Positions 1-53,706 of a stretch of DNA of 53,706 bases are shown here, piece by piece. The notes below the pieces were generated by a model, which did no database searches, was not told where the DNA came from, and saw only the letters and a list, made by a program, of their open reading frames with translations. Both the position numbers and the translations under genes were made by a program. Numbering within the stretch: position 1 is the first letter of the stretch; every line of letters begins with the position of its first letter. Source of the DNA: Lachnospiraceae bacterium (lineage in GTDB: Bacteria; Bacillota; Clostridia; Lachnospirales; Lachnospiraceae); contig JAFQIE010000009.1 in assembly GCA_017397645.1 (NCBI GenBank), forward strand, positions 1 through 53,706, written 5' to 3'.

Positions 1-7
1 CCTTCAT
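1..7 (-). CDS. Start of a gene running off the left edge (partial)
   Basis: On the minus strand an ATG AAG lies at the window edge, preceded a few bases upstream by GGAGGG (around 12-17), a good ribosome site. Only two codons are visible, so nothing can be said about the product. It would be co-oriented with and downstream of the quinone-oxidoreductase-like gene at 72-1064. Confidence 0.4.
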
Positions 8-71
8 GGGACCCTCCTGCTTTACTTTTCATTCATCTACAAATACATCTTGGCAATTTGTCCGACTTCTT

Positions 72-1064
72 TTATTCATTTCCCTTTACGGTCAACACGA
101 TCTTACCTGCGCTCTTGCCGGACTGCATCAAATCCTGCGCCTCTTCCGCCTGAGTAATGGGGTATACCTTAAAAATGGTAGGACGGATTTCTCCGCTTTC
201 TACCTTAGGCCAAATCAAATCTACCATGTCGCCCAGCAGTTTTTTCTTCTGCTCGGGAGTACGGCTTCTCAGATTGGTACCGATGACGCGGGTTCTGCGT
301 ACATACATACTCTTCAAATTAATGGTGGACGGATCGCCTGCCAACGTAGCGATCATAATCCATCTGCCGTCAAAGTTCATGTAAGGCAAACATTCGCCGA
401 CAGTATCACCACCAAGACAGTCTACGGTGATATCCACAGGGGTACCTGCTTCCAGTTCTCTCTTCATTACATCTACCAACTTTTCTCTGGAAGTATTTAC
501 CACATAATCTGCCTTTAGGTGTCCAATTGCCTGTTCCTGCTCATCGTTCATAACGGTTGTGAGAACACGCACACCAAAGCATTTTGCCATGGGAATAATC
601 ACACTTGCCAAGCCGCTGGCACCGGCTGTCACCAAAAGGGTGTCTCCGGACTTCAATCCGCCTTCCAAAAACAAGAACAGGTATGCTGCTCCGTATACCT
701 CAGGCAGAGCCGCCGCCTCAACCATAGACAGCCCTTTGGGAATAGGCATCAGCATTCCTTCCGGTACAGCTACGTATTCTGCGTATCCGCCGCTTCCCAG
801 CAATGCACACACTTTATCTCCTACGTGCCACTTGCCCTCTTCTTCTACCTTTTTACCAACAGCCTTGATTTCACCTGCTGCCTCCAAGCCGAACCAATCC
901 GGCCATCCGGGAGGAGGGGGATACTGGCCCGCTCTCTGCAATAAGTCCGCTCTGTTTAAAGCAGCAGCTTCCACTTCCAATAACACTTCATCTTCTTTAA
1001 TTTGTGGGTCCGGCACCTCTGTCCAATGCAGATGACCGTCTTCGCCATTCAATACTGCACGCAT
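72..1064 (-). CDS. NAD(P)H:quinone oxidoreductase-like MDR (zinc-independent alcohol dehydrogenase family) protein
   Basis: 330 aa, full length for the quinone-oxidoreductase branch of the medium-chain dehydrogenase/reductase family. The N-terminal half is the GroES-like fold, with the ALNRADLLQRAGQYP segment near residue 40 that is characteristic of PIG3/QorA-type enzymes. The NAD(P)-binding Rossmann part follows, with a TAGASGLAS nucleotide loop near residue 150. The structural-zinc cysteine cluster of alcohol dehydrogenases is not visible, which fits the zinc-free subfamily. Such enzymes reduce quinones or enones with NADPH; the substrate here is unknown. The start is supported by AAAGGAG about 8 bases upstream of ATG at 1064. 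It diverges from the AraC-type gene at 1192, which may control it. Confidence 0.88.
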   Translation of the reverse strand: MRAVLNGEDGHLHWTEVPDPQIKEDEVLLEVEAAALNRADLLQRAGQYPPPPGWPDWFGLEAAGEIKAVGKKVEEEGKWHVGDKVCALLGSGGYAEYVAVPEGMLMPIPKGLSMVEAAALPEVYGAAYLFLFLEGGLKSGDTLLVTAGASGLASVIIPMAKCFGVRVLTTVMNDEQEQAIGHLKADYVVNTSREKLVDVMKRELEAGTPVDITVDCLGGDTVGECLPYMNFDGRWIMIATLAGDPSTINLKSMYVRRTRVIGTNLRSRTPEQKKKLLGDMVDLIWPKVESGEIRPTIFKVYPITQAEEAQDLMQSGKSAGKIVLTVKGNE

Positions 1065-1191
1065 GTAATTTTCTCCTTTACTTTTATCTCTTTGGCAGAT
1101 ATACCGCCTATGTTACTTGAATTTTATCACTTTTTATGTTATCTTAACATGGAAAAATTGGAATATACGCATGTATAAAAAGGAGTTTACT

Positions 1192-2004
1192 ATGTCCATT
1201 CATATGAATCTCAACGCCACACACTATGTTATGGCAGCGAATGCGCATTATTATAAAGTACCCACCGAGGAACGATATATAGACAGAACCCTGCCTCACC
1301 ACGATTTAATCTATCTGGTGGAGGGCAGCTGGTCCATCACAGAAAACGAACAGGAATATCCCCTGCAAAAGGATGATTGTCTCCTGCTTTCCGCAGGACG
1401 CCATCACTACACCCGCCTTCCCTGCGCGCCCGGCACCCGGACTTTTTGCATTCATATTTCCGGTGACACGCAGGCAGCAATTGAACAGAATGATGTGATT
1501 GAACTGCCCACTCTGATTCACGCACATAATAATCCCAAGATAAAAAAATATTTCAGCGAAATCGTAACAGTCTATTGGGGAAAAGGTGATTATAAAGAAA
1601 AACAACTCTCTGCTCTATTGGACCTGCTATTTTTGGAACTTCGCTCTCTGACACAGGCAAAACAGGACAGCGACTTGGCGGAGCAGGCAATCTCACTCCT
1701 CACTGCCGCCCCCCACATTCATTATACCAGTAAGGAAATGGCAGAGGTGCTTTTCGTCAGCACCAAGACTCTGGATAAATCCATGGTGCACAGAACCGGC
1801 TTATCCTTCCACGCATATCAAAAAGAACGAAAGTTAGAGATGGCTGCATCCCTTTTGGTAAACGAACCCGATTTGCAACTGCGGGAAATCGCCAATGCAT
1901 TAGGATTCTATGACGAATTTCATTTCAGTAAGAGTTTTAAACAGAAGTATCAATTGTCTCCCAGAGGATACCGCTTGAAACACAGCGGAAACGAATCCCA
2001 ATAA
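1192..2004 (+). CDS. AraC family transcriptional regulator
   Basis: 270 aa. The N-terminal part (about residues 10-110) reads as a cupin-like sensing domain (HHDLIYLVEGSWSIT, then a metal-independent barrel pattern). The C-terminal about 95 residues contain the paired AraC helix-turn-helix: the second HTH is visible as LREIANALGFYDEFHFSKSF followed by G-x-SPRGYR near the end. I chose ATG 1192 because AAGGAG lies 6 bases before it; an ORF extension to 1117 lacks a ribosome site. It is divergent from the oxidoreductase at 72-1064, with 127 bp between the starts, so it probably regulates that gene. The inducer is unknown. Confidence 0.85.
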   Translation: MSIHMNLNATHYVMAANAHYYKVPTEERYIDRTLPHHDLIYLVEGSWSITENEQEYPLQKDDCLLLSAGRHHYTRLPCAPGTRTFCIHISGDTQAAIEQNDVIELPTLIHAHNNPKIKKYFSEIVTVYWGKGDYKEKQLSALLDLLFLELRSLTQAKQDSDLAEQAISLLTAAPHIHYTSKEMAEVLFVSTKTLDKSMVHRTGLSFHAYQKERKLEMAASLLVNEPDLQLREIANALGFYDEFHFSKSFKQKYQLSPRGYRLKHSGNESQ

Positions 2005-2020
2005 AAAATTAAATTTTACG

Positions 2021-2049
2021 TTGACAAATGTTTACGAAAGGCGTATCAT
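2021..2049 (+). promoter_or_regulatory. Sigma-A promoter of the Phe/Tyr biosynthesis operon
   Basis: TTGACA at 2021-2026, 17-bp spacer, TATCAT at 2044-2049. Transcription would start near 2056, about 30 bases before the leader peptide start. It lies just after the AraC stop codon at 2004. Confidence 0.8.
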
Positions 2050-2085
2050 TCAAATCAAATTTAGAAAGAAGGAGGCAGCAAAACA

Positions 2086-2157
2086 ATGAATAAAGCGTTT
2101 TATTACTTTTATTACTTTGTTCAGGACTGCCCGCTTTCTTTGATGACTATCGCATAA
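2086..2157 (+). CDS. Phe/Tyr leader peptide (attenuation peptide)
   Basis: A 23-codon ORF with GGAGG at 2071-2075 and ATG at 2086. Residues 5-11 are F-Y-Y-F-Y-Y-F, seven consecutive aromatic codons, followed by VQDCPLSLMTIA and a stop. It sits between a sigma-A promoter and an intrinsic terminator (2189-2233) ahead of aroF-pheA-tyrA. By analogy with pheA and trp leader peptides, stalling of the ribosome at Phe/Tyr codons when the charged tRNAs are scarce should prevent terminator formation. A segment inside the leader (2125-2133) can pair, with one wobble and one mismatch, with 2181-2189, which overlaps the terminator's 5' arm, so a pause/antiterminator switch is feasible. The sequence shows this layout directly; the mechanism is inferred. 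Confidence 0.88.
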   Translation: MNKAFYYFYYFVQDCPLSLMTIA

Positions 2158-2188
2158 ATTTGTGCTTTAGGAATAGACGACGGACGGT

Positions 2189-2233
2189 CCGCTTTCATTG
2201 TGCTTTGTTCAGCAACTATGAAGCGGCTTTTTT
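2189..2233 (+). terminator. Attenuator terminator before the DAHP synthase gene
   Basis: CCGCTTTCAT at 2189-2198 pairs with ATGAAGCGG at 2218-2226 with one bulged T. The inner TGCT/AGCA can extend the stem, and CTTTTTT follows. The hairpin stands between the leader peptide and the first structural gene. Confidence 0.85.
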
Positions 2234-2267
2234 AATGTCAACAGAATTTGAAAAGAGGTAACTAACT

Positions 2268-3296
2268 ATGCAGATGAATTTCCACAGAAAACTTCCTATT
2301 CCTAAGGAAGTAAAAGCAGAATTTCCCCTGACCCCGGAGATGGAACAGATGAAAGCCAAGCGGGACGAAAGTATCCGTGCCGTATTTGATGGTACATCTG
2401 ACAAATTTATTTTGGTTATCGGCCCCTGCTCCGCAGACCACAGCGAGCCCGTGCTGGAATACATCAGCAGACTCCGCCGCATTGAGGAACAGGTATCCGA
2501 CAAAATTGTGATTATCCCCCGCATCTATACCAACAAACCACGTACCACAGGGCAGGGTTACAAGGGTATGTTACATCAGCCCGACCCCGAGGCAAAACCT
2601 GATATGTATAAGGGAATTGTTGCTATCAGAGAATTACATTTGTCCGCTTTGCGGGACTATGGATTTTCCTGTGCGGACGAAATGCTATATCCCGAAAACC
2701 ACAGATACCTCTCCGACCTACTCTCCTATGTTGCCGTAGGTGCGCGTTCCGTGGAAGACCAGCAGCACAGACTGACAGCAAGTGGTGTGGGCATCCCTGT
2801 GGGAATGAAAAATCCCACCGGCGGTGATCTGAATGTCATGATGAATTCTTTGGTGGCTGCGCAATCCGGTCACACCTTCCTGTACCGTGGCTGGGAGGTA
2901 TCCACTGAGGGCAACCCCTATGCACATGCTATATTGCGTGGTTTTGTGGATTATACCGGGCGAAGCGTTTCCAACTATCACTACGAAGACCTTCTGAGAG
3001 TCATGGATTTATATGAAAAACTGAATTTAGCAAATCCCTCTGTTATCGTGGATACCAACCATAACAATTCCGGCAAGAAATACTTAGAACAGATTCGTAT
3101 CGCTAAGGATATTGTTCACAGCCGCAATCAGAACTCCACCATCAAATCCCTTGTGAAGGGCTTGATGATTGAAAGTTACTTGGAAGACGGTGCGCAAAGT
3201 GCCGACGAGCATGTATTCGGCAAATCCATTACCGACCCTTGTTTAGGATGGGAAAAAACCGAGCAACTTATTTTGGATATTGCAGACAAGCTGTAA
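2268..3296 (+). CDS. aroF: 3-deoxy-7-phosphoheptulonate (DAHP) synthase, class I AroF/G/H type
   Basis: 342 aa. Catalyses the condensation of phosphoenolpyruvate and erythrose 4-phosphate, the first committed step of the shikimate pathway. It is a class I (AroFGH-like) enzyme: VIGPCSADH near residue 50 (metal-binding Cys), IYTNKPRTTGQGYKG near 90, GARSVEDQQHR near 160, PVGMKNPTGG near 180, and a C-terminal DTNHNNSGK. The N-terminal extension before the barrel is the short regulatory segment typical of feedback-inhibited enzymes. Membership of a Phe/Tyr operon suggests inhibition by Phe and/or Tyr, but which one cannot be read from the sequence. The start has AGAGGT upstream. First structural gene after the attenuator; pheA follows after 76 bp. 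Confidence 0.95.
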   Translation: MQMNFHRKLPIPKEVKAEFPLTPEMEQMKAKRDESIRAVFDGTSDKFILVIGPCSADHSEPVLEYISRLRRIEEQVSDKIVIIPRIYTNKPRTTGQGYKGMLHQPDPEAKPDMYKGIVAIRELHLSALRDYGFSCADEMLYPENHRYLSDLLSYVAVGARSVEDQQHRLTASGVGIPVGMKNPTGGDLNVMMNSLVAAQSGHTFLYRGWEVSTEGNPYAHAILRGFVDYTGRSVSNYHYEDLLRVMDLYEKLNLANPSVIVDTNHNNSGKKYLEQIRIAKDIVHSRNQNSTIKSLVKGLMIESYLEDGAQSADEHVFGKSITDPCLGWEKTEQLILDIADKL

Positions 3297-3372
3297 AGAG
3301 GTAAGACAATTATAGAATGATTTTGCGCAAGCGGATTTCTACAAGAGAAGACTCTCGAGAAAGGACCACGAA

Positions 3373-4461
3373 ATGAAGAACAAATTGGACGAAGCAAGAC
3401 AAATCATCAACGAAGTAGATTCCCAGATGGCTGAACTTTTTGTGAAAAGAATGCGTGCGGCAGAAATGGTGTACGAGCATAAAAAAGAATTTGGTCTGCC
3501 CATCTTAGACGCCACAAGGGAACAGGCTGTCATCGAGAAGAATACGGCCTTGATTGAAGATGATATCCTGAAGGGATACTATATTGACTACATCAAAAAT
3601 ATGATGTCCGTCTCCCGTGCTTATCAGTACCGCCTTCAAAACGGGCTCAAAGTGGCATATAGCGGAGTGGAAGGTGCTTTTGCACATATCGCAGCAGGAA
3701 GAATCTTTCCGGAAAGCGAACGGATCTCCTGTCCGGACTTTAAGGCGGCTTATCGCGCTGTGGAAAACGGGGAATGCGATGTGGCTGTACTCCCCATTGA
3801 AAACAGTTATGCAGGAGAAGTAGGACAGACCATGGACCTTATCTTTTCCGGAAATCTGTTCATAAACGGCATCTACGAACTTCCCATTCACCAGAACCTC
3901 TTGGGTATTCCCGGTGCCACCATCGAAGATGTGAAAAAGGTAGTCAGCCATCCCCAAGCCCTTAGCCAATGCCATGATTATATCAAAATGCGCGGATTGG
4001 ATGCAGAAGAAGCCGGCAATACAGCCGTAGCAGCAAAAAGCGTGGCGGATGCCAAGGACAAATCCATCGGCGCCATCGCAAGTGTAGAGACAGCTGAAAT
4101 TTATGGTCTTAAGGTATTGGAAGCGAACATTAATAAAAGTGCGGAAAACACCACCCGTTTCGCAGTGTTGTCCAAAGTACAGGCCAGCACACCTGCACTT
4201 TCCAATTCCGTATTACTGTTCACCGTAAAACATGAAGCGGGATCTTTGGCTAAAGCCATCAGCATCATCGGAAAGTACGGATATAATATGACCGCCCTCA
4301 GAAGCCGTCCCATGAAGAAACACTCCTGGCAATATTACTTCTATATCGAAATCAACGGCGCTACTGAAACCCCTGATGGACAGCAGATGATTAGTGAATT
4401 AAAACAGGTGTGCGATAAACTGAAAGTGGCCGGTACTTTCGCGCCACATGTGGAGATATAA
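3373..4461 (+). CDS. pheA: Bifunctional chorismate mutase / prephenate dehydratase
   Basis: 362 aa, the usual length of the fused P-protein. Residues 1-90 are an AroQ-type chorismate mutase helical domain. Residues about 95-280 are prephenate dehydratase: VAYSGVEGAFAH at its start, LPIENSYAGEV, and the catalytic TRF motif as NTTRFAVL near residue 260. Residues about 285-360 are an ACT domain (GSLAKAISIIGKYGYNM, then LRSRP) that normally binds phenylalanine for feedback inhibition. It makes phenylpyruvate from chorismate via prephenate. It lies between DAHP synthase and prephenate dehydrogenase (2-bp gap to tyrA), so the operon supplies both Phe and Tyr. Confidence 0.95.
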   Translation: MKNKLDEARQIINEVDSQMAELFVKRMRAAEMVYEHKKEFGLPILDATREQAVIEKNTALIEDDILKGYYIDYIKNMMSVSRAYQYRLQNGLKVAYSGVEGAFAHIAAGRIFPESERISCPDFKAAYRAVENGECDVAVLPIENSYAGEVGQTMDLIFSGNLFINGIYELPIHQNLLGIPGATIEDVKKVVSHPQALSQCHDYIKMRGLDAEEAGNTAVAAKSVADAKDKSIGAIASVETAEIYGLKVLEANINKSAENTTRFAVLSKVQASTPALSNSVLLFTVKHEAGSLAKAISIIGKYGYNMTALRSRPMKKHSWQYYFYIEINGATETPDGQQMISELKQVCDKLKVAGTFAPHVEI

Positions 4462-4463
4462 AA

Positions 4464-5321
4464 ATGATTGTAGATATAAGCAAAAAAATATTAATTGTAG
4501 GTTTGGGCCTTTTGGGAGGAAGCTATGCCAGAGCTTTGAAACGTTTTGGCTTTCATATCAGCGCCATCACCAAGGAACAGAGTTCCATAGACTACGCAAT
4601 CAGAGAACAAATTATCGACGAAGGTTCTACCACACTGGATGAGCGAATTATCGGAGATGCAGACCTTGTGGTTTTCGCCCTCTATCCCAAGATATTTGTA
4701 GAGTGGATTGCGCAGAACCAAGGTCTTCTGAAAAGCGGCGCCCTAATTACCGACGTGACAGGCGTAAAAGGAAGCATTGTATACAAAATACAGGATATGC
4801 TCCGTTCCGATGTGGAATTCATTGCAGCCCACCCAATGGCAGGTCGTGAAGTTTCCGGTGTAGAGAACAGTACCGACAAAATATTTGCCGGAGCAAACTA
4901 CATTGTGACTCCCACCGAGAAAAATACCCCCGAGGCAATCGAAACCTGCTTGGAGTTGGGTAAACTGTTAGGCTTCTCCAACGTAGCCACACTATCCCCG
5001 GAAGACCACGATGAAATGATAGGCTTCTTATCACAATTAACTCACTGCATCGCCATCACTCTAATGACCTGCAACGACAAAGAAGACATGGAGAAATTCA
5101 CCGGAGACTCCTTCCGTGATTTGACCCGAATCGCCAGAATCAACGACCTGATGTGGAGCGAACTATTTGTGGCCAACAAAGCCGCTCTTTTAGAACAGAT
5201 GGATTTGTTTATGGATAAATTCAACGAACTGAAAACCATGTTGGAAACAGAAGACATCGACGGAATGCGCGCCATGATGCGCCACTCCACCGAAAGAAGA
5301 ACCTTATTTGACAAAAAGTGA
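4464..5321 (+). CDS. tyrA: Prephenate dehydrogenase
   Basis: 285 aa, the length of a monofunctional TyrA without an ACT domain. The Rossmann loop GLGLLGGSYARAL is near residue 12. The family motif HPMAGREVSG is near residue 120, with the conserved His and Arg. Further C-terminal are SPEDHDEMIGFLSQLTH and an FRDLTRIA helix. It converts prephenate to 4-hydroxyphenylpyruvate with NAD+, giving the Tyr branch. It begins 2 bp after the pheA stop and is presumably translationally coupled. Its TGA stop lies inside the 5' arm of the following terminator hairpin. Confidence 0.94.
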   Translation: MIVDISKKILIVGLGLLGGSYARALKRFGFHISAITKEQSSIDYAIREQIIDEGSTTLDERIIGDADLVVFALYPKIFVEWIAQNQGLLKSGALITDVTGVKGSIVYKIQDMLRSDVEFIAAHPMAGREVSGVENSTDKIFAGANYIVTPTEKNTPEAIETCLELGKLLGFSNVATLSPEDHDEMIGFLSQLTHCIAITLMTCNDKEDMEKFTGDSFRDLTRIARINDLMWSELFVANKAALLEQMDLFMDKFNELKTMLETEDIDGMRAMMRHSTERRTLFDKK

Positions 5322-5339
5322 GCCATCGGCTCACTTTTT
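5313..5339. terminator. Bidirectional terminator between tyrA and mscS
   Basis: Perfect 12-bp stem: AAAAAGTGAGCC at 5313-5324, loop ATC, GGCTCACTTTTT at 5328-5339. It has A-runs on one side and T-runs on the other, so it works on both strands for these convergent genes. The tyrA stop codon is within the stem. Confidence 0.9.
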
Positions 5340-5348
5340 GTTTATATT

Positions 5349-6149
5349 CTATACCATATGTACATTGACATGAGGATAACTTATGGTAATCCCATTTTTG
5401 TCGAAAGTAGGTTTTATTGCATCCATAACATCAAAATACACGGTCCAATAATCAGCGCTGGAACACCAGGCACGAACAACGTAAGTAATATCATTAGCGC
5501 CATACTGACTGACATGAACTACAGGTTTCATTTCTTCCTGCGTATAAATCAAAGGATGTTTCTCCAAAAGTTCCAGTAGAACCGCTTTCACCTTTTCGAT
5601 GTCATCGTCATACGACGCACTCACTGTGATGTCCACCCGTCGATTTACGGCACATGTATAATTGGTTATATTGGAGTTGGCAATGGCACTGTTTGGAATC
5701 TGAATTAGTTTCTTATCAGGAGTATCCAGTTTAGTGTAAAACAATCCCACCTCCCTCACAATCCCCGATTCTCCACCGGCATCCACAAAATCACCAATCT
5801 GGAAAGGTTTATTGGATATGATTTGAATGCCTCCGAACACATTGGACAAGAATCCTTGAACAGCCAGGGAAACCGCAACTCCCACAACAGAAAGAGCTGC
5901 TACCAACGAAGAAACCGTAATTCCCATACTTCCCAAAACAATGATTAGAGAAACAAAAAGCAAAAGTGTTTTTACCGCAATCCGAAGAATTTTGGTTATA
6001 AGTAAATCCAGTTTTGCTTTCCTTACAAAGCGGTCAAAAACAGCTAAAATCAACTTAACGGCGACTAAACAAACTGCAATTAACAACACTAGGGATATTA
6101 CCTTTTCAACAGGAAAATTTTTTATAAAATCCAAAACTCTAGACCCCAT
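5349..6149 (-). CDS. Small-conductance mechanosensitive channel, MscS family
   Basis: 266 aa. Three hydrophobic segments lie in the first about 115 residues; the third is the Gly/Ala-rich pore helix (GVAVSLAVQGFLSNVFGGIQII). The MscS beta domain follows, with the hallmark NKPFQIGDFVDAGGESG and PNSAIANSNITNYT, and then the alpha/beta cytoplasmic vestibule. It opens under membrane tension during hypo-osmotic shock. AGGAGG lies directly upstream of ATG 6149. Convergent with tyrA. Confidence 0.92.
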   Translation of the reverse strand: MGSRVLDFIKNFPVEKVISLVLLIAVCLVAVKLILAVFDRFVRKAKLDLLITKILRIAVKTLLLFVSLIIVLGSMGITVSSLVAALSVVGVAVSLAVQGFLSNVFGGIQIISNKPFQIGDFVDAGGESGIVREVGLFYTKLDTPDKKLIQIPNSAIANSNITNYTCAVNRRVDITVSASYDDDIEKVKAVLLELLEKHPLIYTQEEMKPVVHVSQYGANDITYVVRAWCSSADYWTVYFDVMDAIKPTFDKNGITISYPHVNVHMV

Positions 6150-6166
6150 ATTGCCTCCTAAATTTT

Positions 6167-6424
6167 TTATTTCTTATTGACCTTACTTGTCTCAACAATC
6201 TGCGTTTTACCGCAATGTCTGCAGACATATTCCGTGGCATAGGTAATTCGCTCACCTGCCACATGATAAGTTGCCATTTGATGCAACTCACCCTTCAGAT
6301 GTGGCTGAGTCAAGGACTCAACAACCCGAGTGTCCTCTCTTGCAATTTCCGTGGTTTGCCCCTTCGATAAGGCAAATAACTTCCTGCACTCAGGACATTT
6401 TCTTATAATTGACAGATTCTTCAT
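6167..6424 (-). CDS. Small zinc-ribbon protein of unknown function
   Basis: 85 aa with two CxxC pairs: CPECRKLF near residue 9 and CRHCGKTQ near residue 69, consistent with one zinc-ribbon site. AAAGGAG lies 5 bases before the ATG. The start overlaps the end of the ORF at 6421-6642 by ATGA, suggesting translational coupling. Its stop is 17 bp before mscS on the same strand. I do not recognise a named family; the central segment (TRVVESLTQPHLKGELHQM) has no motif I can assign. Confidence 0.7.
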   Translation of the reverse strand: MKNLSIIRKCPECRKLFALSKGQTTEIAREDTRVVESLTQPHLKGELHQMATYHVAGERITYATEYVCRHCGKTQIVETSKVNKK

Positions 6425-6642
6425 AAAGGCTCCTTTCGGCTTACATTTTCAATATGTTGCTTCCGTATATCATCATCAACCTGAGCATATGGATATAGTT
6501 TATTATACATATTTTCCATATCACTCTCACTTATCAAAATAGATGCTTGATTACAGAGGTCAGATACTGTCGATGCAACCCTATGACGATTAATTACACG
6601 AATACACTCACAACTATTGACACGATTTTGCTTGCTTTTCAA
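6421..6642 (-). CDS. Small unidentified ORF between RhuM and the zinc-ribbon gene
   Basis: Up to 73 aa if it starts at TTG 6642, which would overlap the 3' end of the RhuM gene by 29 bases; an internal ATG would give only about 32 residues. It ends in an ATGA overlap with the next gene, and such coupling is the main support for it being translated. The sequence contains a charged C-terminal half (NKLYPYAQVDDDIRKQHIE) and no recognisable domain. It could equally be a remnant of a longer gene that was cut when RhuM arrived. Confidence 0.4.
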   Translation of the reverse strand: MKSKQNRVNSCECIRVINRHRVASTVSDLCNQASILISESDMENMYNKLYPYAQVDDDIRKQHIENVSRKEPL

Positions 6643-7615
6643 TATTCTTAATGGTTAAAAGATACTCTTCCTCTACTGGTGAAAGATTTTGAATCTGATA
6701 TTTCTGATATTCTTCATTCGCTTTTGTCATTGCCTGTGCATGACTAACACTGCCGGCTCCTTCTAATAACTTATCCCCAGTCGCTTTGAGAACATTATCT
6801 AAATGCTCAACATAATCACTCATATACATAGGATTATGACGCATAGCCTGAATTTCAGCAAAATCAAAATACCCGGAAACAATATTGTTCAAAATTTTCA
6901 ATTCTTTTTCATCTAAATAATTTTTTGCAATACCAATATCTTTTTTTGTTGGAAAATCTCCAGAAAATGTTCTTAATCCCATAAACGGTTGTTCTGCATT
7001 AGCGCGCTCATAGATTACTTCTGCCGCTGTATGACCATGTGCTGCAAAATGCAATTTATTTTGAACAATCTTAAAAAATGCAATAGATTCTGAACTCTTC
7101 GGATTATAATCTACACTTGTCGCATACAAATCTAAAACCTGACGATACATCACTTTTTCAGAAGAACGTATGTCTCTGATTCTATCCAACAACTCTTTCC
7201 AGTAACTTCCGCCACCAAGTTGTTTTAATCGTTCATCATCCATTGTGAAACCTTTTATCATATACTCTTTCAGACGTTCTGTTGCCCAGCGTCTGAAATT
7301 TGTAGCAATGATAGACTTTATTCTGTATCCGAGAGAAATAATCATGTCTAAATTATAATGAACCACATTATAGTTTTTTCCGTCTGTTCCAGTTGTTCGG
7401 AATTTCCGAACAACTGAATCTTCTTCCAATTCTCCCTCCTCAAAAATATGCTTAATATGTTCACTGACATTCGACTTACTTGTCTGATACAGTTCACATA
7501 ATTGCGCCTGTGTCAGCCAGACTGTTTCAGCTGCTATCTTCACATCAATCTTAGTTATTCCGTTTTCTGATTGATAAATCAAAATTTCACTATTATTGCA
7601 ATCTTTCAAGTGCAT
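6614..7615 (-). CDS. RhuM-family protein (virulence_RhuM)
   Basis: 333 aa, full length for the RhuM family first noted in a Salmonella pathogenicity island. The N-terminal half has the conserved pattern TVWLTQAQLCELYQTSKSNV (a DNA-binding-like helical motif), then VVRKFRTTGTDGKNYNVVHYNLDMIISLGYR, FRRWATERLKEYMIKGF and DDERLKQ. The C-terminal part resembles Fic/Doc-associated segments (HAAHGHTAAEV, FSGDFPTKKDI). The molecular function of the family is not established; many members sit on mobile or defence DNA. Its ATG overlaps the last codons of rlmD by 10 bases, so it has been placed in the rlmD transcript. Confidence 0.85.
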   Translation of the reverse strand: MHLKDCNNSEILIYQSENGITKIDVKIAAETVWLTQAQLCELYQTSKSNVSEHIKHIFEEGELEEDSVVRKFRTTGTDGKNYNVVHYNLDMIISLGYRIKSIIATNFRRWATERLKEYMIKGFTMDDERLKQLGGGSYWKELLDRIRDIRSSEKVMYRQVLDLYATSVDYNPKSSESIAFFKIVQNKLHFAAHGHTAAEVIYERANAEQPFMGLRTFSGDFPTKKDIGIAKNYLDEKELKILNNIVSGYFDFAEIQAMRHNPMYMSDYVEHLDNVLKATGDKLLEGAGSVSHAQAMTKANEEYQKYQIQNLSPVEEEYLLTIKNIEKQAKSCQ

Positions 7616-9159
7616 TCTCTCCCTTCTTTAGACTTCCATCGTCCTTGCCCTGTGCTACACATTTTCCCTTTCTTTTTTCCGTAGAAATCCTCCCTATCAA
7701 TACTCAAATTCACATGAATGTTTGGTTCTAGGTTGCTTATACGGCCCAAGAAACAGACCGTCTCCACATGCACGGTTTGTCCGAATTGGTCCACACCTCT
7801 CACCTTTTGCAGTTCATAGCCACCATCACAGAGAATCTTCAAATCTCTGGCAAGGGTAGCGGAATCGCAGCTCACATAGACAATTTTCTCCGGTGCCATC
7901 TGTAGCATGGTCTGCAGACAGGCATCATCACAGCCTTTACGGGGTGGGTCTACCACAATCACATCAGGATGGCGCATATCTGAATCACTATCTGCATAAA
8001 ACGCGGGCAACACTTCTTCCGCCTTACCCACAAAAAACTCTGCATTATCAATACCATTGCGCAGGGCATTTTCCTTGGCATCAGCAATTGCCGCAGGGAC
8101 AATCTCTACTCCACACACCTTCTTTGCATCCCCTGCCAGAAATAAGGATATGGTACCGATACCGCAATACAAATCCCATACTGTTTCCTGTCCGGATAGA
8201 CCGGCATATTCCAGTGCCAGGCTATACAATTTTTCTGTCTGTTCGGGATTGACCTGATAAAAAGACAGGGGCGAAATATGAAACTGCAATGATCTTCCCG
8301 TCCGAGGGAATCCCTCTTTGGACGTATCTCTCACATGAATGCTGTCCGTGATGGTATCTTTTCCCCAAAGAGTACGCACTTTTTTTCCCATGATCACATT
8401 GGTTTTTTCTTTATTCACGTTAAGGGATATACTAGACAGACCGGCAATGCTTCTCAACCCCTCCACCAGTTTGTCCTCCGCCGGCAATTTATCTCCGTTA
8501 ACCACCAGGCATACCATCAGTTCTCCGCTGGTAAAACCTTTTCGTATCAAGACATGTCTCACCAATCCCTGATGGGTGGTTTCGTCGTATGCCGTTACGT
8601 GATTTCCTTTCATATAGTCCAAAACCGCAAGTAACACCGGCTCATTTTCGTCCACACCCAAGTGGCACTTCGTATTTGCGATGATGCTGTGGGTTCTACC
8701 GGCATAAAACCCGGCAATAGGGTTGCCTTCTTTGTCCGTGCCCACAGGATACAAAGCCTTATTCCTATAATAAAAAGGCTCCTCCATCCCTACGATTGTG
8801 TCCATTTTGGCATCTATTTCGGCAGCATCAAAGCCACCGATGCGAATTAAGTTATTGCGGATCTTATTCTGCTTAAATTCCAGTTGTTTTTGATAGTCAA
8901 GCGTTTGCAACTGACATCCGCCACATTGTCTGTGAAACGCACATTTCGGTTCCACGCGAAAAGGAGAAGGTGTGATCACCTTCTCTAATCTGGCATAAGC
9001 AAAGTTTTTCTGAGTTTTGACAATGCGGGCTTCTACCACGTCTCCGACCACTGCGTCTTTCACAAAAAGCGCAAATCCGTCCACCTTGCCAATGCCTTTG
9101 CCATCGTTGCCGATGTCTTCAATTGTCACTGTCACAATATCATTCTTTTTGAAAATCAT
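7606..9159 (-). CDS. rlmD: 23S rRNA (uracil-C5)-methyltransferase, RlmD/RlmCD (TrmA family)
   Basis: 517 aa. An N-terminal TRAM domain (about residues 5-60) is followed by the 4Fe-4S cysteines, visible as CAFHRQCGGC near residue 73 with a further Cys later. A SAM-dependent methyltransferase domain comes next: DLYCGIGTISLFLAG near 340, the DPPRKGC motif with the cluster's conserved Asp-Pro-Pro near 415, and the catalytic Cys in VYVSCDSATLARDL. It methylates C5 of specific uridines in 23S rRNA. The tail after VETVCFLGR is lineage-specific and rich in Lys/Gly. It overlaps yhaM by ATGA at the 5' end and RhuM by 10 bases at the 3' end. Paralogues of this family are common, so the exact target is uncertain. 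Confidence 0.88.
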   Translation of the reverse strand: MIFKKNDIVTVTIEDIGNDGKGIGKVDGFALFVKDAVVGDVVEARIVKTQKNFAYARLEKVITPSPFRVEPKCAFHRQCGGCQLQTLDYQKQLEFKQNKIRNNLIRIGGFDAAEIDAKMDTIVGMEEPFYYRNKALYPVGTDKEGNPIAGFYAGRTHSIIANTKCHLGVDENEPVLLAVLDYMKGNHVTAYDETTHQGLVRHVLIRKGFTSGELMVCLVVNGDKLPAEDKLVEGLRSIAGLSSISLNVNKEKTNVIMGKKVRTLWGKDTITDSIHVRDTSKEGFPRTGRSLQFHISPLSFYQVNPEQTEKLYSLALEYAGLSGQETVWDLYCGIGTISLFLAGDAKKVCGVEIVPAAIADAKENALRNGIDNAEFFVGKAEEVLPAFYADSDSDMRHPDVIVVDPPRKGCDDACLQTMLQMAPEKIVYVSCDSATLARDLKILCDGGYELQKVRGVDQFGQTVHVETVCFLGRISNLEPNIHVNLSIDREDFYGKKKGKMCSTGQGRWKSKEGRECT

Positions 9160-10100
9160 ATCTGTGTCGCTTTCACATTGGACTCCAACAATCTGTTATA
9201 CCCAAGCCAGCCCTTGTCCTCACTGTTGTTGTCCAGGATTTCCTTAAAGGTCTCTATTTTTGCATCCGTGTCATCCGCGTAGTTCAGCGCCAATGCCTCG
9301 ATAATGGCAGGCACCTTAGGAGAACCATACTCGTATTTTCCATGGTGTGCCAAAATACAGTGCTGCAATTGGGTCAAAATATGAGCAGGAAATCCGTCAA
9401 TCTGCGCAGCCTTCTGGGCCACCATTTGGGCACCCATCACAATGTGCCCTAAGAACTGGCCTTCATCCGTGTAATCATTCTCCGGAAATGCAGAAATCTC
9501 TTTTGTTTTACCGATATCATGACAAATAGCTGCTGACAAGAGCAAGTCCCTATTCAACACAGGGTATGCCTTGCAATAAAAATCACATAATTTGGTCACA
9601 CTCAAGGTATGCTCCAGCAAACCGCCCACGAATCCATGATGCACAAATTTCGCTGCAGAAGAATTGCGGAATGCTTTGACAAATGCCTCATCCTTCACAA
9701 AAAACAGCTGTAACAATTGTTTCAGATAGGTGTTCTGTATACTTTGAATCAATCCCGTGAGTTCACCGTACATTTCGTCAATATTCTTGGAACTTACAGG
9801 CAGGTAATCTGAGGGAATATACTCGCCCTCGCGGCATCGACGGATTCTCTTCACGCTGACTTGTAGCGCCCCCTGAAAGCTGGTCACATCGCCGTATACT
9901 TCTATGTAATCCAGGGTATCAAAATCCTCAATACCGGGATTGTTGGGCTCCCAAATCTTTGCATCTATGGCTCCCGTCTTATCCTGTAGAATAAGATTTT
10001 CATATGCCTTTCCGTTTTTGGTAACGGCCGACTGTCTGTGCTTACACAGGTAAATATCAAACAGTCTGTCGCCCTCTCTTAAATCCTTGATGTATTTCAT
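9156..10100 (-). CDS. yhaM: 3'-5' exoribonuclease YhaM family (OB fold + HD domain)
   Basis: 314 aa when started at ATG 10100, which has AGAGGAC about 9 bases upstream; a longer ORF to 10145 overlaps the htrA-like gene and lacks a site. N-terminal residues about 5-100 are an OB-fold nucleic-acid-binding domain (KNGKAYENLILQDKTGAIDAKIW). The C-terminal half is an HD phosphohydrolase domain: HHGFVGGLLEHTLSV, then AAICHDIGKT with the HD pair, GHIVMGAQMV and a later HHGKYEYGSP. YhaM degrades RNA and single-stranded DNA from the 3' end. It is placed between htrA-like (17-bp gap) and rlmD (4-bp overlap), one transcription unit. Confidence 0.9.
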   Translation of the reverse strand: MKYIKDLREGDRLFDIYLCKHRQSAVTKNGKAYENLILQDKTGAIDAKIWEPNNPGIEDFDTLDYIEVYGDVTSFQGALQVSVKRIRRCREGEYIPSDYLPVSSKNIDEMYGELTGLIQSIQNTYLKQLLQLFFVKDEAFVKAFRNSSAAKFVHHGFVGGLLEHTLSVTKLCDFYCKAYPVLNRDLLLSAAICHDIGKTKEISAFPENDYTDEGQFLGHIVMGAQMVAQKAAQIDGFPAHILTQLQHCILAHHGKYEYGSPKVPAIIEALALNYADDTDAKIETFKEILDNNSEDKGWLGYNRLLESNVKATQI

Positions 10101-10116
10101 AAACTTTCTGTCCTCT

Positions 10117-11415
10117 CTATTTTGCTTCTCCCAACACAATTTCAAAGGTTTTTATCTTGTATTCCCCTTGGGACTGTCTTCGAACTGCCATTTCAATCTC
10201 CATCTCCGGAGACAAATTCATCAAAGCCTCATTGAAATCTTCCACATCACGCACCGCCTTGGCGTTGATTCTGACAATCACATCTCCCTGATTCACACCT
10301 GCCCTCATGGCCGGCGAATCCATGGCGATATCCGTCACATATACACCTTCAGGTAGCCCAAGACTTTTCTGACTTTCCCTGGGAACATCCACGCAACCAA
10401 TACCCATGTAGGGAATCCTTTTGCCATTGGACATTTTCTCGATCACACCCTTAACCTCTGTAATTCCGATGGCGGTTATCATATTTTCCATGTGTGGAAT
10501 CTTATGCTGATTGGTAATGAGGCCTACGACCTTGCCTTCCAGGTCAAACAGCACTCCGCTGCCCTCCGGACTACCCTGTATGTCCGTGAGCAGTAGTTTA
10601 TAGTTTCTATCAATTAATTTCAGTGGCGTCCCATCATTTGTAATATAGCCATATCCCACTGACACCCCGGTGCCCATGGGGTTGCCGATGGCCACCACCG
10701 GCATTCCTACCAGATCATCTCTCTTGGAACTGCCAAAGCTGACAATCGATAATTCTTCCCTACTCTGCTCTGGAAGCGCAGACAGACTCACGGCGAGAAT
10801 GGCGATATTGGTTGCAGTATCATACTGCCGGAGCACTGCCTCCATCTCCAAATAGTTGTGGAAGGTTACCATGATCTTCTGGGCATCTTTGATTTGCTCA
10901 TAATCCGCCAAAATCAAAAGTTCCACACCATTTTCTGTAATCACCATGCCACTGCTTTGGTTCTGATAGGTTTGAATATCCTGAAACAAATTAACATTGT
11001 AGGTAACCGAAGTCACCGTCACCATGCTTCTATTCACGATGCCTACATATTTTGCAAGAGATTTGGACATATCATCATAGTCAGTCCAATCTAAACGCAT
11101 TTGCACTCCATCTGCCTGATATTCCGTTATCACGTCAGATGACGGCTCCTGCATATTCTCTGCCAGCATATCCTCCGGTTCCATCTCCTCCTCATCCTCC
11201 GGGAATGTAACCACCGGAGGTGGCGCTTCCGGATACAACCAATTACTGATTACCGGCTCCAAAACCAGGAATGTGAAACATGCAATCAAGCCAAAAAGAA
11301 GTGCCATCGACGCAGTGATAAGCGTCCGCCGTAAAAGTTTTCTCTTGTTCACCGGCTTTACCTTGATGGTCTCCTTCACATATTCAGTTGGCTCCTTATG
11401 TTCTAAATCAGCCAT
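10117..11415 (-). CDS. HtrA/DegP-like membrane-anchored S1C protease homologue with PDZ domain, probably catalytically inactive
   Basis: 432 aa from ATG 11415 (AGGAGG upstream). A cytoplasmic N-terminus of about 35 residues is followed by one transmembrane segment (SMALLFGLIACFTFLVLEPV), an acidic linker, a trypsin-like domain (about 110-320) and a C-terminal PDZ domain (about 330-425; YMGIGCVDVPRE, GVYVTDIAMDSPAMRAGVNQGD). Active HtrA enzymes carry TNNHV, D-x-AVL and GNSGGPL. Here the His region reads LLILADYEQI with no His, the Asp region YDTATNIAIL keeps its Asp, and the Ser loop reads GSPEGSGVLF, with a Ser but a broken oxyanion loop. It is therefore likely a pseudoprotease or scaffold acting outside the membrane. 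First gene of the htrA-yhaM-rlmD unit. Confidence 0.85.
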   Translation of the reverse strand: MADLEHKEPTEYVKETIKVKPVNKRKLLRRTLITASMALLFGLIACFTFLVLEPVISNWLYPEAPPPVVTFPEDEEEMEPEDMLAENMQEPSSDVITEYQADGVQMRLDWTDYDDMSKSLAKYVGIVNRSMVTVTSVTYNVNLFQDIQTYQNQSSGMVITENGVELLILADYEQIKDAQKIMVTFHNYLEMEAVLRQYDTATNIAILAVSLSALPEQSREELSIVSFGSSKRDDLVGMPVVAIGNPMGTGVSVGYGYITNDGTPLKLIDRNYKLLLTDIQGSPEGSGVLFDLEGKVVGLITNQHKIPHMENMITAIGITEVKGVIEKMSNGKRIPYMGIGCVDVPRESQKSLGLPEGVYVTDIAMDSPAMRAGVNQGDVIVRINAKAVRDVEDFNEALMNLSPEMEIEMAVRRQSQGEYKIKTFEIVLGEAK

Positions 11416-11545
11416 CACTACCATTCCTCCTACTACCATTATTCATAGTCGTGACGAAAAAGTCAATAAAATAGTGAAGCCTCTCGCGTTTTTTCCCAAT
11501 TCATGATATACTCTAAAAAAGCTGTTTTTAATTTAGGAGTTCTAC

Positions 11546-13927
11546 ATGAATCTAAAAGTACTGAAAACATTAGAATACAATAAAATCATAGATATGTTGG
11601 TGGAAAAAGCGGATTCCAATCCGGGACGGGAAGTGTGCAGACAGCTTGTGCCCATGACCGATTTAAATGCTATCAATGAGCATCAGGTACAAACGGCAGA
11701 TGCCCTGCAACGATTGTTCCAATCCGGCAGTACCTCTTTCGGCAATAACAGAGACTTGGGTTTTGCCATCCGCGCCTTGGAAATCGGAAGCACCTTATCC
11801 TGCGTGGAACTATTGCACATCGCAGGAATGCTGGACAATGTTGCCAGAGTAAAGGCCTACGGTAAAAAAGAGCGGGAGGACGCACCCACCGACAGTTTGG
11901 ATAGTTTCTTTGAGGAATTGACTCCTCTGACGCAGGTGGCAAACGAAATTCGCCGTTGCATTCTATCAGAAGAAGAAATTGCCGACGATGCCAGCCCTAC
12001 CCTCAGAAAAATCCGCACATCCATGGTGCAGACTGGGGATAAGATTCACAGCCAGTTGACCTCTCTGCTGAATGGTTCCTACCGAAATTACCTGCAGGAT
12101 GCGGTCATTACCATGCGTAACAACCGCTATTGCATTCCCGTGAAGGCAGAATATAAGAGCCAGGTCAATGGCTTGGTTCATGACCAATCCTCCACCGGGT
12201 CCACTTATTTTGTGGAACCGGCAGTTGTGGTAGAACTGAACAATAAACTGAGAGAATTAGAGATTCAAGAAAAAGATGAAATTCAGGAAATCCTGGCAAC
12301 ATTAAGTGCCATGACGGGCGTTCATACGGAAGAATTATTACGCAATCAAGAGATTATGACTACGCTGGATTTCGTTTTTGCCAAAGCCAAATTGGCGTTG
12401 GATATGAACGCAACCAGACCTCTGTTCAATCAGGACCGTTATATCGAGATACGCAAGGGGCGTCATCCCTTGTTGGATAAGAAAAAAGTAGTTCCCATTG
12501 ACTTGCATTTGGGTAAAGCTTTCGATTTATTGATTGTCACCGGTCCCAACACCGGCGGTAAGACAGTATCCCTGAAGACGGTGGGATTATTTACCTTGAT
12601 GGGACAGGCAGGACTCCATATCCCTGCATTAGACCGTTCGGAACTTGCTCTCTTTACAGAAGTATTTGCAGACATAGGTGACGAGCAAAGCATCGAGCAA
12701 AGTTTGTCCACTTTCTCTTCCCATATGAAGAGCATTGTCCACATATTGAAACATGCTGACGAAAACTCCCTATGTTTGTTTGACGAACTGGGCGCCGGCA
12801 CAGACCCCACAGAGGGCGCGGCACTGGCTATTGCGATTCTAAACTTTTTGCACGATCGTGGTATCCGCACCATGGCTACGACCCATTACAGCGAGTTAAA
12901 AGTCTACGCACTTTCCACCGATTTCGTGGAAAATGCCTGTTGTGAATTCAGCGTGGAGACACTGCAACCTACCTACCGTCTCTTAATCGGCATTCCCGGC
13001 AAAAGTAACGCTTTTGCCATCTCATCCAAGTTGGGGCTTTCCGATGAAATCATAGACGCAGCCAAAGAACAAATCAGCAAAGAAGAGCAGTCCTTCGAGG
13101 ATGTAATTGCAGATTTGGAAAACAGCCGTCTCACCATAGAAAAAGAACAGCGGGAACTGGCGGAATACAAAGCACGCATCAAAGAATTACAGCAACAGTT
13201 GCAGGCAAAAAACGAAAAGATAGAGCAGTCCCAAGAGAGAATTTTGCGGGAAGCCAATGAAAAGGCAAAGGAAATTCTGAAAGAAGCCAAGGAGGTGGCG
13301 GATGAAACCATCCGCGATTTCAACCAACTTCATCCCGGCACAGACATCAAGGCTTTGGAAGAGAAACGAAGAAAAGTCGGCGAGAAAATTAAAGAAAAAA
13401 ACAGCTCGCTAACACCCAAAAACAAACCTTCAGGCAACACTCCTAAGAGTAACATCGATCCCAAAAAGTTAAAAAAGGGCGACAGCGTAAAAATCGTCTC
13501 CATGGGATTAAAGGGTACGGTCAGCACTCTGCCTGATGCCAAGGGAAATCTTTTTGTGCAGTGCGGTATTATACGTACCCAGACAAATATCAGAGATTTA
13601 GTGCTGGTAGAGGAAGCCACCATTTCCGCCCCCGGATTAAAATCCGGCGGTGCAGGCAAAATCAAGATGGGCAAGAGCCTGTCCGTCTCCACGGAGATTA
13701 ACCTGCTTGGCCAAACGGTGGACGAAGCCCTGGCTACCCTGGATAAATATTTAGATGATGCCTATTTGGCACACCTGCCCAGTGTACGTGTGGTACACGG
13801 AAAAGGCACCGGTGCCCTGCGCAGCGCGGTGCACAATCATCTCAAACGCCTTCGCTATGTAAAGGAATATCGCCTGGGCGAATACGGCGAAGGGGATGCC
13901 GGTGTTACCATTGTAACCTTTAAATAG
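11546..13927 (+). CDS. mutS2: Endonuclease MutS2
   Basis: 793 aa, the usual MutS2 length. MutS core and lever helices occupy about residues 1-300. The ABC-type ATPase follows: Walker A GPNTGGKT near 335, the EQSLSTFSSHM signature near 390, and Walker B LCLFDELGAGTDP near 415. A long coiled coil covers about 510-625 (IEKEQRELAEYKARIKELQQ). A KOW-like segment and a C-terminal Smr domain end the protein (VRVVHGKGTGALR near 750). The Smr LDLRG motif reads INLLG here, so the acidic nuclease residue of that motif is replaced; I believe this variant is common in the lineage. MutS2 acts in recombination suppression and in rescuing collided ribosomes. AGGAG lies before ATG 11546. Confidence 0.93.
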   Translation: MNLKVLKTLEYNKIIDMLVEKADSNPGREVCRQLVPMTDLNAINEHQVQTADALQRLFQSGSTSFGNNRDLGFAIRALEIGSTLSCVELLHIAGMLDNVARVKAYGKKEREDAPTDSLDSFFEELTPLTQVANEIRRCILSEEEIADDASPTLRKIRTSMVQTGDKIHSQLTSLLNGSYRNYLQDAVITMRNNRYCIPVKAEYKSQVNGLVHDQSSTGSTYFVEPAVVVELNNKLRELEIQEKDEIQEILATLSAMTGVHTEELLRNQEIMTTLDFVFAKAKLALDMNATRPLFNQDRYIEIRKGRHPLLDKKKVVPIDLHLGKAFDLLIVTGPNTGGKTVSLKTVGLFTLMGQAGLHIPALDRSELALFTEVFADIGDEQSIEQSLSTFSSHMKSIVHILKHADENSLCLFDELGAGTDPTEGAALAIAILNFLHDRGIRTMATTHYSELKVYALSTDFVENACCEFSVETLQPTYRLLIGIPGKSNAFAISSKLGLSDEIIDAAKEQISKEEQSFEDVIADLENSRLTIEKEQRELAEYKARIKELQQQLQAKNEKIEQSQERILREANEKAKEILKEAKEVADETIRDFNQLHPGTDIKALEEKRRKVGEKIKEKNSSLTPKNKPSGNTPKSNIDPKKLKKGDSVKIVSMGLKGTVSTLPDAKGNLFVQCGIIRTQTNIRDLVLVEEATISAPGLKSGGAGKIKMGKSLSVSTEINLLGQTVDEALATLDKYLDDAYLAHLPSVRVVHGKGTGALRSAVHNHLKRLRYVKEYRLGEYGEGDAGVTIVTFK

Positions 13928-13967
13928 TTTTGTACCCGTAAGCATGCTTGCTAAGGAGGCTTTTATG

Positions 13968-14669
13968 GCAATCAAACAAAGAGTACTGATTGTAGATGAC
14001 GACAATAATATAGCGGAACTGATTTCCCTCTACTTCACTAAGGAATGTTATGAAACCCAGATTCTGAACGAGGGTGAGTCCGTTCTTTCTACTGTGGAAA
14101 GTTTCGAACCCAATCTGATTTTACTGGATATCATGCTTCCGGGCATGGATGGATACCAGGTCTGCAGAGAAGTCCGGGCAAAATACAATACTCCCATTAT
14201 CATGCTATCTGCTAAGGGAGAGGTCTTTGATAAGGTTCTGGGATTGGAACTGGGTGCTGACGACTACATTGAAAAGCCTTTTGACTCTAAGGAATTGGTA
14301 GCACGGGCCAAGGCGGTGTTACGCCGCTATAAAACTGTTGCTCCAACGGATGAGAAAAAGAATGAAAAATGTGTGGAATATCCTGACCTGATTATCAACC
14401 TGACCAATTACTCTGTCACCTATATGGGCCAACGGATAGACATGCCTCCCAAGGAGCTGGAACTTCTGTATTTCCTGGCAGCCTCACCCAATCATGTGTT
14501 TACCAGAGAGCAGCTTTTGGACCAAATCTGGGGATATGAGTACATCGGCGACACCCGTACGGTGGATGTTCACATCAAGCGTCTCCGAGAAAAAATCAAA
14601 GACCATGAAAGCTGGGAAATTGCCACCATTTGGGGCATTGGCTATAAATTTGAGGTACATAATTCATGA
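13968..14669 (+). CDS. OmpR/PhoB-family response regulator
   Basis: 233 aa from ATG 13968 (AAGGAGG 7 bases upstream). Receiver domain residues 1-120 hold DDD at 11-13, phospho-acceptor D55 in LILLDIMLPGMDGYQ, a conserved Ser-Ala-Lys (MLSAKGE), and GADDYIEKPF. The C-terminal winged-helix domain (about 135-230) has the PPKELELLYFLA and TVDVHIKRLREKI features. It overlaps the sensor kinase by ATGA, so the pair is one operon. The signal and targets are not evident from context. Confidence 0.93.
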   Translation, partial: AIKQRVLIVDDDNNIAELISLYFTKECYETQILNEGESVLSTVESFEPNLILLDIMLPGMDGYQVCREVRAKYNTPIIMLSAKGEVFDKVLGLELGADDYIEKPFDSKELVARAKAVLRRYKTVAPTDEKKNEKCVEYPDLIINLTNYSVTYMGQRIDMPPKELELLYFLAASPNHVFTREQLLDQIWGYEYIGDTRTVDVHIKRLREKIKDHESWEIATIWGIGYKFEVHNS

Positions 14670-16093
14670 AAAAAACCATTTACCTGAAGTTTTTATTGGG
14701 GTATGTAATCTTCGGTATCTTCAGCTTTGTGATTGTATCCACTCTGATTCAGAATCTGACCTACGGACATCTGATGAAGGAACATGCTTCCCATCTGTAT
14801 GAAGAAGCCACGCTGATTGCGGAAAATTATGCCTCCGAACTTTACCAAAGTGAAACCGACCTTGAGACAGTCAAAAAACAATTAGATACCTTGGCCGGAT
14901 ACTTGAACTGTAGCATTCGTATCATCAATCCTTCCGGCAGAATCGTATTGGATACCGCTCTGCCACTGGATGTAGAAAGTATCCGCCAGATTGAGGGCTT
15001 TGACCCCACAGCTTTCGGTGATTCCTATTACACCGTCAATTCCTTCTTTCATAGCTTTGATGATGAGAGACTGAATGTATTGGTGCCCATTACATCCCAG
15101 TTCAAAACCCACGGCTACGTAGCCTTACACAGCCCCACAGAAAGCATTCAGCAAGCCTGCGACAGCATGATGCACATTGCTTTTCTAATGTTGGGCATCC
15201 TGCTATTGCTCTCCCTAATTATTTTGATTTTCTTCACGGAATTAGTGTATGTTCCCCTGAAAAAAATCACCCGCGCGGCAGAAAACTATGCAGAAGGCAA
15301 CATGCGCTATGAATTCCAGGTGGAAAGTGAAGACGAAATGGGCTATCTTGCCGCATGTATGCGTTACATGGCAGGACAGATTGCCGGATTTGAGGACGAT
15401 CAGAAAAAGATGGTGGCCAATATTTCCCACGATTTCCGTTCACCCCTGACTTCTATCAGAGGATATTTGGAAGCCATGCAGGACGGCATCATTCCCCCTG
15501 AGATGCACGAGAAATATTTGGGGATTGTGCTAAACGAAACCGAGCGTCTGACCAAACTTACCAACAGTCTGTTGACTTTGAACAACCTCAACACCAAAGG
15601 CATGTTACTGGATAGAACGGATTTTGACATTAACACGGTGATAAGAAACACGGCATCCTCCTTCGAAGGAAGATGCCGTGAAAAAAACATCCATATTGAA
15701 CTGGTTCTCACCGGGGAAGAACTGCTCGTAAATGCAGACACCGAAAAAATACAGCGTGTTCTATATAACCTGATAGACAATGCCATTAAATTCAGTCACC
15801 AAGACTCTTCCATCAAGATAGAGACCTACATCAAGAAGAATCGCCTTTTTGTCTCGGTGAAGGATGCGGGTATTGGTATCCCCAAAGACGATGTGAAGAT
15901 GATTTGGAATAGATTCTACAAATCCGATGTTTCCAGAGGAAAGGACAAAAAAGGTACCGGATTGGGTCTTTCCATTGTAAAAGAAATCATTAATTCCCAT
16001 CAGGAAAACATCAATGTCATCAGCACCGAAGGCGTAGGGACCGAATTCATCTTTACCCTTCCCATGACGGACGTGATGGAAGATGAAGACTAA
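14666..16093 (+). CDS. Membrane sensor histidine kinase
   Basis: 475 aa. TM1 is at about residues 8-28, followed by an extracytoplasmic sensor of about 140 residues and TM2 at about 172-195 (a Leu/Ile run). A HAMP domain follows to about 245. The HisKA phospho-His is in ISHDFRSPLTSIRGY near residue 253. The HATPase domain shows the N box (LYNLIDNAIKFSH), G1 (DAGIGIPKDD), F box and G2 (GTGLGLSIVKEI). It autophosphorylates and transfers phosphate to the adjacent OmpR regulator. Its TAA stop overlaps the convergent ECF gene's TAG by 4 bp (CTAA). Confidence 0.93.
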   Translation: MKKTIYLKFLLGYVIFGIFSFVIVSTLIQNLTYGHLMKEHASHLYEEATLIAENYASELYQSETDLETVKKQLDTLAGYLNCSIRIINPSGRIVLDTALPLDVESIRQIEGFDPTAFGDSYYTVNSFFHSFDDERLNVLVPITSQFKTHGYVALHSPTESIQQACDSMMHIAFLMLGILLLLSLIILIFFTELVYVPLKKITRAAENYAEGNMRYEFQVESEDEMGYLAACMRYMAGQIAGFEDDQKKMVANISHDFRSPLTSIRGYLEAMQDGIIPPEMHEKYLGIVLNETERLTKLTNSLLTLNNLNTKGMLLDRTDFDINTVIRNTASSFEGRCREKNIHIELVLTGEELLVNADTEKIQRVLYNLIDNAIKFSHQDSSIKIETYIKKNRLFVSVKDAGIGIPKDDVKMIWNRFYKSDVSRGKDKKGTGLGLSIVKEIINSHQENINVISTEGVGTEFIFTLPMTDVMEDED

Positions 16094-16638
16094 TATCTGA
16101 TTTTTTCCATGATTCTTCTCATCGGACGAAAAAGCACCAGCATCAGCGCAAAATTACCGATGGCATGGGTAATATCCCAAGGGATTCCCGCCACCCACCA
16201 GGTAAAAGCGGTGCGAAGACCGACGGCAATGCCACCGTCCACCCAACCGATAAAAAAATAAGGAATGGCGCACATGGCACCGAACAACAACCCAAATGTG
16301 GCGGAGGTCAAACTCCAAAACAGGAGGGTTTCTTTTTTTCTGTTCATATATGTAAATAGCGCTAACAGGGGCCACGCATACAAATACATAATCCACCACA
16401 AGCCAAATCCGTAGACACAACCTTCTATTAGGATGAAAACAGGAATCACAAATACCATCTTCCAGCCAAAAAATAAGGTAAACAGAATCACCCAAAAGCT
16501 AGTCAATTCTATGTTAGGCAAAGGTGCCATGACCATTTTGCACACCTCGATGACCGCCACCATGGCACCGATAAGAGCAATGTCACGGATGGAAAGATGC
16601 CTGTTCTCCGCATATTTCTTACTATTCTCGCTTTTCAT
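16090..16638 (-). CDS. ECF transporter S component, probably for cobalamin or a precursor
   Basis: 182 aa with about five or six hydrophobic segments, the size and layout of an energy-coupling-factor substrate-binding (S) subunit. ALIGAMVAVIEVCKM near residue 22 matches the Ala-rich first helix that docks on EcfT. No EcfA or EcfT gene is nearby, so it must share a general ECF module encoded elsewhere. It lies 13 bp downstream of the DUF4430 gene in a unit headed by a cobalamin riboswitch, which points to vitamin B12 or corrinoid uptake (CbrT-like). The specificity is inferred from the riboswitch, not from residues. Confidence 0.82.
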   Translation of the reverse strand: MKSENSKKYAENRHLSIRDIALIGAMVAVIEVCKMVMAPLPNIELTSFWVILFTLFFGWKMVFVIPVFILIEGCVYGFGLWWIMYLYAWPLLALFTYMNRKKETLLFWSLTSATFGLLFGAMCAIPYFFIGWVDGGIAVGLRTAFTWWVAGIPWDITHAIGNFALMLVLFRPMRRIMEKIRY

Positions 16639-16651
16639 ATGTCACCCTGCA

Positions 16652-17089
16652 TTACTCTGTTGCGCTATAAACAGTATACACTATGGAAAAGGTATCTCCA
16701 TCCTCTACGGGCTGTGTGGAAATGCCATAGTTGCAGTATTCACCATTTACATAGAACGCCCAATAGGACTGATCCACATTGTAATCTGCCACTTCTCCAT
16801 TTACTTCAGGAACAGAAAGTCCATAGGGGCCTTCTTCGCCCACATAAGTCAGACCAAACTCTGCCGCTTCATCCATGGCCTGCTGCAGGTATTCTGCGTC
16901 TGTCTGCAAGGGGTACTCCGTGCTTTCTCCCGCCTTATTCACCACTTCGATGACAATCGACTTGTTGCCCTCTACGGGTTTTTCACGGAACGCATTGTAG
17001 CAAAAAGCAAACACCACAATCAGTGCTGCCAGTGCCACCACTCCTACGAGCCCTTTCCAATTAAGTTTCTTCTTGTTTCCTTCTGTCAT
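16652..17089 (-). CDS. Membrane-anchored DUF4430 protein, candidate corrinoid-binding partner
   Basis: 145 aa from ATG 17089, preceded by AAAGGAGGAAA; the longer ORF to 17260 runs back into the riboswitch terminator. One TM anchor lies at about residues 12-30 (GLVGVVALAALIVVFAF). An extracellular DUF4430-type domain follows, ending in a beta-rich segment with YWAFYVNGEYCNYGISTQPVEDGDTFSIVYT. This fold resembles the C-terminal domain of intrinsic factor/transcobalamin. Located directly behind a cobalamin riboswitch and before an ECF S component, it probably captures corrinoids at the cell surface. The two Lachnospiraceae-type genes form a small uptake unit. Confidence 0.83.
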   Translation of the reverse strand: MTEGNKKKLNWKGLVGVVALAALIVVFAFCYNAFREKPVEGNKSIVIEVVNKAGESTEYPLQTDAEYLQQAMDEAAEFGLTYVGEEGPYGLSVPEVNGEVADYNVDQSYWAFYVNGEYCNYGISTQPVEDGDTFSIVYTVYSATE

Positions 17090-17194
17090 TTCTTTTTCCT
17101 CCTTTGAAAAATAAAGTCGGAGTTTTTGTTTCAAAGTTATTTTCTCAAAACGGATTTCTGCAAAACAAAAGCCCGAAACAAAAAACTTGCAAAC

Positions 17195-17222
17195 AAAAAA
17201 CTCCTGCATGACACAGGAGTTG
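17195..17222 (-). terminator. Expression-platform terminator of the cobalamin riboswitch
   Basis: On the minus strand ACTCCTG pairs with CAGGAGT across a 7-base loop, followed by a run of six T. It lies between the aptamer and the DUF4430 start. This fits transcription termination when cobalamin is bound. Confidence 0.82.
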
Positions 17223-17284
17223 AAGTACAAAGCAAATTCGCTTTTCCATGTACTAACCAATTCCTCGTGGTCTTACAGTACACA

Positions 17285-17478
17285 CCATAGGCAGGTCTTC
17301 TGACTTAAGCATCTGCGCTTTGTTTCGTCTTCCCGATTCCTCAGTGACTTGCGTTGCCCCGGCAACGGAAACAAAACTCCGCTCTTACAGCGACGAGATC
17401 GTGTGGGATTCTCACCCACTTCCCTTTTCACCAATCACCAACCGATATCTTCGGCTTTGATTGGCACCTATCGTGTCT
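17285..17478 (-). ncRNA. Cobalamin (B12) riboswitch aptamer
   Basis: Read on the minus strand it begins with GATAGGTGCC (about 17475-17464). It continues with GGTGAGAATCCCAC and CGCTGTAAGAGCGGA (matching the GGTG..AATCC and GCAACTGTAA core), and ends with the highly conserved B12 box AAGTCAGAAGACCTGCC (17290-17306). Order and spacing match the class. Downstream are a terminator hairpin at 17195-17222 and the DUF4430/ECF-S genes, so it should switch off uptake genes when B12 is plentiful. Confidence 0.95.
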
Positions 17479-17494
17479 TTATTGACTTGTTCCC

Positions 17495-17523
17495 AGTGTA
17501 GCACAGACGCGGACACAAAACAA
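17495..17523 (-). promoter_or_regulatory. Promoter of the riboswitch-controlled uptake unit
   Basis: On the minus strand: TTGTTT (17523-17518), 17-bp spacer, TACACT (17500-17495) with an upstream TGC that makes an extended -10. It would start transcription near 17488, just before the aptamer. Confidence 0.65.
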
Positions 17524-17584
17524 GCCTTTCTAACGCACGAAACAATCTTTATTCTGAGCAAGAATTGATGTTTACACTACCCTC

Positions 17585-17810
17585 TTACCAACTGTGTACA
17601 ACTTCATATCTATTAGTTGGTAATTCTCTACTTAACTTCAAACGTTTTACCCACTACAGGTTCAATATTTGCTGTTTAGTGGGTAAAAACCTATGTGTTT
17701 CTCAAAAATTTACAGACTATAACCCACAAAAAACAACGCAGTAGGTAAAATATGCTCGTAAATCATATATTTTACCAACTAAGCCGCAAAAACTCCGCCA
17801 GAGTGGGTAA
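17585..17810. repeat. Array of eight 9-bp motifs in strictly alternating orientation every 31 +/- 1 bp
   Basis: Plus-orientation copies of TTACC[AC]ACT start at 17585, 17647, 17710 (two mismatches, TTACAGACT) and 17772. Minus-orientation copies (AGT[TGA]GGTAA) start at 17615, 17678, 17740 and 17802. Successive starts differ by 30, 32, 31, 32, 30, 32 and 30 bases. Each plus copy can pair with the following minus copy, giving four hairpins with about 21-base loops. Unit 1 uses A/T and unit 2 uses C/G at the same stem position, a compensatory change. The sequences between the motifs are unrelated. The last copy ends 8 bp before the luxS -35. The array fills the gap between the cobalamin riboswitch promoter and the luxS promoter. 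I do not recognise it. Confidence 0.85.
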
Positions 17811-17818
17811 TTCTACAG

Positions 17819-17847
17819 TTGACAACACGTTATAAAGTTAACATACT
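17819..17847 (+). promoter_or_regulatory. Probable luxS promoter
   Basis: TTGACA at 17819-17824, 17-bp spacer, CATACT at 17842-17847 (weak -10). It lies directly downstream of the alternating motif array and 83 bp before the luxS start. Confidence 0.5.
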
Positions 17848-17929
17848 GATAATCTGCCAACTCTTGACTTTTTTGCCTCCTCTAAATACAATAAAACATA
17901 GCAATACTGACCAGAAAGGTGCGCTTATC

Positions 17930-18409
17930 ATGGAAAAAATCGCAAGTTTCACCATAGACCATATTAAACTGCAGCCCGGCATTTATGTGTCCCGCAAGGA
18001 CACCGTGGGAGCCGAGGTTATCACCACCTTTGACCTGCGCATGACCAGCCCCAACGAGGAACCTGTCATGAACACTGCCGAGATGCACACCATAGAGCAT
18101 TTGGCGGCAACCTTTCTGCGCAATCATCCGGAGTACAAGGAGAAAACCATTTATTTTGGTCCCATGGGATGTCGTACCGGGTTTTATCTCTTGCTGGCCG
18201 GGGAATATACCTCTAAGGATATCCTGCCACTCATGATTGAAATGTACGAGTTTATCCGTGATTTTGAGGGCGATGTACCCGGTGCCTCTGCCAAGGATTG
18301 TGGCAATTATCTGGATATGAATTTGCCCATGACAAAATTTTTGGCAAAAAAATATTTGGACGAAGTTCTGTATTGCATTACGGATGACCGGCTGAATTAT
18401 CCCGTGTAA
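17930..18409 (+). CDS. luxS: S-ribosylhomocysteine lyase LuxS
   Basis: 159 aa, the family length. Zinc ligands His53 and His57 lie in the HTIEHL motif and Cys124 in SAKDCGNY; the catalytic Cys81 lies in GCRTGFY. It cleaves S-ribosylhomocysteine to homocysteine and DPD, the precursor of autoinducer-2. The start at ATG 17930 has AAAGGTG upstream; the in-frame extension to 17819 covers promoter DNA. The MTA/SAH nucleosidase gene that makes its substrate follows 52 bp later, so the two form an activated-methyl-cycle unit. Confidence 0.96.
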
Positions 18410-18461
18410 ATAATATGGAGAAACTATCAATCGAATGAAATATAAGGAGAGAATGACCCCC

Positions 18462-19160
18462 ATGAGCAAAATCGGAATTATCGGTGCAATGGACCTGGAA
18501 GTAGACCAACTGAAAGAAGAAATGACCGTAAAAAATATCACAAGGAAAGCCAATATGGACTTCTACGAGGGCACCTTAAATGGTGCGGAAGTGGTAATTG
18601 TCCGCTGTGGTATCGGCAAAGTCAACGCTGCCCTGTGTGTACAAATACTGGCAGATGTATTTGAAGTGACCCATGTGATTAACACAGGTATCGCAGGTTC
18701 CCTGAACGCAAAGCTTGATATTGGCGATATCCTTGTTTCCAAGGACGCGGTGCACCACGACTTTGACCTGCGTATTTTCAATTACCGCTTGGGCGAAGTA
18801 CCCCAAATGGGCTTCCGCGAATTCAAGGCAGATGAGAAAATGTGCGAATTAGCCTATGACTGCTGCCGCAAGGTAAATCCCGACATCAACGTCCTGACCG
18901 GTCGTGTGGTCAGCGGCGACCAGTTTATTTCCAGCAAAGAAGTGAAAAACCATCTTATAACCGAATTTGCCGGGGATTGTACAGAAATGGAAGGCGCATC
19001 CATCGCCCACGGCGCATACATGAACGGTTTGCCCTTCGTCATTATCCGTGCCATTTCCGACAAGGCAGACGATAGCGCAGAGATGGATTATCCTACCTTT
19101 GAAAAGGCGGCTGCGAAGCACTCTGCTGCTTTGGTAAGGGAAATGGTGGCATATCTGTAA
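18462..19160 (+). CDS. mtnN: 5'-methylthioadenosine/S-adenosylhomocysteine nucleosidase
   Basis: 232 aa. Begins with KIGIIGAMDLEVDQL, where the acidic pair includes the active-site acid/base. Further on are GIGKVNAA, NTGIAGSL, EMEGASIAHGA (the ribose-binding Met-Glu) and AISDKADD with the catalytic Asp. It removes adenine from SAH or MTA, supplying S-ribosylhomocysteine to LuxS next door. An in-frame ATG at 18453 sits only 3 bases behind GGAG, whereas ATG 18462 is 12 bases away; the true start is one of these two. Confidence 0.94.
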   Translation: MSKIGIIGAMDLEVDQLKEEMTVKNITRKANMDFYEGTLNGAEVVIVRCGIGKVNAALCVQILADVFEVTHVINTGIAGSLNAKLDIGDILVSKDAVHHDFDLRIFNYRLGEVPQMGFREFKADEKMCELAYDCCRKVNPDINVLTGRVVSGDQFISSKEVKNHLITEFAGDCTEMEGASIAHGAYMNGLPFVIIRAISDKADDSAEMDYPTFEKAAAKHSAALVREMVAYL

Positions 19161-19223
19161 ACTGCGTATCAAACAAACCTACTGCAAGCGCAAGGATAAC
19201 ACCCACATATATTGCACAAACAA

Positions 19224-19277
19224 AGAGCCCATCGAAGCACCCTCGAAAGAGGGTGCCCCAATGTGGCTCTATTTTTA
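19224..19277. terminator. Nested hairpin terminator between mtnN and the convergent unknown gene
   Basis: Outer AGAGCC (19224-19229) pairs with GGCTCT (19265-19270), followed by ATTTTTAT. Inner GCACCCTC pairs with GAGGGTGC across a GAAA tetraloop (19237-19256). It probably terminates mtnN and may also serve the minus-strand gene ending at 19278. Confidence 0.8.
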
Positions 19278-20171
19278 TCAGGTATCAGTGGAAATACAAT
19301 CAAAATCACACGCCGGCGTACAATCCTGCTTCAGATTTTCCTGACATTCCGGCATACCCAAATCCAAGGGCTTGATTTCCAAATTCAATAAATCACCCGC
19401 AACGAACTTCAGGCAATCCGAATCTTCGGGGGATACGATGCATCCCTTAGGAATTGCAATCTTACCTGCACTTGCTACCCTGTAGCCTGCGAAATACAAG
19501 CTCTGAAGAACCAATGTGACTCCCACTGTCACGGTACTGTCAGTCTCGTCAAAGCTCAACAGTTTCGCCACACCATAGAAGTTCAGCCCCTGTCTCACAA
19601 AATTATCTGTGGATCCAAAACCAATATTGTTGAGTGCCGGCGTAAAGCCACCAGCGACAGCGTTGTACGCCACACCATAAGGCGCGAACAATTCCAATGT
19701 GACAGAAGTAGGATTGGTATCCTCATCGTAGGTAACAGCCGTGGTATCCGAAGGAAGATACAGAGCCGTCACAAAAATGGTATCCAACAATCTGCAGGCG
19801 TCGTCAAAAAGACTGATTGCAAACTGCACAGTCAGATTGGTCAGCGTCACCGAATAGCAATTAGGACGTCCGGAAATCTGCGTGATTTCCACTCCTCCAT
19901 CACCATAGGTGTAGGCGATGTCGATGATCTGCGCCGTCGCAGTGGTAGCGGTAGGATACGCTGTAGGAATATCAATTCCCAAATCGAAGGTAGTGCACAG
20001 ATTGATTCCTATTTCATCATATATTACGGGAGCAAACAAACCCAAATAGTCGGGAGAACCGCAAATGGGCGTCGTACACACATCAAAACATTCTTGACCA
20101 TTCATTTGACTCACAGCGCTACTGATAATTCTGGTTCTACAACCACATTTTCCTGTTTTACATTTAGCCAT
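19278..20171 (-). CDS. Cysteine-bracketed secreted/surface-like protein of unknown function
   Basis: 297 aa. The N-terminus is Cys- and Lys-rich (KCKTGKCGCRTR) and the C-terminus is Cys-rich (PECQENLKQDCTPACDFDCIS). Between them lie about 230 residues of Thr/Val/Asp-rich, beta-strand-like sequence without any TM segment or signal peptide. Cysteine-flanked, signal-less beta proteins of this sort in spore-formers are often spore coat or exosporium components, but I recognise no named family. It is divergent from the gene at 20258 with 86 bp between starts, so they may share a promoter region and a process. Confidence 0.75.
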   Translation of the reverse strand: MAKCKTGKCGCRTRIISSAVSQMNGQECFDVCTTPICGSPDYLGLFAPVIYDEIGINLCTTFDLGIDIPTAYPTATTATAQIIDIAYTYGDGGVEITQISGRPNCYSVTLTNLTVQFAISLFDDACRLLDTIFVTALYLPSDTTAVTYDEDTNPTSVTLELFAPYGVAYNAVAGGFTPALNNIGFGSTDNFVRQGLNFYGVAKLLSFDETDSTVTVGVTLVLQSLYFAGYRVASAGKIAIPKGCIVSPEDSDCLKFVAGDLLNLEIKPLDLGMPECQENLKQDCTPACDFDCISTDT

Positions 20172-20257
20172 AGCTTTTGCCTTTCCATTTTCTTTACTAC
20201 ATTATATGTTCTAAAAATCCCTATGCTACCATAAAGATAAAGAAAAAAGGCTTCTCT

Positions 20258-20983
20258 ATGAGCAATGTATTTACCACAGACAGTGAAAACAGTCTGATTA
20301 TATATCACTACAAGCAGTATATCTACCTGCGCTCCGCAACCGGCGAGACTCTTAACCGGTCTATTTTGCTTTCCAATGACTTCCACTCCAACCTTACCGA
20401 AGCCATTTATAATAACACCCTGTACTACGCTTACCAAAACGAACAGGGCGACATTCTTATCAAGAGTATTCTGGACAGCAAGCCACTGTATCAATTGCTT
20501 GCCGGCGAGGTGGGTGAATGTATCTCGCCGCAGATTATTTCTTGGTGCGGCAAACTTCTTCTGATTTACATTTTAAAGAACCCCTTGAACGACACCTATC
20601 TGTGCAAAGGCATTCTTCCTTTCGAGGACATCTCCTCCAGCGAGAGTCTTGTTCCCATCGAAGTAGGATTATTCCAATCTTTGCCTGTGGTCAAAACCGT
20701 GTCCACCAAAAACAAACTCTTTTTTATCGTAGACGATGGCAACACCCACCATGCGTCCTTGGTCGGAGATGATTTCACTTTGCAACCCTGCGAAGACCAT
20801 TCTAAGTACGATGCCTTGCTACAATCACAGGAAGAAAAAATGCGCAACCTGCAAGCATCCTTACAGCAAAAGGAAGCTCTGATTGCGCATATCAAAAAAC
20901 AATATGAAGAATTAATGGATACTGCTAAAAAGTATCGCGAAGAAGCGCAAAAGTGGTATAAAAAATTTTCAGGGACTCAATGA
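20258..20983 (+). CDS. Unknown protein with beta-rich N-terminal region and C-terminal coiled coil
   Basis: 241 aa from ATG 20258 (the extension to 20177 overlaps the divergent promoter region). Residues about 1-175 show repeated short beta-like strands, each carrying a hydrophobic-Tyr pattern (SLIIYHYKQYIYLRS, LYYAYQNEQGDILIKS, KLLLIYILKNPLNDTYL), consistent with a small propeller. Residues about 190-235 are a strong coiled coil (QEEKMRNLQASLQQKEALIA). No TM or signal peptide. Function unknown; the divergent partner is the Cys-bracketed protein at 19278-20171. Similar genes are known to me only as hypothetical proteins. Confidence 0.72.
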   Translation: MSNVFTTDSENSLIIYHYKQYIYLRSATGETLNRSILLSNDFHSNLTEAIYNNTLYYAYQNEQGDILIKSILDSKPLYQLLAGEVGECISPQIISWCGKLLLIYILKNPLNDTYLCKGILPFEDISSSESLVPIEVGLFQSLPVVKTVSTKNKLFFIVDDGNTHHASLVGDDFTLQPCEDHSKYDALLQSQEEKMRNLQASLQQKEALIAHIKKQYEELMDTAKKYREEAQKWYKKFSGTQ

Positions 20984-21017
20984 TAGGCTCAAAAGATGGT
21001 ATATATTAAATTTTATA

Positions 21018-21062
21018 AAATCGAACGATTTAGTTGATAGAATCGTTCGATTTGTGTATAAT
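21018..21062 (+). promoter_or_regulatory. Promoter/operator of the Phd-PIN toxin-antitoxin operon
   Basis: A perfect 13-bp inverted repeat, AAATCGAACGATT (21018-21030) and AATCGTTCGATTT (21041-21053), has a 10-bp centre that contains the -35 TTGATA (21034-21039). The right arm fills the 17-bp spacer before -10 TATAAT (21057-21062). A repressor on the repeat would block the promoter, as expected for autoregulation by a toxin-antitoxin complex. Confidence 0.82.
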
Positions 21063-21125
21063 ATAAGTGAACTATAAAATTTTACTTTGCAGGATAACAA
21101 GTTATAGTAGAAAGGAGTTGATGAT

Positions 21126-21341
21126 ATGTCTATTACCGCAACAGAATTAAAAATAAATCTCGGGAAGTATCTTATGCTTGCAGAAACAGAGGATATCTAT
21201 ATTACCCGCAACGGAAAAGTTGTCGCAAAACTGTCTAATCCATACCAGGACAGAGTAGATGTTGCTAAGTCGTTATTTGGCGTCCTTTCAAATGATATGA
21301 CGCTGGAAGAAGCACAAGAAGAAAGGTTGAATGCAATATGA
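21126..21341 (+). CDS. Phd/YefM-family antitoxin
   Basis: 71 aa. The N-terminus (SITATELKINLGKYLMLA) matches the Phd/YefM DNA-binding fold, followed by EDIYITRNGKVVAKLSNP, the conserved beta hairpin of the family. The C-terminal acidic stretch (LSNDMTLEEAQEERLNAI) would wrap and inhibit the toxin. AGAAAGGAG is upstream of ATG 21126. It overlaps the PIN toxin by ATGA (21338-21341), typical of type II modules. Confidence 0.9.
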   Translation: MSITATELKINLGKYLMLAETEDIYITRNGKVVAKLSNPYQDRVDVAKSLFGVLSNDMTLEEAQEERLNAI

Positions 21342-21775
21342 GAGTTTTAATCGATACATGTGTTATCATCGATGCATTACAGTCTCGTGTTCCCTTTGCT
21401 GAAGCCGCACAAAGGCTTTTTCTATATTCCGCGAATAAGCAATTTGAAGGATATATTACCGCAAAATCAGTTACAGATATATATTATTTGACACATCGTT
21501 TAACACATAGTGACTCAGAAACACGAAAGATTTTGAGCAAACTTTTTACTTTGTTTCATTTGCTGGATACTACTTCTTTAGACTGCCGAAAAGCGATATC
21601 TTCTGAAATTAGTGATTACGAAGATGCTATTATGGTGGAAACAGCAATTCGTTCAGAAATAGATTGTATCGTAACTAGAAATATTAAAGACTTTAAAAAT
21701 TCTACTGTTAAGGTTTTTGAACCCTCTGCATTATTAATGATACTAGAAGAAGAAAACAAAACTAAAGAAATCTGA
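21338..21775 (+). CDS. PIN-domain ribonuclease toxin (VapC-like)
   Basis: 145 aa. The PIN-domain acidic residues are visible: first Asp in VLIDTCVIIDAL near residue 6, further ones in DYEDAIMVETA near 100, and the last in DCIVTRNIKDF near 117. These bind Mg2+/Mn2+ for RNA cleavage; family targets are often tRNA or rRNA. It is translated from the overlapping stop of the Phd-type antitoxin. A hairpin terminator follows at 21797-21830. Confidence 0.9.
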   Translation: MRVLIDTCVIIDALQSRVPFAEAAQRLFLYSANKQFEGYITAKSVTDIYYLTHRLTHSDSETRKILSKLFTLFHLLDTTSLDCRKAISSEISDYEDAIMVETAIRSEIDCIVTRNIKDFKNSTVKVFEPSALLMILEEENKTKEI

Positions 21776-21796
21776 TTCTGAATGAGCAAAAAAGAG

Positions 21797-21832
21797 GAGC
21801 CACTCTCAACCTATGAGCTGAGAGTGGCTCTT
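21797..21832. terminator. Terminator between the PIN toxin and gtrA genes
   Basis: Perfect 12-bp stem: GAGCCACTCTCA (21797-21808) and TGAGAGTGGCTC (21819-21830), with a 10-base loop. T-rich sequence is modest on both sides, so it may serve both convergent genes. Confidence 0.65.
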
Positions 21833-21874
21833 AACTTGTTTTCCTATGCAAAGGGGAAACATTCGCAAAAGTCG

Positions 21875-22306
21875 CTACGCATCCTTCTTCTTAAACACAA
21901 ACACCTTGCTCAACACGTAATTAGCAATCGTCACAAGCACTGCGGAAATCAAAGTACCCACTACTAAGTTGAAACCAAGTTTTGTAAAAATCCACATCAC
22001 CACGATGTCCAAAACCCAAGTGGAAATTCTGGATGCCACAAAGGGGGGAATTTCTATCATCATGGGTTCCTTGCTTTTGAACACATATTTTCTATTCGTG
22101 AAATATGCAAATATAACGCCCGCGGTCCAGTTGATGGTACTTAAGATGAAATTCTCCAGAGGGGTGGGGTACATAGTGTTGTCAAAGAAAATCGCATTGG
22201 CAATAAACTTTGCCGCCCACGCCACAATGGTAGTCAGCACACCAACGATTAGGTATGCGATGATTTCTTCATGCTTTTTCAAAAGTGCTTTGATTTTTTC
22301 TATCAT
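21875..22306 (-). CDS. GtrA-family membrane protein
   Basis: 143 aa with four predicted TM helices at about residues 17-37, 50-70, 90-108 and 113-133. Family features include YLIVGVLTTIVAWAAKF in helix 1 and NWTAGVIFAYFTNRKYVFKSK in helix 2. The C-terminal NYVLSKVFVFKKK is typical. GtrA proteins are thought to flip polyprenyl-linked sugars for cell-surface polysaccharides. It ends the minus-strand group hprA-like/gtrA, 16 bp behind the dehydrogenase stop codon. Confidence 0.9.
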   Translation of the reverse strand: MIEKIKALLKKHEEIIAYLIVGVLTTIVAWAAKFIANAIFFDNTMYPTPLENFILSTINWTAGVIFAYFTNRKYVFKSKEPMMIEIPPFVASRISTWVLDIVVMWIFTKLGFNLVVGTLISAVLVTIANYVLSKVFVFKKKDA

Positions 22307-22322
22307 ACTGTACTCCTTTTCC

Positions 22323-23285
22323 CTACGGATTCACTACATTAGTGTCTTCGCCGCGCATAAATGCCGCAATGTTTTCATATGCGCCCTGCACGCAGCGGGT
22401 GCGAGCTTCCACGCTGGCCCAAGCCAAGTGAGGCGTAATAATCAATTTTGTACTGTCCTTAATCTGACTCAAAGGATTGCTAACCTCCAAGGGCTCCTTC
22501 TCTACCACATCCAAGCCTGCTGCCGCAATTTCCCCATCCATCAACGCCTGATACAAATCTGCATTGTTCACCACGGGACCTCTTGCCACATTGATGAGCA
22601 CTGCCGTCTTCTTCATTTTCTTCAGCGCATCTGCGTCAATAAAGTTTCTGGAAAGGTCACTCAAAGGACAATGCAGGGACAGAAAATCGCTTTCTGCCAA
22701 AAGGGTGTCCTTGTCCACCTGGGGATAATCCGCACAACTGCTTTTCCCTGTGATGGAATGGAATACTACCTTGCATCCGAAGGCTTCGGCCATTTTGGCT
22801 ACCCGCCTTCCGATATTGCCCATGCCTACGATACCCCAAGTCTTGCCCTCCAACTCATAGAATGGCAAATCAAAATTGGAAAATCTGTCTTGGGCACTGT
22901 ACGCACCGCTTTTCACATAAGTATCATAATGAATCAATTTCTGACTTAGCGCAAGAGCCAATGCAAAAGTGTGCTGTGCCACCATACCTGTACAGTAGTC
23001 CACCACATTGCGTACCTGAATGCCTCTGGATTTACAATATGCCAAATCACAGTTGTCAAAGCCGGTTGCAAACTCACAAATCAATTTCACATTGGGAGCA
23101 TCCTTCAGGGTCTCTTCGTTTAACGGAGACTTGTTGGCAATGATGATGTCCGCATCCTTCACGCGTTCCTTTACTTCTTCTATGGTCACCGTGTTGCGGT
23201 AGATGGTCACCTCGCCAAAATCACTGATGCAGTCTACGGAAACATCGGTTCCTACACTATTTCTTTCCAATATGACTATTTTCAT
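22323..23285 (-). CDS. D-2-hydroxyacid dehydrogenase (glycerate/phosphoglycerate dehydrogenase-like)
   Basis: 320 aa from ATG 23285 (AAAGGAAA upstream). The catalytic domain is split around an NAD-binding Rossmann domain with GIVGMGNIGRRVAKMA near residue 150. The catalytic triad is visible: Arg in INVARGPVV, Glu in GLDVVEKEPL, His in IITPHLAWAS. Such enzymes reduce 2-oxoacids (hydroxypyruvate, glyoxylate, pyruvate) to D-hydroxyacids with NADH; a hydroxypyruvate reductase role is plausible. Co-oriented with gtrA downstream and pgi upstream. Confidence 0.9.
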   Translation of the reverse strand: MKIVILERNSVGTDVSVDCISDFGEVTIYRNTVTIEEVKERVKDADIIIANKSPLNEETLKDAPNVKLICEFATGFDNCDLAYCKSRGIQVRNVVDYCTGMVAQHTFALALALSQKLIHYDTYVKSGAYSAQDRFSNFDLPFYELEGKTWGIVGMGNIGRRVAKMAEAFGCKVVFHSITGKSSCADYPQVDKDTLLAESDFLSLHCPLSDLSRNFIDADALKKMKKTAVLINVARGPVVNNADLYQALMDGEIAAAGLDVVEKEPLEVSNPLSQIKDSTKLIITPHLAWASVEARTRCVQGAYENIAAFMRGEDTNVVNP

Positions 23286-23344
23286 AGGCAAATTTCCTTT
23301 CATTAAGCAATGCCTCCAAGAAAGAACTCTTCAGCAATAAATTA

Positions 23345-23368
23345 CCTGCGGGAGCAAGCTCCCACAGG
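23345..23368 (-). terminator. Hairpin after pgi
   Basis: CCTGCGGGAG (23345-23354) pairs with CTCCCACAGG (23359-23368) with one G-T wobble. It lies between the pgi stop and the dehydrogenase start on the minus strand. The T-tract is poor, so termination may be weak. Confidence 0.5.
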
Positions 23369-23376
23369 CTTATTGT

Positions 23377-24729
23377 TTAATTCAAACGAGCCAGCAATGC
23401 CTCTCTTTGAGCTTCGTATCCGGGCTTGCCAAGTAGTGCGAACATATTCTTCTTGTAGCTTTCCACACCGGGCTGATCAAAAGGATTGACACCCAACAGG
23501 TATCCGCTGACACCACAGGCAAACTCAAAGAAGTAGAACAATTCACCCAAGTAGAATTCGTCCACTTCAGGAATACTGATAACAAAATTAGGGACACGAC
23601 CATCGGTATGTGCCAAAATCGTTCCGTTCATAGCACTCTTATTGACGAAATCCACGGTCTTACCGGCCAAATAATTCAAGCCGTCCAAATCCACGGGCTC
23701 TTTGCCGATAATCAGTTCCTCTCTGGATGTTTCCACATTCAAAACGGTCTCGAACATCAATCTCGCACCATCCTGAATGAACTGACCCATGGAGTGCAAA
23801 TCGGTGGTCAAATCCACGCTGGCAGGGAACAGACCCTTCTGGTCCTTACCCTCACTTTCGCCGTACAGCTGCTTCCACCACTCAGAGATATAGTGCAGCG
23901 CAGGCTCATAATTTGCCATGATTTCCACACTCTTGCCCTTGCGCAACATGATATTGCGGAGCGCTGCATACTGCAACGCATCGTTGCTTTCAAAATCATT
24001 TTCCAAAGCGCGTTTTCTCGCATTTGCGGCACCTGCCATCAATTTATCGATATCTGCTCCACTGACTGCAATGGGCAACAAACCTACTGCTGTCAACACA
24101 GAGAAACGTCCACCCACATCATCAGGCACTACAAAGGTCTGGTAACCCTCTTCATCTGCCAGATTCTTAAGGCTTCCTCTTGCCTTGTCGGTGGTGGCAT
24201 AGATTCTCTTTGCCGCTGCTTCTTTGCCATATTTTTTCTCCAGCATTTCCTTAAATACACGGAACGCAATGGCAGGCTCCGTGGTGGTGCCGGATTTAGA
24301 AATCATATTGATAGAGAAGTCCCTGTCTCCCACCACATCCATCAAGTGCTTTAAGTAGGTAGAACTGATGGAATTACCACAGAAATAAACCTCCGGAGTT
24401 TTTCTCTGTTCCTTGTCGAGCATATTATAGAAGCTGTGTCCCAAGAACTCAATAGCCGCTCTGGCGCCCAAGTAAGAGCCACCGATACCAATTACCAACA
24501 GCACCTCAGAATCACTCTGAATCTGCTTCGCAGCCTCTTTGATTCTTGCAAACTCTTCTTTGTCATAATCTACGGGTAAATCTATCCAACCAAGAAAATC
24601 ATTGCCGGCACCACTCTTTGATACCAACACATCCTTCGCATCCAAGGTCAGCTTCTTCATGTATCCGATTTCTTCCTGAGAAACAAAAGAAGATGCCTTC
24701 CCATAATCAAATGTAATCTGTTTACTCAT
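23377..24729 (-). CDS. pgi: Glucose-6-phosphate isomerase
   Basis: 450 aa, the length of the Gram-positive GPI type. Sugar-isomerase motifs: [19 protein letters not shown] near residue 80, [16 protein letters not shown] near 145, [24 protein letters not shown] near 205 (signature 1), and a C-terminal region with [17 protein letters not shown] (signature 2, with the catalytic Lys). It interconverts glucose-6-phosphate and fructose-6-phosphate. Monocistronic by appearance, with a hairpin after the stop. Confidence 0.96.
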
Positions 24730-24799
24730 GCTATCCTCTCATTCCGCGAAAATTACGCTTGTTTTATCCATTACATAGTAGCAAATTTACAGCCTAAAT

Positions 24800-25375
24800 T
24801 CAAGCCAAAAGATGTTGCGTGGTGTCTTCTCCGTACAACATTTCAATATCTTTTTTAGACCCTTCCGTTCGTGGCAGAAAATAGTTCTCCAGATAATCCA
24901 CCAAATTAACCTTCAGCACCTGCTGCTTCCTCCTGATATCCACCAATGAGGAAATGCTGAAATAAAGATACAGTCCGAAAAAAGCAACAATATAATATGG
25001 AACAATCTTACCGGTTGAGTGCCCCTCTCTTATAGAAGTGTAGACGCCCACGCCTGCTGCCAGCACGAACAGCATCATGCCTTGCTCTGACATCCGGTAA
25101 ATTCCGGAAAAAGCCAGTCTGCCAACACTGAGTCGGTTCATGAACCTTTCTACGAAAACAGATACATTGGGCATACTTCTGCGCCCGGCACAGTAATTTG
25201 CGTACCTTTGCTTACACTGCTTCAGCGCCTTGTTTTCTGTAACGGCCATATTGTCCGATTCCCTAATCATGTTCTGATACAAAAATCCCAAAAATAATTT
25301 GGCGAAAATGCCCACAAATAAACAGCCAAACATAAGAATTGACAGAAACCATTTTTCATAAAATATTTCAAACAC
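24800..25375 (-). CDS. Predicted membrane protein of unknown function
   Basis: 191 aa with an N-terminal TM segment (about 8-32, LSILMFGCLFVGIFAKLFLGFL) and two more near 98-112 and 125-145. Between helices 1 and 2 is a basic cytoplasmic stretch with a CKQRYANYCAGRRSMPNV pattern. A soluble C-terminal tail of about 40 residues (VDYLENYFLPRTEGSKKD) follows. I do not recognise a named family; similar proteins occur as hypothetical membrane proteins in Lachnospiraceae. Located between pgi and the TSCPD gene without obvious operon partners. Confidence 0.75.
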   Translation of the reverse strand: MFEIFYEKWFLSILMFGCLFVGIFAKLFLGFLYQNMIRESDNMAVTENKALKQCKQRYANYCAGRRSMPNVSVFVERFMNRLSVGRLAFSGIYRMSEQGMMLFVLAAGVGVYTSIREGHSTGKIVPYYIVAFFGLYLYFSISSLVDIRRKQQVLKVNLVDYLENYFLPRTEGSKKDIEMLYGEDTTQHLLA

Positions 25376-25612
25376 GATGCACCCCTTTTCTACCCGAAAG
25401 CAATTCAGGTCAACCTATTGTCTTATTCAAAGTATAACTTAAAAATTCCACCTTAAACAGATTTTTTCATCGTATTATTTCACGCATTTTCGACAGATTT
25501 TGCCGGCACAAATTGAAATCTCATCCCACGGAAATATCTGCCACTGCACATTGCAGTTTTTACGCATATCTGTTAAAATGAAGCAAAACCTATTAGAGAA
25601 AGGGCGAATAAA

Positions 25613-25858
25613 ATGGATTCATTATCTTATAGAACACAGGGAACCTGTTCCAAGCAAATTAATGTAGAATTAAAAGAAGGACGCATAGATTCCGTAGAAT
25701 TTATCGGTGGATGTAACGGCAACCTTCAGGGAATCAGCGCCTTGGTGAAAGGTATGACTCCCGAGGAAGCCATTTCCAAAATAAAGGGCATCCGTTGCGG
25801 TATGAAGTCCACCTCCTGCCCTGACCAATTGGCAAGAGCTTTGGAACAGATGATATAA
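25613..25858 (+). CDS. TSCPD-domain protein, TIGR03905 family
   Basis: 81 aa, nearly all of it one TSCPD domain: RTQGTCSKQINVELKEG, FIGGCNGNLQGIS, and the name-giving CGMKSTSCPDQLARAL near the C-terminus. Free-standing copies are widespread in Clostridia. The domain also occurs at the C-terminus of some adenosylcobalamin-dependent ribonucleotide reductases, where its Cys residues may bind metal. The exact function is unknown. It lies 29 bp upstream of murG in the same direction. Confidence 0.9.
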   Translation: MDSLSYRTQGTCSKQINVELKEGRIDSVEFIGGCNGNLQGISALVKGMTPEEAISKIKGIRCGMKSTSCPDQLARALEQMI

Positions 25859-25887
25859 CACGCCTACAACCACAAGGAGTTTTTGTT

Positions 25888-26949
25888 ATGAAAAAAATTG
25901 TGCTTACCGGTGGCGGCACTGCCGGTCATGTGACACCCAATATAGCATTGTTGCCCTCCCTCAAGGAAGCCGGTTATGAAGTCGTATACATGGGATCCTA
26001 TGACGGCATAGAGAAGAAACTGATTGCTGATTTTAACATTCCCTATATTGGTATTTCTACGGGAAAATTCAGACGTTATTTAGATCCTAAGAACTTTACG
26101 GACCCTTTTCGCGTCATCAAAGGATATGCGGAAGCGAAAAGACATTTGAAGGCGTACCGCCCTGATGTGGTGTTCTCCAAAGGCGGGTTTGTCAGCGTGC
26201 CCGTGGTACGCGCCGCGGCCGCTCTGAAAATCCCCTGTATCATTCATGAATCCGATATGACACCGGGTCTGGCTAACAAACTTTGCATTCCCGTTGCCAA
26301 AAAAGTTTGTTGCAATTTCCCGGAAACTCTGGAACTTTTGCCCGAGGAAAAAGCGGTCCTGACCGGCTCGCCCATCCGCGTGGAATTGTCTCAGGGAAGT
26401 AAGTTGGCAGGCTATGAGATGTGTGGTTTTACCGCCAACAAACCCGTGGTGATGGTCATCGGTGGCAGTTTGGGCTCCGTCAATGTGAACAAAGCCGTGC
26501 GGGAAGCCCTCCCCCTGCTTTTGGAGGATTTCCAGGTGGTACATCTGTGTGGTAAGGACAAAGTCGATAATCTCCTTCTAAACACTCCGGGTTATAAACA
26601 ATTTGAATACATCAAAGCAGAATTAAAAGACCTGTTTGCCATGGCAGATGTGGTTATCTCCCGGGCAGGTGCCAATGCCATCTGCGAACTGTTAGCGTTG
26701 AAAAAGCCCAATATATTGATTCCTCTCCCTGCCAGCAGCAGCCGCGGAGACCAGCTTCTTAACGCTAAATCTTTTGAGACCCAGGGCTTTTCTACCGTCA
26801 TCGACGAGGACGACCTGACCAAAGAGTTGTTGGCCGAAAAAGTAAAAGAGCTTTATGCAAACCGCGGAAAGGTAATAGAAACCATGGCAAACAGCGGACA
26901 GATGGATTCTATTGAGACGATTATGGGGTTAATAAAAGAAATGAGTTAA
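25888..26949 (+). CDS. murG: UDP-GlcNAc:undecaprenyl-pyrophosphoryl-MurNAc-pentapeptide transferase MurG
   Basis: 353 aa. N-terminal G-loop TGGGTAGHVTPNIAL. HESDMTPGLANK near residue 125 is the MurG-specific acceptor-side motif. The C-terminal donor domain shows VVMVIGGSLGSVNVN near 190, DVVISRAGANAICELLALKKPNI near 255, and LPASSSRGDQLLNA. It adds GlcNAc to lipid I to give lipid II. It is not inside a division/cell-wall (dcw) cluster here; the upstream neighbour is the TSCPD gene. Solitary murG copies are common in Clostridia, and I cannot tell whether this is the only copy. Confidence 0.93.
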   Translation: MKKIVLTGGGTAGHVTPNIALLPSLKEAGYEVVYMGSYDGIEKKLIADFNIPYIGISTGKFRRYLDPKNFTDPFRVIKGYAEAKRHLKAYRPDVVFSKGGFVSVPVVRAAAALKIPCIIHESDMTPGLANKLCIPVAKKVCCNFPETLELLPEEKAVLTGSPIRVELSQGSKLAGYEMCGFTANKPVVMVIGGSLGSVNVNKAVREALPLLLEDFQVVHLCGKDKVDNLLLNTPGYKQFEYIKAELKDLFAMADVVISRAGANAICELLALKKPNILIPLPASSSRGDQLLNAKSFETQGFSTVIDEDDLTKELLAEKVKELYANRGKVIETMANSGQMDSIETIMGLIKEMS

Positions 26950-26956
26950 AGGTGTC

Positions 26957-27517
26957 CTATTTTAATTCTTCATCATACACCGCTCTGGAGCCACCAATGA
27001 ATTTCGGTCGCACTCTAGCACAAACCACATGCGCGTCCCCGATTTCACCGATACGGATACGGACAGGCACCGCCACATCCTTCATGTGCATTCCAATCAA
27101 AGTATCCCCAATGTCCATTCCCACATGGGCTTTCACATGCTCCACAGCCACAGGGCACTCGAATGCTTTATAAGCTGTGGTGGCAAAGGAACCGCCTGCC
27201 TTTGGCTGGGGCACCACATTCACCACATCATATCCGTAGCGTTCTGCTGCTTCCTGCTCTAAAATCAAGGCACGATTCAAATGCTCACAGCATTGTGCCA
27301 CTAAGTACACACCCGCTTCCTGCGCTGCCTGATAAATACCACCAAACACCACTTCTGCAAGTTCCGGACTGGAGAAGGTGCCGATACCGGCGCCCGCTAC
27401 CTCACTGGTGGAACATCCCACCACAAACAACTGTCCTTCTTTGGCTTTTGCCGTGTCCAATAATTCTTTCGCTGCAAGGTATGCTTCTTCTGCAATTCTT
27501 GTCATTTCTTCTGTCAT
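26957..27517 (-). CDS. TIGR01440/DUF436 family protein (YwlG-like)
   Basis: 186 aa. Recognised by GQLFVVGCSTSEVAGAGIG, QCCEHLNRALILE, VVNVVPQPKAGGSFAT and GDTLIGMHMKDVAVPVRI, all characteristic of the family. The fold is soluble alpha/beta and the function is unproven. It is encoded downstream of and overlaps (ATGA at 27514-27517) the FAD-dependent oxidoreductase gene, so the two are translationally coupled; convergent with murG. Confidence 0.9.
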   Translation of the reverse strand: MTEEMTRIAEEAYLAAKELLDTAKAKEGQLFVVGCSTSEVAGAGIGTFSSPELAEVVFGGIYQAAQEAGVYLVAQCCEHLNRALILEQEAAERYGYDVVNVVPQPKAGGSFATTAYKAFECPVAVEHVKAHVGMDIGDTLIGMHMKDVAVPVRIRIGEIGDAHVVCARVRPKFIGGSRAVYDEELK

Positions 27518-28743
27518 GATAGGTCCCTCCCATTATCTTGCTCATGCAACACAACTCCCCGGCGCACCAATTCGTTCTGAAGTGCATGAACATCCAGTGT
27601 GCTGAAATCATCCGTCATGGCTGCCGCCAATCCTGCTGCCTCACCGGTCACAGCGCAACAGGGAATCACACGCATAATATCCCACATGGATTCCGTGACA
27701 GAAACACATCTGCCGGCGGTAATCAGGTTTTTCACATTTTTGCTATATAGTGTGCCAAAAGGCACCTCATACACCGGGCCCCTCTTGCGCCAGTCAGAGA
27801 CCATACCAATGGAGTCTGCCATATAGGTATGCTCTTCCGCCACATCTAAAGTGTACTCACCCACTATTTTTCTGGTCATTCGCACCTGCGGGATAGAGGC
27901 AATGGTCACAGGCCAAACATCCTGTCCCTTTCCCCTGCGGGAAATCACATCCTGCATCGTGGAACTATGGGAATCCTGCATCATCCGGGACAATTCTTCT
28001 GTCCCCAAACCTGCATAACGCTTCTTTCCTTTATCCTTCTCCCTGTCTGCATCAGTCTTTTGGTCATCCGGAATATCAGCAAAACCCAATATGTTCAAAT
28101 GATACCCTTTTTCATCCATGAAGTAGTACCAGGATGCCAACACATTGCCCTGTTGGAAGTTCTCCGTTCGGGCACCTGCAAATTTAGCAATATCACAATC
28201 CCCGGTGGCGTCCACCACAGATACCGCCTGAATGGCCTGACGACCTGATTTGCCCTCAATTAATACGGAGGATATCTTGTCTTTTTTCATCTTCACAGCC
28301 ACAGCGGAAGCACCATACAGAATGACCACACCCTCTTTGCGCAACAGTTGTTCTGCCATGATAGCGAACAAGTGAGGATTGTACTGGGTCTCGAAGCGCA
28401 TACTTTTTTCGTTTCGCTCAGAAGCCCTATCTTCATCCAGCCAAATGTCGGGATACCGCATTTCCAACTGGGGCTCCATGCCCATGGAAATAGACAGACG
28501 GAACAATTCCTCAGCAATGCCGAAGGAAACCTGTTTGCCCATGCCATCGCACAGGGGCAGGTAGATGGTCACCAATCCGGCAGTTCCCAAGCCACCGAGT
28601 GTATAGGTCTTTTCTAATAAAATCACCCGCTTACCACTTCTCGCTGCGGAAAGTGCCGCTGCAATACCGGCAAAACCACCGCCACATACCAACACGTCAC
28701 AGGTATGGGCAATTGGTGATACTAATTTTTCCCTGATGTTCAT
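27514..28743 (-). CDS. FAD-dependent oxidoreductase (FAD_oxidored family)
   Basis: 409 aa from ATG 28743 (GGAGGAAAACGG directly before it). The dinucleotide-binding motif CDVLVCGGGFAGIAAALSAA is at residues about 14-33, with ILLEK after the second strand. Further features are the VVDATGDCDIAKFAGA motif near 185 and the C-terminal LITAGRCVSV...AAGLAA pattern common to this family. Substrate unknown. One transcription unit with the TIGR01440 protein. Confidence 0.87.
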   Translation of the reverse strand: MNIREKLVSPIAHTCDVLVCGGGFAGIAAALSAARSGKRVILLEKTYTLGGLGTAGLVTIYLPLCDGMGKQVSFGIAEELFRLSISMGMEPQLEMRYPDIWLDEDRASERNEKSMRFETQYNPHLFAIMAEQLLRKEGVVILYGASAVAVKMKKDKISSVLIEGKSGRQAIQAVSVVDATGDCDIAKFAGARTENFQQGNVLASWYYFMDEKGYHLNILGFADIPDDQKTDADREKDKGKKRYAGLGTEELSRMMQDSHSSTMQDVISRRGKGQDVWPVTIASIPQVRMTRKIVGEYTLDVAEEHTYMADSIGMVSDWRKRGPVYEVPFGTLYSKNVKNLITAGRCVSVTESMWDIMRVIPCCAVTGEAAGLAAAMTDDFSTLDVHALQNELVRRGVVLHEQDNGRDLS

Positions 28744-28898
28744 CCGTTTTCCTCCAGACTTGTCCATTGGAATTTTCTTGCATTTATTTTACCACAGTAT
28801 TGAGGAATGTAACATCCTAATTTTCAACTTTGCTTCGCGGAATAATCATGCAAAAAAATGCCACAATAATTGGTATCAAATCAGACAAGGGGAAATTT

Positions 28899-30398
28899 AT
28901 GAGCACTTCCACAAACCAAACCACAAATGTAAATTCTACGCCTGCGAACCAACCTCATCTTTCCAAAAATCTGCAGGACAATATCCAGTTGATTGCCTCC
29001 CAATTACCTGTGGGCTTAAGTTATGACTTAATAACCAGGGAATTCTACGTGGGTGACACCAAGGCATATCTTTTGGCCTTCAATGGGCTTTGCAAAACAG
29101 ACATCCTGCAAAGAATTTTTTCCGATTTACAGAATCCCATGTATGTGGAAGATGCCACGGTGGAAAATATCGCAAATTACATCGGCCACAAAATGGGCTA
29201 CATCAGCGTGCAATTAATGGATTCTTGGGAGGAAATACAGCTGAATGTGCTTTGCGGTCCCGTTGCCTTATTTCTTGATGGTTTTGCTCAGGCAGTAGTC
29301 ATCGATGTGCGCACCTATCCCACCCGGAGCATTGAAGAGCCGGATATGGAAAGAGTTACAAAGGGCTCCCGGGATGGTTTTGTGGAGGCTATGCTTACCA
29401 ACGCTAACCTTTTGCGCCGTCGTGTACGTTCTCCGAAATTGGTCTTTTCCAGACATTTTGTAGGAGAAGAAAGCCAGACCGATGTGGCGGTTGCCTATCT
29501 GCAGGACAAAGTCGACGCTTCCCTTTTGGAACATATAGAGCAAATCATCGATTCCCTTCATATCACCTCTCTGACCATGGGCGCAAAAAGCTTAGAAGAA
29601 CTAATCATTTCCAAACGCTGGTGGAACCCTCTGCCCTGCGTGCTGACGACGGAACGTCCGGATGTGGCAAGCAGCTATTTGATGGAGGGACACATTCTTG
29701 TCATGGTAGACAACTCACCTTTGGTGTTGGTGCTGCCATGCTCCATATTTCAGTTTTCACAGAGCCCGGAAGACTATTATAAGAGCCCCCTGGTGGGAAC
29801 TTATTTCCGACTGGTTCGGTTTCTATGCATCCCGGTCAGTCTGCTTCTAATGCCTACGTTTCTGCTGATTGGAGCTCATTTTCCGGAATTAGCCAGCGCT
29901 TGGCAGCTTATGGATATGGAGGGCATGACTGCCCCGCGGCTGTTCTTTTATGTGATGGCCATAGAGTTTATCCTGGATTTGTTCCAGTATTCCTCGGCTC
30001 TAACCTCTAATGTGTACTCCGGCGCGCTCTCTATTGTCAGCGGTCTAATCATCGGAGAAGTGGCGGTAAAACTACAATGGGCTACCACCGAGGTGCTGTT
30101 TTACGCCGCTATCACTTTGCTGGCTTCCCTATCCCTGTCAGACAGTGGCTTCCGGGACGGCATCCGATTATTCCGTATTCTTCTGCTTCTGGTAACCGGT
30201 TTCTGGGGACTACCGGGATATTTATGTGGTCTTTTGGCAATTCTTATCTCCACTGCCACCACACCCACTTTCGGAGGCTTCAGTTACCTGTGGCCCCTGT
30301 TTCCCTTCAACAAAAAAGCCCTGGGCAGGCTGCTGTTTCGCAGCCCTACGCCCAAGGCTCAACCATCCACTGTATGGGGGAGGGGGAAGATGAAGTGA
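28899..30398 (+). CDS. Spore germination/SpoVAF-type GerA-family membrane protein
   Basis: 499 aa from ATG 28899 (AAGGGGAAA upstream). The N-terminal cytoplasmic region of about 270 residues is typical of GerA: CGPVALFLDGF, DVRTYPTRSIEEPDMERV and GSRDGFVEAMLTNANLLRRR. Four or five TM helices cover about 300-460. No gerB or gerC genes follow, unlike a nutrient receptor operon. This, and the close sequence pattern, suggests the SpoVAF branch, which works with the SpoVA dipicolinate channel and FigP. It shows the host forms endospores. A strong terminator follows. Confidence 0.86.
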   Translation: MSTSTNQTTNVNSTPANQPHLSKNLQDNIQLIASQLPVGLSYDLITREFYVGDTKAYLLAFNGLCKTDILQRIFSDLQNPMYVEDATVENIANYIGHKMGYISVQLMDSWEEIQLNVLCGPVALFLDGFAQAVVIDVRTYPTRSIEEPDMERVTKGSRDGFVEAMLTNANLLRRRVRSPKLVFSRHFVGEESQTDVAVAYLQDKVDASLLEHIEQIIDSLHITSLTMGAKSLEELIISKRWWNPLPCVLTTERPDVASSYLMEGHILVMVDNSPLVLVLPCSIFQFSQSPEDYYKSPLVGTYFRLVRFLCIPVSLLLMPTFLLIGAHFPELASAWQLMDMEGMTAPRLFFYVMAIEFILDLFQYSSALTSNVYSGALSIVSGLIIGEVAVKLQWATTEVLFYAAITLLASLSLSDSGFRDGIRLFRILLLLVTGFWGLPGYLCGLLAILISTATTPTFGGFSYLWPLFPFNKKALGRLLFRSPTPKAQPSTVWGRGKMK

Positions 30399-30403
30399 GA
30401 CAA

Positions 30404-30435
30404 AAAGCAGAGGAACTACGCCTCTGCTTCTTTTA
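30404..30435 (+). terminator. Terminator after the spoVAF-like gene
   Basis: AAGCAGAGG (30405-30413) pairs with CCTCTGCTT (30421-30429) across a 7-base loop, then CTTTTAAT follows. Confidence 0.85.
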
Positions 30436-30540
30436 ATATTGCTCTTACGATTTCTCTAGATTTTAACATTCTAATGAAACTATTTCATGCCAAATATCTT
30501 TTAAAGATTTTCCGTCAAAAAACGGGGTGTAGATAACTTT

Positions 30541-30585
30541 ATATGTACCCTCTTTACTGGACAAACCAGTAAGGAGGGTACATAT
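30541..30585. repeat. 20-bp near-perfect inverted repeat
   Basis: Left arm 30541-30560 starts ATATGTACCCTC, 5-base loop ACAAA, right arm 30566-30585 ends GAGGGTACATAT; a single T/C difference leaves a G-T wobble. There is no U-run, so it is not a standard terminator. It could be a terminal remnant of a small mobile element, or a site at the accessory-region border. Confidence 0.7.
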
Positions 30586-30636
30586 CAGAGAAATCTGGCC
30601 GCTTTTCTATTTCGAAATGGTACAAGAAATAAATTG

Positions 30637-30742
30637 AGAATTAACGATTCGAATTAATGGCATCGTTAATTCTTAAATTTTATCGTTAAAACGCGAACTT
30701 TCACCGTTAGTTATTGCATTTATAATGAAAATAGTGTATAAT
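30637..30742 (+). promoter_or_regulatory. Operator cluster and promoter of the AlbA_2 ATPase gene
   Basis: A perfect 12-bp inverted repeat (AGAATTAACGAT / ATCGTTAATTCT, 30637-30673) and two further ATCGTTA-like half-sites lie before -35 TTGCAT (30714-30719). A 17-bp spacer and -10 TATAAT (30737-30742) follow. The half-sites suggest repression by a factor not identified here; autoregulation by the downstream winged-helix domain is possible. Confidence 0.68.
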
Positions 30743-30772
30743 AAAGATAGTATCTTTAAGGAGGAAGCGTTA

Positions 30773-32197
30773 ATGCAAACTGAAGCTCTCAAAAAAATCG
30801 TTTTAGATATTAAAAACTTAAAAACCGAATCCCAAACTATTGAATTGAAAGCGGCAGTACAAGGCTGTCCCACGAGATTGTTTGATACTCTTTCATCGTT
30901 CTCAAATCAAGATGAAGGCGGTATTATTATTTTTGGTGTTGACGAAGCGGATAATTATTCTGTCAAAGGCGTATATGATGCTCAGGATCTTCAGAAAAAA
31001 ATAACCGAACAGTGCAAGCAAATGGAGCCGTCTGTACGCGCGTTATTTACTGTTTGCGAGATCGATGGCAAAACCGTTGTGTCTGCCGAAATTCCCGGTG
31101 TTGATATTTCCGAACGACCTGTTTTTTATAAAGGTGTAGGACGTATTAAAGGGTCTTATGTTCGTGTTGGCGAGTCCGATGAGCCAATGAGCGAATATGA
31201 AATATATAGTTATGAAGCATTTCGCAAAAGGACAAGAGATGATATTCGCATTGTTGAGAATGGCAAACTCAATATGATTGACGAAAAGCGTATGAACGAT
31301 TATCTCGCCGCTGTTAAGAGTGAAAGGAAAAATCTTGCTGAGAACGTTAGCGAAGAAGAAATCTTGGAGCTAATGGGCATTACAAATGATGGCATTCCTA
31401 CTCTTGCAGGACTTATGACCTTCTCAAAATATCCGCAAGCATATTTCCCTCAACTTTGTATTACCGCGGTTTCGCTCCCCGGAACTGAACAAGGAACAGT
31501 TGGTGGCGACGGTGAACGTTTTATTGATAACAAACGTATTACAGGGGCAATCCCCGATATGCTTGAAGATGCGGTGGAATTTGTTCGCAAGAACAGCCGC
31601 ACTAAGACAATCATAAATGATAACGGACAACGTGCAGATAAACCCGAATATCCGATAAAGGCTGTTCGTGAAGCAATCCTTAATGCTTTGGTACACCGTG
31701 ATTATAGCGTTCATACAGAAAACGTGCCCATCCGTATTGAAATGTACCGTGACCGTATGGAGATTATCAATAGCGGTGGACTATATGGGAAAATATCTAT
31801 TGATGTGCTTGGCAAGGTTCGTCCCGAAACAAGAAACGCTGCACTCGCAAATATGCTTGAACTCTTAAATGTAACTGAAAATAGGTATTCCGGCATTCCT
31901 ACAATGCGTAGCGAGTTTGCGAATGCGGGACTTCCTGCGCCACTATTTTCCGTTGTTCACGGAGAATTCAAGGTGGTTATGAAAAACGGACTATTTGCTG
32001 AAACAATGCCCGTTGCGGATTCGCTTATAGAATTTTGCTCTACACCCAGAACAAGAGCAGAAATTGTTGCTTTTGTAGGAAAATCCAAAAATCACGTAAT
32101 GTCACAGATTGTGGCACCGCTTGTAGCTGACGGAAAGCTTAAAATGACAATGCCCGACAAGCCTAAAAGCTCAAATCAGAAATTTGTAAAGGCTTAA
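30773..32197 (+). CDS. AlbA_2-domain ATP-binding protein (RecG-like COG2865 family), candidate defence or regulatory gene
   Basis: 474 aa from ATG 30773 (AAGGAGGAAGCG upstream). An N-terminal AlbA_2 (Schlafen-like AAA_4) domain covers about residues 10-140 (ESQTIELKAAV, FSNQDEGGIIIFGVDE, EIPGVDISERPVFYKG, YVRVGESDEPM). A GHKL-type ATP-binding segment lies at about 285-385 (AVREAILNALVHRDYS, MYRDRMEIINSGGLYG). A C-terminal winged helix follows at about 405-460 (TRAEIVAFVGKSKNHVM). Such proteins are frequent in mobile and defence regions as transcription factors or as partners of helicases. It is followed 19 bp later by a truncated PLD/helicase gene, apparently once in one operon. Confidence 0.85.
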   Translation: MQTEALKKIVLDIKNLKTESQTIELKAAVQGCPTRLFDTLSSFSNQDEGGIIIFGVDEADNYSVKGVYDAQDLQKKITEQCKQMEPSVRALFTVCEIDGKTVVSAEIPGVDISERPVFYKGVGRIKGSYVRVGESDEPMSEYEIYSYEAFRKRTRDDIRIVENGKLNMIDEKRMNDYLAAVKSERKNLAENVSEEEILELMGITNDGIPTLAGLMTFSKYPQAYFPQLCITAVSLPGTEQGTVGGDGERFIDNKRITGAIPDMLEDAVEFVRKNSRTKTIINDNGQRADKPEYPIKAVREAILNALVHRDYSVHTENVPIRIEMYRDRMEIINSGGLYGKISIDVLGKVRPETRNAALANMLELLNVTENRYSGIPTMRSEFANAGLPAPLFSVVHGEFKVVMKNGLFAETMPVADSLIEFCSTPRTRAEIVAFVGKSKNHVMSQIVAPLVADGKLKMTMPDKPKSSNQKFVKA

Positions 32198-32216
32198 TTT
32201 GTTAGGAGAGATAAAA

Positions 32217-32504
32217 ATGGCTTCTATCATAGATAACAGAAATAAAACGATGCTGGACTCGCTGAAAAACTCGTTGAAGCAAGCCGAGAGTGTTGATATA
32301 TTGACTGCGTTCTTCTACTTTTCGGGATTTAATGCCTTAGCAGAAGAATTGAAGGACAAGAAAATACGAATTTTGGTTGGCAATACCATTGATCCAAGTG
32401 CTATTGCCGACCTCTGTAATGCTGTAAAGGACAGCCCCGATGAGTTGCTTGAAACTTATGAGGCCTGCGAACGGGGGAGAACCTGTGGGGTCTCCTCTTT
32501 TTAA
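32217..32504 (+). pseudogene. N-terminal fragment of a PLD-like/SNF2-type helicase gene
   Basis: 95 aa from ATG 32217 (TAGGAGAG upstream). The first about 80 residues (SIIDNRNKTMLDSLKNSLKQ, VDILTAFFYFSGFNALAEEL, KKIRILVGNTIDP) match the N-terminal phospholipase-D-like domain of large helicase-related proteins that normally exceed 900 aa. After about residue 82 the sequence becomes unrelated (ACERGRTCGVSSF) and ends in a hairpin terminator. The break near 32463 marks a deletion or insertion junction, with the Abi RNA/gene module now taking the place of the rest of the helicase. Confidence 0.78.
32474..32503 (+). terminator. Terminator at the broken end of the PLD/helicase fragment
   Basis: GGAGA (about 32475-32479) pairs with TCTCC (about 32490-32494), with an extended ACC/GGG inner part, followed by TCTTTTT. 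It overlaps the last codons and stop of the fragment, suggesting it came with the DNA that replaced the helicase. Confidence 0.65.
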
Positions 32505-32584
32505 CAAGAACGCTCTTGTCTATCACTTTTCTGGAAAGTCGGAGATTATCTATAGAATCTTTTAGAAATTCTCTAAATTGCCAC

Positions 32585-32612
32585 TTGTTTTTTTATTTAA
32601 CTATGCTATACT
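32585..32612 (+). promoter_or_regulatory. Promoter of the Abi-associated small RNA
   Basis: TTGTTT (32585-32590), 16-bp spacer, extended -10 TGCTATACT (32604-32612). The expected start is near 32619, right where the structured RNA begins. Confidence 0.7.
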
Positions 32613-32618
32613 TAATCT

Positions 32619-32700
32619 ACACCGTGGGAAGGCGTGGGTAGTGCCTGAATCCAAATATTCCATCGACGGGATTAAGAATGGTATATCCATTCTTTTTTTT
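32619..32700 (+). ncRNA. Structured small RNA in front of the Abi gene (abiF-type RNA candidate)
   Basis: About 80 nt between an extended -10 promoter and the Abi gene's ribosome site, closed by its own terminator. Pairings visible: CCGT (32622-32625) with ACGG (32666-32669); GGAA (32627-32630) with TTCC (32658-32661); AGGC (32630-32633) with GCCT (32643-32646); AATCC (32648-32652) with GGATT (32669-32673). The last crosses the second, giving a pseudoknot. The terminator is AAGAATGG (32674-32681) / CCATTCTT (32687-32694) plus TTTTTT. A structured RNA preceding abiF-type genes is a described RNA motif class; I place this one there from context and topology, not from a model search. It could be a decoy or antitoxin-like partner of the Abi protein, or a leader. 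Confidence 0.72.
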
Positions 32701-32716
32701 ATTTCGCGGAGGATTT

Positions 32717-33670
32717 ATGATCTTAAACAACATCGCCTCTCCAATTGACTTAGATATGCAATTGAAGAAAATGAAATTCTATGTAACCTTCACCAAAAGA
32801 AGGCGTATGATTTCTTTTTTAAGACACGCTGGGTATTTTCGGTGCAGTCGCTACGGGAAGTTTTTGCTTTCACACGCAAATGTTTTAGGCATCAAACCAA
32901 CACAAGATATGCTGTTTTATCTTTATGAATTTGACACCCGATTACGCGAACTCTTATTTCACTATTGTCAATTGGCAGAAATACAATTTAAAACCTATCT
33001 ATCTGATGCGCTTTCGATAAAACTGAATGATGCCTCTTTCTACTTAAAACAGCAATATTTTACTCCCACTCGATCCGAGCGAGACAAAGTTAAAAAGCAA
33101 TCTAATCTGCGTTTCTTTCTATCATTCGTTGGTAATCTATCTAACTATTCACATAGTCTAATTATGAATTCTCATAAGTATCCGGAGTTAAAAGAATACC
33201 GAAAAGGCGGAACCAAAGCCACAAACTTTCTTCCTTGCTGGGTGTTTTTTTCTTATATTGAGTTAGGCACGATTGTTAATATATATGCTTATTTAAGAGG
33301 CGACCTCCGATCATATGTTTTAAAATATGGTTATTCTAAAACCCATTATCTCAAAAGTACCACCAAACAATTTGACACTTGGCTTGAGGCATTGAGAAAT
33401 TTGCGAAACACTTGCGCTCACCATAATCTTTTAGTGGGTAAAACGTCTTCTATCGTCCTTCCAGAAACATCTGATTCTCATAAATTATCTTCTAACTCTG
33501 ATCTTTTTTCCAGACTATATGCGCTAAAAAAGATACTGCCTGTAGCAGAGCACAACAAACTAAAACATGATTTAAAGAAACTAATCAAACACTGTAAAAT
33601 TGACATCTTTAAACTTAATATCCTTCCAAAAGACTGGGAGTCACGCTATGATGATATACATATTTTATAA
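32717..33670 (+). CDS. Abi_2 (AbiD/AbiF) abortive-infection protein
   Basis: 317 aa from ATG 32717 (GGAGG 4 bases upstream). The N-terminus KKMKFYVTFTKRRRMISFLRHAGYFRCSRYGKFLL fits the Abi_2 pattern, in which a helical start is followed by a Gly-Tyr-Phe/Tyr-Arg segment. LYEFDTRLRELLFHYCQLAEI near residue 70 is the central conserved helix pair. RNTCAHH (residues 230-236) gives the R-x4-H signature of HEPN ribonucleases. Family members stop phage growth, probably by RNA cleavage. Directly upstream is the structured, self-terminated RNA. Likely a two-part RNA-protein defence or toxin-antitoxin-like unit; this is inference. Confidence 0.88.
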   Translation: MILNNIASPIDLDMQLKKMKFYVTFTKRRRMISFLRHAGYFRCSRYGKFLLSHANVLGIKPTQDMLFYLYEFDTRLRELLFHYCQLAEIQFKTYLSDALSIKLNDASFYLKQQYFTPTRSERDKVKKQSNLRFFLSFVGNLSNYSHSLIMNSHKYPELKEYRKGGTKATNFLPCWVFFSYIELGTIVNIYAYLRGDLRSYVLKYGYSKTHYLKSTTKQFDTWLEALRNLRNTCAHHNLLVGKTSSIVLPETSDSHKLSSNSDLFSRLYALKKILPVAEHNKLKHDLKKLIKHCKIDIFKLNILPKDWESRYDDIHIL

Positions 33671-33675
33671 ATCAA

Positions 33676-33707
33676 GGCGTAGGACTGTCACTCTACAATC
33701 CTACGCC
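33676..33707. terminator. Hairpin between the Abi gene and the convergent lipoprotein gene
   Basis: Perfect 9-bp stem GGCGTAGGA (33676-33684) / TCCTACGCC (33699-33707) with a 14-base loop, 6 bp after the Abi stop. The T-tract is weak; likely a transcription stop for both strands. Confidence 0.55.
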
Positions 33708-33717
33708 ATTCTGGTCT

Positions 33718-34659
33718 CTATTGCGCAGAAAAAGTAATCGGTTCAGAATCCGCAATTGTATCGTAATTTTCTGCGTTATAAATATGGAATTTCAGTTCTA
33801 CCTCCTCGATTGCTTCAATACCATTTTCCTCTAAATCGCTGGAAAAAACGGTAATGTCTTCTATTGCCATTTTTCCATCATAGATTTCGGTATAAAATAA
33901 AGGATTCATCATAAATCCATTGATAGACATTTCCTCCACGGAGATGTTCGCATTTTGGCCACTGTTGTTCTCGCAGTAGAGCAAGATGGCAGTGCCCCAA
34001 AAACTGTCTTCGTCCACAGTTTTGCCTACAATTCTGATGCCATTCGCATTGTATAGTTCCGTACCCATGTCATTGGGGGTAGTGTCCATCGTTGTAAAAG
34101 CAGATGTCTGGATGGTGATGCAATCTGTATCAAAGATAGTGTCATAACTCTCGGAATCAGATACGTGGAAATACATCTCTACTTGTCCAACACTTTCGAT
34201 ACCGGCTGCCTTCAACTGACTGTTGGAAAGATACATCACCTCGTTTGCCTTCTTTCCGGCAGCTATTTCTGACGCAAATAGATCGGAAATCATATAATTA
34301 TTCACAATCAAAGCCTTGCATCCAACCATTACGGTTTTGTCGGTGTTATTTTCCAATAATAATTTGATGCCATCACCCCAGATGCTGTCGGTGACATACT
34401 CTACAGCGGTGATAACGATACCGTCTCTGTCTAACAATACCTGCTGTTCTATGGTGACATCACCGGATGCGGTGCTTGTTGCATCCGACACAACCTTATC
34501 TGTCTCATCCACGGTACCCGTTGTCGAGGATGTATCTTTGTTGTCTCCGGATGTTACTATTTGCTTCTCATCGCCCGACTCAGAAGAATCTCCGCATGCG
34601 ACGGCTGCGACAATAATTACTACAACAATAATCGCGATAGTTTTCAGTATTTTTTTCAC
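33718..34659 (-). CDS. Lipoprotein with two tandem copies of an Ig-like/DUF-type domain
   Basis: 313 aa. A Lys start and hydrophobic signal (ILKTIAIIVVVIIVAAVAC) with a lipobox-like AVA-C place it on the outer membrane face as a lipoprotein. A Ser/Thr/Asp-rich linker runs to about residue 70. Two homologous domains of about 105 residues follow. Domain 1 has DGIVITAVEYVTDSIWGDGI and QVEMYFHVSDSESYDTI; domain 2 has NGIRIVGKTVDEDSFWGTAI and EVELKFHIYNAENYDTI. The repeat arose by internal duplication. Function unknown. The family resembles extracellular telomeric-repeat-like/DUF proteins of Clostridia only loosely, so I do not name it. Confidence 0.8.
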   Translation of the reverse strand: MKKILKTIAIIVVVIIVAAVACGDSSESGDEKQIVTSGDNKDTSSTTGTVDETDKVVSDATSTASGDVTIEQQVLLDRDGIVITAVEYVTDSIWGDGIKLLLENNTDKTVMVGCKALIVNNYMISDLFASEIAAGKKANEVMYLSNSQLKAAGIESVGQVEMYFHVSDSESYDTIFDTDCITIQTSAFTTMDTTPNDMGTELYNANGIRIVGKTVDEDSFWGTAILLYCENNSGQNANISVEEMSINGFMMNPLFYTEIYDGKMAIEDITVFSSDLEENGIEAIEEVELKFHIYNAENYDTIADSEPITFSAQ

Positions 34660-34752
34660 TTTAGTGCCTCCTTATGGTGTGTTATTTTTGCACATTATAG
34701 CACACCATCTGCGGCACCGTTGCCCCCTGTAGGGTGGCAAGTCACCCACAAT

Positions 34753-35214
34753 TTACTCTTGTACACCACTGGTCCGTAGGGGTGGCATCCCTCGGGAACT
34801 TAAAATCGTGTTGACATCTAGTATACTTCCGGGTCTGTCCTTGAACAAAACCAATAACAGCGCATCCCTGGTTACCTTGGCATACAGGGGCTGCATTCCA
34901 TACTTTTTCAAGGCTCTTTGAGTTTCGTCCACTGTAAAGTTTGCCGCATAACAAATACGCAGGATCACATCTCTCTGTCTGGTCCTTTTCTCTCCGGACA
35001 GCAATTTATAACCATATCTCTCCGGTATATCGGCTCTTAAAAACACCGTCTGCTGGCTGACACCCTTCTTCTTAAACAGAGTTTTGAAGTATTCTATGAA
35101 AGCCTTATCGTCATCGGTTACACTGTCTTTGTTTTCCTTGCAGAATTGGGAAAAGTTTTTCACATGTGTGTTATTCAATACTTCTTCTAATTCGGTTGTG
35201 CTTTTCTCTTTCAC
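34753..35214 (-). CDS. HTH-type protein paired with a Ser/Thr kinase
   Basis: 153 aa. A charged N-terminal region precedes a helix-turn-helix-like core at about residues 40-100 (FIEYFKTLFKKKGVSQQTVFLRADIPERYGYKLLSGEKR), with the KLLSGEKRTRQRDVILR recognition-helix region. Then comes YAANFTVDETQRALKKYGM, a pattern known to me from Lachnospiraceae genes next to eukaryotic-type kinases. It diverges from the kinase at 35269 with only 54 bp between starts, so it probably shares control with, or is phosphorylated by, the kinase. Confidence 0.75.
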   Translation of the reverse strand: MKEKSTTELEEVLNNTHVKNFSQFCKENKDSVTDDDKAFIEYFKTLFKKKGVSQQTVFLRADIPERYGYKLLSGEKRTRQRDVILRICYAANFTVDETQRALKKYGMQPLYAKVTRDALLLVLFKDRPGSILDVNTILSSRGMPPLRTSGVQE

Positions 35215-35268
35215 TTTATTTCTCCAATCTGTTATAATATACTCAACAAAAGATGAGAGGTAATTCAG

Positions 35269-36342
35269 ATGACTGACTCCTTACAATCTGCTTTATCAGA
35301 TTATGAAACAATTGCAACGCTGAACCGGGACCACCATATAGAACTGGTGCAACATAGAGCCACGCAGGGCATCTATGTAAAAAAGCAGCTTGCTGTTTAT
35401 AATACTAACATTTTTCAGGAATTGTTGCTACACCCCGTTCAAGGAGTTCCTAAAGTCATTGATTACGAAGAAGTGAACGGATGTCTAACGGTGATTGAAA
35501 CCTATATTTCCGGAACTTCTTTGGATGAAATCTTAAGTACCGCAGATTTAGAGTTTGCCACCATCACAAAATACGCTGCAGAATTGTGTGATATCCTGAT
35601 TCAATTACATGCATTTCAACCACCTATTGTTCATCGTGACATCAAACCGTCTAATATTATCATCACAGAGCAAAACCATGTGGTTCTGATAGATTTCAAC
35701 GCCGCAAAACAATTCTGCTCCCCGGATTCAAACGACACTGTCTTAATCGGCACAAAGGGTTACGCTGCGCCCGAACAATACGGATTCGGCTCGTCCTCGC
35801 CTAAAACAGATATTTATGCCATGGGCGTGCTCCTAAAGGAACTTACCGCATCCCTGCCGGATGTTCCCGCATATTTTACGAGTATTATAAATAAATGCAT
35901 AGAACTAAATCCCAACGATCGCTATCAGACCGTTTCGGAGTTAAAGGCTGCTTTGCTGCATAATCCATCTGAGGCGCCTGAAAAAATTAAGCGTCAAAGG
36001 CGATGGTATGATTGGTTGTTATTGCCCGGATTCAGAGGCGGTACTGTGTGGAAAATACTTGTATCCCTTCCCTGCTACATTCTGCTTTTCACCCTGTGCC
36101 TCTCCCTGGAGGTAAAGGATACTACCAGACCGGAATTGTGGGTGGAACGGTTCTTCTGCCTAACGACTTTCCTCTCCATCATTTTAGGCACCTTTAATTA
36201 TATGGGAATCCACAAGTACTTCCTGCTCTGTAGAAGTAAGGACCCCCTGATCCGAGTCATAGGAATCATACTCTTGGACGTACTGCTGGCTTCCATCTCT
36301 CTCATCACGATGCTGATGGTGCAAGAGATTTTCTTTCCGTGA
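35269..36342 (+). CDS. Membrane-anchored eukaryotic-type serine/threonine protein kinase
   Basis: 357 aa. The kinase domain covers about residues 15-235: candidate ATP-anchoring Lys39 in YVKKQ, catalytic loop HRDIKPSN (122-129), then DFNAAK (142-147) in place of the usual DFG, APEQYG (167-172) and TDIYAMGV (180-187). A glycine-rich P-loop is not evident, and DFN is unusual though found in some active kinases. Residues about 250-355 hold three hydrophobic segments, so the kinase is tethered at the membrane from its C-terminal side. AGAGG lies before ATG 35269. Divergent HTH gene at 34753-35214 is the likely partner. Confidence 0.86.
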   Translation: MTDSLQSALSDYETIATLNRDHHIELVQHRATQGIYVKKQLAVYNTNIFQELLLHPVQGVPKVIDYEEVNGCLTVIETYISGTSLDEILSTADLEFATITKYAAELCDILIQLHAFQPPIVHRDIKPSNIIITEQNHVVLIDFNAAKQFCSPDSNDTVLIGTKGYAAPEQYGFGSSSPKTDIYAMGVLLKELTASLPDVPAYFTSIINKCIELNPNDRYQTVSELKAALLHNPSEAPEKIKRQRRWYDWLLLPGFRGGTVWKILVSLPCYILLFTLCLSLEVKDTTRPELWVERFFCLTTFLSIILGTFNYMGIHKYFLLCRSKDPLIRVIGIILLDVLLASISLITMLMVQEIFFP

Positions 36343-36460
36343 TGATTGGGACGCCTGATATGCTCTTTATGAGATTTATTATAGCACACTCTATGGAATA
36401 AAGTGCCACCAGTGTGGTGGGAAGTCGGGGGAGATTGGAGATAGAATATGGGATATGGGA

Positions 36461-36485
36461 AAAGGACGAGCGTTGCTCGTCCTTT
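36461..36485. terminator. Hairpin between the kinase gene and the next minus-strand gene
   Basis: Perfect 11-bp stem AAAGGACGAGC (36461-36471) / GCTCGTCCTTT (36475-36485) with GTT loop. It lies between the convergent genes ending at 36342 and 36507. Confidence 0.65.
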
Positions 36486-36506
36486 CGATTTGAAAACAAT
36501 ACATGT

Positions 36507-36782
36507 TTATGTTAAATTTTGATTCCTATCTCTTTTCAAATAGTTAATAATCTCGTCAACAAGTTCCGGATGCCATGCATTAGAGTTTAATACTCCTTTA
36601 TGCCACATCGAAAACTTGGCTCCTTTATCAGTGGTTCCCCAGCCATTACCATAGTGAATTAATAAGCCCATTTTTTCCATAATCTTATTTAGTGCATTTA
36701 CGCTTTTAACATCAAATCCCATATTCTTCAATTTATTAACAATTTCCATTTTGTGTAAATCTCCATTGCAATTGTAAGGCAT
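36507..36782 (-). CDS. Small winged-helix-like protein (antirepressor KilAC-type pattern)
   Basis: 91 aa from ATG 36782 (GGAG 8 bases upstream). The pattern L-x2-MG-x6-LN-x3-[ME]-x2-G...GWGTTDKGAKFSMW, and a C-terminal NAWHPELVDEIINYL, is shared with the gene at 38068-38451 (LEKINYQVW...WNITEKGRQHS...). It recalls the C-terminal domains of phage antirepressors. Function unknown. Start of the accessory block of small minus-strand genes; 17 bp behind the membrane gene at 36800. Confidence 0.65.
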   Translation of the reverse strand: MPYNCNGDLHKMEIVNKLKNMGFDVKSVNALNKIMEKMGLLIHYGNGWGTTDKGAKFSMWHKGVLNSNAWHPELVDEIINYLKRDRNQNLT

Positions 36783-36799
36783 GCTCTTCATCTCCAATC

Positions 36800-37192
36800 T
36801 TAAATCATATTAATTATAAAGAATATCGCTATTCCCCATATAACAATGGCCCAAATACCTCCTGTAATAGCTTGCAGTCCGTCAACAAAATTATGAATTC
36901 TCGATTTATCACGAATTATCCACTTCCTTGTAATGACTATTAAAAACAGTCCTATTTTCGAAAAAGGAGCTATTAAGTCATATCCTAAAGCAGATAAATA
37001 AGCCTCTCCTACCGAACGACTGCTCTTTTGAATCTTACAAGCAAGTAAATGTATCACCACAAATAACAGATATGCACAACCAAAGATCGCCAATGCATAT
37101 AGCATATCTGGATTCCCCATAGACATTGAACCAAGAACGGTTAACAACATCGCCCATAGAGCAGTCCTTCTAAAGACTCCTATTATGTACAT
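36800..37192 (-). CDS. Small predicted membrane protein
   Basis: 130 aa with three or four hydrophobic segments: about residues 9-24, 28-50 (MLYALAIFGCAYLLFVVIHLL), 70-88 and 108-128 (GGIWAIVIWGIAIFFIINMI). Basic loops lie between them (KIQKSSRSVGE, ITRKWIIRDKSR). No family is recognised. Same strand as its neighbours in the small-gene block. Confidence 0.65.
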   Translation of the reverse strand: MYIIGVFRRTALWAMLLTVLGSMSMGNPDMLYALAIFGCAYLLFVVIHLLACKIQKSSRSVGEAYLSALGYDLIAPFSKIGLFLIVITRKWIIRDKSRIHNFVDGLQAITGGIWAIVIWGIAIFFIINMI

Positions 37193-37251
37193 CCTATATC
37201 CACCCCTCTTTCCTTTCTTCCAGATATGTGCCTTGTAGAAAACAATTGTGC

Positions 37252-37374
37252 TTACCGCGCATTATCTGATACCGCCTCTTGGCGGCTAGCTCTGCATCGC
37301 TTACAACATTCATAAAGCACAAGTTTGTCGTTATCATTCTTCATAAGAAGAAATCTAGAGAGCACATTAATCAT
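37252..37374 (-). pseudogene. Small CCKRC zinc-ribbon ORF, probably a remnant copy of the gene at 37708
   Basis: A 40-aa ORF whose ATG (37374) overlaps the stop of the 56-aa gene upstream (GATGATTAATG). Its middle part, NDNDKLVLYECCKRCRAS, parallels INDVGKLEHQGCCKRCRNN at the C-terminus of the 115-aa protein encoded at 37708-38055, and the DNA is visibly similar too. The CxxC partner of the ribbon is absent, so it can be a decayed 3' fragment or a minimal expressed peptide. Confidence 0.45.
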
Positions 37375-37537
37375 CAAGATATTTGAGTATTGTTTCTTCT
37401 TGTATTTTGCCATCCTGAACATCAGCTAAAGTCTCGTTAGCTGCTTCTTCTCCAAACATGTCTAAAAGCTTATCATAGGTATCAATAGACATTTTCGGAT
37501 GAGTATCCTTTCCATACTTGTCTGCAAACCAGCCCAT
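37367..37537 (-). CDS. Small hypothetical protein
   Basis: 56 aa from ATG 37537 with AAAGGAG about 9 bases upstream; the ORF can be extended to 37576 but without a ribosome site. Sequence: a GWFADKYGKDTHP start, then an acidic helical part (TYDKLLDMFGEEAANETL) and ILKYLDD at the end. No domain recognised. The downstream 40-aa ORF overlaps its stop. Confidence 0.6.
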   Translation of the reverse strand: MGWFADKYGKDTHPKMSIDTYDKLLDMFGEEAANETLADVQDGKIQEETILKYLDD

Positions 37538-37707
37538 AAGTATGTTCTCCTTTACTATAAAATATTTAAAAACCATTATTCAATTTGTGAATCTACGTAT
37601 ATTTTTATTGTACCACTTCTTACGCAGATGCTATTGATTATTCATTCTGATGTTCCATTATCTTTCTCCTTTTTTAAAAATGTAATAAATGTTGTCGTTT
37701 ATTTCAT

Positions 37708-38055
37708 TTACCACATATTGTCTAAAGATAACTTGTCTGATTTATTATTCCTACATCGCTTACAGCATCCTTGATGCTCAAGTTTACCGACGTCATTTAT
37801 TCTATAACCAAAAATCACCGTAATTTCATCCATTCCATAAGCTTTTCGCCCGCATATAGGGCATTCCAGTATGACTTCTTCCTGTTCTTCTGTCTGGCAT
37901 CCCCCCTCGCGCTCTGGATGCTGTTTTTGTGCACAACTCAGTTTGTTTTTAAAGTAATTGACAACTTGAGCGCCCTTTTTATATGTAAAAACACACCCTG
38001 CCACACATACAGGAATCATTAGCATCATTCCTTTATAAATCCCTTTTTTACCCAT
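37708..38055 (-). CDS. Membrane-anchored zinc-ribbon protein
   Basis: 115 aa from ATG 38055 (AGGAGG 8 bases upstream; ATG 38061 is too close to it). N-terminal TM at about residues 10-26 (MMLMIPVCVAGCVFTYKKG) is followed by a Gln/Glu-rich linker. The zinc ribbon has CPICGRKAYG near 65 and CCKRCRNN near 98, with FGYRINDVGKLEHQG between. Its C-terminal part has a second, shortened copy at 37252-37344. Function unknown. Confidence 0.7.
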   Translation of the reverse strand: MGKKGIYKGMMLMIPVCVAGCVFTYKKGAQVVNYFKNKLSCAQKQHPEREGGCQTEEQEEVILECPICGRKAYGMDEITVIFGYRINDVGKLEHQGCCKRCRNNKSDKLSLDNMW

Positions 38056-38067
38056 TGCCATTACCTC

Positions 38068-38451
38068 CTATTCATAATCTTTAGAGTCATAATATAGTTT
38101 GCTTGTGTGCCCGCATTTTTTGCATTCCCAGTTTTGCAATTCAAAGTCAAATCCAGATTGGGTAGACAAGTATGCACCACACTTATCACAATAGAAGTAC
38201 TTCTTGGTAATCTTTCCTCTTACCCGCGTAACTTCAACTAACGTATCAAAATCCCAAAGTATCGCTCTAACAAAAGGATTTCGAGATTTTTTGCTATGCT
38301 GGCGACCTTTTTCTGTGATATTCCACATTTCGGTCTTCGATGGCCCAGCATCCTTCCACACCTGATAATTGATTTTTTCAAGATACTCGTTAAACTCGTC
38401 CTCACTAATTCCCATTGACTGTGCCCATTTTTTCGCGGTTACCATTTTCAT
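38068..38451 (-). CDS. Protein with antirepressor-like N-terminus and C-terminal zinc ribbon
   Basis: 127 aa from ATG 38451 (GGAGG 8 bases upstream). N-terminal residues 1-60 (TAKKWAQSMGISEDEFNEYL...WNITEKGRQHSKKSRNPFVRAILWD) match the pattern seen in the 91-aa protein at 36507. The C-terminal residues 80-125 form a ribbon with YCDKCGAYL near 90 and CKKCGHTSKL near 112. It follows the NERD gene by 14 bp and may work with it as a DNA- or RNA-contacting partner (inference). Confidence 0.7.
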   Translation of the reverse strand: MKMVTAKKWAQSMGISEDEFNEYLEKINYQVWKDAGPSKTEMWNITEKGRQHSKKSRNPFVRAILWDFDTLVEVTRVRGKITKKYFYCDKCGAYLSTQSGFDFELQNWECKKCGHTSKLYYDSKDYE

Positions 38452-38465
38452 AGTGAATACCTCCA

Positions 38466-39503
38466 TTATATATTTTTTTGTTTGCGAGCATATTTTACAA
38501 AAAGGAATCCAGATGCTATCGCAAATGTAACTGCCATTACAGCTCTTCCTACCCGTTTTATAGATGATGTGTCTTCCAATGCATTTATATAAACCGGGGT
38601 GTTATCCCTGTTATTTTGACAATCATCAGATACCGCTTTCTGTTTATTTGCTTTTGCAAATTCAAGCATTGCAAGAAGTTCTGCAAAATCTTCCTGATAA
38701 CGGCGGACATCAAAGTCAAACGAATACGCCTCCTGATTTTTCGTATTCTCAATAACCCGCTGGATACTATCCATTTCATTTACAGAGATGTCACCATTAA
38801 CTCCTTTTTCATCAATTATGTATGCCAAATGACTCACAAAACATGTTCGTATTAGCGGAAATTTATTGCGGACCTCTATTCCATTGTTTGTAAACACAAG
38901 CACACTTTTTATACAAATATGCCCATAGCCCGCTTCCTTAAGGATTGCTCTAAGCATTTCTTCTTTGATTGCCATTTTATCAGCAATATTACAATCTTTT
39001 CGAAGATACTCTCCGGTTCTATAATAATTACCTTCAGCATCAATAAAAATATCCTTCGCAGTATTTTTAACCTCAATAATGGTTAAACACTTAGGAGTAA
39101 TTACTACTGCATCAATCTCTGTTCTAAATTTTTCATTACTTAGTTCAACATTTTTTATCACTCTATTTGGTGATTGAATATTTTCAAGTGCTTTAAAGGC
39201 TCTATACTCTCCTTTAATGCCAGAAATCTCCGCTTTAATGTGGTTTGATAATGTTCTGCTATCATCTCTAAATTTTCTTAGTTTTTCATCAGCCACATTC
39301 CCGCACTCTTCGTTGATTTGCTCTAAATGCTTTACAACGTCCCATATTTTAAGTTCCGCTATATTAGCATGTTCTCCGTTAAATGTTAACTCTACAATTT
39401 CTTGCTGTAGCGCAAACATTTCGGGAAGAAGTTCTTTTTTAGGATATCCTGTCTTACTAAAACTGTTCATTTGATTCAAAATTTCTTCAATTCTTTTTTC
39501 CAT
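38466..39503 (-). CDS. NERD-domain (nuclease-related) membrane-tethered protein
   Basis: 345 aa. The N-terminal helical region (1-90) is followed by a NERD domain at about 95-220. Its PD-(D/E)xK-like acid residues are visible: E99 in IKGEYRAFKAL, D131 in FRTEIDAVVITPK, and E144-V-K146 in LTIIEVKNTAKD. A helical region runs to about 300. A C-terminal TM segment covers about 320-338 (VGRAVMAVTFAIASGFLFVKY). NERD proteins are thought to process DNA and often occur in defence contexts. The upstream small gene at 39476-39646 overlaps its start by 28 bp. Membrane tethering of a nuclease-like domain is notable. Confidence 0.82.
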   Translation of the reverse strand: MEKRIEEILNQMNSFSKTGYPKKELLPEMFALQQEIVELTFNGEHANIAELKIWDVVKHLEQINEECGNVADEKLRKFRDDSRTLSNHIKAEISGIKGEYRAFKALENIQSPNRVIKNVELSNEKFRTEIDAVVITPKCLTIIEVKNTAKDIFIDAEGNYYRTGEYLRKDCNIADKMAIKEEMLRAILKEAGYGHICIKSVLVFTNNGIEVRNKFPLIRTCFVSHLAYIIDEKGVNGDISVNEMDSIQRVIENTKNQEAYSFDFDVRRYQEDFAELLAMLEFAKANKQKAVSDDCQNNRDNTPVYINALEDTSSIKRVGRAVMAVTFAIASGFLFVKYARKQKNI

Positions 39504-39646
39504 TTATTTTTCTCCTTTAAAATTGTTTTCGCGATTCCTCTATCTTCGACATTAACTTCAACTCCGAGTGTTTTCATAAATTCCGGGTGTTTCTTTTGTT
39601 TATCCAGCAACCGAAGTGCTAAAATTCTTTGTTTTGCACTCATCAT
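39476..39646 (-). CDS. Small conserved-looking protein with AKQRILALRLLDK motif
   Basis: 56 aa from ATG 39646 (AGGAG about 11 bases upstream; a second ATG is adjacent). MSAKQRILALRLLDKQKKHPEFMKTLGVE is a helical motif I have seen in small Lachnospiraceae accessory proteins (consensus ERILAIRL...P...A..LGI). The Lys-rich tail is ILKEKNKWKKELKKF. It overlaps the NERD start by 28 bp, suggesting coupled translation. Confidence 0.6.
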   Translation of the reverse strand: MMSAKQRILALRLLDKQKKHPEFMKTLGVEVNVEDRGIAKTILKEKNKWKKELKKF

Positions 39647-39805
39647 ATCCGCGTCCGCTCCTGTAATAATTTCAATCGCAAATTTATGATACAATGTATC
39701 GAGGCAACGAAAAACAATTGCTTTTGGAAAATAAGACTGGCTAATTTGCTAAAACAGGAAAAAATACGCTTAGACTTTTGCCTAAGCGCCACAAAAATTT
39801 ATTTG

Positions 39806-40309
39806 TTATGAATCAGAACGTAATTTCATTTTTTCACACCACAACTGAAGAGCCTCGACTGTAGCGGCAACATATTCTAATTCTTCATATATTTTATCAA
39901 AATCATCCCTCTCATCCTCTGAAATCGTTTCGTCACTAAGAATCTCCATCAACCTTATTTTATTATGATTAACATTTCTTAAAGTGACCGCCATATTCAC
40001 TAGAATCTCATGTATACCTTTAGAATATGTAACTTGAGGAACATCCTTTTCCCCTATTTCGCATTGATGACAACAGTAATAGTTTCTCAACTCTGGCATA
40101 TTATATGCTTTTGATAAAGCAACAATATCCTCTGGATGAATTCTAATTGACTCTTCTTCTATTTTAACTAATTTATATTTATCAAGATAGTTGTACTTGC
40201 CTTGGTCAATTTTTAAAATCTCATCAGCGGCTTTTTCTCGACTCCACCCCAAGCTATCTCGCGCTTCCTGATAAACACTTTTATTCTCTTTTGTCGACTT
40301 TCTACCCAT
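39806..40309 (-). CDS. XRE-like HTH protein with YCCHQC motif (paralogue A)
   Basis: 167 aa. The N-terminal HTH (residues 1-55) starts with GRKSTKENKSVYQEARDSLG. The conserved HPEDIVALSKAYNMPELRNYYCCHQCEIGEKDVP segment near 60-90 carries a Cys-Cys-x-x-Cys/His cluster. The C-terminal half is a helical bundle. It is paralogous to the protein at 44880-45392 on the opposite strand (GRQSTRENKTMYQ...YFCSHKCDIGKKYVP). The two flank the WYL/PolC-like genes. Likely DNA-binding regulators; the Cys/His motif may bind zinc. Confidence 0.78.
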   Translation of the reverse strand: MGRKSTKENKSVYQEARDSLGWSREKAADEILKIDQGKYNYLDKYKLVKIEEESIRIHPEDIVALSKAYNMPELRNYYCCHQCEIGEKDVPQVTYSKGIHEILVNMAVTLRNVNHNKIRLMEILSDETISEDERDDFDKIYEELEYVAATVEALQLWCEKMKLRSDS

Positions 40310-40376
40310 TATATAGCCCTCTCTTTATAACAAAGCATATATCGTAGTTTCCGAATATCTTTGTTTACATTCAAAA

Positions 40377-40766
40377 TCATTCATTGTATTTTGCTTCTGA
40401 ACCTACCATGTCTTCTCGATCCACTCTTCTCATTAATCCTTTGTTAAGTACTGTATATATCTTTTCCCCCATTTCATCATGAACCTTTCTCTCTATCATT
40501 TTCTTTCTAACATATCTCACGCCTTTAGGAATAAAATACAAAACGCCAGATATACTAATGGTGATAACACTCCCCTTAACCACACCTCTTCTCTCACCCT
40601 TGACAAACCCTTTCTTTTCGCCCTCTATTAGGGCATAATTAAAGATATTTTTTACTCCTTTTAACATATTCCCTTCGCCGATGGTTTTAAGTGGCTTTGT
40701 TACATCGGGTGCTGCCGCAGTTTCTATATTCAACAACTCCTCTATTTTCTTACTTATACTACTCAT
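40377..40766 (-). CDS. Small predicted membrane-associated protein
   Basis: 129 aa from ATG 40766 (GGAGG upstream). A Lys/Glu/Gly-rich stretch (EGEKKGFVKGERRGVVKG) precedes one hydrophobic segment at about residues 72-88 (VITISISGVLYFIPKGV) and a basic C-terminal region. No recognised family. Its start overlaps the end of the HTH gene at 40759-41223, so the two are co-translated. Confidence 0.65.
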   Translation of the reverse strand: MSSISKKIEELLNIETAAAPDVTKPLKTIGEGNMLKGVKNIFNYALIEGEKKGFVKGERRGVVKGSVITISISGVLYFIPKGVRYVRKKMIERKVHDEMGEKIYTVLNKGLMRRVDREDMVGSEAKYNE

Positions 40767-41223
40767 CTTCGCCCTCCTTAATAAACAAGTTTTCAATTAG
40801 CTTTTGGAATTCAATAATTTGCATCTGGTCGGATTCTATCTGCTTTTGGAGCTGAAAAATAGTTTCTTCCTTTGCTTTAATGGCATCCGTACATTTTTGA
40901 ATTTCTCCGCGAAGGAAGTGAGCAACATCATTGTTGGAAACACGAGCCCTCTTTAATTGTTCTGCTTCAATGAACTTTTGCGCAATCAATCCACCTACCA
41001 TAACAGTCGACATCACTGCCACGCCAGCTAATGAAGCTCTGGCCACATCTGCATATTTGGGTGAGGATCTTAAAAACTCCTGAAGAGCAGTTTCATATAC
41101 AATATGACCACCCTTTTTGGACACTATTGTCGCATCAAGTTTTTTCTCACGAATCCATCGACGAACTGTCTCTGGGTTTGTTTTCAACATATCGGCGATT
41201 TCTTTTACACTATAAGTCTTCAT
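40759..41223 (-). CDS. MerR/excisionase-type HTH protein with TM segment and coiled coil
   Basis: 154 aa from ATG 41223 (GGAG 8 bases upstream). The N-terminal DNA-binding domain YSVKEIADMLKTNPETVRRWIREKKLDA is a typical MerR-like/excisionase helix-turn-helix. A hydrophobic stretch at about residues 58-80 (SLAGVAVMSTVMVGGLIAQ) follows, then a coiled coil at about 105-145 (KEETIFQLQKQIESDQMQII). A DNA-binding domain linked to the membrane is unusual. A 23-bp perfect palindrome overlaps its promoter. Confidence 0.75.
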   Translation of the reverse strand: MKTYSVKEIADMLKTNPETVRRWIREKKLDATIVSKKGGHIVYETALQEFLRSSPKYADVARASLAGVAVMSTVMVGGLIAQKFIEAEQLKRARVSNNDVAHFLRGEIQKCTDAIKAKEETIFQLQKQIESDQMQIIEFQKLIENLFIKEGEDE

Positions 41224-41250
41224 GCCCTCATCTCCTTCCGAATCAAGTAT

Positions 41251-41279
41251 AATATAACACAACATTGTTGTGTTATCAA
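41251..41279 (-). promoter_or_regulatory. Promoter with 23-bp palindromic operator before the MerR-like gene
   Basis: On the minus strand TTGATA (41279-41274), 17-bp spacer, TATATT (41256-41251). A perfect 11-bp inverted repeat (ATAACACAACA, centre T, TGTTGTGTTAT; 41254-41276) fills the spacer. Likely autoregulation by the downstream HTH protein. Confidence 0.68.
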
Positions 41280-41380
41280 GATAAATGTAGCATTAAATTA
41301 TAGTATTAAATTTTGAAATTCCAAAAACACCACACAATATTGAAATTCGTCTTGCTTTTTATCTCACCATATTTCTACCT

Positions 41381-42349
41381 TCACCAATATTTCTTATACG
41401 CTTCCATAACCGCCTTTTGAATATCATCCCGAAAATGTCTCGGCCCGATTACCTCGCATTTATCGCAATGTGCCAATATCCATTCCCTCATGACAGATGG
41501 AATACATTTAATCTTTACGCTAATTCTGTCCTTTTGAGTTCGTATTACCGTCAGGCTATTACCGAACTTTTCCGCAAGTTCGTTCCACAGGTCCTTCTCA
41601 CACTCAATATCATATCTTTCTATGTACTCTCCGTTCTGCAGAATAAAACGCTCTGCATACTGAGTGGGATTGATGCCTCCAAATACCATATCAACCCCTC
41701 GCTCCAAAATTGAGATGTCCTTCAGATGGTCAATCCTATAGTGTGTCAGATCATCCGTATTTTCCTGTTTTGCAAGTAAGTAGTAATTTCCGGAAGCCCA
41801 CATTGTCGCGTATGGGCTGATAACAATGGCTCCTCCTTCCGCTTCCTCCAGTTCCATCTCCAGATTGTATTCCAGTAAACTTACAGATATTTTACAGCCC
41901 TGATTTATAGCTATATTTAGTGTGTCGATGTTATAAAACAATTGCTTATTGAGTACTTTCTCACGATTTTTGACATACACAGTCTTTTGTAACATTCTGC
42001 CTTGGAATACACTTTGCGTATTTATCAGTTTAGCAATAACCTCTTTGCTGGTCTCTTCTTTTATGATATCCGAAGCCGCCACCGCATCACACAACAATCT
42101 AATCTCTGAAGGCTCGAACTGCCTATCTATAAGATAATATCCCTCTCGATTATCCTGATAGCCTTCGATGTCTATACCCATGCCGCGTAAAGCTTCTATA
42201 TTTCTATATATTGCTCTCCGTTCCATATCAACATCATATATCGCTTTTAACTTTTCTTTTACGGTTTCAGCCGAAAGGATATGGTTTTCGTCCGAGTACT
42301 TTTTTAGAATTTCATATACACATAATATGGTAGCCTTCTGACTTATCAT
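41381..42349 (-). CDS. WYL-domain transcriptional regulator
   Basis: 322 aa from ATG 42349 (GGAGGAGAACA upstream). An N-terminal winged helix covers residues 1-80 (TILCVYEILKKYSDENHILS, VDMERRAIYRNIEAL). A WYL domain follows at about 140-215, where the eponymous W-Y-L reads NYYLLAK. The C-terminal WCX extension ends with FRDDIQKAVMEAYKKYW. WYL regulators of this kind often control phage-defence operons. It diverges from the PolC-like gene with 157 bp between starts, containing a long inverted repeat (42408-42440) that is a likely operator. Confidence 0.88.
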   Translation of the reverse strand: MISQKATILCVYEILKKYSDENHILSAETVKEKLKAIYDVDMERRAIYRNIEALRGMGIDIEGYQDNREGYYLIDRQFEPSEIRLLCDAVAASDIIKEETSKEVIAKLINTQSVFQGRMLQKTVYVKNREKVLNKQLFYNIDTLNIAINQGCKISVSLLEYNLEMELEEAEGGAIVISPYATMWASGNYYLLAKQENTDDLTHYRIDHLKDISILERGVDMVFGGINPTQYAERFILQNGEYIERYDIECEKDLWNELAEKFGNSLTVIRTQKDRISVKIKCIPSVMREWILAHCDKCEVIGPRHFRDDIQKAVMEAYKKYW

Positions 42350-42407
42350 TGTTCTCCTCCAAGTGTGTGTTGTGTTAACATTATAGTTGCTCCTACAAAA
42401 ATTATCA

Positions 42408-42440
42408 ACCGCTCGTTGTACCATCTTTGGTACAGCGGTT
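42408..42440. promoter_or_regulatory. Long inverted repeat between the WYL and PolC-like genes (operator candidate)
   Basis: Inner arms TGTACCA (42417-42423) and TGGTACA (42428-42434) around a TCTT centre. Outer arms AACCGCT (42408-42414) and AGCGGTT (42434-42440) are separated on one side by a 2-3 base bulge. It is 28 bp upstream of the PolC-like gene's extended -10. The whole can also form a hairpin in RNA, but position favours a repressor site. Confidence 0.68.
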
Positions 42441-42444
42441 GGCG

Positions 42445-42473
42445 TATGTTTTGTAATATCACTTTGCTATAAT
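42445..42473 (+). promoter_or_regulatory. Promoter of the PolC-like gene
   Basis: Extended -10 TGCTATAAT (42465-42473), with a weak -35 (TATGTT at 42445-42450, 17-bp spacing). It lies downstream of the inverted repeat and 34 bp before the start codon. Confidence 0.65.
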
Positions 42474-42506
42474 ACACGTATCAAATTCTACAGGAGGGCT
42501 ATTATA

Positions 42507-43841
42507 ATGAAAATACCAAATATTGAAAATGCTTTTGTTAATATCAAAAAAGCGTGCGATAAAAAACTCACAGAGCTATATCCAATGGGGATTCCGGCTG
42601 ATATAAGTGCACGTTACGAACAGGAACTTATTTTCCTAAAGAATTCTGAACATATTAATGACTTTGAAATTTTTCGTAAGCTATCAGAAGAGGCCTTAAA
42701 ATGCTCCACCATAATTAGTATGCGTGGAACCGTTATGGGATCGTTTATTTACTATTTGCTTGGCAACAACTGCTTCAATCCACTTCCAGTGCATTACTAC
42801 TGTCCAAAATGTGGACATTATGAAGTGGTTTCTACTCGCTTGTTCGGTATCGACCTACCCGAAAAAAAGTGCCCCAACTGCAGGAATTCTATTTTGGCAG
42901 ATGGTTTTAATTTGCCTTTTGAAAGCGTATGGGGTAGCAATGGTAAAAAGTTACCAGCCTTTGAGTATAATGTTAGTCCCGAATTCCTACCATTTGCCGG
43001 CAGAGTTTTATCATCCCTATACCCTCAAAACAGTATTGCACCCTGGGGAATGTTTCAAATGGACCCTTTTACCGCCACATCATATCCAGATAACCGGGCA
43101 ATAGGTGTAAGTTTGTCCGGGTATGCCATTCTTCCGACTGGAACAACGATTCAAGATTATCCCGATTTAATATCCTACCTCGAAAATGGTGAGCCTTGCT
43201 TGACTGGTGGCAGTTGGGAATTAAAAGATAATAACATTAGGCCAATACGTTTGTTTTCATCTGATCATATCGAAAGTCTCTTGAATCTCCAACGTGCTAC
43301 AGGCATTTACGCAAATGAAATCACACTAAAAGAATTGCGTAACATTACATGGAGCAACATAGCGAATTCTGCAGTACTAATCGAAAATACAAGTAATTTG
43401 TTTCGTCACATAAAACCCAAAACTTATCGTGACATGATTTGTGCCGAATCCGCTTCGCACAGTACATTTTCATGGCAGAATACTGATCAAACAGATTTGT
43501 ATGAATACGACAAAATGATATCATCAGATTCGTTCAAAAAATATCCATGTTTCGCGAGAGAAGATTTTTTTGATTTCCTTCTCGAAACAGGAATCGAGAG
43601 AGCACTTGCATTTGATGTATCAGAACAAATCCGAAAAGGGCATGCAAATTCCCCGAAATTCAGAGATAAATTTAATACGTTATTAATTCCCGAAGGCATC
43701 AAAGATGTAGCGCAATGTTATTCCTATGTATTCCCACGCGCTCACTGTGTAGAATATGTGCTACTCTACGCCCGTATCGCATATTATGCGCAAGTGGATA
43801 GCAAAGCATTTAGTAAAATTATGTATAGAAGGAAAGCTTGA
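42507..43841 (+). CDS. PolC-derived protein without polymerase catalytic residues
   Basis: 444 aa from ATG 42507 (GGAGG upstream). It follows the order of the polymerase part of Gram-positive PolC. MRGTVMGSF (72-80) corresponds to SRGSVGSSF. FNPLPVHYYCPKC (90-102) corresponds to NPLPPHYVCPEC, with a zinc cluster C99, C102, C122, C125 and GIDLPEKKCPNC. NLPFESVWG (135-143) corresponds to DIPFETFLG. The C-terminal 96 residues correspond to the PolC end (FAREDFFDFLLETGIERAL, then FPRAHCVEYVLLYARIAYY at 409-427). In PolC the two metal-binding Asp lie in PDIDLNF; here the same place reads PAFEYNV (150-156), so both Asp are lost. A large part of the palm/fingers is deleted. A domesticated DNA-binding or decoy protein is likely. 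Confidence 0.8.
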   Translation: MKIPNIENAFVNIKKACDKKLTELYPMGIPADISARYEQELIFLKNSEHINDFEIFRKLSEEALKCSTIISMRGTVMGSFIYYLLGNNCFNPLPVHYYCPKCGHYEVVSTRLFGIDLPEKKCPNCRNSILADGFNLPFESVWGSNGKKLPAFEYNVSPEFLPFAGRVLSSLYPQNSIAPWGMFQMDPFTATSYPDNRAIGVSLSGYAILPTGTTIQDYPDLISYLENGEPCLTGGSWELKDNNIRPIRLFSSDHIESLLNLQRATGIYANEITLKELRNITWSNIANSAVLIENTSNLFRHIKPKTYRDMICAESASHSTFSWQNTDQTDLYEYDKMISSDSFKKYPCFAREDFFDFLLETGIERALAFDVSEQIRKGHANSPKFRDKFNTLLIPEGIKDVAQCYSYVFPRAHCVEYVLLYARIAYYAQVDSKAFSKIMYRRKA

Positions 43842-43872
43842 CAATTTACACAAGATATACTCTAATAGTAGA

Positions 43873-43906
43873 GAAATAGCAGGCGTATTTTCACGCCTGC
43901 TATTTC
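43873..43906. terminator. Strong bidirectional hairpin terminator after the PolC-like gene
   Basis: Perfect 14-bp stem GAAATAGCAGGCGT (43873-43886) / ACGCCTGCTATTTC (43893-43906) with a 6-base loop, between convergent genes. Confidence 0.8.
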
Positions 43907-43950
43907 CATTATCAAAACGTACTCAAACTATGTATATTCAAGTCCCCCAT

Positions 43951-44397
43951 TTAATCATCACTAGGCAAATACCATCCATTACTACTATGAACGGGATAAC
44001 CGTATTCCTTTCCACCCCATTTGATTATCCCTATGGCATTATCAATTCTTTTTAGTAAGTTCCAACATTCACTTCTGTAATCCACATCTAATCTTGGATT
44101 ATTGTAATCTTGCTGAACAGATTTCCTTGCCGTTTCCAGTTCCTCAAGACTAGCTTTTTCAAACCACTTCGAACTATACAAAGAACCTCTCTCTATTTTC
44201 TTCTTCAGGGAGTTCCATAATTCTATAATCATATTCTTGTTTTTTTGCCCTAGCACAGTCGTTAAAACAACGGTAATACTAACACCAGCAAATAATAACT
44301 GAGTTTTATGCTCTTTAATATACATAATAATTTCTCTTTTCTTTGTGCCTTCATCCAAATTCTGCTCAGTCTCTTTTTTCTCTTTCATAGTCCCCAT
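43951..44397 (-). CDS. Predicted single-pass membrane protein of unknown function
   Basis: 148 aa (start 44397, or ATG 44388 with more natural spacing to AAGGAG). Charged Lys/Glu-rich N-terminus, TM at about residues 32-50 (LLFAGVSITVVLTTVLG), then a soluble domain with helices (EKASLEELETARKSVQQDY, DVDYRSECWNLLKRIDNAIG). It ends in KWGGKEYGYPVHSSNGWYLP. No family recognised, but the layout TM-plus-soluble C-terminus is common for small accessory proteins near defence genes. Confidence 0.65.
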   Translation of the reverse strand: MGTMKEKKETEQNLDEGTKKREIIMYIKEHKTQLLFAGVSITVVLTTVLGQKNKNMIIELWNSLKKKIERGSLYSSKWFEKASLEELETARKSVQQDYNNPRLDVDYRSECWNLLKRIDNAIGIIKWGGKEYGYPVHSSNGWYLPSDD

Positions 44398-44521
44398 CCT
44401 CTCCTTATCTAATCCATTTTCGTAAAGAATTCAGCGATTGCATCTGTTAATTTCAATTGATCTTTCCCTTTTTAGAATCTGTATTCCGTATGCATTAACT
44501 ACCGGTATTTCTCAACAACGC

Positions 44522-44731
44522 TTACCTCATCACCAACGCCACTATCCCAATCACAATCAGTATCGGAAACGCCAACCAAATCAATCCACCCACAACTAAT
44601 CCAACTAAAATCACCGGCAGCAGAATAATGATGCACAGTATTTTTGTTATACTCCATGCGGCTTTGATACCAAATAGTAATAGTTTTCCAAATACCCATA
44701 TCATACCGATTGCAAATAATAACTCTAACAT
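44522..44731 (-). CDS. Very hydrophobic 69-aa membrane protein
   Basis: 69 aa, two to three TM segments covering almost the whole chain (LLFAIGMIWVFGKLLLFGIK, ILCIIILLPVILVGLVVGGL, FPILIVIGIVALVM). AGGAGG lies before ATG 44731. Small proteins of this composition are frequent in Lachnospiraceae; function unknown. Same strand as the preceding gene at 43951. Confidence 0.7.
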   Translation of the reverse strand: MLELLFAIGMIWVFGKLLLFGIKAAWSITKILCIIILLPVILVGLVVGGLIWLAFPILIVIGIVALVMR

Positions 44732-44765
44732 GTTTTTCCTCCTATTCTTTTCAAAACTTCTTTTG

Positions 44766-44794
44766 TTGCTGTCCTAAGATGTTTTTAGTATAAT
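44766..44794 (+). promoter_or_regulatory. Promoter of paralogue B
   Basis: TTGCTG (44766-44771), 17-bp spacer, TATAAT (44789-44794). The 5' leader of about 80 nt to ATG 44880 holds a CCCCC...GGGG hairpin possibility (about 44815-44840). Confidence 0.68.
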
Positions 44795-44879
44795 GGAAGC
44801 ACCAAAAGGAGTACACCCCCACGTTGTTGGAATAGAGGGGCATATTCCTCACATTTAGAGAAATAAAGAGGGAAATACC

Positions 44880-45392
44880 ATGGGAAGACAGTCCACAAGA
44901 GAAAACAAGACCATGTACCAGTTATGTAGAGAAGAGTGCGATCTCACCAGGGAAGAAGCCAGCGAACAGATGGATGGCGTTTCGTATTCTCGCATCGAAA
45001 AGATTGAGTATGAAATGCAAGAGCCCACACCCTATGATGTGGTTCAAATGGCTGACTGTTACAACAGACCTGATTTGTGCAATTACTTTTGTTCCCATAA
45101 GTGTGATATTGGAAAGAAATATGTTCCCGAAGTGGAAGTCAGCGAATTGTCCAGTATTATCATAGAAACCATCGCAAGCCTGAATGAAATCGAGCCCCTG
45201 ACAGACCGACTCATTCAAATCGCCCGCGACGGTAAAATCTCCGACGCTGAAATGCCAGATTTCGCTTTTATTAGCAAGAAACTAGATGAAATTTCTCTGG
45301 CTGTGGATTCCTTAAATCTTTGGATTGATAAAACTGCGGGAGAAAACAACCTCAATTTAGAGCTTTTTAGGACAGAGAAGAATAAATTGTAA
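44880..45392 (+). CDS. XRE-like HTH protein with YFCSHKC motif (paralogue B)
   Basis: 170 aa. N-terminal HTH residues 1-50 (GRQSTRENKTMYQLCREECD, then GVSYSRIEKIEYEM), then PTPYDVVQMADCYNRPDLCNYFCSHKCDIGKKYVPE with the Cys/His cluster, and a helical C-terminal half. Clear paralogue of the protein at 39806-40309 (same start, same Cys/His block, similar length). It has its own promoter and terminator. Probable regulator; ligand and target unknown. Confidence 0.8.
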   Translation: MGRQSTRENKTMYQLCREECDLTREEASEQMDGVSYSRIEKIEYEMQEPTPYDVVQMADCYNRPDLCNYFCSHKCDIGKKYVPEVEVSELSSIIIETIASLNEIEPLTDRLIQIARDGKISDAEMPDFAFISKKLDEISLAVDSLNLWIDKTAGENNLNLELFRTEKNKL

Positions 45393-45403
45393 TCGGAAAA
45401 CAC

Positions 45404-45428
45404 AAAAGGCGGGAAGTTCCCGCCTTTT
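45404..45428 (+). terminator. Terminator after paralogue B
   Basis: AAAAGGCGGGAA (45404-45415) pairs with TTCCCGCCTTTT (45417-45428), single-base loop region G. A strong GC stem with T-run. Confidence 0.85.
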
Positions 45429-45474
45429 AACATATCTCCTTCTATTGTTCATCTCCTACTTTCCAAGCAAATCA

Positions 45475-45837
45475 TCACACAGTATGAATAGCATCATTCC
45501 TTGACAAAAGATACACGCAATACTGGTTCATACTAACACCTTCACGCTGTGATCTCAACGCAAGTGACCTGTGCAAACTCTTTGGAAGCCTCAACTTGAA
45601 CTGACCGGAATAATCTTGTAAACTGTCTGGCTCAAGGATTTCCACACCGTCCTCAATGGCAGCTTCTATCCAAATTCTTTTTGCTTCCTCTGCGTTTTTT
45701 ACTGCATTTTCTATCGTCTCCCCACAGGTAATGCAACCAGGCAAATCTGGGAACGATACAACATATCCACCTTCGTCCTTATCTTCTATAATTTCCATTC
45801 GATAGGGCATTTCCATATACTCTTTTACTGATTTCAT
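45475..45837 (-). CDS. hicB: HicB-family antitoxin
   Basis: 120 aa. The N-terminal partially degraded RNase-H-like HicB domain is YRMEIIEDKDEGGYVVSFPDLPGCITCGETIENAVKNA. The C-terminal ribbon-helix-helix region (about 75-115; FKLRLPKSLHRSLALRSQREGVSMNQY) binds the operator. It overlaps the HicA toxin by ATGA (45834-45837). Antitoxin second in the operon is the usual hicAB order. Confidence 0.92.
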   Translation of the reverse strand: MKSVKEYMEMPYRMEIIEDKDEGGYVVSFPDLPGCITCGETIENAVKNAEEAKRIWIEAAIEDGVEILEPDSLQDYSGQFKLRLPKSLHRSLALRSQREGVSMNQYCVYLLSRNDAIHTV

Positions 45838-46076
45838 TGCTCCTCTCCTTTTTCTATTACCTGTTTTACCATTTCCACATACACCTTTTTTATGGGGTTA
45901 TGTTTTGGAATTACAATAGGGTTACATCCTTTTTTGCGAAAAATGTAATGGCTACTTCCCCCGCGTGGATTACTTTTTTTATATCCGTAGCTTTCTAATA
46001 TTTTACTCACTTCGTCAAATCTAATATCATCTGACATTTTTCGTATACGTAATAATAACTTATCCCATTTAGACAA
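45834..46076 (-). CDS. hicA: HicA-family mRNA interferase toxin
   Basis: 80 aa. The double-stranded-RNA-binding-like fold has the catalytic His in GGSSHYIFRKKG near residue 42, then IVIPKHNPIKKVYVEMVKQVIE. HicA cleaves mRNA and tmRNA. First gene of the hicAB pair, with a strong autoregulated-looking promoter just upstream. Confidence 0.92.
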   Translation of the reverse strand: MSKWDKLLLRIRKMSDDIRFDEVSKILESYGYKKSNPRGGSSHYIFRKKGCNPIVIPKHNPIKKVYVEMVKQVIEKGEEQ

Positions 46077-46093
46077 CTTTATTCCTCCTTTAT

Positions 46094-46122
46094 ATTATAT
46101 GTGGTGTCATATGTGGTGTCAA
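46094..46122 (-). promoter_or_regulatory. hicAB promoter with 12-bp direct-repeat operator
   Basis: On the minus strand TTGACA (46122-46117), 17-bp spacer, TATAAT (46099-46094), a consensus promoter. Two exact tandem copies of GACACCACATAT (46120-46109 and 46108-46097) lie across it, extending from the -35 through the spacer into the -10. This is an ideal HicAB binding site. Confidence 0.85.
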
Positions 46123-46267
46123 TTTGTTTTCATAAATTGTTTTTGAAAACTGCCTGATGTTAGGCGGATGATATAATAAAGATTTTGAGAAATTAATTGA
46201 AAAAAATTTTGAGTAGTATAATACTATCACGCCGCTTGATAAGTGTAAAGAAAAAATGAGGTTTTTG

Positions 46268-46302
46268 CACAAAAACAAAAGACGGAAATCTATCCGCCTT
46301 TT
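46268..46302 (-). terminator. Terminator after the orphan XRE gene
   Basis: Minus-strand AAAAGGCGGA (46302-46293) pairs with TCCGTCTTTT (46286-46277), followed by GTTTTTG. Confidence 0.75.
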
Positions 46303-46339
46303 GGTAACTTCCCATATTATATACTACAGCCTACTAAAC

Positions 46340-46720
46340 CTACTCTTTCATTTCTCGCTCTAAATCTTCTGCATCAATCCATCCTTCTGTTTCTGCACGC
46401 TTCTCTGCACTATCCAAGTCTAACATCAAACTTTTCACCAATTCATCTTTAGGAACAAAGGTTACTTTCAAAACCATCCCCATTCCATCAGCAAGTCGTT
46501 GCAATAACTTAATTGAGGGATTGCGCTTGCCACTTTCCAATTTACTGATTTCCGTTTGTGCAATACCAGTCTTCTCGGCCAACTCCTTTTGTGAAATGTT
46601 TTGAGAAATTCTTGCGTCAATCATCGCCCGAATGACATTCATTTCCGGTTTTGTTGCGAAGTATGCTTGAGAAAACTCAGGGTCGTACAATCTTTTTTCT
46701 TTGTACTCTCTTAAAGTCAT
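46340..46720 (-). CDS. XRE-family antitoxin-like protein, without an adjacent toxin
   Basis: 126 aa. HTH at about residues 35-85 (ISQNISQKELAEKTGIAQTEISKLESGKRNPSIKLLQRLAD), as in HigA-type antitoxins. The acidic tail SAEKRAETEGWIDAEDLEREMKE would fit toxin binding. No HigB/RelE-like ORF is visible upstream or downstream, so it is an orphan or its partner lies elsewhere. A palindrome in its promoter implies autoregulation. Confidence 0.82.
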   Translation of the reverse strand: MTLREYKEKRLYDPEFSQAYFATKPEMNVIRAMIDARISQNISQKELAEKTGIAQTEISKLESGKRNPSIKLLQRLADGMGMVLKVTFVPKDELVKSLMLDLDSAEKRAETEGWIDAEDLEREMKE

Positions 46721-46774
46721 GATTTGAACCTCCTACTACCCTCTCGAACAACCACTCTGTTTTACCTCATAAAC

Positions 46775-46803
46775 ATTATATGAGATATATCTCAACTTGT
46801 CAA
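46775..46803 (-). promoter_or_regulatory. Consensus promoter with palindromic operator of the XRE gene
   Basis: Minus strand TTGACA (46803-46798), 17-bp spacer, TATAAT (46780-46775). The perfect 14-bp palindrome TGAGATATATCTCA (46781-46794) fills the spacer, so a bound HTH dimer would block the polymerase. Confidence 0.82.
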
Positions 46804-46829
46804 CGCGCACTTTTCCATTATAATGGATT

Positions 46830-47438
46830 CTACTTTTCAAACTCGCATGCCCAGTTTCCTCTAATCGGCAAGGGCTGGTCTGCCTTCGCGCTACCCACAA
46901 ATTCGCTAATGATTAGAGTGTAACTGCCACTTGGCAAACTTTCTGCTAAAATTTCAATGGTGGCCTCACCTGCATCCCACGGGGCAGGTTCTACAGATAC
47001 ATCTATGGCATTCCCTTGGTCATCAACAATTTCATATGCGCCAATTTCTAGAATGTCAAAGAAACCATATGGCGCCTTGGTTGGGTCCTGTGCTTCCACA
47101 GATACTTCGATAATTTCACCTTCCACGGCTACCTCTACCTTGATTTCCTCGGTGGCGTTTTCATAGGTTGTTCCGGTAACAGCGCCATCCCATCTTTTCA
47201 CGTCCTTAAAAAACCCTTGCAGTTTTTCGGATGCCGCCAAAGCAGTGACCCCGACTACGCATACACACAATGCCACGGATGCAGCTACCACCAAAGGGCG
47301 CTGAAACATAGGCTTTTTATTTTCCTGCGTTCTACTCATTCTATTTTCCTCCATCTGTTTTTTGCAATTTTTCAAGATGCGTTCCTGCATCTCCTTGGGC
47401 ATTTGAATCTCTTTTATCTTTTTCACCATTTTTTCCAT
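46830..47438 (-). CDS. Anti-sigma-factor-like membrane protein
   Basis: 202 aa. The N-terminal about 45 residues are cytosolic and basic (MVKKIKEIQMPKEMQERILKN, the part expected to hold the sigma factor). TM at about 48-68 (LVVAASVALCVCVVGVTALA) and an extracytoplasmic beta-rich C-terminal domain (EEIKVEVAVEGEIIEVSVEA, GSYTLIISEFVG) follow. Its ATG directly follows the sigma gene's stop. It would hold the ECF sigma factor inactive until a surface signal arrives. The family is DUF4179-like by layout; no residues fix it. Confidence 0.82.
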   Translation of the reverse strand: MEKMVKKIKEIQMPKEMQERILKNCKKQMEENRMSRTQENKKPMFQRPLVVAASVALCVCVVGVTALAASEKLQGFFKDVKRWDGAVTGTTYENATEEIKVEVAVEGEIIEVSVEAQDPTKAPYGFFDILEIGAYEIVDDQGNAIDVSVEPAPWDAGEATIEILAESLPSGSYTLIISEFVGSAKADQPLPIRGNWACEFEK

Positions 47439-47927
47439 TTACATCCACTCCTTCCGATATGTTTCCGCCAGCAGTCTGCGTCCCTTTTGAAGTCGCATTT
47501 TCACGGCAGAAAGGGAACGTCCTATCATTTCTGCGATATGTTCCATGCTGTATTCTTCCACATAATATAAGTAAAGCACGGTTTTATATTTGTCCGGCAG
47601 TGTCACTAGTGCATCCAATATTCCGCAATCGGAAGAATCCTGTGTGAATGCGTTTATTTCGTCATAATCCACTTCCGGATGTCTGTTTCTATACCTGAGA
47701 ATATCCCTACATTTGTTGGATGCCACCGTCAGCAACCACGCTTTCTCGTGTTGTGCATTTTCAAATTTAGGCTTCTTTTGAAGGTATTTCATCAATGTTT
47801 CCTGAACGGCATCCTCTGCGTCATGCGAATTCCCAAGCCTGATAAGACATAGGCGGAACAACATATTTCCATAAGTGTCCACGATTCTTTCTGTACAATC
47901 AGCCGGCCACACCAATGTATTGTCCAT
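47439..47927 (-). CDS. ECF-type RNA polymerase sigma factor
   Basis: 162 aa. Sigma region 2: GNMLFRLCLIRLGNSHDAEDAVQETLMKYLQ, AWLLTVASNKCRDILRY. Region 4: LVTLPDKYKTVLYLYYVEEYSMEHIAEMIGRSLSAVKMRLQKGRRLL. Regions 2 and 4 only, the ECF layout. AAAGGAGG lies before ATG 47927. Adjacent to and co-transcribed with the anti-sigma-like gene; the regulated genes are unknown. Confidence 0.93.
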   Translation of the reverse strand: MDNTLVWPADCTERIVDTYGNMLFRLCLIRLGNSHDAEDAVQETLMKYLQKKPKFENAQHEKAWLLTVASNKCRDILRYRNRHPEVDYDEINAFTQDSSDCGILDALVTLPDKYKTVLYLYYVEEYSMEHIAEMIGRSLSAVKMRLQKGRRLLAETYRKEWM

Positions 47928-47982
47928 TCCTTCGACCTCCTTTCACTTATAACACGTTTGAAGGTTTAGTTTAGTCAATTAT

Positions 47983-48014
47983 AAAAGGCATTTTCTGAAT
48001 CGAAAATGCCTTTT
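47983..48014 (-). terminator. Terminator after the MATE gene
   Basis: AAAAGGCATTTTC (47983-47995) pairs with GAAAATGCCTTTT (48002-48014), 6-base loop. It lies 29 bp after the MATE stop on the minus strand and ends in a T-run on either strand. Confidence 0.8.
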
Positions 48015-48043
48015 ACTACTGTTTTCATTATTTTCAACCAATT

Positions 48044-49420
48044 CTAAGCAATGCTCTCCGATTTCCCAAACTTCTTCCTCACCACCAAAAAGCAAATCAC
48101 ATGCACCACCAAAGTTACAATCCAGGAAATAGGATAAGCAATATACACGGTTCCAATGGTGTGGAATCTTTCGATTTGGAAAAACACGAAAATCCATGCC
48201 ATACGGAATGCACACGCACCAAGCAAGGATACGATCATGGGCATCACCGAATAGCCCAATCCACGAAGTGCGCCCACCATACTATCCATCATACCGCAAA
48301 CGGCATAAGTTGTAGCGATAAATGACAATCTCAGCATGCCCGCTTCAATTACCAAAGAACTGTCGGAATACAAGCCCAGTAGCGGTTCGCCGAAAATATA
48401 AATCAGGTTACCGCACACCAATCCAATACCAGCAGCGCAGCCCTGTGCTATCAACACAATCTTGTTGATTCTCTCGAACTTACCGGCACCCACGTTTTGA
48501 CCTACAAAGGCAACTGTGGCCTGTGCAAAGGCATTCATTGCCACGTAGGCAAAGCCCTCCACGTTCGCTGCGGCAGCACTTCCCGCCATCACCGTGGAAC
48601 CAAATCCGTTGATGGTGGACTGAATGACCACATTAGACAAAGAAAAGAGACAACTTTGCAATCCGGCAGGAATGCCTATTTGTAAAATGTTACCCAGCAC
48701 TTTTTTATCGATACATAAATACTGTTTTTCAATCCGAATGGATCCTTCTTCTTTCATGAGGCATCGGATTACCATCACCGCCGAAATCACCTGTGAAATT
48801 ACCGTAGCCAATGCCACACCGGCCACATCCATGTGAAATACGATGACAAACAGAAGATTGAGAACCACATTTACCATGCCGGAAAAGGCCAGATAATACA
48901 GAGGCCGCCTGGTATCACCCACACCTCGAAGTATCGCTGCACCAAAGTTATAAGAAAGGACAGCAGGCATGCCGAGGAAATAAATGCGCATATACAATGC
49001 CGCCAGATCAATGACTTCCGGCGGGCTTTGCATCCAAAGCAAAAATTGTTTCGCTCCGATAAACCCAATGATTGCCAACGCACATCCGCTGACCACACTC
49101 ACTGTCATTGCTGTGTGTACCAGGTCCCTCATCTGCTTTTCCTGTTTTCCTGCAAAGTATCTGGCCACGAGCACATTGACGCCCACGGACAATCCGATAA
49201 ATCCTTGCGTCAGCAAATTGATAATGGAACTGGTGGAACCCACTGCAGCCAAAGAATTGTCGCCGGCAAATTTGCCCACCACAATGATATCTGCGGCATT
49301 AAACAATAGTTGTAGCAAGCTGGACGCAATCAAGGGCAGTGCAAATAGCAGCATTTTGCCAACGATGGAGCCCTCACACATGTTCATTGTGTAGTTTTTT
49401 GTGCTTTTCTGCGCAGACAT
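48044..49420 (-). CDS. MATE-family efflux transporter
   Basis: 458 aa, twelve TM helices expected, in two homologous halves. Typical motifs are MLLFALPLIASSLLQLLFNAADIIVVGKFAG at the start, GLSVGVNVLVARYFAGK, ILRGVGDTRRPLYY near 160, and FAQATVAFVGQNVGAG near 290. It would export cationic drugs or metabolites using a Na+ or H+ gradient. AGGAGG lies before ATG 49420. Own terminator downstream; the ECF sigma pair is the next unit. Confidence 0.92.
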   Translation of the reverse strand: MSAQKSTKNYTMNMCEGSIVGKMLLFALPLIASSLLQLLFNAADIIVVGKFAGDNSLAAVGSTSSIINLLTQGFIGLSVGVNVLVARYFAGKQEKQMRDLVHTAMTVSVVSGCALAIIGFIGAKQFLLWMQSPPEVIDLAALYMRIYFLGMPAVLSYNFGAAILRGVGDTRRPLYYLAFSGMVNVVLNLLFVIVFHMDVAGVALATVISQVISAVMVIRCLMKEEGSIRIEKQYLCIDKKVLGNILQIGIPAGLQSCLFSLSNVVIQSTINGFGSTVMAGSAAAANVEGFAYVAMNAFAQATVAFVGQNVGAGKFERINKIVLIAQGCAAGIGLVCGNLIYIFGEPLLGLYSDSSLVIEAGMLRLSFIATTYAVCGMMDSMVGALRGLGYSVMPMIVSLLGACAFRMAWIFVFFQIERFHTIGTVYIAYPISWIVTLVVHVICFLVVRKKFGKSESIA

Positions 49421-49498
49421 AATTAACCCTCCTCACATAGAAGAATCTATCTCAAGAATAGCACTCTGCATCTAACTTGCAATAGTAAATATGCACAA

Positions 49499-49533
49499 AA
49501 AAGCAGTGATATCAAACCGATACCACTGCTTTT
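49499..49533 (-). terminator. Terminator after hppA
   Basis: AAAAGCAGTG (49499-49508) pairs with CACTGCTTTT (49524-49533) with an inner TATC/GATA extension. Confidence 0.82.
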
Positions 49534-49546
49534 ATTTCATTTTAGA

Positions 49547-51634
49547 TTAACCGAAAATAGAGAATGCTGCAAACACTGCAGAAAGCAAGGATGCTACCAA
49601 GGAAACCACGGTAATCTGTGTGTTGATGGAAGGACCTGCGGTATCCTTGAAAGGATCGCCTACGGTGTCGCCGATAACGGCTGCCTTGTGAGCTTCACTG
49701 CCCTTACCACCTTCATTTCCTGCCTCCACATACTTCTTGGAGTTATCCCAGAGACCTCCTGCATTGGACATGAACAAAGCAAGCAACAAACCACTTACGA
49801 TGTTACCAAGCAAGAAACCGCCAACTGCCTTTGCACCGCCTATGATGCCAACAGCGATAGTAGCAAGAATACTCATCAAACCTGCAGGAATCAACTCACG
49901 GAGGGAACCGGTAGTTGCAATGTCGATACACTTATCGTATTCCGGTTTCGCATTGGGATCACCCTCACGAAGACCAACGATTTCTTTGAACTGTCTGTGG
50001 ATTTCAGCAACCATACGCTGTGCATTCTTATCAACACCCAAAATCAGCATTGCAGAGAATACTGCAGGGATGGAAGCACCAATCAAAATACCAAAGAATA
50101 CGGTAGGATCCATAATGTCAAATCCGGTAATGGGTTCTGCACCGGAAGCAACCAAGTGTGCATTTACTTCTGACATAAATGCACCCAATAAGGAGATAAC
50201 AGTCAAACCAGCTGCACTGATGGAGAAGCCTTTGGTTACAGCCTTTACGGTGTTACCGGCACTATCCAATTCATCAGCAATACGAATGGTTTCTTCTCCC
50301 AAGTCACCCATCTCTGCCAAGCCACGGGCGTTGTCAACGATGGGACCATATGCGTCATTAGAAATAATCATACCTACGATAGAAAGCATACCAACTGCTG
50401 CCATGGAAATACCAAAGATAGCATATCCGGGACCCATGGGCTCACAAATCTTGTATGCGGCCAAAGCGGAAATTGCGATACCAACCATAGCGGGCATAGA
50501 GGAAATAAATCCATAAGATACACCCGAAAGAATAGTGAATGCAGGGCCACTCTTGGATGCATTCGCACATTTCTTAACGATGGGTTTGGAATCATCTGTA
50601 AAATAGTCCGTTGTGATACCGATAATAACACCAACCAACAAACCTACGGTTGCAGCGCCCCAAATTCTCCAGGAGAAACCGGGGAAGAAGTGGGTTGCAA
50701 GAGCTGTTAATGCCATAAAAATACCGGTTGTTACATAGGTAGAGGAGTTCAGCGCATTGGTAGGGCTACCGTTCTTACCGATACGTGCAGTTGCAATACC
50801 GATGATGGAAGCCAAAAGACCCAAAATACCATAGCAGAATACCATGGATACGTTATTGTACTCACCACCTGCAAGAGACTGCGCAATAACGATAGCAGAT
50901 GTCATTGCTGCCACGTTAGAGTCAAACAAGTCTGCACCCATACCTGCCACGTCACCTACATTATCACCTACGTTATCTGCGATAACGGCAGGGTTACGAG
51001 GGTCATCCTCCGCGATTCCAAGCTCTACCTTACCGGTAAGGTCTGCTGCCACGTCTGCAGTCTTGGTAAAGATACCGCCACCTGCTTTTGCAAACAATGC
51101 CAGAGAACTTGCACCGAAGGAGAAGCCCAAAAGAATAGAAGCATCACCAACAACCCAAAGCACTGCGGCTACACCGAGTACAGAGCATCCCACAACGAGA
51201 AGACCCATAACAGCACCACCACGGAAGCCAATTAAGAATGCGGGCTTGATACCCTTCTTTGCAGCTTCAGCAGAACGTCCGTTGGACAAGCTTGCTACCA
51301 GAATACCAACCTTACCTGCGATTGCAGAAAGAACGGTACCTGCGATGTAAGAAACTGCCATTCCCACATTGGAAACAGCGTCACCTTTCCAAATAGGAGA
51401 AGGCAAAAACAGAAGAATCAGTACTGCAATTACGCCGGCAAAGACTGCAAGAATCTTATACTCGCGACTCATAAAGGTGTTTGCACCATTACGAATCAGA
51501 CCGGCAACCTCGATAATCTTCTGGTTCTCGAGGGGCTGACGCTTCACCCATACATACAGATATGCGGCGAAAGCAAATGCGATTGCGGCAATCAAAAATG
51601 AAAGCCCGTAAAACAGTGATAAATGTTGTTCCAT
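49547..51634 (-). CDS. hppA: Membrane-bound ion-translocating pyrophosphatase
   Basis: 695 aa from ATG 51634 (GGGAGG 7 bases upstream). Sixteen TM helices are expected. The pyrophosphate-binding signature GIFTKTADVAADLTGKVELGI is near residue 205, followed by DDPRNPAVIADNVGDNVGDVAGMGADLF. The second acidic motif (GDTVGDPFKDTAGPSIN) lies near the C-terminus. The K+-dependence region reads GNTVKAVTKG, i.e. Lys and Thr at the two diagnostic positions, the K+-independent signature; such enzymes are normally H+ pumps. It hydrolyses PPi and exports H+. Preceded by a 200-nt leader with a terminator hairpin. Confidence 0.95.
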   Translation of the reverse strand: MEQHLSLFYGLSFLIAAIAFAFAAYLYVWVKRQPLENQKIIEVAGLIRNGANTFMSREYKILAVFAGVIAVLILLFLPSPIWKGDAVSNVGMAVSYIAGTVLSAIAGKVGILVASLSNGRSAEAAKKGIKPAFLIGFRGGAVMGLLVVGCSVLGVAAVLWVVGDASILLGFSFGASSLALFAKAGGGIFTKTADVAADLTGKVELGIAEDDPRNPAVIADNVGDNVGDVAGMGADLFDSNVAAMTSAIVIAQSLAGGEYNNVSMVFCYGILGLLASIIGIATARIGKNGSPTNALNSSTYVTTGIFMALTALATHFFPGFSWRIWGAATVGLLVGVIIGITTDYFTDDSKPIVKKCANASKSGPAFTILSGVSYGFISSMPAMVGIAISALAAYKICEPMGPGYAIFGISMAAVGMLSIVGMIISNDAYGPIVDNARGLAEMGDLGEETIRIADELDSAGNTVKAVTKGFSISAAGLTVISLLGAFMSEVNAHLVASGAEPITGFDIMDPTVFFGILIGASIPAVFSAMLILGVDKNAQRMVAEIHRQFKEIVGLREGDPNAKPEYDKCIDIATTGSLRELIPAGLMSILATIAVGIIGGAKAVGGFLLGNIVSGLLLALFMSNAGGLWDNSKKYVEAGNEGGKGSEAHKAAVIGDTVGDPFKDTAGPSINTQITVVSLVASLLSAVFAAFSIFG

Positions 51635-51836
51635 ACTAGAACCTCCCACATAATAGATTTATGCGTGGTAGGGTAGTCCTATGAGCCCATACACTCTTTG
51701 ATTTTCTACGCATAAAAATAGCAGGACTGCGAGTCCAGTCCTGCCTAAATATACATAAGAACACCCTTTATGTAATAGGCGATCAAGATAAATCAAGCTA
51801 ATGCTCGATGACAGACTCCACCACTTATTTTGATCA
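51635..51836 (-). ncRNA. Structured leader of hppA, candidate cis-regulatory RNA
   Basis: About 200 nt between promoter and start codon. Order on the transcript: stem 1 (51835-51824 with 51792-51781, 10 bp and one mismatch) enclosing a small hairpin ATCGAGC-ATTA-GCTTGAT (51809-51792). Then stem 2 GCCTA..TACATAA / TTATGTA..TAGGC (51780-51776 with 51747-51743, inner 51774-51768 with 51758-51752). Then the terminator GCAGGACTG/CAGTCCTGC (51744-51721). Stem 2 and the terminator share bases 51743-51744, so the two compete weakly. About 85 nt remain to ATG. I could not match it to the fluoride, cobalamin, T-box or other classes I know. Confidence 0.55.
51713..51744 (-). terminator. Intrinsic terminator inside the hppA leader
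   Basis: Minus strand GCAGGACTG (51744-51736), 6-base loop, CAGTCCTGC (51729-51721), then TATTTTTATG. It lies between the promoter and hppA, i.e. an attenuator position. Confidence 0.78.
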
Positions 51837-51842
51837 AATCCT

Positions 51843-51871
51843 ATTCTACTCTCAAAGCACCGTAATGTCAA
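51843..51871 (-). promoter_or_regulatory. hppA promoter
   Basis: TTGACA (51871-51866), 17-bp spacer, TAGAAT (51848-51843) on the minus strand; start expected near 51836. Confidence 0.78.
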
Positions 51872-51924
51872 ACCTTATTGTCACAATTTGACGAAAAACG
51901 ATATTTTTTACGATTAATAGAATA

Positions 51925-51983
51925 AAAAGAGCACTCGTGCTCACAAAAAAGAAGAACCGGTCTTTGACCGATTCTTCTTTTTT
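51925..51983 (-). terminator. Tandem terminators after tRNA-Gly
   Basis: First: AAGAAGAA-CGGTC/GACCG-TTCTTCTT hairpin with a T-run (about 51948-51980). Second: GAGCAC-TC-GTGCTC (51929-51942) followed on the minus strand by TTTTTAT. Both lie directly downstream of the tRNA gene on its strand; the two together end the tRNA transcript before the hppA promoter. Confidence 0.75.
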
Positions 51984-51986
51984 CTA

Positions 51987-52058
<72 letters not shown>

Positions 52059-52062
52059 ATGT

Positions 52063-52116
52063 ATGTTTGTTCGTGCGAACAAACATTACTATACCTTATC
52101 CTCTGTATCTTGTCAA
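52063..52116 (-). promoter_or_regulatory. tRNA-Gly promoter with palindromic leader
   Basis: Minus strand TTGACA (52116-52111), 17-bp spacer, TATAGT (52093-52088). Immediately after lies a perfect 24-bp palindrome, ATGTTTGTTCG-TG-CGAACAAACAT (52063-52086), at the expected start site and 5 bp before the mature tRNA 5' end. Confidence 0.78.
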
Positions 52117-52149
52117 CTCTTTTTATCAAGAAATTTTATCACAATTTAC

Positions 52150-53652
52150 TTACTTCTTCCAGAAAAACAGCCAGTCAGCCACTCTCTGGGGAAGTCCCGG
52201 ATCCATATCTGCCATTGCCGATTCACCGGTGGTGAAGAATAACAGCGCCGCCACGATACACGCACCTACGCATGCCAGACTGATGACCCAGTTCAGTATC
52301 TTATATTTCTTCTCATCCGCATCCATAAAGATACGGCAGATACCAAACATCATCAAAATTCCTAACATAAAAGCAAAGTCCGTGGTGTATCTGCGATGCT
52401 CGAAGGGCGCCCATCTGGACTGCATCAAAATAATAATCAAAACCGCTACAATAACAGAACCGCCAAGTCCCTTCACAAAGCCATTTGCGTCTTTTTGTTT
52501 CACAGAGCGAAATGCCGCACCACCCAATAACAAAATGGGGAATAACACCAGCATACCATCCTCATGGATATAAGGAAACACGTCGCTGACCTCTGTGTAC
52601 TTCACGAAATAGAACAGGAAATCATTCAAATATCCCGCCAACCAACCGGGACCAAACATGGGCTTGTCATCCATATAGAAACTTTGGTCCACCAGGGTCA
52701 ACTGATAAGTCTGGCCAAACTCAAAGGGATTGTCAAATCGCACATAGTTGTAAATCATCAATAGAATCGCTGTGATTACATAGGGCAGGGCAAAAGCGGT
52801 CACGATTTTTCCGATTTCCTTCCAGGAATAAATTATCTTGCCCTTTTCCTTGCCAAAAAACATGGCATAATTCTCTTTCACATAATGCACAATCATAGGT
52901 ATGTACAATAAACTGATAAATCCGATGGTGGGTCTGCAGCCAAACACCAAAGCACTGAAGGACGCACCCAAAGCGGCATGCAATATGGTTTTCTTAAATT
53001 CCGTATCCACCACGAAGGCTTTGAAGCAAAAATACACACCCCACACCGCCATACACACACCACTGGTGATAGCAGTACAGTAAAGGGACGGGTATTTCAC
53101 CGCATACCATAAACTGATAAAGGAGACCGCACATGATGTGCACAAATAAGTAGCCAAAGGAAGCTTCGGTGCGTACTTCTTATAAATTGCATAGAATAGC
53201 GCAAACAATCCTACAACGGCACCCACCGCCATGATCTGGGTACAGTCCGTACTGGTCACATAGATGCCCAAGAGACGTAAGGGAATACAAACCAAAAATA
53301 CCGGTACAATACCAAAGTACATATAGTAATGACCATCATAATAAGCATGGTCAAATTCGTAAGCCACGCCATTTGCCTCACGTTGGCCACGGTCATAGGG
53401 ATTCTCCAGCTCCAATAATTTAGGGTCCACTTCATAATCCATATACAGATGTCCGGAGAGAATGGCGTCCGTCATTTTCTCGTACTGTCCGTGATGTCCC
53501 CAGCTGGCCTCATTCCACACCCAGTTTAAGGACATGGGCTTGGTCACAGCGATACATGCTAACACCATTACCACTAAAGTGATAATCTGTGCTTTATTCA
53601 ACTTCAAATCCTTCAAGCCTCTCTTCTTCGTTATGGCTTTTGTCTTTTTCAT
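52150..53652 (-). CDS. Large polytopic membrane protein, GT-C glycosyltransferase-like, of unknown function
   Basis: 500 aa with about ten hydrophobic segments; N-terminus KKTKAITKKRGLKDLKLNK is basic, TM1 at about 22-38. Soluble loop 1 (residues 40-110) has NWVWNEASWGHHGQYEKMTD and the aromatic FDHAYYDGHYYMYFGIVPVFLV near 100, a pattern seen in Lachnospiraceae membrane proteins that resemble GT-C glycosyltransferases. The C-terminal loop has RWAPFEHRRYTTDFAFML. I could not find a proven catalytic acid pair beyond early Asp/Glu residues, so the enzymatic activity is only a possibility. AAGGAGGAGCC lies before ATG 53652. Next to tRNA-Gly; nothing else is resolved to the right edge. Confidence 0.78.
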   Translation of the reverse strand: MKKTKAITKKRGLKDLKLNKAQIITLVVMVLACIAVTKPMSLNWVWNEASWGHHGQYEKMTDAILSGHLYMDYEVDPKLLELENPYDRGQREANGVAYEFDHAYYDGHYYMYFGIVPVFLVCIPLRLLGIYVTSTDCTQIMAVGAVVGLFALFYAIYKKYAPKLPLATYLCTSCAVSFISLWYAVKYPSLYCTAITSGVCMAVWGVYFCFKAFVVDTEFKKTILHAALGASFSALVFGCRPTIGFISLLYIPMIVHYVKENYAMFFGKEKGKIIYSWKEIGKIVTAFALPYVITAILLMIYNYVRFDNPFEFGQTYQLTLVDQSFYMDDKPMFGPGWLAGYLNDFLFYFVKYTEVSDVFPYIHEDGMLVLFPILLLGGAAFRSVKQKDANGFVKGLGGSVIVAVLIIILMQSRWAPFEHRRYTTDFAFMLGILMMFGICRIFMDADEKKYKILNWVISLACVGACIVAALLFFTTGESAMADMDPGLPQRVADWLFFWKK

Positions 53653-53706
53653 GGCTCCTCCTTATGAGTGTCCATTCAGCAGTTACATATCTATATAGTA
53701 GAAAAA

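What the first reader, a model, noticed from the sequence alone, without database searches (positions are those of the whole stretch)
42350..43841. A PolC-derived pseudo-polymerase controlled by a WYL regulator
The 444-aa protein keeps the order of PolC landmarks (RGxV-GS, NPLPxHY, four-Cys zinc cluster, LPF-E, and a clear PolC C-terminal end with FP-AH-x-YVLLYARIAYY). It has lost a large palm/fingers part and both catalytic Asp (PDIDLNF in PolC reads PAFEYNV). It is alone in its unit, has its own extended -10 promoter and a long inverted-repeat operator, and diverges from a WYL regulator, a class that often governs phage-defence genes. A free-standing, dead PolC piece in a defence-like region could bind primer-template, sliding clamp or phage replication proteins, act as a decoy of host polymerase, or sense replication. 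I know of no described system built on such a protein.
Basis: partly seen in the sequence, partly recalled or inferred. Interest (0 to 1): 0.82.

Follow-up and report, generated by a model that had tools for sequence, protein, structure and literature searches.

The report
WYL-paired dead PolC polymerase core
Some gut bacteria carry a shrunken, apparently dead copy of their DNA-replication enzyme, paired head to head with its own regulator; the pair is conserved but patchily distributed, and may sense or obstruct DNA replication under attack or stress.

Summary
ORF 42507-43841 (+, 444 aa) is a genuine PolC homologue (NCBIfam PolC 2e-43; PDB 3f2b 2e-38) reduced to part of palm/thumb with the zinc cluster plus fingers. 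PHP, exonuclease and C-terminal parts are absent, and the catalytic Asp positions are lost. It is not decayed host polC: the genome has an intact PolC elsewhere. I found the family in 10 loci; in 8 a WYL gene lies head to head, and the other two are cut off or truncated on that side. The 5 closest WYL loci (own included) all sit beside this protein; 25 further WYL loci do not. A palindromic operator stands at fixed spacing from both -10 boxes in the six closest spacers. The family belongs to a wider set of accessory PolC-like proteins, many dead, some fused to HTH domains, some near WYL genes. The two-gene module is well supported; its biochemical role is inferred. Best guess: a WYL-controlled, nucleic-acid-binding pseudo-polymerase that occupies or senses primer-template DNA in a defence or genotoxic-stress response.

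The parts
42507..43841 (+). dead PolC-core (pseudo-polymerase) gene, 444 aa
41381..42349 (-). WYL-domain transcription regulator gene, 322 aa, head to head with the PolC-like gene
42406..42441 (.). inverted repeat (CAACCGCT...AGCGGTTG) around the operator; outer arms not conserved in relatives
42417..42436 (.). conserved palindromic operator core TGTACC-N6-GGTACA-GC between the two promoters
42465..42473 (+). extended -10 (TGCTATAAT) of the PolC-like gene; best -35 matches only 2 of 6
42380..42385 (-). -10 (TATAAT) of the WYL gene
42403..42408 (-). -35 (TTGATA, 17-bp spacer) of the WYL gene
42492..42498 (+). ribosome-binding site AGGAGGG of the PolC-like gene
   Evidence: read
42801..42881 (+). 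four-Cys zinc cluster (C99, C102, C122, C125)
42957..42965 (+). position of the first two catalytic Asp of PolC (D972/D974 of E. faecium PolC), here A151-F-E153
43458..43757 (+). fingers segment with retained PolC pocket residues H318, Y407, F409, H413, Y417 (H1185, Y1274, F1276, H1280, Y1284 of E. faecium PolC; number conversion is my arithmetic)

Best explanation
It is a two-gene accessory module: a WYL transcription factor and, divergently, a catalytically dead PolC core. Shown here by sequence: homology, loss of catalytic Asp, protein-level constraint, tight co-occurrence of the two genes, and a shared palindromic operator at fixed distance from both -10 boxes. Inferred: the WYL protein binds that operator and, on a nucleic-acid or replication-stress signal, switches on the PolC-like promoter, which has an extended -10 but no good -35. 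The PolC-like protein keeps the fingers pocket and part of the primer-template-holding core, without the metal-binding Asp and without clamp, PHP and exonuclease parts. It would bind primer-template or single-stranded DNA non-productively, and so block or mark replication (of phage or host) in a defence or genotoxic-stress response.
For: PolC match 2e-43 and 2.1e-38 in two stretches. First DxD Asp lost in 8 of 8 family members aligned, third in 7 of 8; all three kept in 15 of 15 housekeeping PolCs. Codon-position identity 0.67/0.82/0.44 against G126 at 59% aa identity, same order in four other relatives. WYL head to head in 8 of 10 loci; the other two are a contig end without operator and a truncated copy. 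Five closest WYL loci (own included) all have a PolC-like neighbour, 25 further loci none within 1.5 kb. In G232 and G021 both genes are damaged. Operator pattern in 7 of 7 spacers examined (the eighth, G021, was not), 0 of 2000 shuffles each, though the pattern was drawn from these spacers; 48 bp to the extended -10 in six of six spacers other than L041; 37-38 bp to a WYL -10 in seven of seven. PolC-like promoters match -35 at 1-3 of 6, WYL promoters at 3-5 of 6, six spacers; DriD activates promoters with poor -35 at fixed distance from -10 (PMC12340889 passages). Pocket residues Y1274 and F1276 kept in 8 of 8, H1185 and H1280 in 7 of 8 (residues from PMC12592400 passages). A distinct dead PolC-like gene (G039) follows a WYL gene by 15 bp. 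The L041 copy lies beside DISARM drmB/drmA.
Against: No structure could be predicted. No direct evidence of DNA binding, activation or phage resistance. The second WYL ligand Arg (RxDR, my equation with the residues) reads H, H, K, L, Y, K in 6 of 6 pair WYLs, so ssDNA sensing by the known site is doubtful. The core's net charge is -1 to -11, less negative than housekeeping cores (-9 to -25) but not basic. Y1284 is kept in only 3 of 8. The operator lies upstream of -35 and could suit other modes of control; in L041 its distance to the extended -10 differs (25 or 70 bp). The protein matches no PADLOC model and most other loci showed no catalogued defence system to the eye (only L041, G169, G232, G317 neighbours were partly profiled).
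Confidence: 0.4

Rival explanations
1. The dead PolC core is the sensor, not the effector: it binds nucleic acid or nucleotides and modulates the WYL regulator, whose own ligand site has changed; the output may include genes not seen here.
For: Two accessory PolC-like proteins (G212, G042) carry an N-terminal HTH_3 domain (Pfam 5e-16, 5.9e-16), so a PolC-like core can sit inside an apparent transcription regulator. Second WYL ligand Arg replaced in 6 of 6 pair WYLs but kept in 3 of 3 accessory-locus WYLs.
Against: The only exact operator in the own genome is the shared one; 22 sites matched with up to 3 mismatches against 11 for the reversed control, and the single 1-mismatch site lies in a coding sequence that looks like a peptidyl-prolyl isomerase. 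The held genome is 74% complete. Grouping of the fusions with the pair family has low support (0.273).
Confidence: 0.28
2. It is a repair or translesion accessory subunit, like ImuB (a dead Y-family polymerase) but from the C family, that recruits an active polymerase under DNA damage.
For: Inactive Y-family polymerases act in mutasomes (PMC12926913 passages); WYL factors PafBC, DriD and SiwR govern damage-induced genes (passages).
Against: No mutasome-type gene noticed beside it (ORF lists read by eye; not searched by profile); no clamp motif seen in its sequence; patchy occurrence, 7 of 397 family genomes.
Confidence: 0.12
3. It has kept or gained a different nucleotidyltransferase-type or nucleotide-binding activity, since the GS-type motif and one acidic residue remain.
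For: [GS]S motif kept in 7 of 8 and an acidic residue at the second DxD position in 7 of 8.
Against: First DxD Asp lost in 8 of 8 and third in 7 of 8; L041 lacks the GS motif.
Confidence: 0.08
4. It is a non-functional relic carried with a regulator and slowly decaying.
For: Three of ten loci are broken or truncated (G232, G021, G317), and short remnants exist in at least two more genomes, G339 and G280.
Against: Seven intact copies (the six others 28-59% identical to P0001), codon-position bias, conserved operator spacing.
Confidence: 0.06

Closest known systems
PolC, the Gram-positive replicative DNA polymerase III alpha (NCBIfam NF001688, TIGR01405; PDB 3f2b, 9qpc)
   Same: Clear homology of a palm/thumb stretch with zinc cluster and of the fingers; most pocket residues kept
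   Different: 444 versus 1435-1514 aa; no PHP, exonuclease or C-terminal part; catalytic Asp lost; lineage apart from housekeeping PolC
WYL-governed modules: SiwR with dinB-like genes, DriD regulon, BrxR-BREX, CapW-CBASS
   Same: Dedicated WYL factor beside its target and a palindromic operator; DriD has one bidirectional promoter and fixed spacing to -10 (passages)
   Different: Target is a dead replicative polymerase core; operator lies upstream of -35 rather than overlapping it; second ligand Arg replaced. CapW seen only in the search listing
ImuB and other inactivated Y-family polymerases
   Same: Catalytically dead polymerase homologue kept as an accessory protein (passages)
   Different: Different polymerase family; no mutasome partner noticed beside it
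Accessory PolC-like proteins of the same bacterial family (found here; I found no name in print)
   Same: Same PolC core; nine of fifteen lack the catalytic Asp set, six of fifteen have a WYL gene within about 10 kb
   Different: Differ in length (312-1057 aa), PHP or HTH domains, catalytic state and neighbours

Membership tests
PolC DNA polymerase | homology to PolC core | tested here: met
   2e-43 NCBIfam, 2.1e-38 PDB 3f2b
PolC DNA polymerase | whole-protein score above curated cut-off (873 bits) | tested here: not met
   148 bits
PolC DNA polymerase | catalytic Asp DxD plus third Asp in palm | tested here: not met
   AFE and R at the third position; 15 of 15 housekeeping PolCs keep all three
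PolC DNA polymerase | PHP, exonuclease and C-terminal parts; QLSLF clamp motif | tested here: not met
   matches only profile positions 823-993 and 1165-1310 of 1445; no such motif on reading (motif from passages)
WYL-regulated module | WYL transcription factor encoded beside the target, with a candidate operator | tested here: met
WYL-regulated module | regulation of the target by WYL binding, ligand response | not testable with these tools
   needs binding and reporter assays
WYL-regulated module | Arg pair of the ssDNA-binding WYL site (RxDR) | tested here: not met
   second Arg replaced in 6 of 6 pair WYLs (residue equation is mine)
Known anti-phage system | protein recognised by PADLOC models | tested here: not met
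   0 families for P0001 at E up to 0.1
Known anti-phage system | neighbourhood of defence genes | tested here: inconclusive
   AbiD-like gene about 9 kb away in the window, DISARM at L041; other loci only partly profiled or read by eye
Known anti-phage system | protects against phage | not testable with these tools
   experiment
ImuB-type inactive polymerase | Y-family polymerase homology | tested here: not met
   only C-family polymerase models match
ImuB-type inactive polymerase | RecA-NT motif, partner DnaE2/ImuA genes | not tested
   no profile search made for these

The most novel reading that the evidence does not exclude
A class of WYL-gated pseudo-replicases: dead C-family polymerase cores, drawn into regulatory settings more than once (head-to-head pair, WYL operon in G039, HTH fusions in G212 and G042), act as decoys or sensors at primer-template junctions in bacterial conflict, a kind of immune or stress protein made from the replisome itself.
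Probability: 0.3. Interest if true: 0.88.

Novelty: new variant of a known kind. Interest (0 to 1): 0.66.

Why it matters
Dead polymerases are known as accessory proteins in the Y family. In the passages I saw, one survey of C-family polymerases removed fragments without an intact active site (PMC3919608), and the other spoke of inactivity for Y-family polymerases and for PHP or other proofreading domains (PMC12926913, 12 of 24 places shown), so proteins like this could be overlooked. A selected, regulated, dead replicative polymerase core would mean that bacteria reuse a part of the replisome to sense or obstruct replication, and the two-gene unit is small enough to test in a laboratory strain.

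Tried and rejected
Decayed host polC: rejected; intact PolC at G000:C34 and a lineage apart from housekeeping PolC. Chance similarity: rejected. Phage origin: one A1-profile scan of viral contigs (pattern-seeded) gave 58 pattern matches and no confirmed relative. Protein searches of plasmids (17 records) and phages (22 records, 20 listed, the listed ones without annotation) gave only hits under 60% identity; 11 of the 17 plasmid hits are labelled PolC or Pol III alpha; the two hits that I opened, labelled hypothetical, are larger ORFs. L042 (24% hit) dropped as ordinary PolC, 1435 aa. G574 dropped as a contig-cut PolC. Second operator site at C18:57314 (1 mismatch): in a coding sequence that looks like a peptidyl-prolyl isomerase, taken as chance. 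WYL against PDB by phmmer: no match at 0.01. Wider distribution with the middle-region profile A2: matches in 10 of 392 (order) and 14 of 391 (class) genomes at 0.001 and 2 of 388 (phylum) at 0.0001, samples overlapping; besides the own genome these were, judged by open-frame length, ordinary PolCs, the contig-cut G574, one apparently broken short frame (G765, not pursued), the distant dead protein of G261 and the accessory G818. Six short remnant loci (G339, G275, G335, G103:C15, G280, G004:C11) were fetched but left out of the alignment and tree. Of the housekeeping PolC loci held, 13 plus own and L042 were used. G033 and the remaining weak rows were not followed. No control was run for how often a WYL gene lies within 10 kb of an arbitrary gene.

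Full report
What is there. The ORF at 42507-43841 (+) encodes 444 aa. It matches the PolC model NF001688 at 148 bits, E 2e-43, in two stretches, and the PDB sequences 3f2b at 2.1e-38 (residues 3-178 and 298-428) and 9qpc at 9.5e-30. Against the PolC profile it covers positions 823-993 and 1165-1310 of 1445. I read this as part of palm and thumb with the zinc cluster, a shortened middle, and the fingers. The first two catalytic Asp (D972, D974 of E. faecium PolC; passages of PMC12592400) read A151 and E153; the third position reads R. As a control, 15 of 15 housekeeping PolCs keep all three.

It is not decayed host polC. The own genome (1.81 Mb, 46 contigs, 74% complete) has a separate intact PolC (open frame 1525 aa). 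The eight aligned family members form one clade (local support 0.998) within a set of accessory PolC-like proteins that parts from the housekeeping PolCs used at 0.977. Identity at codon positions 1, 2, 3 is 0.67, 0.82, 0.44 against G126, with the same order (second, first, third) for L039, L040, G169 and G112, as expected under protein-level selection.

The family and its partner. The genome-contig scan added L039 (57%), L040 (50%) and L041 (28%, titled Oscillospiraceae); its fourth hit, L042, is ordinary PolC and was dropped. In 8 of these 10 loci a WYL gene, whole or broken, lies head to head with the PolC-like gene. In G126 the contig ends 152 bp beyond the ORF and no operator is seen; G317 has lost the N-terminal 54 residues and shows no WYL on that side. 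A search of the same 397 genomes with the WYL protein ranked, after itself, G169 64%, G232 64%, G112 53% and G021 53%, then a drop to 33%. Of the 30 loci that call returned, the 5 closest (own included) have a PolC-like neighbour and the other 25 have none within 1.5 kb (in one of the 25, L104, my ORF caller did not recover the WYL gene itself). In G232, a one-contig genome, and in G021 both genes are damaged. Occurrence is patchy: 1 of 8 genomes in the genus of G232, and none of the ten other members of the window's own genus that one search lists. Order (392), class (391) and phylum (388) samples gave no other close member, and one scan of viral contigs found no relative.

The shared operator. 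In seven of seven spacers examined (G021 was not examined) I found TGYRC-N7/8-GTAYAGC, in the window TGTACCATCTTTGGTACAGC at 42417-42436; 0 of 2000 shuffles of each spacer matched, with the caveat that the pattern was drawn from these spacers. From its first base to the extended -10 of the PolC-like gene is 48 bp in six of six spacers other than L041; to a WYL -10 it is 37 bp in six and 38 in one of the seven (in L041 one of two candidate boxes). In L041 the PolC-like side differs (25 or 70 bp). In six spacers the PolC-like promoters have TGN extended -10 boxes and poor -35 (1-3 of 6 matches), the WYL promoters better -35 (3-5 of 6). With the start of transcription taken about 7 bp after the -10, the operator centre lies near -53 to -55 for both (my arithmetic). 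DriD, a WYL activator, also works on promoters with poor -35 at fixed distance from -10, one of them bidirectional, but its sites overlap -35 (PMC12340889 passages). In the own genome the exact operator occurs once; a 1-mismatch site lies in a coding sequence that looks like a peptidyl-prolyl isomerase; with up to 3 mismatches there are 22 sites against 11 for the reversed control. So the WYL looks like a local, dedicated regulator. The sign of regulation is inferred; I favour activation.

Ligand and pocket residues. PafBC and SiwR bind ssDNA through two WYL arginines three residues apart (passages). In the six pair WYLs aligned, the first is R in five and K in one, and the second reads H, H, K, L, Y, K; in three WYLs from accessory loci both are R (equating RxDR with those residues is my reading). 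So the known ssDNA sensing cannot be assumed. In the PolC-like protein the E. faecium pocket residues Y1274 and F1276 are kept in 8 of 8, H1185 and H1280 in 7 of 8, Y1284 in 3 of 8; three zinc Cys in 8 of 8 and one in 7 of 8. The side of the site that faces the new base pair is thus better kept than the catalytic side.

A wider accessory set. Fifteen further accessory PolC-like loci were compared, fourteen from the same family and G818 from the same class. Six keep the catalytic Asp set (G818, G080, G004, G357 twice, G213) and nine do not. Six of fifteen have a WYL gene within about 10 kb, flanks being shorter in several (G818, G330, G080, G039, G357b, G380); no background rate was measured. 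In G039 a WYL gene precedes a dead 312-aa PolC-like gene by 15 bp on the same strand. In G212 and G042 the PolC-like part carries an N-terminal HTH_3 domain. This recurrence speaks for a regulatory or sensing use of the PolC core, and makes the window protein one member of a broader phenomenon.

Neighbourhood. The window holds an AbiD-like gene (7.9e-39), a NERD-domain gene and a protein kinase gene. The L041 copy lies next to DISARM drmB and drmA (8.9e-78, 4.9e-212) and a macro-domain UvrD-like helicase gene. The broken G232 copy has a Schlafen AlbA_2 gene and a macro-domain gene beside it. The other neighbourhoods were read mostly by eye and look varied. Defence is plausible, not shown; the protein matches no PADLOC model.

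Mechanism. I favour a WYL-controlled protein that binds primer-template or ssDNA without chemistry and so obstructs or marks replication. The main rival is that it is the sensor for the WYL factor. Papers PMC12926913, PMC3919608, PMC10693628, PMC11804915, PMC12592400, PMC12340889 and PMC9122601 were seen as passages; CapW (PMC9122588) only in a listing. That no such system is in print rests on searches of an open-access library.

Noticed in passing
L161:7594-9069 and L162:8666-10141: HTH_3 domain fused to a PolC-like core without catalytic Asp, 491 aa each, in two genomes: a polymerase-derived domain inside an apparent transcription regulator.
   Followed up: partly
L155:8569-10842: WYL gene and a 312-aa dead PolC-like gene on the same strand, 15 bp apart: a separate pairing.
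   Followed up: partly
L073:9013-10227: 404-aa dead PolC-like gene beside a weakly tubulin/FtsZ-like gene (Pfam 3e-7, below the curated cut-off) and ORFs that look like TIR domains (by eye only).
   Followed up: partly
L075:1972-3552: 526-aa dead PolC-like gene next to a recN-like gene in what looks like the recN-argR-dxs-xse operon (by eye).
   Followed up: no
L158:8002-10482, L159:6887-10036, L074:9225-11495, L078:5376-7889: Short PolC-like proteins (756-1049 aa) with an N-terminal PHP domain (Pfam for L158 and L074, by eye for the others), in regions with metallophosphatase-, macro- or AAA-like genes (by eye).
   Followed up: partly
L041:7586-15451: DISARM drmB and drmA and a macro-domain UvrD-like helicase gene beside the Oscillospiraceae pair, on the opposite strand to the PolC-like gene.
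   Followed up: yes
window 39806-40309 and 44880-45392: Two phrog_6499-type regulator genes flank the region; a similar-looking gene lies at L044:3509-4027 (by eye).
   Followed up: no
window 32678-33670: AbiD-like abortive-infection gene (PADLOC 7.9e-39).
   Followed up: no
L071:3768-6512 and L072:7464-10022: Large ORFs labelled hypothetical with partial PolC similarity on a Cetobacterium and a Lactococcus plasmid.
   Followed up: no
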